DNA from: a virus
DNA: 25,548 nucleotides
Virus record (IMG/VR): IMGVR_UViG_3300040856_002599
Coordinates: 1-25,548 of that record
Strand: one strand, 5' to 3'
Part shown: in pieces, positions 1 through 25,548 of the stretch
Layout of the letters: each line of letters begins with the position of its first letter
How positions within the stretch are numbered: position 1 is the stretch's first letter
The notes under the pieces: generated by a model
Seen by the model: only the letters and a program-made list of their open reading frames with translations
Database searches by the model: none
What the model was told of the DNA's origin: nothing
Made by a program: the position numbers and the translations under genes

Positions 1-2
1 TT

Positions 3-1571
3 GCGCAATTGTCGCGGCAAGAAACCTATATTGTTAGGCTTAATCTTGATACGATGATAAGCGGCGGCAGTTATGAAGAGCTGGCAAGCGGCGAAATTCC
101 ACCAACAGAGGGTTTTTTTCCATGTGTCTCTGATATTAGCTGGATACCATCGAGGGCAGTACCTGATGGCGGCTTGGGCTATCTTGGAGAAATATCAATA
201 AGGTGTAGAGATTTTCCTTACGGTGCCGTGGGAACTTACTTTGGGCGATTGCTTGCAAATAACATCTATTATTTGAATCGCGTTATTGATGTTTATGTGG
301 GATTTTATCAAAAAGGCGACACGTTCAACCTTTCAAACTTTCAGAAAAGAACGTACTTTTTAAAGCGAATAGAAGGGCCAGATCAAAACGGCAACGTAAC
401 AATACAAGCGGCTGATGTTCTATCAAGATTAAAAGAGAGCGAGGCACCAAAGGCATCTGATGCAAAAGTAATATCCACGGTTGACATATTTGCTGAGACT
501 GTTGTGACAGTAGATTCAACCAACAATTTTGACCCCGGCACAACAGGACACGCTATTATTGAAAATGAACTTGTTGAGTATAGAGCGCTACAGACTAGCG
601 GATTTACGATTGTAGCGGCTGGCCGTGGATTAGGTGGTACAACAGAAGAAACTATCAGTGCAGGGGATAAAGCGAGGCGGGTTATAAGGCTAACAGGGAA
701 CCCAATAGACGCAATAAGAACCCTTATCGAAGATTACACAGACATAGATCACGCAAGCTATTTGCCAGATACAGACTGGAATGATGAGCGAGATACTTAT
801 TTCTTGTCACAAACAATTGATCTATGGATAGTGGAGCCTGAAAGCGTCGATGAAATCATTGATAGGATATGCAAACAGTATTATTTAAATGTTTGGTGGG
901 ATGACGCAGCTCAAGAAATAAAGTTAAAAGCGTTGGGGCCAGTTAGAACACCAACGGCAACCTGGAACGATAACGAAAACATACTAGACGCACAAATAAG
1001 GCTTGTAAGAGATCAGCGCAAAGTGTTAAGCGCTGTTTGGTATTACTTCAACAAAATTGACGCTACAGGCTCTGATGATGCTGAGAATTTTGGTTCTGTT
1101 TATATTAAAATAGATACGGGTGTTGAGACTGACCTGGGTGAAGAAAAAGTATTGAAAATATATGGCGATGCAGTACCGGAAACTGGTACAGGTACAGTTT
1201 CAAAAGTGTCTAGCCGCATTTTAGCAAGACTTAGAGAGCCTATTGAATTTGTATTCCATGTTGACGCTAAGGATTCAGCGGTAAATATTGGCGACGAGAT
1301 CACAATAGACAGTTCTTTGATCCAAGACACTGACGGCACCAACTTGCAAACAATCATGCGAGTTATTGAAAAATCTCAGGTAAAAAACAACAGGTACAGA
1401 TATAAACTTGTTAAAACAGGTCAGAATGTTGGTGATAGATACGGATTGATTGCACCAGCAGGCACGAGCGACTACAGCGCAGCAAGCGCAGCGACTAGAG
1501 AAACTTACGCTTTCATCGGCAATGCATCGAACGAAATGAGCAACGGCGATACAGGTTATCTAATTTCATAA
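3..1571 (+). CDS. Phage tail protein, tail-hub-like (5' end cut by window edge)
   Basis: An open frame of at least 520 codons enters from the window edge. The first in-window start is a TTG at position 9 without a ribosome binding site, and the frame is open upstream of it, so the true start probably lies outside. The product is acidic and beta-rich with no membrane segment. It has short Gly/Asp-rich turns such as RCRDFPYGAVG and a central stretch (about residues 255-310) reading like the structural-protein segment of phage central tail/hub proteins. Its place just before a second tail protein and the lysis cassette supports a baseplate or tail-tip role. I infer the role from composition and context; the exact family is not certain. 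It ends 11 bp before the next gene, so the two are co-transcribed. Confidence 0.7.
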   Translation, partial: AQLSRQETYIVRLNLDTMISGGSYEELASGEIPPTEGFFPCVSDISWIPSRAVPDGGLGYLGEISIRCRDFPYGAVGTYFGRLLANNIYYLNRVIDVYVGFYQKGDTFNLSNFQKRTYFLKRIEGPDQNGNVTIQAADVLSRLKESEAPKASDAKVISTVDIFAETVVTVDSTNNFDPGTTGHAIIENELVEYRALQTSGFTIVAAGRGLGGTTEETISAGDKARRVIRLTGNPIDAIRTLIEDYTDIDHASYLPDTDWNDERDTYFLSQTIDLWIVEPESVDEIIDRICKQYYLNVWWDDAAQEIKLKALGPVRTPTATWNDNENILDAQIRLVRDQRKVLSAVWYYFNKIDATGSDDAENFGSVYIKIDTGVETDLGEEKVLKIYGDAVPETGTGTVSKVSSRILARLREPIEFVFHVDAKDSAVNIGDEITIDSSLIQDTDGTNLQTIMRVIEKSQVKNNRYRYKLVKTGQNVGDRYGLIAPAGTSDYSAASAATRETYAFIGNASNEMSNGDTGYLIS

Positions 1572-1582
1572 AGGTATAAATT

Positions 1583-2527
1583 ATGGCTTATTCAGCATTT
1601 ACGAGCGGAGAGGTTGATCAAGATAGCCCACTTGACGCTACTTTTTTCACAAAGATGAAAGATAACTTTGATGCTTTAAGAGACGGTAGCGGGTTTAACT
1701 TAAATAATGATGTTATACCTTACGGTGCTATAGCATCGGGGGCTGTTGGTCAAAATGAATTAAAAACAACAACTGAAGAGGATTCAAAATCAGGATCAGG
1801 AACGCAATTAATAGTAACCAGCGCGGGTGAATATGGATTTGTCCCAGTAGCCAAATCAAGCACAACAAATACAACTAATATGGGCGTTCTTGGCGGTGTC
1901 ATGGATGATGTTAGCTTGTTGGGCGTTACGTCATATACAAGTTACATTTCAATATCTAGTGCCACAAGTTATACAACATACGGGCAAACAAGATACTTAA
2001 CAGCTTCACCGCCTTATGATCTTGGTGACGGCCAAATTGATCTTTTTTCGTGGGTTTTAATGGATTCAAATAATCAAATTAAAGCAATTCAAACCAGTAT
2101 TACTCCGCCGTGGGCATACAATGGGCCGACCGATATCAGGCCAGATAAAACAATAAAAGGGAAAAAGATAAAAACAAGAAAAGAGATAAACGAAAAAACG
2201 GGCGAAATAATAACAGCAGAATTTGAAGTCACAATGGCCTTTAAAAATTCAGATATGAATCTAATACCTCACCCATTTGTAAATATAGAAGAAAACGACA
2301 CAGTTATTCTACTTGACCCACCAGAGATGGGTTACTTGGCTGAATGTAGAGAGGCAGGGCTATCAATCAATAGTCTTTTACATGATGATTATTTAAGGAT
2401 TGATAACACACCAATTAACAGGGCTTGTCCACAAGGCGTTTTACCATGTGGTTTTAAATGGCGCGACACTCAGCGCAAAGCAGGCGCAGCCGTCGCAGAC
2501 AGGAGACAAGCGGCGGTGGAAAAATGA
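1583..2527 (+). CDS. Putative tail/structural protein, unknown function
   Basis: This 314-residue protein starts at an ATG preceded by AAAGG. The first half is rich in Ser, Thr and Gly, with a repetitive run (about residues 108-135) of SYTSY/SYTTY-like elements typical of beta-structured tail proteins. The middle (about residues 185-215) is strongly Lys/Glu-rich, and the last 25 residues are Arg/Ala-rich. There is no signal peptide or membrane helix. It lies between the tail-hub-like gene and the lysis genes, and its TGA overlaps the ATG of the endolysin gene in an ATGA arrangement, so it is late-operon coupled. No specific family is recognised. A tail-tip or fibre-attachment role is only an inference from position. 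Confidence 0.6.
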   Translation: MAYSAFTSGEVDQDSPLDATFFTKMKDNFDALRDGSGFNLNNDVIPYGAIASGAVGQNELKTTTEEDSKSGSGTQLIVTSAGEYGFVPVAKSSTTNTTNMGVLGGVMDDVSLLGVTSYTSYISISSATSYTTYGQTRYLTASPPYDLGDGQIDLFSWVLMDSNNQIKAIQTSITPPWAYNGPTDIRPDKTIKGKKIKTRKEINEKTGEIITAEFEVTMAFKNSDMNLIPHPFVNIEENDTVILLDPPEMGYLAECREAGLSINSLLHDDYLRIDNTPINRACPQGVLPCGFKWRDTQRKAGAAVADRRQAAVEK

Positions 2528-2823
2528 GGCTTAAAGAAGGCGTTAACCCTACAGGGCTAAAACCTGAAATCTTGCTTGCCATCATTGTAAGCCAATCTAT
2601 CTATCATCGCTATGGCTATGAGCTAACATTGACGAGCATTACTGATGGGGCGCATAATAAAAACAGCCTTCACTATGTTGGTCTAGCGGTTGATTTACGA
2701 ATCAAAAACATAACGCACGAACCGATGCGGCGCGAAATATGCGACGAGATTAGCGATAGTTTAGGCAGTAATTACGATGTAATTTTGGAACCTACTCACA
2801 TACATATAGAGTACCAGCCATGA
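2524..2823 (+). CDS. Putative endolysin, minimal M15-type (VanY-like) peptidase
   Basis: The 99-residue product carries the zinc-peptidase signature of family M15: H50 and D57 in LHYVGLAVDL (H-x6-D), then E89 and H92 in EPTHIHIEY, giving the metal ligands and the catalytic Glu. M15 phage endolysins cut peptide cross-links of peptidoglycan. At about 100 residues it is shorter than usual (roughly 130-150), and it has neither a signal-anchor sequence nor a wall-binding domain. I chose the ATG that overlaps the preceding stop (ATGA). An in-frame ATG 66 bp upstream would add only an Arg/Ser-rich tail that duplicates the neighbour's frame. The holin follows immediately, again with ATGA overlap, which supports a lysis role. 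Confidence 0.75.
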   Translation: MRLKEGVNPTGLKPEILLAIIVSQSIYHRYGYELTLTSITDGAHNKNSLHYVGLAVDLRIKNITHEPMRREICDEISDSLGSNYDVILEPTHIHIEYQP

Positions 2824-3197
2824 ATCCAGCAATAATACCCCTAATTGGTAGCGCAGTTGGTAAACTGATAGATCGTGCCGTAAAAGATAAAGACAAAGCA
2901 GAAGAAATCAAAAAAGAAATTGCTTTGGACATTCAAGATATTGAGCGCACTGAGTTAAAAGGCGCTATCGATATCATAATCGCAGAGGCTAAAGGAGAGA
3001 GTTCACTACAAAGAAACTGGCGACCAGTTACTATGCTTTCTCTTGTTTTCCTTGTGGCTTGCCATTGGCTAGGATTCACTCCTGAAAACCTAACAGAATC
3101 AGCCATTGAAGGATTGTTTCAGCTTGTGCAAATTGGGTTAGGCGGCTACGTTATTGGAAGGAGCGGAGAAAAGATAATGAAAGAGTACAAGCAATGA
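2820..3197 (+). CDS. Putative holin, 3TM family (GTA_holin_3TM-like)
   Basis: This 125-residue protein has a weakly hydrophobic N-terminus (residues 3-16), a charged amphipathic stretch of Lys, Asp and Glu (20-62), then QRNWRPVTML followed by a hydrophobic helix (70-86) and a second one (97-113), with a basic C-terminus. The NWRP motif just before the first strong helix is a hallmark of the three-TM holin family first described in gene-transfer agents. It would form the inner-membrane lesion that releases the endolysin. It overlaps the endolysin upstream and the next membrane protein downstream by 4 bp each, forming a three-gene lysis cassette. Assignment is by motif and context. Confidence 0.75.
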   Translation: MNPAIIPLIGSAVGKLIDRAVKDKDKAEEIKKEIALDIQDIERTELKGAIDIIIAEAKGESSLQRNWRPVTMLSLVFLVACHWLGFTPENLTESAIEGLFQLVQIGLGGYVIGRSGEKIMKEYKQ

Positions 3198-3496
3198 GCG
3201 AGCAAATCACGCGACACGAGATCAAAGAAATGATTGATGAGTCAAGAGATATCATTTTGGCTTCGGTTGAGAGAGGCGTTTATAAAGCGCTAGATAAAAA
3301 AATGGACGACTACGGCATAGGGCCGCAACACTGGGTTTTTCTAGAAGCGCAGTATCAAAGAACAATGGCACGCCGCAATATAATCCAGAAAGTCATCATT
3401 ACGGCGCTTGTTACGTTTGTCTGTGGTCTTACGGCAATGGGTGCTAAAGATTGGATATACAGGCAAGTTATTAATCACTATGAAACTGGCCTTTAA
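3194..3496 (+). CDS. Small membrane protein at the end of the lysis cassette
   Basis: The 100-residue protein has a charged, helical N-terminal two thirds, then a basic patch (ARR) and one transmembrane helix (about residues 65-84, VIITALVTFVCGLTAMGA), with a short C-terminal tail. It starts in an ATGA overlap with the holin-like gene, so it is probably translated with it. Tail-anchored topology with a cytoplasmic N-terminus would suit a lysis accessory protein such as an antiholin or release factor, but there is no recognisable spanin signature and the function is unknown. Its last 26 bp overlap, tail to tail, the last gene of the leftward operon. No intrinsic terminator is visible at this convergence. 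Confidence 0.65.
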   Translation: MSEQITRHEIKEMIDESRDIILASVERGVYKALDKKMDDYGIGPQHWVFLEAQYQRTMARRNIIQKVIITALVTFVCGLTAMGAKDWIYRQVINHYETGL

Positions 3497-3665
3497 GAAT
3501 GTCATAACTAAACTTAAACCCAACCAGCAACCCAATCACCCAAAAGATAACAGGTCCAGCAATCGCCAATAAAACCAGAATAGGCACCCTCACCCACAAT
3601 GGCAGCAATTTAGGCTCTGGCTTCTGATATCGTTTATCCATTATTTCTGCGAATGTTTCAGGCAT
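3471..3665 (-). CDS. Small single-TM protein, last gene of the leftward operon
   Basis: The 64-residue protein has a soluble, charged N-terminus rich in Lys, Glu and Pro and one long hydrophobic helix (about residues 26-50, rich in Val, Leu and Ile), followed by a short tail. I chose the ATG at 3665 because GAGGGG sits about 7 nt upstream. A longer version from 3725 has a poorer ribosome binding site and would overlap the 43-residue gene upstream. It begins 10 bp after that gene ends. Its 3' end overlaps the end of the rightward lysis cassette, an antisense arrangement over 26 bp. Function unknown. Confidence 0.55.
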   Translation of the reverse strand: MPETFAEIMDKRYQKPEPKLLPLWVRVPILVLLAIAGPVIFWVIGLLVGFKFSYDILKGQFHSD

Positions 3666-3675
3666 AAATTGCCCC

Positions 3676-3807
3676 TCAATCCTTAAACCTAATTTTACTT
3701 TTGCGAACCAATCTAACGTCAGCATTAGGGTTATTCCCAGTCAAATGAATGGCAAGTCCTATTAACGCACCTATTCCAAAAAACGCTATTACCAAATCAA
3801 TGCTCAT
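3676..3807 (-). CDS. 43-residue membrane peptide
   Basis: A short open frame encodes a product beginning MSIDLVIAFFGIGALIGL, so the first 22 residues or so form a hydrophobic helix. A basic cytoplasmic-type tail ends in KSKIRFKD. A strong ribosome binding site (GGAGG, 9 nt before the ATG) precedes it. The upstream gene ends 8 bp inside it and the next gene starts 10 bp after its stop, so it fits the operon exactly. It is too short for most gene finders. Function unknown. Confidence 0.6.
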   Translation of the reverse strand: MSIDLVIAFFGIGALIGLAIHLTGNNPNADVRLVRKSKIRFKD

Positions 3808-3958
3808 GCTTGCTAGCCTCCATTATTAACATTCCGTCTTCAATGTAAATTTTTAGTTGTGTATCTCTTTGCATGTGTTGCGCCATCAAATGTTTTGACA
3901 AGCCTTGAAGACTGACGCCTACGTTATCATACGGTAACGCTTCTTGATATATGATCAT
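3797..3958 (-). CDS. 53-residue soluble small protein
   Basis: The frame encodes a mixed-charge peptide starting MIIYQEALPYDNVGV and ending EASKHEH, with no membrane helix. GGA lies 7 nt before the ATG. It starts 2 bp after the stop of the preceding gene and ends 10 bp inside the next, so it fills the only space left in the operon. The next gene's GGAGG ribosome binding site lies within its 3' end, which suggests translational coupling. I do not recognise the product. Confidence 0.5.
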   Translation of the reverse strand: MIIYQEALPYDNVGVSLQGLSKHLMAQHMQRDTQLKIYIEDGMLIMEASKHEH

Positions 3959-3960
3959 AA

Positions 3961-4149
3961 TTAATTCCAAAATGTTAAACGGTCAATAAATGATGGCGCT
4001 TGCTGTTCGATCGATTGCCGATCTAAATTACCAAGCCATGTAAAGAACATCACGCCACCATTCGCAATGTATTTGTAACCACCATAGGCCATTATCGTGG
4101 CTAGAAAATACCCCAAGAAGAACATCTGTTTTTTTGATATGTTATTCAT
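3961..4149 (-). CDS. 62-residue single-TM protein
   Basis: The product starts MNNISKKQMFFLGYF; residues 9-24 or so form a hydrophobic helix after a basic start. A second weakly hydrophobic stretch (GGVMFFTWLG) follows before a soluble tail. GAGGGG lies 9 nt upstream of the ATG, inside the end of the preceding small gene, with which it overlaps by 8 bp. It belongs to the leftward string of membrane peptides. Function unknown. Confidence 0.6.
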   Translation of the reverse strand: MNNISKKQMFFLGYFLATIMAYGGYKYIANGGVMFFTWLGNLDRQSIEQQAPSFIDRLTFWN

Positions 4150-4270
4150 CTAAAAGCCCCTCGCTTTTCAAAATATGTTCAATGTTATCTAGGCGTATGT
4201 CGTGGTTAGTTACTAAGCTACAGACTGACAGCACAATAAATAACAACGCTACTAATCTAAACCAAGTCAT
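4142..4270 (-). CDS. 42-residue membrane or secreted peptide
   Basis: The N-terminus MTWFRLVALLFIVLSVCSL is a hydrophobic helix after one Arg, like a signal anchor or signal peptide. LSVC resembles a lipobox only weakly, since Val at -1 is unusual. A short acidic tail follows. Its ATG overlaps the stop of the preceding -1-frame coding region as ATGA, and its own stop overlaps the next gene's start. This matters because it places a translationally coupled start exactly at the end of the frame that has no start of its own, which supports that frame being translated. Function unknown. Confidence 0.55.
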   Translation of the reverse strand: MTWFRLVALLFIVLSVCSLVTNHDIRLDNIEHILKSEGLLDE

Positions 4271-4671
4271 CGCGTGTACCGCCCTTTGCTCGTAATTGTT
4301 AACACTCCATCAGATACCAGTTTTTTGAATATCTCATTAACCAACTCTTTGCCTATTTTGTACTCTGCCATCACTTCGCTTTTAACGACTGGGCCAGGAT
4401 CAAGACTGGTTATGTCTTCAATGACCGTTTTAGCGATCGGTCTATTTAGTCCGGTTTTTCTAGTCCGCTTTTCAGTAATCGGACTGGGTTTTTCGGTCTG
4501 CTTTATCGGTCTATTTGCCTGTTTTCGGTCTATTTGCGGTAATAGACCTTTTTCGCTCTCGTTGTAGTCCGTTTTTTTAGTCCGATTTACACGAGAGCCA
4601 ACTACTTTTTTCTGTGGATATCCCAGCCTAGAGTTAACTCCATGGCGGCAAATACGGACACGATAAACCAC
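4267..4671 (-). CDS. Basic linker plus winged-helix-like domain, probably expressed only as a -1 frameshift extension
   Basis: The open frame begins at a GTG (4671) with no ribosome binding site, inside the upstream membrane-protein gene. No other convincing start exists until very late in the frame. Coding probably enters at 4605 by -1 frameshifting from the 219-residue protein, adding 112 residues. The first 65 or so are Lys/Arg/Pro/Thr-rich and look disordered, with repeated NRP elements. The last 50 read like a winged-helix fold: a helix (KTVIEDITSL), VKSEVMAEYKIGKELVNEIF as a helix-turn-helix, then LVSDGVLTITSKGRYTR as a beta wing. It may bind DNA, but that is inference. Its stop overlaps the next gene as ATGA. 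Confidence 0.6.
   Translation of the reverse strand: MVYRVRICRHGVNSRLGYPQKKVVGSRVNRTKKTDYNESEKGLLPQIDRKQANRPIKQTEKPSPITEKRTRKTGLNRPIAKTVIEDITSLDPGPVVKSEVMAEYKIGKELVNEIFKKLVSDGVLTITSKGRYTR
4555..4611 (-). promoter_or_regulatory. Programmed -1 ribosomal frameshift signal (slippery heptamer plus stem-loop)
   Basis: On the minus strand the last sense codons of the 219-codon gene are AGA AAA AAG followed by TAG, so A AAA AAG sits in the exact X XXY YYZ phase (4611 to 4605). After a 6-nt spacer, a perfect 8-bp inverted repeat follows: GCTCTCGT (4598-4591) pairing with ACGAGAGC (4562-4555), with a 28-nt loop. Three more base pairs (GTA/TAC) are possible inside. A AAA AAG is the heptamer used in E. 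coli dnaX, and 5-9 nt is the usual spacer. GGGA about 9 nt upstream could act as a weak internal Shine-Dalgarno stimulator. Confidence 0.75.
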
Positions 4672-5261
4672 ATCACAATCAGGTCTACTTTTTCTTGCGA
4701 CCAGCCTGTGAACTTCGCAATGTGCCCAAAGATTGCCATATCACCGACTTCATACGATCGGGTGTTGCTTGTTAGTTTCTTTTTCTCTTCAAATAAATCA
4801 TCAAGTTGTTTTGATAGTGCGGTTTGCTTTTCAATCGTTTCATCTGATTTGGTAATGTGATTAGCGACCCTCTGAACGCCAGCATGTAACCCTAAGCGGT
4901 TTATTTGGCGTTCAACGGCTTCAATCTGTTCGTTGAGGGTGGACAGCTCGTTGTCAGCCTGTTTAGTTGCAGCGCTCAACCATGCGCCTATGCCGACCAT
5001 AATAGTCGCTAACAAAAGACCGGCTATTGTGTAAAAACGAAGCACGGCAATCACAGGAGCCGGGAAGAACTTGGAAAAATGAAATGTGAGAGCCGCTAGA
5101 GCAATGAAGAACAGCACGCCGTATTGCCAGTTGTAGTTAAACCCATAACTAGCGGCAAAAGTGGAAGTACACAAACTAACGCCTAGCGTCATCAATATTA
5201 GAGTAGTCTTGTGGTTTAAAAATGCGCTGGTTTTGTTTGCAAATTCATCTAAGTTACTCAT
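4602..5261 (-). CDS. Four-helix membrane protein with long coiled coil; 5' partner of the frameshift
   Basis: This 219-residue protein has predicted membrane helices at about 19-40, 46-64, 68-96 and 191-213, and a long charged heptad-like coiled coil at about 97-165 (Glu, Gln, Lys and Leu rich). With the N-terminus inside, the coiled coil would be periplasmic and the C-terminal HRKK cytoplasmic, by the positive-inside rule. AAAGGA precedes the ATG, which overlaps the upstream stop as ATGA. The zero-frame product ends right after a slippery heptamer. Slippage would instead give a 331-residue protein with a cytoplasmic basic linker and winged-helix-like domain. I do not recognise the family. 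The layout (four helices, then linker, then winged helix) recalls a motor-less FtsK, but only in outline. Confidence 0.75.
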   Translation of the reverse strand: MSNLDEFANKTSAFLNHKTTLILMTLGVSLCTSTFAASYGFNYNWQYGVLFFIALAALTFHFSKFFPAPVIAVLRFYTIAGLLLATIMVGIGAWLSAATKQADNELSTLNEQIEAVERQINRLGLHAGVQRVANHITKSDETIEKQTALSKQLDDLFEEKKKLTSNTRSYEVGDMAIFGHIAKFTGWSQEKVDLIVMWFIVSVFAAMELTLGWDIHRKK

Positions 5262-5434
5262 AGTCCTTTAACCCTCATAAAAATAGCCACTTCTTTGTTT
5301 ACAATCCGCGTCGCTTCGATGTCGTTTTTTGGTTTTAGCGATTTAATGCGCTCGCTCACAATGTCAGTCAGTGCGGTTAATTCTTGTTCGCAATCACATA
5401 TCGCTTTATTAGCTATCATTTTTCTAATGTTCAT
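5258..5434 (-). CDS. 58-residue soluble small protein
   Basis: The frame starts with an ATG placed 8 nt after a strong GGAGG and encodes a Lys/Glu/Ile-rich, probably helical peptide (MNIRKMIANKAICDCEQE at the start, FMRVKGL at the end). Its stop overlaps the ATG of the 219-residue membrane protein (ATGA), and it begins 3 bp after the preceding stop. It is just under the size many gene finders report. CDC near residue 14 is the only cysteine pair. Function unknown. Confidence 0.65.
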   Translation of the reverse strand: MNIRKMIANKAICDCEQELTALTDIVSERIKSLKPKNDIEATRIVNKEVAIFMRVKGL

Positions 5435-5437
5435 TTG

Positions 5438-5758
5438 TTAAACCTCCAATTCTTGGCGCATTTGCTTCCACAATTTGTTAGCATTTTGAGCGTAGTCTAA
5501 GCACTCCATGCGCTCATCAAAACGGCTCATGCGCTCAGTGAATGATGCTTTTCTTAATCCTGCTATCTCTCTAACGTCTAGTTGAGTGAGCACACCAAAG
5601 CCTGGTAGGTGGTTGTGGTAAAGACAGCCACTAGCAAAGGCTTCGCTCTCTTTTTCTCTTTGCGTTTTGCTGTACTCGGTTTTGTCCAGACTTTTGTAAT
5701 AAGACATGTACAAATACTTGTACATCTTACATCCTCGGTTTAAATCTCTTGCTTTCAT
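5438..5758 (-). CDS. 106-residue soluble protein of unknown function
   Basis: I start this gene at MKARDLNRGC because GGGGA lies 5 nt upstream. A longer frame from 5800 has no ribosome binding site and would cover the 24-residue peptide gene upstream. The product is basic and Tyr-rich at the N-terminus (MYKYLYMSYYKSLDK), with a Lys/Glu stretch, then SGCLYHNHLPGFGVLTQLD, then a helical, charged C-terminus. There is no membrane helix. HNHLPGFG looks at first like the start of an HNH motif, but the remaining conserved residues are absent. Its start overlaps the upstream micro-gene (ATGA). Confidence 0.6.
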   Translation of the reverse strand: MKARDLNRGCKMYKYLYMSYYKSLDKTEYSKTQREKESEAFASGCLYHNHLPGFGVLTQLDVREIAGLRKASFTERMSRFDERMECLDYAQNANKLWKQMRQELEV

Positions 5759-5829
5759 AAAATCCCCATTGCTTTGAGTTGTAATAGCGCAAAGCCCCAT
5801 ATCAGTATGTTGATGATTACTAGCTTCAT
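5755..5829 (-). CDS. 24-residue membrane micropeptide
   Basis: The sequence MKLVIINILIWGFALLQLKA is essentially one membrane helix with Lys near both ends. AGGTGG lies 8 nt before the ATG. The ATG overlaps the upstream TAA (TAATG) and its own TGA overlaps the next ATG (ATGA), so it is coupled on both sides. That spacing is unlikely by chance. Function unknown; micropeptides of this form often bind and modulate larger membrane proteins. Confidence 0.5.
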   Translation of the reverse strand: MKLVIINILIWGFALLQLKAMGIL

Positions 5830-6047
5830 TATTTGACCACCTTTAACACCAATCGCTTCTTTTTAGTCACCTTGACCGCTTCTTGTGCCTCGTAAAAATC
5901 CAGCTCGTTGATAAGCATTGGAAGCAGCTCACGCGCCTTTATTTCGTGGTTTGGGCCGATGACAGTCTCATGAATAAATCGGCCTACGTGTAAATCTGTG
6001 TGATCCTCGTGGCTTTCTATCACTATGTGAGTGCGCTTCTTAATCAT
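5829..6047 (-). CDS. 72-residue soluble protein
   Basis: The chosen start, MIKKRTHIVIES, has GGAGGG about 7 nt upstream. A longer frame from 6089 would start with a hydrophobic stretch that is really the antisense-phase overlap with the 28-residue gene. The product is His-rich early (HEDHTDLHVGRF), with an acidic helix and a very basic end (KKKRLVLKVVK). No membrane helix or known motif is seen. It overlaps the micro-gene upstream by 8 bp and the next micro-gene by 1 bp. Function unknown. Confidence 0.6.
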   Translation of the reverse strand: MIKKRTHIVIESHEDHTDLHVGRFIHETVIGPNHEIKARELLPMLINELDFYEAQEAVKVTKKKRLVLKVVK

Positions 6048-6126
6048 TGCGAAACCCTCCAGCAGCACGGCTAATAAAGACCACAGCACATAAACCTAAG
6101 CAAACACCACCAATCAAATAATCCAT
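6040..6126 (-). CDS. 28-residue membrane micropeptide, first gene of the leftward operon
   Basis: The product MDYLIGGVCLGLCAVVFISR is one membrane helix with a basic, Gly-rich tail. GGGGA lies 8 nt before the ATG. It is the first open frame after the leftward half of the bidirectional promoter, leaving a leader of about 25 nt. Its 3' end holds the GGAGGG ribosome binding site of the next gene. Function unknown. Confidence 0.5.
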   Translation of the reverse strand: MDYLIGGVCLGLCAVVFISRAAGGFRND

Positions 6127-6155
6127 ATTGTTATCCCCGTTTGTTATCCTGTTTT

Positions 6156-6190
6156 TATTATTGACCCGCTGGTTAAAATAATCAATAATA
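6156..6190. promoter_or_regulatory. Symmetric bidirectional sigma70-type promoter
   Basis: Rightward: TTGACC (6161-6166), 17-bp spacer, AATAAT (6184-6189). Leftward: TTGATT (6185-6180), 17-bp spacer, AATAAT (6162-6157). Each -35 overlaps the other strand's -10, because a 9-bp inverted repeat, TATTATTGA/TCAATAATA, brackets the site. Both elements lie in the 121-bp gap between the divergent operons. The -10 boxes match consensus at 5 of 6 positions. Confidence 0.65.
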
Positions 6191-6247
6191 TTTTTAGTGT
6201 TTTTGAGCATTAAAAAACTGAGCTAATAACACAATGAGGGATGTCAA

Positions 6248-6505
6248 ATGGACTGTATCGAATGTGGTCAACAGTTAAGCAGCGATAGGGAAATATTGGG
6301 CTATGTGACTTGTGAGCCCTGCGCCAAGTATCTTCACGACGAAAACATCAGCGAGCTTTGTGATGCGATACACGAGCAGGTTAATAAGGGTTTAAGCGTG
6401 GGAGAAGCAGCAAGCGAGGTGCAAATGGCTAGGAAATGCACTGATGGCGAAATAGATCAGGCAATGTGGCTTGTTAATAATGAGATATGGGAGACAGTAA
6501 GATGA
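6248..6505 (+). CDS. Small zinc-ribbon-like protein, first gene of the rightward accessory operon
   Basis: The 85-residue protein has CIEC and CEPC pairs about 18 residues apart, the spacing of a small treble-clef or zinc-ribbon knuckle. An acidic helical part with no membrane segment follows. GAGGGA lies about 8 nt before the ATG, and the rightward half of the symmetric promoter is about 60 bp upstream. Its TGA overlaps the next ATG. Such proteins in phage early operons often modulate host enzymes or nucleic acids, but here function is unknown. Confidence 0.65.
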   Translation: MDCIECGQQLSSDREILGYVTCEPCAKYLHDENISELCDAIHEQVNKGLSVGEAASEVQMARKCTDGEIDQAMWLVNNEIWETVR

Positions 6506-6915
6506 GCGAAGAAAAATTTAAAGATATAAAAGTAGGTGATTATGTTCTATTAAGAAAAGGATTAAGGTTGAAAGGCGTTTTCGGGCCAATAAACTCTTAC
6601 TATGTAAAATGTAAAGTAGAGAAAGTAACAAGCAAACAATTTGTAGTTGAAGGCGATAGGTACAGAAAAGATACAGGGAAGTTAGTTGGAGATTCTTTCT
6701 ATGCTTACAAAGAAGGTGAAAAATATATAGGCACAATAATTAAAGACGAGACAGATAAATACAACCATGATAAAGAAATAAGGCATCTCATCAGTAATCT
6801 TAAATATTATGCAAGGAAGATTATTGACTTGAACCCAATTCATTTTTTAAACGAGCCAATAGACGATCTTGAGCACATATTACATAAACTTAAAGAGTTA
6901 AAAGTGGATTGGTAA
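6502..6915 (+). CDS. 137-residue protein with SH3-like N-terminal half, unknown function
   Basis: The start in the ATGA overlap (MSEEKFKDIK) is preferred over the upstream GGGAGACAGTAAG codon region, which supplies the ribosome binding site. The N-terminal part, with KVGDYVLLRKG and alternating beta strands to about residue 75, resembles a small beta barrel. The C-terminal part is helical (about residues 90-135, rich in Lys, Leu, Ile and His). No catalytic motif is seen. It sits between the zinc-ribbon-like gene and a YopX-like gene. Function unknown. Confidence 0.6.
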   Translation: MSEEKFKDIKVGDYVLLRKGLRLKGVFGPINSYYVKCKVEKVTSKQFVVEGDRYRKDTGKLVGDSFYAYKEGEKYIGTIIKDETDKYNHDKEIRHLISNLKYYARKIIDLNPIHFLNEPIDDLEHILHKLKELKVDW

Positions 6916-6917
6916 GA

Positions 6918-7394
6918 ATGATGAAAGGAATATTTAAAGGATTTTATGATGGCGATAATTATCAACCGGCAATGTGGGTAACTGGTTATTATTTAAAAGA
7001 TAGACATGGAGAGTATATAAAAACCAAAGATACATTATATAAAGTCAACGGTGATTCTGTTTCTATGCACTGGCTTGATGGAGTGTTTGAAGGTGATGTT
7101 TTTGTTGTAGACGAGTATCCATTTTATTCCGATGGAGAACTTAATTATGTTGGCGTAATAGAGTATGTACCTGATGATGGGTATGCTGGCTGGTATTACG
7201 GAATGCAAGCAGTCTCTGATAGGGTAAACGGTTGTGCGTTCGGAAGTGGCTGTGATGCTCTTGAAGGAAGTGGCTGTGATGCTCTTGAAGGGAGAGTCAT
7301 CAAAGTAATCGGGAGTATATTTGACGATCGGACGCACCTAAATAATAAGTCAGAATCTATTTGGCTGGATAGGATAGCGAGTAGGCAAAAGTAA
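6918..7394 (+). CDS. YopX-like small protein with an internal 8-residue tandem duplication
   Basis: This protein of about 158 residues has LDGVFEGDVFVVDE, matching the GxxxxEGDIV core of the YopX family, and ends with VIKVIGSIFDD, matching the family's VIGNIYEN end. YopX-like proteins are common small phage accessory proteins of unknown function. Between these parts the 8-residue unit GSGCDALE occurs twice in tandem. Start choice: ATG at 6918 directly before a second ATG, 2 bp after the upstream stop; the ribosome binding site is weak. A second YopX-like gene follows at 7874. Confidence 0.6.
   Translation: MMKGIFKGFYDGDNYQPAMWVTGYYLKDRHGEYIKTKDTLYKVNGDSVSMHWLDGVFEGDVFVVDEYPFYSDGELNYVGVIEYVPDDGYAGWYYGMQAVSDRVNGCAFGSGCDALEGSGCDALEGRVIKVIGSIFDDRTHLNNKSESIWLDRIASRQK
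7242..7289 (+). repeat. Tandem duplication of a 24-bp unit inside the YopX-like gene
   Basis: The 24-bp unit starting GGAAGTGGCTGTGATGCTC occurs twice back to back (7242-7265 and 7266-7289) without a mismatch, keeping the frame. Perfect identity, including at silent positions, points to a recent duplication. Confidence 0.85.
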
Positions 7395-7415
7395 AGAAAC
7401 AAGGAGTAAAAAATC

Positions 7416-7598
7416 ATGAGATACGTTTGCACAGAAGATGATGACGACGTCTTAACGCTATTTTTTCATCACAATAAAACTGTTTTACAAATAACAGATG
7501 AATTGTATGACGAAACAATGGATGTATTTTTAAGTAAAGACGACGTTCAGCGTTTAATTAATGATCTTAAAACGTGTTTGGAAAATATGGAGGATTGA
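7416..7598 (+). CDS. 60-residue acidic protein, unknown function
   Basis: AAGGAG lies 9-10 nt before the ATG. The product is strongly acidic (EDDDDV near residue 7, further Asp/Glu in the second half) with a beta-like first half and a helical second half (DDVQRLINDLKTCLENM). It has no membrane helix or known motif. Acidic small proteins in phage operons can act as nucleic-acid mimics, but nothing here proves that. It is followed 2 bp later by the next gene. Confidence 0.55.
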   Translation: MRYVCTEDDDDVLTLFFHHNKTVLQITDELYDETMDVFLSKDDVQRLINDLKTCLENMED

Positions 7599-7600
7599 AA

Positions 7601-7825
7601 ATGGGAATAGAGACTAAAACGACATACGTGTGTGATAGATGCTATACAGAATCGAGCAAAAGGGATTTTAGGAAAGGAGATCAAATGGGAGTCGGTTCAC
7701 TTGGATTAAAAGGTCAAAGAGGGAGCCGGGAAGGAGGGGGAAACTTTGATATAGATATGCTTCTTTGTTTTGAATGTTGTGATGAAGTTATTCAATTTTT
7801 AAGATCATGTAAAAAGAGAGGCTGA
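7601..7825 (+). CDS. 74-residue zinc-ribbon-like protein
   Basis: I use the ATG at 7601 (MGIETKTTYVC), which has GGAGGA about 7 nt upstream, rather than the TTG upstream that overlaps the previous gene. CDRC near residue 11 and CFEC plus a further Cys near residue 55 form two knuckles that could bind one zinc ion. The Gly/Arg-rich middle (GQRGSREGGG) is probably a flexible loop. Function unknown. Confidence 0.6.
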   Translation: MGIETKTTYVCDRCYTESSKRDFRKGDQMGVGSLGLKGQRGSREGGGNFDIDMLLCFECCDEVIQFLRSCKKRG

Positions 7826-7826
7826 A

Positions 7827-7877
7827 ATGGGAATTACTATGTCGGTTTTCAGAGTGTTTATTAAGGAATCTTTATGA
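7827..7877 (+). CDS. Possible 16-codon micro-ORF before the YopX-like gene
   Basis: MGITMSVFRVFIKESL is encoded after AGAGAGG, 1 bp after the previous gene's stop, and its TGA overlaps the YopX-like gene's ATG (ATGA). It could be a coupling leader that supplies translation to the next gene, which otherwise has only a weak ribosome binding site. It may also be chance. Confidence 0.35.
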   Translation: MGITMSVFRVFIKESL

Positions 7878-8224
7878 GACATATAAAAGTAAGAGCATGG
7901 TGCCCAGTATTTAAAGAAATGTTTATTCCACCAAGTGTAGAAATGACGCCTATCGGATTAGAAAACTATTATATTAATTCAATCCAAGGTACGTCTATAA
8001 AGCGTATTCTCATGCTCGGTTCAGGAGTAAAAGACATTAATGGAGTAGAAGTATTTGAAGGTGATATCGTTGAATGGGTCGATAGTGATGGAGATAAGCG
8101 TAGAGATACCGTTACCTGGAAGAAAGGCGGTTTAGTAATGTGTAATGATTTATATACGGTTGGAAGTTATCAAGGTAAAGAATTGAAAGTTGTGGGGAAT
8201 AAGTATGAAATGGATAATGGCTGA
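7874..8224 (+). CDS. YopX family protein
   Basis: The 116-residue product has all three landmarks of the YopX family: an N-terminal RHIKVRAWCPVFKEM (family pattern KFRAWDxxxKxM), the central GVKDINGVEVFEGDIVEW (GLKDxNGxxIYEGDIV), and the C-terminal VVGNKYE (VIGNIYE). The length is normal for the family. YopX proteins are widespread in phages and form oligomers, but their role is unknown. The ATG overlaps the upstream micro-ORF stop. Confidence 0.85.
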   Translation: MRHIKVRAWCPVFKEMFIPPSVEMTPIGLENYYINSIQGTSIKRILMLGSGVKDINGVEVFEGDIVEWVDSDGDKRRDTVTWKKGGLVMCNDLYTVGSYQGKELKVVGNKYEMDNG

Positions 8225-8573
8225 TGATTTTAAAGTCAAAATAAAACTAGGAGCTGGCTTTTTAAATAATGAAAACCCGCCGTACAGACCAGTGGAGATA
8301 GAGCTAGAGCAAAACGGCTGCTCAGTAAAGAAGCTAAAGAAAAGATTGATGAATTGCATAGGAGCTAATAGGGGTATGAAAGAATTAATTAAAGCATTAG
8401 AAATATTTGACAAATATGGAGCAGAAGGAACGATTTGTCATCACGACGTTCTCTATGTTCCAATAACGCAAGATGAAATGATCAGCGATGACATTGATAG
8501 GCTTAATGAGCTTGGGTTTATTTATAACAGCGATGATTGCTTCTGGCTGTCTCATAAATGGGGGAGCATGTAG
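8205..8573 (+). CDS. 122-residue hypothetical protein
   Basis: The ATG at 8205 (MKWIMADDF) has GGGGA 6 nt upstream and overlaps the end of the YopX gene by 20 bp. A later in-frame ATG at 8217 is possible but lacks a ribosome binding site. The protein has a beta-rich start (DFKVKIKLGAG), a basic stretch (KKLKKRLMNCI), a helix and a His/Asp-rich centre (GTICHHDVLYVPI). No family is recognised and there is no membrane segment. A 17-bp direct repeat begins 4 bp after its stop. Confidence 0.55.
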   Translation: MKWIMADDFKVKIKLGAGFLNNENPPYRPVEIELEQNGCSVKKLKKRLMNCIGANRGMKELIKALEIFDKYGAEGTICHHDVLYVPITQDEMISDDIDRLNELGFIYNSDDCFWLSHKWGSM

Positions 8574-8576
8574 TTA

Positions 8577-8593
8577 GATAGTGCAAAAACGGC
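8577..8593 (+). repeat. Direct repeat, left copy (methyltransferase cassette)
   Basis: GATAGTGCAAAAACGGC lies just before the two-gene methyltransferase cassette and recurs with one change at 9786-9802 just after it. A 13-bp core copy, GTGCAAAAACGGC, is also found at 8872-8884, inside the end of the gene before the methyltransferase. Confidence 0.7.
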
Positions 8594-8608
8594 ATAAGGA
8601 TGAGAAAA

Positions 8609-8908
8609 ATGATAGACGAAAATGATTTGGATGAGTTTATGCAGAGCCAAGCAATCACGCAAAGAGACAAATTAATAGCAGAGCAACAAATAAAAATTAT
8701 GGAGCTTAATGAAGAGCTGGAAAGGTTTAAAGAGGGTGCTAGGAAAACTCACATGATTATTTATGGAATTGGAGGGCCATTGAATGATAACAAGTTGGAA
8801 TACACGACAAGACAGATGGTAAATTTTAGTAAGATAATACGTAACTTCGAAAACTGTAACTATTTAAGTTGGTGCAAAAACGGCACATACTGGAGCGGTT
8901 ATGAGTAA
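8609..8908 (+). CDS. 99-residue coiled-coil hypothetical protein
   Basis: I start at the second ATG (MIDENDLDEFM) because AAGGATGAG lies at ribosome-binding distance; the ATG at 8600 touches that site directly. Residues 15-45 (AITQRDKLIAEQQIKIM and on) form a charged coiled coil. The rest is mixed, ending SWCKNGTYWSGYE. It overlaps the methyltransferase ATG by 8 bp, so the two are coupled. Function unknown. Confidence 0.55.
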   Translation: MIDENDLDEFMQSQAITQRDKLIAEQQIKIMELNEELERFKEGARKTHMIIYGIGGPLNDNKLEYTTRQMVNFSKIIRNFENCNYLSWCKNGTYWSGYE

Positions 8909-9773
8909 TAAAGCGAAAGTTCTTGATTTGTTTAGCGGGATTGGCGGTTTCAGTTTGGGGTTAGAATCAACCGGGCACTATAAAACATCAGCATTTTGTG
9001 AAATTGATCCGTTTTGTCAGAAAGTACTTAAAAAACATTGGCCAAACGTGCCAGTTTATTCAGATATAAAGGAGATATTAAATTGTGAGCTCGGAAAAAT
9101 CGATGTTATCACAGGCGGCTACCCTTGCCAACCATTCAGTAATGCCGGGAAGCGTAAAGGCGCGGAGGATGACCGCCACCTCTGGCCGATCATGTTTGAA
9201 ATTATTAAACAGCAAAGACCCAGCATTATCATTGCTGAAAATGTTACTGGTCACGTCACAATGGGGCTCGACAAAGTGCTTGCTGACTTGGAAAGTGAAG
9301 GCTACACCGCAGCGCCGGTTGTTATTCCAGCTTGCGCCGTCGATGCCCAACATAGAAGAGACAGAGTGTGGATTATTGCCCACGCCAAGAGCGAAAGAGT
9401 CCGGGCCCATGCCTCCACTCAGGCACCCGCCAAAAAAGAACGCACGAAACTACTCAAAAAAAACGGGGAAGCATTGTCAGATGACTATCACAAGGTATGC
9501 GCAACTCTGGCCGACTCCAACAGCGAGAGAATACAAGGGAGCAAGGAAGCCGGAAACATTAAAAGCGAAAGGGCGCAATCCGAGAAACACGCTTTGCGAT
9601 GCAGTTGCACACGAGACTGGCAGCCGTGGCCAACTGAACCCGGAGTGGATAGAGTGGCTGATGGGATACCCGACAGGGTGGACAGAATTAGAAGTCTAGG
9701 CAATTCCGTTGTGCCTCAATTGGTGGCTAAAATAGGTAATGCGATTTATTCTGAGTATTTAAGCGATGGTTAA
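8901..9773 (+). CDS. DNA (cytosine-5) methyltransferase
   Basis: A complete 290-residue C5-MTase. Motif I is DLFSGIGGF (residues 9-17, AdoMet site), motif IV is GGYPCQPFS with nucleophile C76, motif VI is ENV (113-115), motif VIII is QHRRDRVW (150-157), and motif X is GNSVVPQ (268-274). The variable target-recognition region (about 165-240) is short, so the specificity cannot be read. It methylates cytosine C5 in double-stranded DNA and probably protects phage DNA from host restriction; no cognate nuclease is seen nearby. GGAG precedes the ATG, which overlaps the upstream gene. The half after about residue 125 shares its DNA with a second family-like reading frame (see 9085-9699). Confidence 0.93.
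   Translation: MSNKAKVLDLFSGIGGFSLGLESTGHYKTSAFCEIDPFCQKVLKKHWPNVPVYSDIKEILNCELGKIDVITGGYPCQPFSNAGKRKGAEDDRHLWPIMFEIIKQQRPSIIIAENVTGHVTMGLDKVLADLESEGYTAAPVVIPACAVDAQHRRDRVWIIAHAKSERVRAHASTQAPAKKERTKLLKKNGEALSDDYHKVCATLADSNSERIQGSKEAGNIKSERAQSEKHALRCSCTRDWQPWPTEPGVDRVADGIPDRVDRIRSLGNSVVPQLVAKIGNAIYSEYLSDG
9085..9699 (+). CDS. Second reading frame within the methyltransferase gene, resembling a phage methyltransferase-associated protein
   Basis: In the +1 frame a 204-codon frame runs from a GTG without a clear ribosome binding site. From about residue 64 (nt 9274 on) it is not random-looking: LLTWKVKATPQRRLLFQLAP, GLLPTPRA, LWPTPTAREYKGARKPETL, GQLNPEWIEWLMGYPTGWTE. I recognise this run of WPTPTA and LNPEWVEWLMGxPxGWT as a motif set of phage proteins often annotated as methyltransferase parts. 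The zero frame over the same bases also reads as family-typical, with motif VIII and the motif X region. It is therefore either a true overlapping gene or the overprinted remnant of one. Recognition is from memory, not a search. Confidence 0.5.
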   Translation: MSSEKSMLSQAATLANHSVMPGSVKARRMTATSGRSCLKLLNSKDPALSLLKMLLVTSQWGSTKCLLTWKVKATPQRRLLFQLAPSMPNIEETECGLLPTPRAKESGPMPPLRHPPKKNARNYSKKTGKHCQMTITRYAQLWPTPTAREYKGARKPETLKAKGRNPRNTLCDAVAHETGSRGQLNPEWIEWLMGYPTGWTELEV

Positions 9774-9785
9774 ATAATTTTAGAG

Positions 9786-9802
9786 GATAGTACAAAAACG
9801 GC
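9786..9802 (+). repeat. Direct repeat, right copy (methyltransferase cassette)
   Basis: GATAGTACAAAAACGGC differs from the left copy (8577-8593) at one base. It lies 12 bp after the methyltransferase stop and just before the terminator. Confidence 0.7.
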
Positions 9803-9810
9803 TAAAACTG

Positions 9811-9835
9811 AGGCTCAAGAAATTGGGCCTTTTTT
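9811..9835 (+). terminator. Rho-independent terminator of the accessory operon
   Basis: AGGCTCAA, a GAAA loop and TTGGGCCT form an 8-bp stem with one G-T pair, followed by T6. It lies 38 bp after the methyltransferase stop. Confidence 0.85.
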
Positions 9836-9859
9836 GTGCAACAAAGAAAAGTTAAAAAT

Positions 9860-9903
9860 ATGTCACATATATGCTTGACGTTGATCTATGTTACATATAT
9901 ATT
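9860..9903 (+). promoter_or_regulatory. Promoter with two operator-like palindromes
   Basis: TTGACG (9875-9880), a 17-bp spacer and TATATT (9898-9903) form a good sigma70-type promoter. Two perfect palindromes of form ATGTnACAT lie at 9860-9868 and 9888-9896, one upstream of the -35 and one inside the spacer. Both are followed by ATAT, so an 11-bp element repeats with a 28-bp offset. This is the expected layout for repression by a dimeric regulator. Confidence 0.6.
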
Positions 9904-9942
9904 TAAATCATACCAACGACACACATAAACGAGGAAACGACA

Positions 9943-10113
9943 ATGACTAAGCAAGAAGAAAGAAACTTGAACAAAGCAATTATTGAAAAAATGGCTAAAG
10001 AAGTAGGGGCAAGGCCAATTCAAATCATAAACATGATCGACAGAAACGAAGAAATGAAAGAGTTCTACACAAACTTGAAAAATAAATGTATTGAAAAAAT
10101 GAAAACTGCTTAA
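9943..10113 (+). CDS. 56-residue basic helical protein
   Basis: The ATG follows GAGGA by 9 nt and lies about 40 bp downstream of the operator-bearing promoter. The product (MTKQEERNLNKAIIEKMAKE at the start) is Lys/Glu/Asn-rich and almost entirely helical, with KEVGARPIQIINMIDRNEEM as a possible helix-turn-helix. No family is recognised. A small DNA-binding or adaptor role is conceivable; it is the first gene after the terminator. Confidence 0.55.
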   Translation: MTKQEERNLNKAIIEKMAKEVGARPIQIINMIDRNEEMKEFYTNLKNKCIEKMKTA

Positions 10114-10175
10114 AAATCATCACCTATCTAAGTGTTGAAACTGGCTAAACCTAAATTATTAAGAGAGGTGATCTA

Positions 10176-10370
10176 ATGGCAACAGAAGCACAAACCAAAG
10201 CTGTAAAAGCCTATGAAGCCAAAAAAAGACAGGAGGGCATGGTTCGATTTCACGGTTACATACGTGAAGAAGACAAGCCAATTTTCATTGAGCTTGCTAA
10301 AAAGAGCCGTAACAGATTGCTGGGAACTATTAATTTTGAACATGGGGAAAAAGACGATGAACGCAATTGA
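10176..10370 (+). CDS. 64-residue basic protein, possibly ribbon-helix-helix-like
   Basis: The ATG lies 6 nt after GAGAGGTG. The product is Lys/Glu/Ala-rich in the first 20 residues, then MVRFHGYIREEDKPIFIELA, which looks like a beta strand followed by a helix as in small Arc/MetJ-type proteins, then a basic turn. The evidence for DNA binding is weak. The next gene starts 14 bp before its stop. Confidence 0.5.
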   Translation: MATEAQTKAVKAYEAKKRQEGMVRFHGYIREEDKPIFIELAKKSRNRLLGTINFEHGEKDDERN

Positions 10371-10524
10371 AAACTACATAAACGTAAACAGCAAAAAGAA
10401 GGTCACAGGAGCCTTGCTAGATTTCTTTTTTGGGCCGTTAGGGTTGTTATACACAAACTGGATAGCGGCAGTGTTGTTAACCGTGATGGCTTTTGGATTG
10501 GCTATCACCATTCCAGGTAGTTAA
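10357..10524 (+). CDS. Membrane protein truncated by an in-frame TAA
   Basis: From the ATG at 10357 (GGGGA about 11 nt upstream), 55 codons encode a basic N-terminus (NVNSKKKVTG), then ALLDFFFGPLGLLYTNW and a membrane helix AAVLLTVMAFGLAITIPG. A TAA follows, but the same frame continues for 34 codons with hydrophobic, basic-tailed coding-like sequence (see 10525-10629). Small phage or host membrane proteins of this type usually run FFFGPLGxxY, helix, WPI, helix, then a basic tail, so the stop seems to cut the gene in two. Confidence 0.5.
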   Translation: MNAIENYINVNSKKKVTGALLDFFFGPLGLLYTNWIAAVLLTVMAFGLAITIPGS

Positions 10525-10629
10525 ATATTGGTATGGCCTATTGGATTTATTTATAGCTTTTTTGCTGTCGATAAATTCAACAATAAATTAAAGGCTAAAG
10601 CAGATTTGATTTTTGAAGGGAGTGTTTAA
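10525..10629 (+). pseudogene. In-frame continuation of the truncated membrane protein
   Basis: After the TAA at 10522-10524 the frame reads ILVWPIGFIYSFFAVDKFNN and a Lys-rich tail to the next TAA, that is, a second membrane helix and a basic end. The only near start is a TTG at 10528 with no ribosome binding site. It looks like the 3' half of the preceding gene. The ribosome binding site of the next gene lies in its last codons. Confidence 0.45.
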
Positions 10630-10630
10630 G

Positions 10631-11140
10631 ATGAATTACAAAATTAAAGTACACAGCAAGGCAGAGTCTAGGCTAGTTCAGGAGCACGCTTTTAAGTTGG
10701 GGTGTGCTTGGCAGTCAGGATCGGTGAAGGTTCAACTCACAGACTTACCGTTCTTATTCATTGAAGGCATGATGACGTTGTGTGCAGGTGAGCATTTCGA
10801 TTTCGGCTCAGACAAAAACACAGAGATATCAGTAGACGATTTTTTGGAGCTGGAGAGCTTGGAAGGGAAGATTGAAAACAGTAGAGGTCAGTGGGTGGCT
10901 GCTGTACCTGGCGCATACAAAGATGAATTGGTTTTGGAATCTGAAGTTAGAGATGCTAGAAGATTCGACACTGAAGAGCAAGCACAACGAGCACGCATAG
11001 ACATAAAAAAAGTATTAAACGTGCATCAAGTAGCCAATGCGATTGGATTAGATATAACTTTAGCTTATAAGTCTATCGAAGGTGAGAACGATAAAAATAT
11101 TGATAGGTTCAAGGCTGAAATGAAAAGGAGAGGGTTCTAA
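10631..11140 (+). CDS. 169-residue hypothetical protein
   Basis: I start at MNYKIKVHSKAESRL, with AAGGGAG about 9 nt upstream. The first part (MNYKIKVHSKAESRLVQEHA, then FKLGCAWQSG) has the pattern of small phage proteins that pair a beta strand with a helix and a LGCxW motif. The middle has SVDDFLELE, and the end (about 115-169) is helical and basic (EEQAQRARIDIKKVL). No catalytic motif is seen and the function is unknown. It is the last gene of this rightward run. Confidence 0.6.
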   Translation: MNYKIKVHSKAESRLVQEHAFKLGCAWQSGSVKVQLTDLPFLFIEGMMTLCAGEHFDFGSDKNTEISVDDFLELESLEGKIENSRGQWVAAVPGAYKDELVLESEVRDARRFDTEEQAQRARIDIKKVLNVHQVANAIGLDITLAYKSIEGENDKNIDRFKAEMKRRGF

Positions 11141-11144
11141 GCAT

Positions 11145-11169
11145 AAAAAAGCCGGGTTCGGAGCCCGGC
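11145..11169 (-). terminator. Rho-independent terminator for leftward transcription
   Basis: On the minus strand GCCGGG, a 7-nt loop and CCCGGC form a GC-only 6-bp stem followed by T6. On the plus strand the run of A precedes the hairpin and no T tract follows. It therefore ends transcripts of the leftward replication operon, about 230 bp after the helicase gene. Confidence 0.75.
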
Positions 11170-11189
11170 ACAACACACATGAGGAAGCA

Positions 11190-11375
11190 TTGAATGTTAG
11201 GTGTGAGCACAAACAGCTGAAAATTTTCCGGCAAGACTATTTTCAAAAAGCTGTTTGCGCTCTTACGACGGAATCGCAGTCAACAAATAGTTTTTACTAT
11301 AAGTGTAGCGCTTATAGTATCTGTGAACAGCGAGCCCTTATGAAGCGAGCAGGGAAGCTCAAAAAAATAATATAA
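11190..11375 (+). CDS. Possible 61-residue four-cysteine protein
   Basis: A TTG start 4 nt after GAGGA opens a frame with Cys at residues 5, 23, 39 and 45 and a basic end, CEQRALMKRAGKLKKII. The CSAYSICEQRALM segment looks like a small zinc-binding phage protein. Against it are the TTG start, the lack of a promoter I can see, and inverted repeats across the frame, which suggest a regulatory RNA or operator region instead. Confidence 0.35.
   Translation: MNVRCEHKQLKIFRQDYFQKAVCALTTESQSTNSFYYKCSAYSICEQRALMKRAGKLKKII
11205..11262. repeat. 14-bp inverted repeat between converging operons
   Basis: GAGCACAAACAGCT (11205-11218) and AGCTGTTTGCGCTC (11249-11262) are inverted copies with one mismatch and a 30-nt loop. 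The loop includes the palindrome GAAAATTTTC. No T tract follows on either strand, so it is not an ordinary terminator. Confidence 0.55.
11296..11318. repeat. 23-bp palindrome, operator-like
   Basis: ACTATAAG (11296-11303) and CTTATAGT (11311-11318) are perfect inverted arms around 7 bp. The size and spacing suit a dimeric repressor. No promoter that it would control is obvious. Confidence 0.5.
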
Positions 11376-11396
11376 CAAAAGGGTGAAGCGGTCAAG

Positions 11397-12989
11397 CTAA
11401 GCCCATATTCTTTTATCAACACTAAAAAACTTGCCATTCTTGCTGTACTTTATTTGTGCTGGTGGCGTAGATCGCCGGTTCAACAAATCAGATAATTCAT
11501 AAAGGTTCTGGGCTTGGTTTAAGTCCAGATCATTGCTATTGGCCGCTATTTGCTGGATTTTACCAACAGCAACGCGGCCAGCTTTACCCTCATGTGTAAC
11601 GGCGAAATATTCTGTTATTGGTTTCTGTGATAGCGAACCATAATAAATACACTTGATCATTTCTTTACCGCTTGATCGGCTAATGTGGTGAGACCATCGC
11701 CAACCAGTAACCTCCATAATATTTGGGCGCAATCCCAAAACATCGGCAGTTGATAGCTCGTAAGTTTTTTCTTTCGCTTCAAATCGATGGCCGCAATGAT
11801 AGCAAACCATGACAGAAGCGGGTAATTGCTCTTTGCAAGTGGGGCAGCTTTTTATAGGTGCCTTTTGTCTTTTACGCTTTCCTGGTGGCGGTGGTGGTTG
11901 TATTGCTATAACGGGGCCATGCTGTTCAATATTTCCGCAAAAGTCATCAATAAAACAGTTTTCTTTTCCTTCAAAAATTCTCATACCTCTAACAATGATC
12001 TGCAAATAGAGTCCGGGCGAATTTGTTTTTCGAATTAAAGCAATGTAGTCGAGTGCTGGGAAATCATATCCAGTTGTTAAAATGCCAAAATTACAAAGAG
12101 CGCGGGTTTTGCCCGATTCAAACCTTTCTAATATTTGATCTTGCTTGTTGTTGTTTTTCTGTGTGAGTGATTCAGCCGTTATGCCAATGTCATTAAGCGC
12201 TCTTGCAAAATTCTCGCAATGCTCAATACCAGAGCAAAAGATTAGCCAGTGGTTTCTATCGCTTCTGTTTTCCTTCATGTGCGAAGCGATTTCTTTGTTG
12301 GCTTCATCCGTATTAAAACGGTTTTGCATATCAGATAAAGAAAATTCACCAGCCGTTTTTTTTAGTCCTTCTGTGTTTAACTGGATTGGTGTTTCAGGGG
12401 ATCGAAGCGGAGACAAAAAGCCCATTTCTAACAGCTCTTTTATGGTCACAGGTTCGCTGATATCAGTGAATAGAGCATCATCGCCATCTGTTACCATGCC
12501 TTGGCCTAGACGGTAGGGTGAGGCGCTATAGCCTTGTATTTTTATTGCTGGGTTTATTTCTGTTAAATCGCTTATGAATTTTCTATAAGTGCCTTGTTGT
12601 TTGTTGTTGATGGCGTGGGCTTCATCCACCAAAATAACGTCAATGTGGCCAAGGGTGGAGGCGTGACGGTGTATGCTTTGAATCATTGCATAAGTGATCT
12701 TGCAATCCAGTTCACGCCTTTTAAGTTGTGATGCGTAAACGCCTAGCGGCGCGTTGGGCCATATTGCTTGTAATGTTTCTGTGTTCTGTTTTACCAGCTT
12801 GCCATTGTTCACCAGCATTAAAACACGCTTACCTTGCTTGGCGAGTATTTGAGCCATACGAGCAATCACATACGCCTTGCCACTTCCACCAGGCATGCAG
12901 CAACACAGATTGCCATCTTTAGTTTCCAGGTAGTTTAAATTCTCTTCTATGGCTCTGGCTTGATAGTCTCTATCTTCAAAGGTCTTCAT
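11397..12989 (-). CDS. Superfamily 2 DEAH-box helicase with C-terminal zinc ribbon
   Basis: The 530-residue protein begins with a Q-motif-like RDYQ. The Walker A position reads MPGGSGKA (32-39), DEAH is at 122-125 (VDEAHA), motif III is GYSASPYR (153-160), and motif VI reads QIIVRGMR (330-337). A zinc ribbon, CPTC..CYHC (382-399), follows a Pro-rich linker (PPPPPGKRKRQK). The family unwinds DNA with ATP and, in phages, serves replication or recombination. Two usually invariant residues differ: Ala replaces Thr/Ser after the Walker A Lys, and Val replaces Gly in motif VI. The enzyme may be altered or inactive. It is the last gene of the leftward operon; its ATG overlaps the nuclease stop. Confidence 0.85.
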   Translation of the reverse strand: MKTFEDRDYQARAIEENLNYLETKDGNLCCCMPGGSGKAYVIARMAQILAKQGKRVLMLVNNGKLVKQNTETLQAIWPNAPLGVYASQLKRRELDCKITYAMIQSIHRHASTLGHIDVILVDEAHAINNKQQGTYRKFISDLTEINPAIKIQGYSASPYRLGQGMVTDGDDALFTDISEPVTIKELLEMGFLSPLRSPETPIQLNTEGLKKTAGEFSLSDMQNRFNTDEANKEIASHMKENRSDRNHWLIFCSGIEHCENFARALNDIGITAESLTQKNNNKQDQILERFESGKTRALCNFGILTTGYDFPALDYIALIRKTNSPGLYLQIIVRGMRIFEGKENCFIDDFCGNIEQHGPVIAIQPPPPPGKRKRQKAPIKSCPTCKEQLPASVMVCYHCGHRFEAKEKTYELSTADVLGLRPNIMEVTGWRWSHHISRSSGKEMIKCIYYGSLSQKPITEYFAVTHEGKAGRVAVGKIQQIAANSNDLDLNQAQNLYELSDLLNRRSTPPAQIKYSKNGKFFSVDKRIWA

Positions 12990-14002
12990 CCCGTCACCTT
13001 GGCGTCAAATTCGTTCCTTAGCTTTTGTGTAAATTCGTTGTTAACTGCGCACGCTTTAGGGTTGGCCACAATCTCAGTGCTTTTAAACCCATCTTTACCG
13101 TTAAGAACCTTTTCACCATTAATAATATAATTTACGTGCCATCGGTCGTGAGCCTCGACATAATCCCATGGCACCAGATCAGGGTGCAAAACGTGGCAGG
13201 GGTATGCGGTTTGTTGCTTTTCGTTTGGTATTGTTCTCTGGTATCGCTCACAAAAAAAAGTGGAGTCTTCTTTTGGTGTGGAGTGGGCACAAGTGCGGCA
13301 GTTCACTTCTTTTGTTAGCTTTGAGTCGTGGCACAGATCATGAGCAGCGCACATTTTACATTGATACCAATCTGGCTTGTCTGATATTGGTGGCGGTGGT
13401 GCTTCTGACATTGCGATTCTTTTGCACTTATCAACCAGTTTTGTTGCAACGCTCTTTTTATATTTAACCCGTTCTGTGTGTAGTCTGTCATCGTCTTTAC
13501 AGACTGCAACGTATAGGGCGCGGTCTATTTTTGAGCCGTGCATATAAACTTGCATCTGTGCGTAATGCATTGGTTTTGACTCTTCAACGCCATCTTTAAC
13601 AAGTTGATCGAATGATTTTTTATTGTGTGTTTTTTCTTCTAAAACGTGGCGTTTTCGTGGAGCCTCTGGTACGCCATACATTATGATGCCGTCTAAATGG
13701 CCTTTAACATGACACCCAAAATCAACAGTGTATTGATTGTATCCTGTATATTGTATTTCCATTCCTATGGATTTTAGGTCTTCATTTAATATAGATTCTT
13801 CATTGTGGCCGCGACGAAATAAGCGCAACATGCGACCATCAAACTTTTCAACAACAGCCCATCGAAACGATAGCCACATCCAGCGTTCACAGTGATGGCC
13901 AGCCATAGAAAGACCAAAGTGATAGCGTGGCTTTTGTTGCTGGCTTTCGTGGTACTCATTAATGAGCGTTTCTATCGATTTGATGGGTGTTGTCAACTCC
14001 AT
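12986..14002 (-). CDS. Cas4-like PD-(D/E)XK nuclease with Fe-S cluster motif
   Basis: The 338-residue protein shows the RecB/Cas4 nuclease core: GHLDG with D104, LEEKT with E122 and K124, and HYAQMQVYM with Q149. A lone C38 (HHCERWMW), followed much later by C215, C218 and C224 (QCKMCAAHDLC, CxxC-x5-C), matches the 4Fe-4S arrangement of Cas4/AddB. Four more cysteines (C235, C238, C251, C269) could bind zinc. Cas4-family enzymes resect DNA ends to give single strands, fitting its place between exonuclease and helicase genes. No CRISPR array is present, so it serves phage recombination. It starts 12 bp after the small gene upstream. Confidence 0.85.
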   Translation of the reverse strand: MELTTPIKSIETLINEYHESQQQKPRYHFGLSMAGHHCERWMWLSFRWAVVEKFDGRMLRLFRRGHNEESILNEDLKSIGMEIQYTGYNQYTVDFGCHVKGHLDGIIMYGVPEAPRKRHVLEEKTHNKKSFDQLVKDGVEESKPMHYAQMQVYMHGSKIDRALYVAVCKDDDRLHTERVKYKKSVATKLVDKCKRIAMSEAPPPPISDKPDWYQCKMCAAHDLCHDSKLTKEVNCRTCAHSTPKEDSTFFCERYQRTIPNEKQQTAYPCHVLHPDLVPWDYVEAHDRWHVNYIINGEKVLNGKDGFKSTEIVANPKACAVNNEFTQKLRNEFDAKVTG

Positions 14003-14014
14003 TTTATACGACCT

Positions 14015-14206
14015 CTATTTTTTATGCTCAAAAGGGGATGGTTTCGGCCTTTCAAATAGTATGCAGATGCAAATATCACCATCTGAATCTTTAACAAAAG
14101 ATGATGTTTTTATTCTCCAGCCTTCATCAACTATTTGATTTATTCTGTCATCTATTTCTGCATAGCTCCCAGAAGGGAGGTAATTATTAAAAATCTTATA
14201 TTCCAT
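14015..14206 (-). CDS. 63-residue small protein, unknown function
   Basis: I use MEYKIFNNYLPSG as the start, because GGTGG lies 6 nt upstream and the ATG comes 1 bp after the exonuclease stop. A longer frame from 14257 would overlap the exonuclease gene. The product alternates helix and strand (DDRINQIVDEGWRIKTSSFV, then DICICILFERPKP), like the small DUF1737/DUF4177-type beta-alpha-beta proteins (helix followed by EGWxI). That resemblance is only in pattern. Confidence 0.6.
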   Translation of the reverse strand: MEYKIFNNYLPSGSYAEIDDRINQIVDEGWRIKTSSFVKDSDGDICICILFERPKPSPFEHKK

Positions 14207-14207
14207 T

Positions 14208-14783
14208 TTAACCACCGTTTTTAATTGCAAAATAAACATCTTTACAGGCGCGAACATCCACTAATGCATCGTGTGCGCCTTCCAGTTCTTTATCAAAAAA
14301 GTATTTATAGCACTCGGATAGATTGGGGTTTTTTGATTTGTTAAATCCAGCTCTCAGCATTTTCTCAGTAGGCGGCAAGTTTAAGATTGGCGTTGCCATT
14401 TTCATGGTGCAATCGTATTTTTCAATAGGTGAATATTTAGCAATTCGATCATAGGCTATATCCATCAAAAAGTTATCAAATTTTAGGTTATGGCCACAAT
14501 GGATGTCAGCCTTTCGTGATAACCCGCTGAAAATAGAAAGCGCAAATTGAACAGGGACACCATACGAAGCGCACTCTTTTTCTGTTAAACCGTGAACGCT
14601 TGCTGCTTCTTTTGGGATCAATACATTGTTGTTAATAATTAGGTTGATGGATGCTTTTTCGTTTCCTTCGTTATCCGTTAGTATTGCGGCAAGTTGCACA
14701 ATGTAAGGCTGTAATGGGTCAGTGGGCGGTTTTTTAAAATTGGGTGATCCAGTTGTCTCGGTGTCGTAAAATAAAATAGACAT
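14208..14783 (-). CDS. DnaQ-like DEDDh 3'-5' exonuclease
   Basis: The 191-residue protein carries the three exonuclease motifs: Exo I DTETTG (D7, E9), Exo II HNLKFDN (D103) and Exo III HDALVDV (H171, D176), a complete DEDDh site. ASVHGLTEKE is the usual strand-helix element after Exo I. It removes nucleotides from 3' ends, for proofreading or recombination end processing; no phage DNA polymerase is encoded in the window. The ribosome binding site is weak (GAGAA). It lies between the SSB-like gene and the small gene before the Cas4-like nuclease. Confidence 0.9.
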   Translation of the reverse strand: MSILFYDTETTGSPNFKKPPTDPLQPYIVQLAAILTDNEGNEKASINLIINNNVLIPKEAASVHGLTEKECASYGVPVQFALSIFSGLSRKADIHCGHNLKFDNFLMDIAYDRIAKYSPIEKYDCTMKMATPILNLPPTEKMLRAGFNKSKNPNLSECYKYFFDKELEGAHDALVDVRACKDVYFAIKNGG

Positions 14784-14816
14784 AGATTTGTTCTCATGTG
14801 GTTGGTTGTTAGGAGT

Positions 14817-14833
14817 GGGCGCAATCAGCGCCC
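14817..14833 (-). repeat. GC-rich 6-bp hairpin overlapping the DUF669 stop codon
   Basis: GGGCGC, TGATT and GCGCCC form a perfect stem on the minus strand whose loop contains the TGA stop of the SSB-like gene. No T tract follows, so it may stabilise or punctuate the mRNA rather than terminate it. Confidence 0.5.
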
Positions 14834-15400
14834 GTAATCAAAAGGGATATCATCATCAAAGTCGGTTGATGGTGCAGGCGGTTGTTGTGCTGGTGTCTGT
14901 TGTGGTTTTGCCCAAGCAAATGAGGTGGTTGTCTGAGGTATGTTACCTGGTGTAGCGGATGGTTGTGGCGGCATAGGCATTGATGATGATTGCGAAGGCA
15001 TAACGGTGCTAAGAGCCTTATACTGCTTAACCTCGTTTTTATCTCCATACTCTTCATCACGTTTAACGTTTAGCTTGATTTGCAAAGAGCCACCGAGAAG
15101 CTGGTCGGTATCTTGCAGATCATTTAGATTGATAGCAGCCATAAGTGATCGAAGTTGCCCGAGTCCTATCTCTTCTGCTTTCGGGTTCGGGTTTCTAATG
15201 TTGAGCATTGAATAAATGCCGCGCCCCTGGTGTGTTGGGCCTGTAACCTCGTATTTAATGCTGATGTATTCACCGTTACCAGCTTTTGTGGTTTTCAGTT
15301 CTGACTCTGTGATTGTTGCGAAATACCATCCAGCGGGAAGCGGATCAAAGCCGGTTGATTCTGGGAGGTTTTGCTGTGATAGTGGCGCGTTAAGTCTCAT
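14825..15400 (-). CDS. DUF669-type single-strand DNA-binding-like protein
   Basis: This 191-residue protein has a beta-rich N-terminal domain beginning FDPLPAGWYFATITESELK, the typical DUF669 start, with EYISIKYEV and later GSLQIKLNVKRDEEYGDKN as further strands. A long Pro/Gln/Ser-rich linker (about 130-180) leads to an acidic tip, DFDDDIPFDYG, like the tail by which SSB proteins recruit partners. It probably coats ssDNA and works with the Sak4-like ATPase two genes upstream. Its start overlaps the preceding gene (ATGA). Confidence 0.8.
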   Translation of the reverse strand: MRLNAPLSQQNLPESTGFDPLPAGWYFATITESELKTTKAGNGEYISIKYEVTGPTHQGRGIYSMLNIRNPNPKAEEIGLGQLRSLMAAINLNDLQDTDQLLGGSLQIKLNVKRDEEYGDKNEVKQYKALSTVMPSQSSSMPMPPQPSATPGNIPQTTTSFAWAKPQQTPAQQPPAPSTDFDDDIPFDYGR

Positions 15401-15795
15401 TGTTCGTTTTCCTCTATTTTAAAAGTGGGTCTTGATGGTTTTGCGGTTACTGCCTTTGATAGTAAACTTACTTGTTCAGGTGCAGCGTGTTTCCATGAGC
15501 TGGCGTCAATGGTTGCCGACCATTTAAAGTACTGAGCCAGTACCTCGTGTGGTATTGCGTTTTCGTGTGCAATTTCTTGCAACAAATCAGAGTCAACCTT
15601 TCGGTTTATCCTGCTAGATATCTTGATTGTGTAGTTGTTTGTTTTTTCAGTGGTAACACCCTCCTTTTGTTCGTCAATTTCAAGAAGTCGCTTGATTTCA
15701 TCTTCAACGTGTCGGCGCAGGTCTTGAGCCTGTTTTTCGGTTTTCTTTGCTTCGCACCACGAGTGTGATAACTCTTCTAGTCTTTGTTTGATCAT
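15397..15795 (-). CDS. 132-residue coiled-coil protein of the recombination operon
   Basis: The N-terminal 45 residues (MIKQRLEELSHSW and on) form a charged coiled coil. A beta hairpin (NNYTIKISSRINRKVDSDLL) and a helical region with EVLAQYFKWSATIDASSWK follow, and the end is basic. Proteins of this pattern recur between Sak4-like and DUF669 genes in siphophages and have no proven role. It overlaps both neighbours by 4 bp (ATGA), so the three are translated together. Confidence 0.65.
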   Translation of the reverse strand: MIKQRLEELSHSWCEAKKTEKQAQDLRRHVEDEIKRLLEIDEQKEGVTTEKTNNYTIKISSRINRKVDSDLLQEIAHENAIPHEVLAQYFKWSATIDASSWKHAAPEQVSLLSKAVTAKPSRPTFKIEENEQ

Positions 15796-16472
15796 TGCTT
15801 TACGCCTTTTATCTTATTGATGATATTTCCAAGGTCAGGATATTCCCAAGGATCGAGACGGCCACCTCTATCTTTTGCTTGCCAAAAACCATCTGATCGA
15901 GTTTGAATCATTCTTTGCTCATTACCGTCTTGGTCTTTTTCTACCCTAAAGGCTAGGCATTGATCAAAGAAATAGGGCAAGCCTTGTGTTGTCTTGTTCC
16001 CAGGCATAGAAGGGTAGTAAAGGAGGCGTCCAAGCTCATCTTTTGCCTGTTCAAGTTTGGCGGTCATATAGACATGTTTTCCGGGAATGTCTCGAAAGTT
16101 GCGGATGATTTCGCTTATCTGGTCGGCCATTTCGCCGTAGGCCATACGTTTATCCTTTGCGCCTTTTTTTTCGGTCGATAAACACACCTCACCTATCTCG
16201 CTTATTGAGTCAATGGCAACAGAATCAAACTGCTTTGCTTCTTCTGATTGCGTTAGCCACTGGTAGGCCTCCATCAGCTCAGACATGGATTTGATTTCAA
16301 TGAATGGTATTTGCACATCAGAGATTGATAACAAGCCGCCCTCAGCCGATAAAACGACCGGATTAGGCATCGTTCTAATTGCATAAGTTTTACCCGCGCC
16401 AGATTGCCCATACCCTAAAAGGTTTACTTTTAGAGTGGACATATCAGCGCTATTTTTAAGCATAATAGCCAT
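15792..16472 (-). CDS. Sak4-like RecA-fold ATPase (AAA_24), single-strand annealing type
   Basis: The 226-residue protein has Walker A GQSGAGKT (22-29) and Walker B FDSVAIDS (D88), then YMTAKLEQAKDELGRL and a C-terminal half typical of phage AAA_24/Sak4 proteins, which keep only the RecA core. Sak4 proteins promote annealing of single strands together with an SSB, and an SSB-like gene lies two genes downstream. AGGA lies upstream of the ATG. It is the first gene after the leftward promoter at 16.55 kb, so it is expressed first in the operon. Confidence 0.85.
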   Translation of the reverse strand: MAIMLKNSADMSTLKVNLLGYGQSGAGKTYAIRTMPNPVVLSAEGGLLSISDVQIPFIEIKSMSELMEAYQWLTQSEEAKQFDSVAIDSISEIGEVCLSTEKKGAKDKRMAYGEMADQISEIIRNFRDIPGKHVYMTAKLEQAKDELGRLLYYPSMPGNKTTQGLPYFFDQCLAFRVEKDQDGNEQRMIQTRSDGFWQAKDRGGRLDPWEYPDLGNIINKIKGVKQ

Positions 16473-16526
16473 GGTTAAATTATCCTGTTAGTTTCGCCGT
16501 TTGGGTTATCCGCTTGGCTTGATTTA

Positions 16527-16555
16527 AATGTAGTGAAAACTTGATAATAGGTCAA
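16527..16555 (-). promoter_or_regulatory. Leftward promoter of the recombination operon
   Basis: On the minus strand TTGACC (16555-16550), a 17-bp spacer and TACATT (16532-16527) lie about 55 bp before the Sak4-like ATG. The -35 sits inside the 19-bp palindromic operator. Confidence 0.55.
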
Positions 16556-16557
16556 GT
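16539..16557. promoter_or_regulatory. 19-bp palindromic operator shared by divergent promoters
   Basis: ACTTGA (16539-16544) and TCAAGT (16552-16557) are perfect inverted arms with 7 bp between, the size of a lambdoid Cro/CI-type operator. It covers the -35 elements of both divergent promoters. The HTH gene 45 bp downstream is a candidate ligand. Confidence 0.6.
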
Positions 16558-16569
16558 ATAAATTATGAT
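16541..16569 (+). promoter_or_regulatory. Rightward promoter of the HTH/primase side
   Basis: TTGATA (16541-16546), a 17-bp spacer and TATGAT (16564-16569) lie 33 bp before the HTH gene. Both hexamers match consensus at 5 of 6 positions, and the -35 lies in the operator. Confidence 0.6.
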
Positions 16570-16601
16570 AAATATATATTTTTAAATGAGGTGTTAGAAA
16601 A

Positions 16602-16796
16602 ATGAAGGTAAACCAAAAGTTTAACAGTTACATTGATGACGATTTGATCAGGGATAAACTGAGGGATAAAAAGCTTACAGCAGTTGCAGAAAGCACAGGA
16701 TTGACCGTTCAGACTTTATATAACTTTATGGGTGGTAAAACTCAATTAAGCCTCCTAACAAAGTGCAAGTTAGTTACTTACTTTTTAACCAGCTAG
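16602..16796 (+). CDS. Cro-like helix-turn-helix protein
   Basis: The 64-residue protein follows GAGGTG by 9 nt. LTAVAESTGLTVQTLYNFMG (about residues 25-44) fits the HTH pattern, with Ala, Gly and the spacing of helix 2, turn and recognition helix. The length matches small Cro-type regulators. It is transcribed away from the operator that lies just upstream and probably represses one or both divergent promoters. No CI-type repressor gene is visible in the window. Confidence 0.7.
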   Translation: MKVNQKFNSYIDDDLIRDKLRDKKLTAVAESTGLTVQTLYNFMGGKTQLSLLTKCKLVTYFLTS

Positions 16797-16810
16797 AGGG
16801 TATTTTTAAT

Positions 16811-16924
16811 ATGAGAATTTTGGTTTTGGGTTATGGTAATTGGCTGAATAATATAGAGCTTATGAAGCCCTATGAAAAATCATTCCCTACAGCGACATCA
16901 CTGGGCACCTTATCACTTGTTTGA
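16811..16924 (+). CDS. Possible 37-residue peptide
   Basis: GAGGG lies 10 nt before an ATG that opens MRILVLGYGNWLNNIELMK and ends soon after. The second half overlaps, in another frame, the better-looking 47-residue frame, so one of the two may be spurious or the pair may be a frameshifted gene. Function unknown. Confidence 0.3.
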   Translation: MRILVLGYGNWLNNIELMKPYEKSFPTATSLGTLSLV

Positions 16925-17015
16925 TGACGCAGATGAATGGCCTGTTTCGTATTTATGCATTAATTGTCATGCTTTGTGGCATAGGAAAGTAACGCCAGAA
17001 ATGGCCAAAAAGTAA
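16872..17015 (+). CDS. 47-residue His/Cys-rich small protein, possible zinc binder
   Basis: The frame encodes a His-rich start (MKNHSLQRHHWAPYHLFDD), then CINCHALWHRK, a CxxCH knuckle like those of small zinc fingers and HNH proteins. It lacks a good ribosome binding site and overlaps the 37-residue frame. It fills the gap between the HTH gene and the primase. The composition suggests a real protein, but the start is uncertain. Confidence 0.45.
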   Translation: MKNHSLQRHHWAPYHLFDDADEWPVSYLCINCHALWHRKVTPEMAKK

Positions 17016-17071
17016 GCCCACAGCCGGAAACTATGGGCTAATCTTCTTAAGCACTCAAAAGGTATATTAAC

Positions 17072-19144
17072 ATGGATAGCAAGAATGATGAAATAACCAC
17101 TTTAAAAAACAAAGTGGATTTAAAGGAGCTTATTGAATGTTACGGGCCATCAGGAATAAGTTTTAAAAAAACAGGTAAAAGCAGTAATAATTATAAAGCG
17201 CTTTGCCCATTTCACAGCGAGAAAACACCAAGCTTTTCAGTCAATACCGCGAAACAGAGTTATTACTGCTTTGGTTGTGGCGAAAAGGGTGATGCTTTTG
17301 ATTTTTTGGAGAATTACAAAGGGATGACAAAGAAAGAATCAATTGAGTTTGTAAAGAAAAATTACAGCAGCCTACCTGTTGCAAAGAAAGAAGAGATAAA
17401 CATAAATATTGATTCTATTAGAGCATCAAAAAACTATCCAAAAATAAAAAGCGGGGATTTGGTAAGGATAAAGAATTCAGAAGGTGAAATAAATAACTTT
17501 GTTGCCCATTCTGCCTATGAATATAAAGGGCAAGGTTATGTCTTGAGGCTATTTAATGCGCAAGGCAAGAAATGGACGCCCATGGTGCGCTTTATCGATG
17601 GTGAATGGACTTACCAATCATTTAATGAACCAAGGCCGCTGTATGGGCTTGAGAGCGACAATTTACCTGTATTAGTAGTTGAGGGAGAGAAAGCAGCCGA
17701 TGCAGGCCGCAAGGTGTTAAACGGCCTTTATGATGTTGTTACGTGGTCTGGTGGTGTCAATGCGGTTGAAAAAACAGATTGGAGCAGGCTAGAAGGGCGG
17801 GACGTTACTTTGTTGCCTGATAACGATGAACAGGGATACAGAGCAATGGAGTATTTGAGCGGTGTTATACCGGGCTCTAGCCTTTGCAGTGTGCCTAATG
17901 AGCTGCCTGAAAAATGGGACATAGCCGATAAGGAGTGGAGCGGAGCCGATGAGCTAAAAGCCTTCATCGATATTAACAAAACAAATAAAAATAACGTGGT
18001 GAGAATGGATGGAGAAGCGTTCGAGGGTAAGGAAAAGGCAAACCCGCTAGGGCTTCAATCACTGGATCAACTCATAACGAATCGAAAGCCTATCAGGTGG
18101 TTAATTAAAAACTGGTTACAAAGAAAAGCGCTTGTGATGGTTCATGGGCCAAGTGGAGCAGGTAAAAGCTATGCGGTTTTAGACTGGTGCATGAGGATTG
18201 CAAACGAAGGGTTTGATGAGTGGGCAGGTCATAAAGTAAGGCATGGTAACGTGGTTTATTTAGCGGGTGAAGGTAATGAGGGGTTAGGGATTAGGGCTCA
18301 AGCATGGCAAGAAAAATTCAAGCTGAGTAACGATCCTTCAAAAATATGGATCAGCTCCAGAGGGTGCAGCCTCAATACGCCTGAAGGTCATACGGAGGCT
18401 ATTCAGAGCATAGAGGAAAGCGGAATAAAGCCAGATGTGATCGTAGTCGATACGCTACATAGGTTTTTAGATGGGGATGAAAACAGCGCAAAAGATGCAA
18501 GGACGATGATTAATTCATGCGATGCCATGAAAGAATATTATGGCTGTACGGTAATACTTGTTCACCACACGGGTGCATCACAAGACGCACAACACAGGGC
18601 CAGAGGTTCAACAGCTTGGCGTGGGGCTTTGGATGGTGAGATCAGCATAAATCCGCTAGAGGGCGGCAAGATAGAGCTGGTACAGCGTAAAAATAAAGAG
18701 ATCGGCAGACCCGTTGATGATGTGATGATGGAGTTTGAAAGCGTGAACATTCCTGGATTTTTTGATGAAGATGGTGAACAGGTTCAAGGTTCGATTCTTA
18801 ATATATGTGACGAAGAAACCGTCAAGGCTGCGAAAAGCAATAAAAGAAACGTGGATAAAAAGCTGGTTGAGAACAAAGAGACTCTGTTTCAGTTCGCTAA
18901 AAAATGCGCTGATAATGATCAAGGTGATTATTTTATAAACACCGGTGCACTAAGAAACTGGATGTTTGAGCACGGGCCTTGTGCGTCCGTTAACGCTGCG
19001 AGGCAAGCTTGCAAGCCTAAAGGAGGCGGTTTTGTATCCAATTTGATTAGGCACGGAGTGCTTGAACTTTTGCCGCCAGAAAATAATAAGGGTGATTTTA
19101 GGATAATTGATCAGGATTTAATTTTGAAATTGAACATAGTTTAA
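17072..19144 (+). CDS. Bifunctional primase-helicase: CHC2 zinc finger, TOPRIM and RepA-type ATPase
   Basis: The 690-residue protein has, in order: a CHC2 zinc finger (C45, H48, C66, C69 in CPFHSEKTPSF and YYCFGCG); a TOPRIM domain with VVEGEKAAD (E204) and LLPDND (D250, D252); and a RepA/AAA_25 helicase core with Walker A GPSGAGKS (359-366), Walker B VIVVD (D460) and LVHHTG (498-499). The C-terminus (about 610-690) is a small helical domain. It would synthesise primers and unwind DNA at the phage origin. AAAGG precedes the ATG by 9 nt. The iteron-rich stretch begins 10 bp after its stop, as expected for an initiator next to its origin. Confidence 0.92.
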   Translation: MDSKNDEITTLKNKVDLKELIECYGPSGISFKKTGKSSNNYKALCPFHSEKTPSFSVNTAKQSYYCFGCGEKGDAFDFLENYKGMTKKESIEFVKKNYSSLPVAKKEEININIDSIRASKNYPKIKSGDLVRIKNSEGEINNFVAHSAYEYKGQGYVLRLFNAQGKKWTPMVRFIDGEWTYQSFNEPRPLYGLESDNLPVLVVEGEKAADAGRKVLNGLYDVVTWSGGVNAVEKTDWSRLEGRDVTLLPDNDEQGYRAMEYLSGVIPGSSLCSVPNELPEKWDIADKEWSGADELKAFIDINKTNKNNVVRMDGEAFEGKEKANPLGLQSLDQLITNRKPIRWLIKNWLQRKALVMVHGPSGAGKSYAVLDWCMRIANEGFDEWAGHKVRHGNVVYLAGEGNEGLGIRAQAWQEKFKLSNDPSKIWISSRGCSLNTPEGHTEAIQSIEESGIKPDVIVVDTLHRFLDGDENSAKDARTMINSCDAMKEYYGCTVILVHHTGASQDAQHRARGSTAWRGALDGEISINPLEGGKIELVQRKNKEIGRPVDDVMMEFESVNIPGFFDEDGEQVQGSILNICDEETVKAAKSNKRNVDKKLVENKETLFQFAKKCADNDQGDYFINTGALRNWMFEHGPCASVNAARQACKPKGGGFVSNLIRHGVLELLPPENNKGDFRIIDQDLILKLNIV

Positions 19145-19154
19145 GCGGAAATGG

Positions 19155-19502
19155 GTGGTAGTTGGTAGAAATAAGCTTTTTCTACCAACTGTAACATCTT
19201 GTAACAAGGCTAAATATTAATCTAAGGTTATTTTTTGTTCGTCAATATTTGATCAATTTGTTTAAAAACTGGGCTAAATTTACATAATGTTACAGTTGGT
19301 AGAGAATTTGTCGTGGTAGAGGTTGGTAGAAATAAGCTTTTTCTACCAAAAAAAGGTCAAAAACCAGTCTAGTCTTGGTAGAGGTTGGTAGAAGAACCTT
19401 TAGGTTCTACCAACTTCTACCAACTACCGGCGGGGGTATTGTTTAAATAGATTAAATATTAATCAAAGTAATATTCTCTACCAGTTTCTACCAATTTCTA
19501 CC
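19155..19502. other. Iteron-rich, hairpin-rich region, candidate replication origin
   Basis: The 480-bp gap after the primase-helicase holds no gene. In it GGTAG occurs 7 times and its complement CTACC 8 times, many at exactly 10-bp steps (19315/19325, 19377/19387, 19407/19417, and 19478/19488/19498). A 27-bp hairpin built on TTGGTAGAAA/TTTCTACCAA occurs twice, identically, at 19162-19188 and 19323-19349. A 17-bp arm (19181-19197) is repeated inverted at 19287-19303. AT-rich segments lie between, including a 12-bp repeat TAAATATTAATC at 19211 and 19453. Helically phased iterons plus AT-rich DNA next to the primase gene fit an origin. Proof is lacking. Confidence 0.6.
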
Positions 19503-19555
19503 GAAAACAGACAATGAGCAATAAACAGTCAAATTATTAAACTTTTTCGAGTCAC

Positions 19556-19582
19556 TTGTTTTAACCGCACGGTCAATATAAT
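19556..19582 (+). promoter_or_regulatory. Promoter of the HTH/RusA operon
   Basis: A perfect TATAAT (19577-19582) is preceded by a weaker -35, TTGTTT (19556-19561, 15-bp spacer) or ACTTGT one register upstream with 17 bp. It lies 42 bp before the first gene of the rightward operon. Confidence 0.5.
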
Positions 19583-19624
19583 ATTGGTTTTATCAGCTCA
19601 ATTTATCCGTTAGATGGTGGTGTT

Positions 19625-19954
19625 ATGGAATCACAATACATCAGAAATTTTGCAGAGCACGAAAACGAGCAATTTATAAAAAGTGAGCAGAGGGCGAAAA
19701 TTGCTCAGGAAGTGGAAGCGTTCTTGGCCAATGGTGGTGAGATTAAAAAAGAGCCGATTTATGTCAGGTTGCCAGATTCAAAGATTTCAACGCAACAGCT
19801 CAAAGATGGCGATGAAGGCTCAGAGGCGCGAAGGCGTGAAGCGCTCAGGATGCATCGATCAGGGTTCAAGGAGAGCAGCATAGCGGCGAAGTTGGGCTTA
19901 AGCGTAGGCACGGTTCAAAAATATTTAAACGGAGGTGTACGTGCCATCTGGTAA
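19625..19954 (+). CDS. 109-residue HTH protein
   Basis: The C-terminal third carries a clear helix-turn-helix: RRREALRMHRSGFKESSIAA with KLGLSVGTVQKYLNG (about 68-103), like the HTH of resolvases and sigma region 4. The N-terminal part is acidic and helical (EHENEQFIKSEQRAKIAQEV). GGTGG lies just before the ATG. It is the first gene of the operon that ends in RusA, so it may activate late transcription or bind the nearby iterons. Both roles are inference. Confidence 0.65.
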   Translation: MESQYIRNFAEHENEQFIKSEQRAKIAQEVEAFLANGGEIKKEPIYVRLPDSKISTQQLKDGDEGSEARRREALRMHRSGFKESSIAAKLGLSVGTVQKYLNGGVRAIW

Positions 19955-20279
19955 CGTTACGAAGGTAGACTTAACACGAGTGCTTAGCGAGAGCGCTTTG
20001 ATTTTTAGTCGAGCAGATACGAAGCTTGAAGATGTTGCTTATGCGACACGGGTTCCAAGGCCGCTTTTGGTCTATCATTTCGGCACAAAAAAGAAACTGT
20101 ATAACAAATCATTGGAACACGCTCAAAAAAACGTCGAAAGGGGCCATTTTGGGGAAAATAACAGGTATTTGGTGTTTGTTATTTATGATTTGGTGACTAA
20201 GCGCGACTTAAACGGGGTTTATTCGTTGCTACAGCGCTTTTTCAGTGATTCTAATGCCGTAGGTGCGGTGAACTCATGA
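19941..20279 (+). CDS. Small TetR-type HTH protein without ligand domain
   Basis: I choose the GTG at 19941, 5 nt after GGAGG. The product (112 residues) has the N-terminal TetR signature: ESALIFSRADTKLEDVAYAT, then RVPRPLLVYHFGTKKKLYNK (pattern IAxxAGVSxxxLYxHFxxKxxLY). The long ligand-binding domain of TetR proteins (about 150 residues) is missing; only about 60 helical residues follow. It overlaps the HTH gene upstream by 14 bp and the next gene by 4 bp. It may be a phage DNA-binding adaptor. Confidence 0.65.
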   Translation: MPSGNVTKVDLTRVLSESALIFSRADTKLEDVAYATRVPRPLLVYHFGTKKKLYNKSLEHAQKNVERGHFGENNRYLVFVIYDLVTKRDLNGVYSLLQRFFSDSNAVGAVNS

Positions 20280-20494
20280 CGGCGCTCACAGGGCCTCACA
20301 GTCGCTTGAAGCCATGGCGCAAAAGCCACGATTTGCTTGATGATCTTCGCGGCGATGCTTATGTGATCAATCACTATACAATGAGCGTGACAGGTAAGCG
20401 AAGCGATTTAACAGTTGAGCGAATAGCACGCATTCATGCCTTCGCTGTTTTGGCAGTCGATGAGATCATAACAAACATGACACGGAGGCCGTGA
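20276..20494 (+). CDS. 72-residue hypothetical protein
   Basis: The ATG overlaps the TetR-like gene's TGA. The product is basic at the start (HSRLKPWRKSHDLLDD) with a helical second half (LTVERIARIHAFAVLAVDEI). No membrane helix or known motif is seen. It shares its TGA with the ATG of the next gene. Position between regulators and nucleotide/recombination genes gives no firm hint. Confidence 0.5.
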   Translation: MTALTGPHSRLKPWRKSHDLLDDLRGDAYVINHYTMSVTGKRSDLTVERIARIHAFAVLAVDEIITNMTRRP

Positions 20495-20892
20495 TGGTTG
20501 CTGAAATTGTGGACTTTGACGAAGCGGGGCAGGACATTCGAGAGGGGCGCGTGTTAGGCATTGCGGAGAAAATACTGGATAATGACGGCGTGTTTGTTGT
20601 TTATGACAAGCAAGAAAAAGAGCTGTATCAATTTAATTTGTGCAATCAATCGCTAAGTTATTTTATTAAAGGTTTTTGTGGCATTATTTATCAAGACGAC
20701 TATCAGGACGTTTATTTAATTCTTGAGGATATGCTAGAGCACGAAAAACCGGAATCAGACTTTGATAGCTTAGAATTTATTGTTGAGGGTAAAGCGGAAA
20801 AATTTACAAAACTGCAAGCAACTCTGTTTTGTGTTGGTGTTGCGCACGCTTACAATTACGTGGTTAATAATAGGGTTTGTATTGAGGTATGA
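20494..20892 (+). CDS. 132-residue acidic hypothetical protein
   Basis: The ATG at 20494 follows GGAGG by 5 nt and overlaps the upstream stop by one base; a GTG 3 bp earlier is also possible. The protein is acidic, with beta-rich N-terminal and central parts (DGVFVVYDKQEKELYQFN) and aromatic-rich segments (YFIKGFCGIIYQDDYQDVY). It resembles no family I know. Its end overlaps the kinase-like gene. Confidence 0.5.
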   Translation: MVAEIVDFDEAGQDIREGRVLGIAEKILDNDGVFVVYDKQEKELYQFNLCNQSLSYFIKGFCGIIYQDDYQDVYLILEDMLEHEKPESDFDSLEFIVEGKAEKFTKLQATLFCVGVAHAYNYVVNNRVCIEV

Positions 20893-21398
20893 AACAATTC
20901 AACGGTAAAAAATTATTAATTCTCGGACATGGGCAGCACGGTAAAGATAGCGCAGCGGAAATAATTCAGCATGAAACTGGTTTGAAGTTTGTTTCATCCA
21001 GCCAAGCGGCGCTAGACGTTATCAGGCCACTGTTAACCGTAGCAACTGGTATAACAGACCCAGTTCAGTTATTTAACACCCGCTCATGGCATCGCCCATT
21101 GTGGCACGAAGCAATAAAGCTCTACAATTCACCTGATAAGACAGCCTTGTGCCGTTACGTTTTAGCGATTTCAGATTGTTACGTCGGCATGAGGTGTAGG
21201 TATGAGTTGGCCGCTTGTCGCGGTCTCTTTCACCATGTTTTTTGGGTTGATGCAAGCGATAGAAAGCCACCAGAGAGTGAAGCGAGTATGTCTATAAAAT
21301 ATGATCCAAGTTACATGATAAAAATAAATAACAATGGATGTGAAAAAGATTTAATTGGGGAAGTTAAAAAGGCGTTAAATAAAGCAATGGGGGAATAA
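20889..21398 (+). CDS. P-loop kinase-like protein, probable deoxynucleotide monophosphate kinase
   Basis: The 169-residue protein starts KQFNGKKLLILGHGQHGKDS: a P-loop GHGQHGKD (13-20), in which the usual Ser/Thr after GK is replaced by Asp-Ser, as in phage dNMP kinases of the GKDT/GKDS type. Basic and Trp residues (SWHRPLWHEAI, MRCRYEL) would serve nucleotide binding, and VFWVDASDRKPPES resembles the family's strand near the lid. It would convert dNMPs into dNDPs for phage DNA synthesis. It lies directly before RusA. Confidence 0.7.
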   Translation: MKQFNGKKLLILGHGQHGKDSAAEIIQHETGLKFVSSSQAALDVIRPLLTVATGITDPVQLFNTRSWHRPLWHEAIKLYNSPDKTALCRYVLAISDCYVGMRCRYELAACRGLFHHVFWVDASDRKPPESEASMSIKYDPSYMIKINNNGCEKDLIGEVKKALNKAMGE

Positions 21399-21743
21399 AT
21401 GGAAATTGAACTACCTTGGCCGCCAAGCGTCAATAGCTATCTTGCCATTGTTGGAAGGCGAAAAGTTAAAACTAAAAAGGCGCGGGAATATTGCAGCGAG
21501 GTAGTTAATTATTTGTCACAACAAAAAGTAAAGGGCTTTGCCAATAACAAAATAAAAATAGAAATCGAAGCGTACCCTCCTGACCTTCGCCGCCGTGATA
21601 TGGACAACATTACCAAGGCATTGTTTGACTCTTTAAAAACGGCAGGACTCTATGACGATGATTCACAGATTTATTTCTTTAGTGTTCGACGAATGGAAAA
21701 GTTGAAAGGCGGCAAGGTATGCTTACGGATAAGCGAGCTATGA
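21399..21743 (+). CDS. rusA: RusA-type Holliday junction resolvase
   Basis: The 114-residue protein has the family landmarks: PWPPSVNSYL at the start, PPDLRRRDMDNITKALFDSL, and AGLYDDDSQI. D67, D69 and D88 match the catalytic aspartates of RusA (D70, D72, D91 in E. coli), and the length is right. It cuts four-way junctions as a dimer and would remove branches from replicating phage DNA before packaging. The start is adjacent to the kinase-like gene's stop, with GGGGGA just upstream. Confidence 0.92.
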   Translation: MEIELPWPPSVNSYLAIVGRRKVKTKKAREYCSEVVNYLSQQKVKGFANNKIKIEIEAYPPDLRRRDMDNITKALFDSLKTAGLYDDDSQIYFFSVRRMEKLKGGKVCLRISEL

Positions 21744-21907
21744 AGATCACAAAATTGTTGCTAAAGGATGGTGACAGCACTCAGATCATATCAGTAGAGA
21801 CTAATCAATATACTGTCGATGAGTTGTTATACTATATCGACCAAGGCGCGTTATTTCTTAGTGATATGACGCCAGCAGAACGCCATCACTTAAAGAATTT
21901 TAATTAA
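21740..21907 (+). CDS. 55-residue small protein after rusA
   Basis: I use the ATG overlapping the rusA stop (MKITKLLLKDGDST); an in-frame ATG at 21719, with GGCGG nearby, is also possible. The product is a beta-strand start followed by helical TVDELLYYIDQGALF and MTPAERHHLKNFN. No family is recognised. The 96 bp after it hold no visible gene; a weak TTATTATC near 21953 could be part of a promoter for the secreted protein. Confidence 0.5.
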   Translation: MKITKLLLKDGDSTQIISVETNQYTVDELLYYIDQGALFLSDMTPAERHHLKNFN

Positions 21908-22003
21908 ATCTATTGAAATTGGTTGTTATTACTGGTAAGCGGTGTGGATTGTGTTATTATCGGCGTATTACATCCGGTTTAACTCACTGTTAGCGGCTCC
22001 GAT

Positions 22004-23866
22004 ATGCAAAAAATAATTTTCAGCGCCTTGGCCTACCTTCTCTTATCCTCACAGATTCAAGCGGCACCTGTCCCAGTTTCAAAAGTTTGGCAGCTTGACG
22101 ATTGTGGAGGGGGCCGTGGTAATACTTCTGGTTGTGAAACGGCAGACCCTTACATTGCTTTTACTGATGTCATTAGTGGGCCTGATACGGGACTAGGGGA
22201 CGGTTTAGGCAGCGGTACGATTGTCACGGTGTGGGGATTTGGGCTTGGGCCGACTCAGGACAATAGCACAATACAGTATTGTGACAGCGCAAGTGTTTGC
22301 CGCAGCGCGTCACACGTGTATTACTGGAAAAATGCAGACGGTAATTTGCCGGGAGGCCCAGCGGATTTATACGAGTCACACGGGATGCAGGAGATTGCCT
22401 TTTCAATTCCAGATTCAGCGAGCGGAGCGGGTACGATTCGCGTGAATGTTCGCGGTGAAGTTTCCAACACGCTGCCTTTTACGGTTCGAGCCGGTAACAT
22501 TTATTGGGTTAGGCCCGGTGGATCAAATGCTGAAAATTGCTCTTTTGCAAACCCGTGCGAATTTATAGATGCTGGTTTGTCTTTTCCAGGTTATACAAAT
22601 GCGCTAGGAAACGAACGCTTACAGCCTGGTGATATAGTTTACAGTCAGGCAGCAAATGAGCCAGGGCAGGCCGGAGGCGGTCGTGATGTAGGAATGTATT
22701 TGAGAGGGCTTAGCGGTACACTTTCAAACCAAATTGCTTTAGTTTCATATCCCGGCACTAGGGCATTTATATCAAATCCATCCCAAGGCGTTACACCGTA
22801 TTTAACGTCAGGAATCGTTGTTTCAAAATATCAAATAGAAGTTGGTTACAAAGACCCCGGTGATCCAATAGGCGCTGGTTCAACCATTTATTCAAATACC
22901 CATGTTAGGGCAACTGAAAACGGAAGAACGGTCGGCAATCTTTTAACACAAATAGCAAATAAATGCATTAATGGTTGGTCAGGTGCCATTGTTAGTAACG
23001 GCATGGGTGGCAGTAATCACAAAATATATGGAAATCACATAGACTCACTTGGATGTGATAACACAAGCAAATTCCAACACACTTTATACATGAGCGTCAG
23101 AGGCTCTGATGGAGACCCTGAGCCGCAAGCGTGGGAAATTGGCTACAACTACCTAGACAATAATAATGTTCTATACGGGTTGCATAACTATGATGAAACA
23201 TATTCTGGAGACTGCGCCAACCTACAGGGAACTTTGAAAATCCACAACAACGTGGTATTTAACCAAAGAGGCACTGGAATTAATGTGTCAACTAGAGATT
23301 TAAGCGCTCCTGAAAATTTTTGTTGGGCCAATGATCTTGAAGTTTACAACAACGCTTTGATTAATGTTGGATTAGGCGCACCACAAGAAAGCGGAACAGC
23401 ACCAAACGCTATTGTACTTGATGGTGATGCGGATATATCAAGTGTTAAAGTATTTAACAATATTGTTTATGGGTATGGAGAAGTTCAATCTGTTGAAAAT
23501 GCACAAGCCCGTGCAATAGCAGTTAATTTTGATCTAGCTGATCCAACTGTAATTGTTGAAAACAATATTTTCGTACAATCAATGACTTTTGGCGAAAACA
23601 GAATGACATGGATTGATAATTTCACAGAAACAGTTACAGCAGATAATAATATATTCTGGAACTTGGTCACAGGTGATCAAAACGGTGCGCCTGCTTGGAA
23701 CGGTAGCATATATGCAGACCCTCAAATATCTTTAGTCGGGTCAAATCTTTCTTTAAGTGCTACCAGTCCGGCTTTGGGAGCTGGAGGTACAACAAGGCTA
23801 GATCCAAGGGATATTTACGGCAACCTAAGGCCTGCTAATGTTTCAATTGGCGCAACTGAGGAGTAA
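22004..23866 (+). CDS. Sec-exported right-handed beta-helix protein, possible polysaccharide-binding or lyase
   Basis: The 620-residue product opens with a Sec signal peptide: MQKIIFSALAYLLLSSQIQA, then APVP. Residues about 45-165 form an IPT/TIG-like beta sandwich (GSGTIVTVWGFGLGP). From about 167, IYWVRPGGSNAENCSFANPC starts the parallel beta helix, with many short Asn-rich coils (KIHNNVVFN, EVYNNALINV, ENNIFV, ADNNIFW). The C-terminus DPQIS, LSATSPALGAG, DIYGNLRP, IGATEE is the choice-of-anchor Q type end of bacterial secreted beta-helix proteins. Phage tailspikes have no signal peptide, so export is odd here. No catalytic residues can be named. The ribosome binding site is weak. Confidence 0.75.
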   Translation: MQKIIFSALAYLLLSSQIQAAPVPVSKVWQLDDCGGGRGNTSGCETADPYIAFTDVISGPDTGLGDGLGSGTIVTVWGFGLGPTQDNSTIQYCDSASVCRSASHVYYWKNADGNLPGGPADLYESHGMQEIAFSIPDSASGAGTIRVNVRGEVSNTLPFTVRAGNIYWVRPGGSNAENCSFANPCEFIDAGLSFPGYTNALGNERLQPGDIVYSQAANEPGQAGGGRDVGMYLRGLSGTLSNQIALVSYPGTRAFISNPSQGVTPYLTSGIVVSKYQIEVGYKDPGDPIGAGSTIYSNTHVRATENGRTVGNLLTQIANKCINGWSGAIVSNGMGGSNHKIYGNHIDSLGCDNTSKFQHTLYMSVRGSDGDPEPQAWEIGYNYLDNNNVLYGLHNYDETYSGDCANLQGTLKIHNNVVFNQRGTGINVSTRDLSAPENFCWANDLEVYNNALINVGLGAPQESGTAPNAIVLDGDADISSVKVFNNIVYGYGEVQSVENAQARAIAVNFDLADPTVIVENNIFVQSMTFGENRMTWIDNFTETVTADNNIFWNLVTGDQNGAPAWNGSIYADPQISLVGSNLSLSATSPALGAGGTTRLDPRDIYGNLRPANVSIGATEE

Positions 23867-23871
23867 TAAAA

Positions 23872-25548
23872 ATGGCTTCAATAGTTGCAAGGCACACAGC
23901 TTTTGCTACTCAATCAAACACGCAAGTTAGTGTAACTTTAAACGGCGGTGGCACAAATCGATTAATTGTTGCAATTGACATAAACGGTCTTAGTGCAGGC
24001 GGTAACAATGAATTAATTACCGCTACAATTAACGGAGCAACAGCGGGAACAATTACACATAATTTAAGAGCTGTACAAATAAACGACGTAACTTTGGCAT
24101 CAATTGCAGTCTGGAATGATGCTCAACACCCCGGCGCAGGCGTGGCAACATTTGAACTTGAAAGAAGCACTAACGCAGGCCGAAGAAAATGTGTTGTCAT
24201 TTATGAAATACAAGATCATGCACAACAAACAGCGCCTTTCTTTTCTTTAGATCACACCTTGATACAAGACACAATAACATCAGGCGTTGGGACTAACGAA
24301 GATTTTACACAAAATGTTACAGACAAAGCCGGTGTTTTGGGAATTCTATTTCTGGGTATGTCTGATAGTTCATTCTGGGATAATACACCTACACCATCAA
24401 TTAATTTAGCAAATGAGCTTTATATAGATCAGACTTACACACATTTAGTATCGTATGATGATGCAAATATTGCAGACAATGACGAAGATTATACAATAAA
24501 TATTGAATTAACAGGAGGAACGGCACCAACAACTGGTGTTTTAGGCTTTCTTTCTTTTGAGATTGCAGACGTAACAGCGCCAACATTCGACACAGCGCCA
24601 GCGGTAGATACTACAACAGATCAAGGTCATACAATTGATTTTACTCTTGACGAAGCCGGTACAGTTTACGGTGTCAGACTTCCTGATGGAGCAACGGCTC
24701 CAAGTGTTGATCAAGTTATCGCAGGTACAGACGCAGCAGACGCAGCAGCACCAGAAGCAAAAAGCGTAGTTGTTGCGGCCGGTGTTGAAAACTCTTTCTT
24801 GTTTGAAACTGCGAGCGCTTCCACTGCTTATGATTATTATATTGTTGCTACTGATGATACAGATCCAGTAAACAAGCAAGCATCAGTAACAAAGATTGAC
24901 GCAACCACGCTTGATCCAACAGTTAGAATTGATTCAACCGACCCAGCGCAGCCAATCCCCGGATCACCTTTCACTATTAATCTGATACAAGTTACAAACG
25001 CAAGCGGCAAAACAATAACTTTTAATGGCTACACGTTAACACCAACTTCTCAATCAATAGACTTGATCTATTTTGAATCTTTTCCGTATCCGTGGGAATT
25101 ATCAACAGCCGACAGTGATTTTTTAACAAACTATGATTTAGTTGTTACTGATGGCGCAAACACTCACACTGTTCAACGGCAATTTCAAGTTGGCACATCA
25201 GAAGATTATTATGCAATACAGGGTTCCCCGTATCCCGCTGAATCAATTTACAACGACGATACTGGAATAGTAGACACTCAAAAACACTGGGGTTATTTTA
25301 GTGTTGGCGGCCAGTTTGCAACAATCGCAGTGAATGGTGTTGTGAGTGAAGCGGATAACGGATCGATCTACAATTACCGCGTGAAAAACCACGAAAGCCC
25401 CTTTTTATGGAGCGCAGCCGCAACAGAGACTTTTAATGTCGGTACACCTGCGGCGGTAAGTATTAGTATTAATTTAATTGATATCAGCTCAACAGCTCAA
25501 GCGAGCCTTACTGGCCTTCGCTGGGCTTGGTATGACTCAACAGATGAA
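23872..25548 (+). CDS. Appendage/fibre-like beta-rich protein, 3' end beyond the window
   Basis: The frame starts at an ATG 9 nt after GAGGAG and stays open for 559 codons to the window end. The product begins MASIVARHTAFATQSNTQVS, lacks a signal peptide, is rich in Thr, Ala, Asp and Gly, and has Ig-/FN3-like strands (for example DQGHTIDFTLDEAGTVYGVR near residue 250). The last part (QASLTGLRWAWYDSTDE) resembles modules repeated in phage appendage proteins. It probably forms part of a tail fibre or a virion surface protein. It starts 5 bp after the secreted beta-helix gene and is co-transcribed with it. Confidence 0.7.
   Translation, partial: MASIVARHTAFATQSNTQVSVTLNGGGTNRLIVAIDINGLSAGGNNELITATINGATAGTITHNLRAVQINDVTLASIAVWNDAQHPGAGVATFELERSTNAGRRKCVVIYEIQDHAQQTAPFFSLDHTLIQDTITSGVGTNEDFTQNVTDKAGVLGILFLGMSDSSFWDNTPTPSINLANELYIDQTYTHLVSYDDANIADNDEDYTINIELTGGTAPTTGVLGFLSFEIADVTAPTFDTAPAVDTTTDQGHTIDFTLDEAGTVYGVRLPDGATAPSVDQVIAGTDAADAAAPEAKSVVVAAGVENSFLFETASASTAYDYYIVATDDTDPVNKQASVTKIDATTLDPTVRIDSTDPAQPIPGSPFTINLIQVTNASGKTITFNGYTLTPTSQSIDLIYFESFPYPWELSTADSDFLTNYDLVVTDGANTHTVQRQFQVGTSEDYYAIQGSPYPAESIYNDDTGIVDTQKHWGYFSVGGQFATIAVNGVVSEADNGSIYNYRVKNHESPFLWSAAATETFNVGTPAAVSISINLIDISSTAQASLTGLRWAWYDSTDE

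Follow-up and report, generated by a model that had tools for sequence, protein, structure and literature searches.

We found in the window, a virus record of 25,548 bases that consists of a single metagenomic contig, a gene for a predicted membrane anchor that is very likely extended, by a -1 ribosomal frameshift, with a linker and a winged helix, and whose linker-coding DNA carries a dense array of the pentamer RGWCY. To the whole explanation that we propose, in which an anchor and an anchor/DNA-binding fusion are both made and together tie phage DNA to the inner membrane, we assign a probability of about 0.55. Frameshifting itself is a known mechanism. The gene family and its layout were absent from the papers and the phage collection searched, and a search of the literature (mostly of sources other than subscription journals) gave no description of this gene. 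The phages that carry the gene are uncultured and appear to belong to a mostly undescribed group. The coordinates of the features are given in Table 1.

Table 1. Features of the anchor gene and its surroundings in the window
Feature	Position	Strand	Basis
Upstream gene, 57 aa, C-terminus EATRIVNKEVAIFMRVKG	5258..5431	-	read by eye
Zero-frame membrane protein, four hydrophobic segments, coiled coil	4602..5261	-	ORF and hydropathy
TM1, aa 19-37	5151..5207	-	hydropathy peak 1.54
TM2, aa 48-66	5064..5120	-	hydropathy peak 1.75
TM3, aa 71-89	4995..5051	-	hydropathy peak 2.08
Coiled-coil loop, aa 90-193, putatively periplasmic	4683..4994	-	hydropathy; L009 model
TM4, aa 194-212	4626..4682	-	hydropathy peak 2.09
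Slippery heptamer A AAA AAG	4605..4611	-	sequence; phase conserved among split relatives
Zero-frame stop TAG, flush with heptamer	4602..4604	-	sequence
Candidate stimulatory stem-loop, 8-bp stem, 28-nt loop, preceded by 6-nt spacer	4555..4598	-	sequence and folding
-1-frame extension with a low-complexity linker and a winged helix, translated only upon the shift	4267..4608	-	ORF and homology
Eleven RGWCY sites (ten AGWCC, nine of those AGWCCG), both orientations, in linker-coding DNA	4403..4583	-	motif counts
Winged helix (-1 product, residues 56-113)	4270..4443	-	model mb7e2ccc78ff4, PDB matches
Next gene, 42 aa, one hydrophobic segment; its ATG overlaps the -1 stop as ATGA	4142..4270	-	ORF

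The anchor gene and its frameshift signal

The zero-frame gene encodes a protein of 219 aa and its 3' end reads CAC AGA AAA AAG TAG. The four membrane helices proposed by the first-pass annotation, a reading of the DNA that preceded our analysis, agree with the four hydrophobic segments seen by hydropathy in the window. Across the family (see below) this number was counted in seven members, with a coiled coil of about 100 residues between the third and the fourth segment in the complete genes, and in a model of the relative L009 two helices (82-146 and 151-178) span the region that matches the coiled-coil loop of the window. Four spans would place the N- and C-termini of the anchor on one side of the membrane, presumably the cytoplasmic side. 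The membrane part of the window is homologous to that of L022 (BLASTP, E 4e-8) and aligns weakly with those of L003, L009 and L013. In some relatives a short gene with a hydrophobic segment is likewise found downstream of the anchor gene. On the other side, the small proteins encoded upstream in the window, in L009 (2615-2821) and in L013 (767-958) share, as judged by eye, an ending like xIrxxIeqEitifMrmkG, and a conserved partner gene at this place is possible.

At the end of the zero frame we found the elements of a -1 frameshift signal as they had been annotated, and all coordinates given there proved correct. The heptamer lies in the X XXY YYZ phase, TAG follows directly, and a 6-nt spacer (TAGTTG) leads to a perfect stem in which GCTCTCGT (4598-4591) pairs with ACGAGAGC (4562-4555) over 8/8 bp. 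The region 4611-4540, which includes the stretch 4555-4611 for which a fold check had been advised, folds with -18.6 kcal/mol against -9.5 +/- 2.3 for shuffled sequences (z -3.96), and none of the 200 shuffles was equally good. The energies calculated for an upstream Shine-Dalgarno-like stimulator were no better than those of shuffles in the members of the family (lowest P 0.05, in L022). Past the slip the -1 frame runs for 112 codons up to a TGA (4269-4267) that overlaps the ATG of the next gene (4270-4268), and the fused product would have the expected 331 residues (219 + 112). The claim that this frame lacks a usable start also held, its sole start ahead of the domain being a GTG without a visible ribosome-binding site, 69 nt upstream of the end of the stop. 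The heptamer is, as was remarked before, that of Escherichia coli dnaX, where A AAA AAG is followed by a downstream stem too.

The heptamers A AAA AAG and G GGA AAG occur in phase at about 5e-4 per codon in contigs of this group (17 cases among the 32,415 in-phase positions that eight contigs offer, the members of the family included). The two frames overlap by 45 codons in the window, which gives a chance of about 0.02 of finding one of the two heptamers there. Taken alone, the heptamer of the window is thus suggestive only, and the case for frameshifting rests on the relatives.

Relatives of the anchor gene

With the window protein as direct query no relatives were found, at the sensitivity used, in viral contigs, genome contigs or GenBank phages. 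Relatives were reached via phages that share the tail protein encoded at 9-1571 of the window, in which the same place was then inspected. From there a chain of searches led from L003 to L009, from L009 to L013, from a profile of the -1 domains to L022 and from L022 to L038. The heptamer was not used in finding L003, L013, L022 and L038, which came up by protein similarity or position; L023 and L024 were added from a blind heptamer scan and from position, and their membership is based on architecture and position, without sequence similarity. The proteins of L003, L009, L022 and L024 and the -1 domain of the window had no match in the phages searched, the L022 protein had none in plasmids, and in the stretches examined of L004, L005 and L007 no such membrane gene was present.

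The gene is split in the window and in five other phages (L003, L013, L022, L038 and L023). In each, the zero frame encodes several membrane helices and a coiled coil, and the -1 frame a winged-helix or helix-turn-helix-like domain. All six split members have one of the heptamers A AAA AAG and G GGA AAG, in phase and 0-7 codons ahead of the stop. In L003 a membrane protein of 249 aa ends with CTG GGA AAG TAG, the heptamer being flush with the stop, and the -1 frame, which runs into the winged helix, opens just four codons before that stop. The ends of L022 (CTG GGA AAG CGG TAG) and L038 (TTG GGA AAG TAA) are alike, with -1 frames whose open stretch begins 9 and 10 codons ahead of the stop, respectively. 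L013 ends with GTA AAA AAG AGT CTC GCG GCG GCG TGA and its -1 frame is open into the winged helix; L023, whose N-terminus is missing at the contig end, reads GGA AAA AAG CCA GAA CTG AGG GGC GTG GGG TAG and has a helix-turn-helix-like extension and a hairpin across the stop. Downstream structure is more variable: the folding z is -5.8 in the window, -4.2 in L038 and -2.4 in L003, the structure is weak in L022 (z -1.3) and L023 (z -1.4), and none that is strong was seen in L013 (z +0.3). Of the elements that were to be compared among homologues, the heptamer phase is conserved in all split members; a strong stem was seen in the window, L038 and L003. A perfect 22-bp inverted repeat with a 3-nt loop was observed in L038 at 4765-4811, about 60 nt 3' of the heptamer.

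Two members, L009 (352 aa) and L024 (357 aa), have the same plan of membrane part, linker and winged helix in a single frame. The membrane part of L009 is 61% identical to that of L003, and the -1 product of the window matches the C-terminal domain of L009 with 39% identity over 59 aa (E 9e-11). These natural in-frame fusions, homologous to the -1 domain of the window, together with the in-phase heptamers of the split relatives make it very likely that the frameshift fusion is real.

The chance of a heptamer in the overlap of the two frames is 0.0021 for L003, 0.024 for L013, 0.0047 for L022 and 0.0052 for L038. Since L022 and L038 are 65% identical to each other they were counted once, and the joint chance over the three lineages L003, L013 and L038 is about 3e-7. 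The blind scan covered 612 ORFs, and one of eight heptamers was required together with a -1 extension of 50 codons or more. Apart from the membrane-gene family, the hits were a conserved gene pair of the tail-chaperone type (heptamer G GGA AAC/AAG) from the same contigs and only a few others. The site of E. coli dnaX was recovered at its known place by the script used for the anchor genes. In the -1 frame nonsynonymous differences (pN 0.43-0.51) are fewer than synonymous ones (pS 0.75-0.81); a dN/dS ratio is not given because synonymous sites are saturated. The -1 extension is thus conserved as a protein and lacks a start of its own, a possible GTG in L013 excepted.

That GTG, which overlaps the stop as GTGA, would fit with the winged helix being made as a separate protein by translational coupling or reinitiation, and coupled genes often have such a relative frame. 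However, there is no usable start near the stop in the window, L003, L022 or L038: L022 and L038 lack any -1 start codon ahead of the winged helix, and the next start is found 228 nt downstream in the window, 102 nt in L003, 228 nt in L022 and 363 nt in L038, inside the domain in the window, L022 and L038. In-frame fusions exist, and L013 too carries A AAA AAG. Separate synthesis, which would leave the in-phase heptamers unexplained, is therefore very unlikely. Among the relatives found we looked for one in which the heptamer is disrupted while both frames stay open and the second has its own start, and there was none.

Runs of six A are hot spots for indels and the window is one metagenomic contig, so that an error of sequencing or assembly, or decay of the gene, could be thought to have split the frame at the homopolymer. 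The arrangement recurs, however, in six distinct contigs with both parts conserved, and an error at A6 fails for three members since GGGAAAG is not a homopolymer; we find this reading barely credible. The GGGAAAG members are equally unexplained by slippage of RNA polymerase on A6, for which the site in the window, L013 and L023 is suitably A-rich. Transcriptional slippage generally requires runs of A longer than 7 or of T longer than 8 (PMC3711429), and a run of six is below that, which leaves this route to the fusion highly improbable.

Other overlapping frames were observed in these contigs. A conserved gene for a protein of 120-130 aa (L003 4867-5235, L019 6677-7042, L020 6736-7110, L022 6629-7024, L023 2275-2655 and others) precedes that of the tail protein. 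Either G GGA AAC or G GGA AAG stands at its stop or close by, and some 105 codons follow in the -1 frame; this is presumably the tail-chaperone frameshift of these phages. In L022 a gene at 16189-16470 (plus strand) has T TTA AAG one codon before its stop and a 73-codon -1 extension into the next ORF, possibly a further frameshift. In the window an ORF of 204 aa (9085-9699, plus strand) lies in another frame inside a C5-cytosine methyltransferase gene (8901-9773; PF00145, E 1e-46) and has a match of its own, 195 aa long, to phrog_1008 ('DNA methyltransferase', E 7e-33), so that one stretch matches a methyltransferase-labelled family in each of two frames.

The linker and the winged helix

The domain at the end of the -1 frame had been described as winged-helix-like, and both its model (pLDDT 82-92 by block of 10) and that of L009 indeed show three helices and then a beta wing. 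The nearest solved folds are the DNA-binding domains of GntR-type regulators (DasR, AraR; Foldseek probability 1.0, E ~0.07). Against Pfam no match of the winged helix was above the cut-off (best E 0.0034 for the window and 3e-5 for L013), and weak profile matches include replication initiators as well as regulators (e.g. phrog_270, E 3e-6 for L013). The full-length model of L009 has a pTM of 0.33 and is poor beyond the coiled coil and the winged helix, for which reason its matches to viral structures were set aside. A RecA-like motor domain was absent from the members scanned. The linker is of low complexity and variable, being basic in the window, rich in proline and lysine in L022 and acidic in L038; the basic linker of the first-pass annotation is therefore right for the window and is no trait of the family.

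A site array in the linker DNA

A further finding, overlooked in the earlier annotation, was that the linker-coding DNA contains an array of short sites. In the window it holds all four copies of CGGACTA in the contig and three of the four exact copies of AAATAGACCG, both of which are forms of the single pentamer RGWCY; the fourth AAATAGACCG lies outside the array at 13521-13530 (minus strand), where RGWCY reaches 3 per 200 nt, equal second in the contig. With 11 sites per 200 bases against a contig mean of 0.72 and a next best of 3, the linker is the densest stretch of the window, and with four others for which the same was found this makes five of the eight phages (8-11 against about 1), the other counts being 11 in L003, 9 in L009, 8 in L013 and 10 in L024 (mean 0.97). 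In these five linkers the sites occupy all three codon phases and both strands, exceed in number those of codon shuffles and of synonymous shuffles (P at most 0.002 in each), and RGWCY ranks first among 200 palindromic pentamers. Each phage has its own flavour of the site, for instance AGWCCG in the window, ACCGGTC in L024, AGACCA in L009 and AGWCT in L003. It was in the window, L013 and L009 that the motif was first spotted, by eye, and L024 and largely L003 are therefore the independent tests. The array is absent from L022, L038 and L023; L038 has many GCTAC/GTAGC, in step with the protein repeat.

The array of the window starts within the loop of the frameshift stem, which contains two sites, and its core ten end at the start of the winged helix. 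We consider it probable that the winged helix binds the array. An A+T-rich unwinding element was sought beside the array and not found, and a centromere-like or regulatory role is thus as open as that of an origin.

The fusion could instead act from the membrane as a regulator of transcription, or of its own gene, comparable to ToxR and CadC, with the coiled coil sensing conditions outside and with no tether. The closest solved winged-helix folds are those of GntR-type repressors and the sites sit in the protein's own gene, in line with such a role. However, ten sites in a coding region, none of them by a promoter, exceed what simple repression needs, ToxR-type proteins have an N-terminal winged helix and one span, unlike the proteins found here, and the weak profile matches extend to replication initiators. 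On balance we regard regulation without a tether as rather unlikely.

Proposed mechanism

In the explanation that we prefer, most ribosomes would halt at TAG and yield the 219-aa anchor, and a fraction would slip back one base on A AAA AAG, aided by the stem-loop, and yield the 331-aa protein of anchor, linker and winged helix. The coiled coil would presumably join both forms in one assembly. The winged helix would face the cytoplasm, where it would most likely bind the RGWCY sites within the linker-coding part of its own gene. Since the array lies in the DNA for the linker between anchor and DNA-binding domain, the product may hold DNA at the membrane of the cell. Binding would then attach the phage DNA to the inner membrane, and the attachment would serve replication, segregation or local control. 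A tether role in replication or segregation is plausible to us, somewhat short of an even chance. More tentative is the idea that one stretch of DNA has three jobs, namely as the RNA of the frameshift stem-loop, as code for the linker and as an array (origin or centromere) that is bound by its own protein and so fastens the genome to the inner membrane.

If the mechanism is true, slippage would set the share of anchors that bear a DNA-binding arm. L009 and L024, which are in frame, show that the short anchor is not always made, so that a fixed ratio is not universally needed. The gene lies outside the tail and coat genes, in which frameshifting of tailed phages is mainly known, and little is known of the retention of phage DNA at the membrane outside phi29. 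The protein, the frameshift signal and the candidate binding array all lie within about 1 kb and are directly testable in laboratory strains.

Comparison with known systems

FtsK has four membrane spans, a long linker and a C-terminal winged helix, a plan that the anchor family resembles but without the motor domain. The N-terminal winged helix and single span of ToxR and CadC are not those of the anchor family. The G/GT pair of phage lambda has the same heptamer G GGA AAG as L003, L022 and L038, near the zero-frame stop, and likewise gains a C-terminal extension in the -1 frame. G and GT are, however, cytoplasmic tail-assembly proteins, whereas the anchor is a membrane protein whose gene is not in the tail-gene position, and the related contigs have a separate pair of the G/GT type upstream, in the tail region, with its own heptamer. 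In E. coli dnaX the heptamer and downstream stem are alike, but the shift shortens the product, whereas here a domain would be gained.

The remark that a frameshift in a membrane-protein gene is unusual still stands, with E. coli copA as a partial precedent, in which a -1 frameshift in a membrane-protein gene truncates the product to a soluble chaperone (PMC5009743). The copA shift shortens, whereas that of the window would add a predicted DNA-binding domain. Among phage structural proteins (T3, A2, A118), Ig-like domains are joined either in frame or by frameshift (PMC5009743). A C-terminal domain is thus reached either way, as in the anchor family, but the Ig-like domain is extracellular and on virion proteins, whereas the domain found here is a predicted DNA-binding domain on a membrane protein.

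The p16.7 protein of phi29 has a coiled coil, a single membrane span and a different DNA-binding fold. As a membrane protein of the phage it binds DNA and has an organising role in replication at the membrane (PMC4974454). Of the systems compared it is the closest in role, as a likeness without shown relation: it is not known to involve a frameshift and the anchor family has four hydrophobic segments, and no p16.7-like sequence similarity was found in the phage records searched.

The replication origin of lambda consists of repeated sites in the coding DNA of gene O, beside the part that encodes the winged-helix domain of O; O itself is soluble, its winged helix is N-terminal, and its four longer iterons adjoin an A+T-rich element. 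The anchor family differs in that its winged helix is C-terminal and linked to the membrane and in that its array has no A+T-rich element. Nevertheless, of the systems compared lambda O and its origin are the closest in layout, a resemblance rather than a shown relation, with repeats in the protein's own gene beside the winged helix, as found in five of the eight members of the anchor family.
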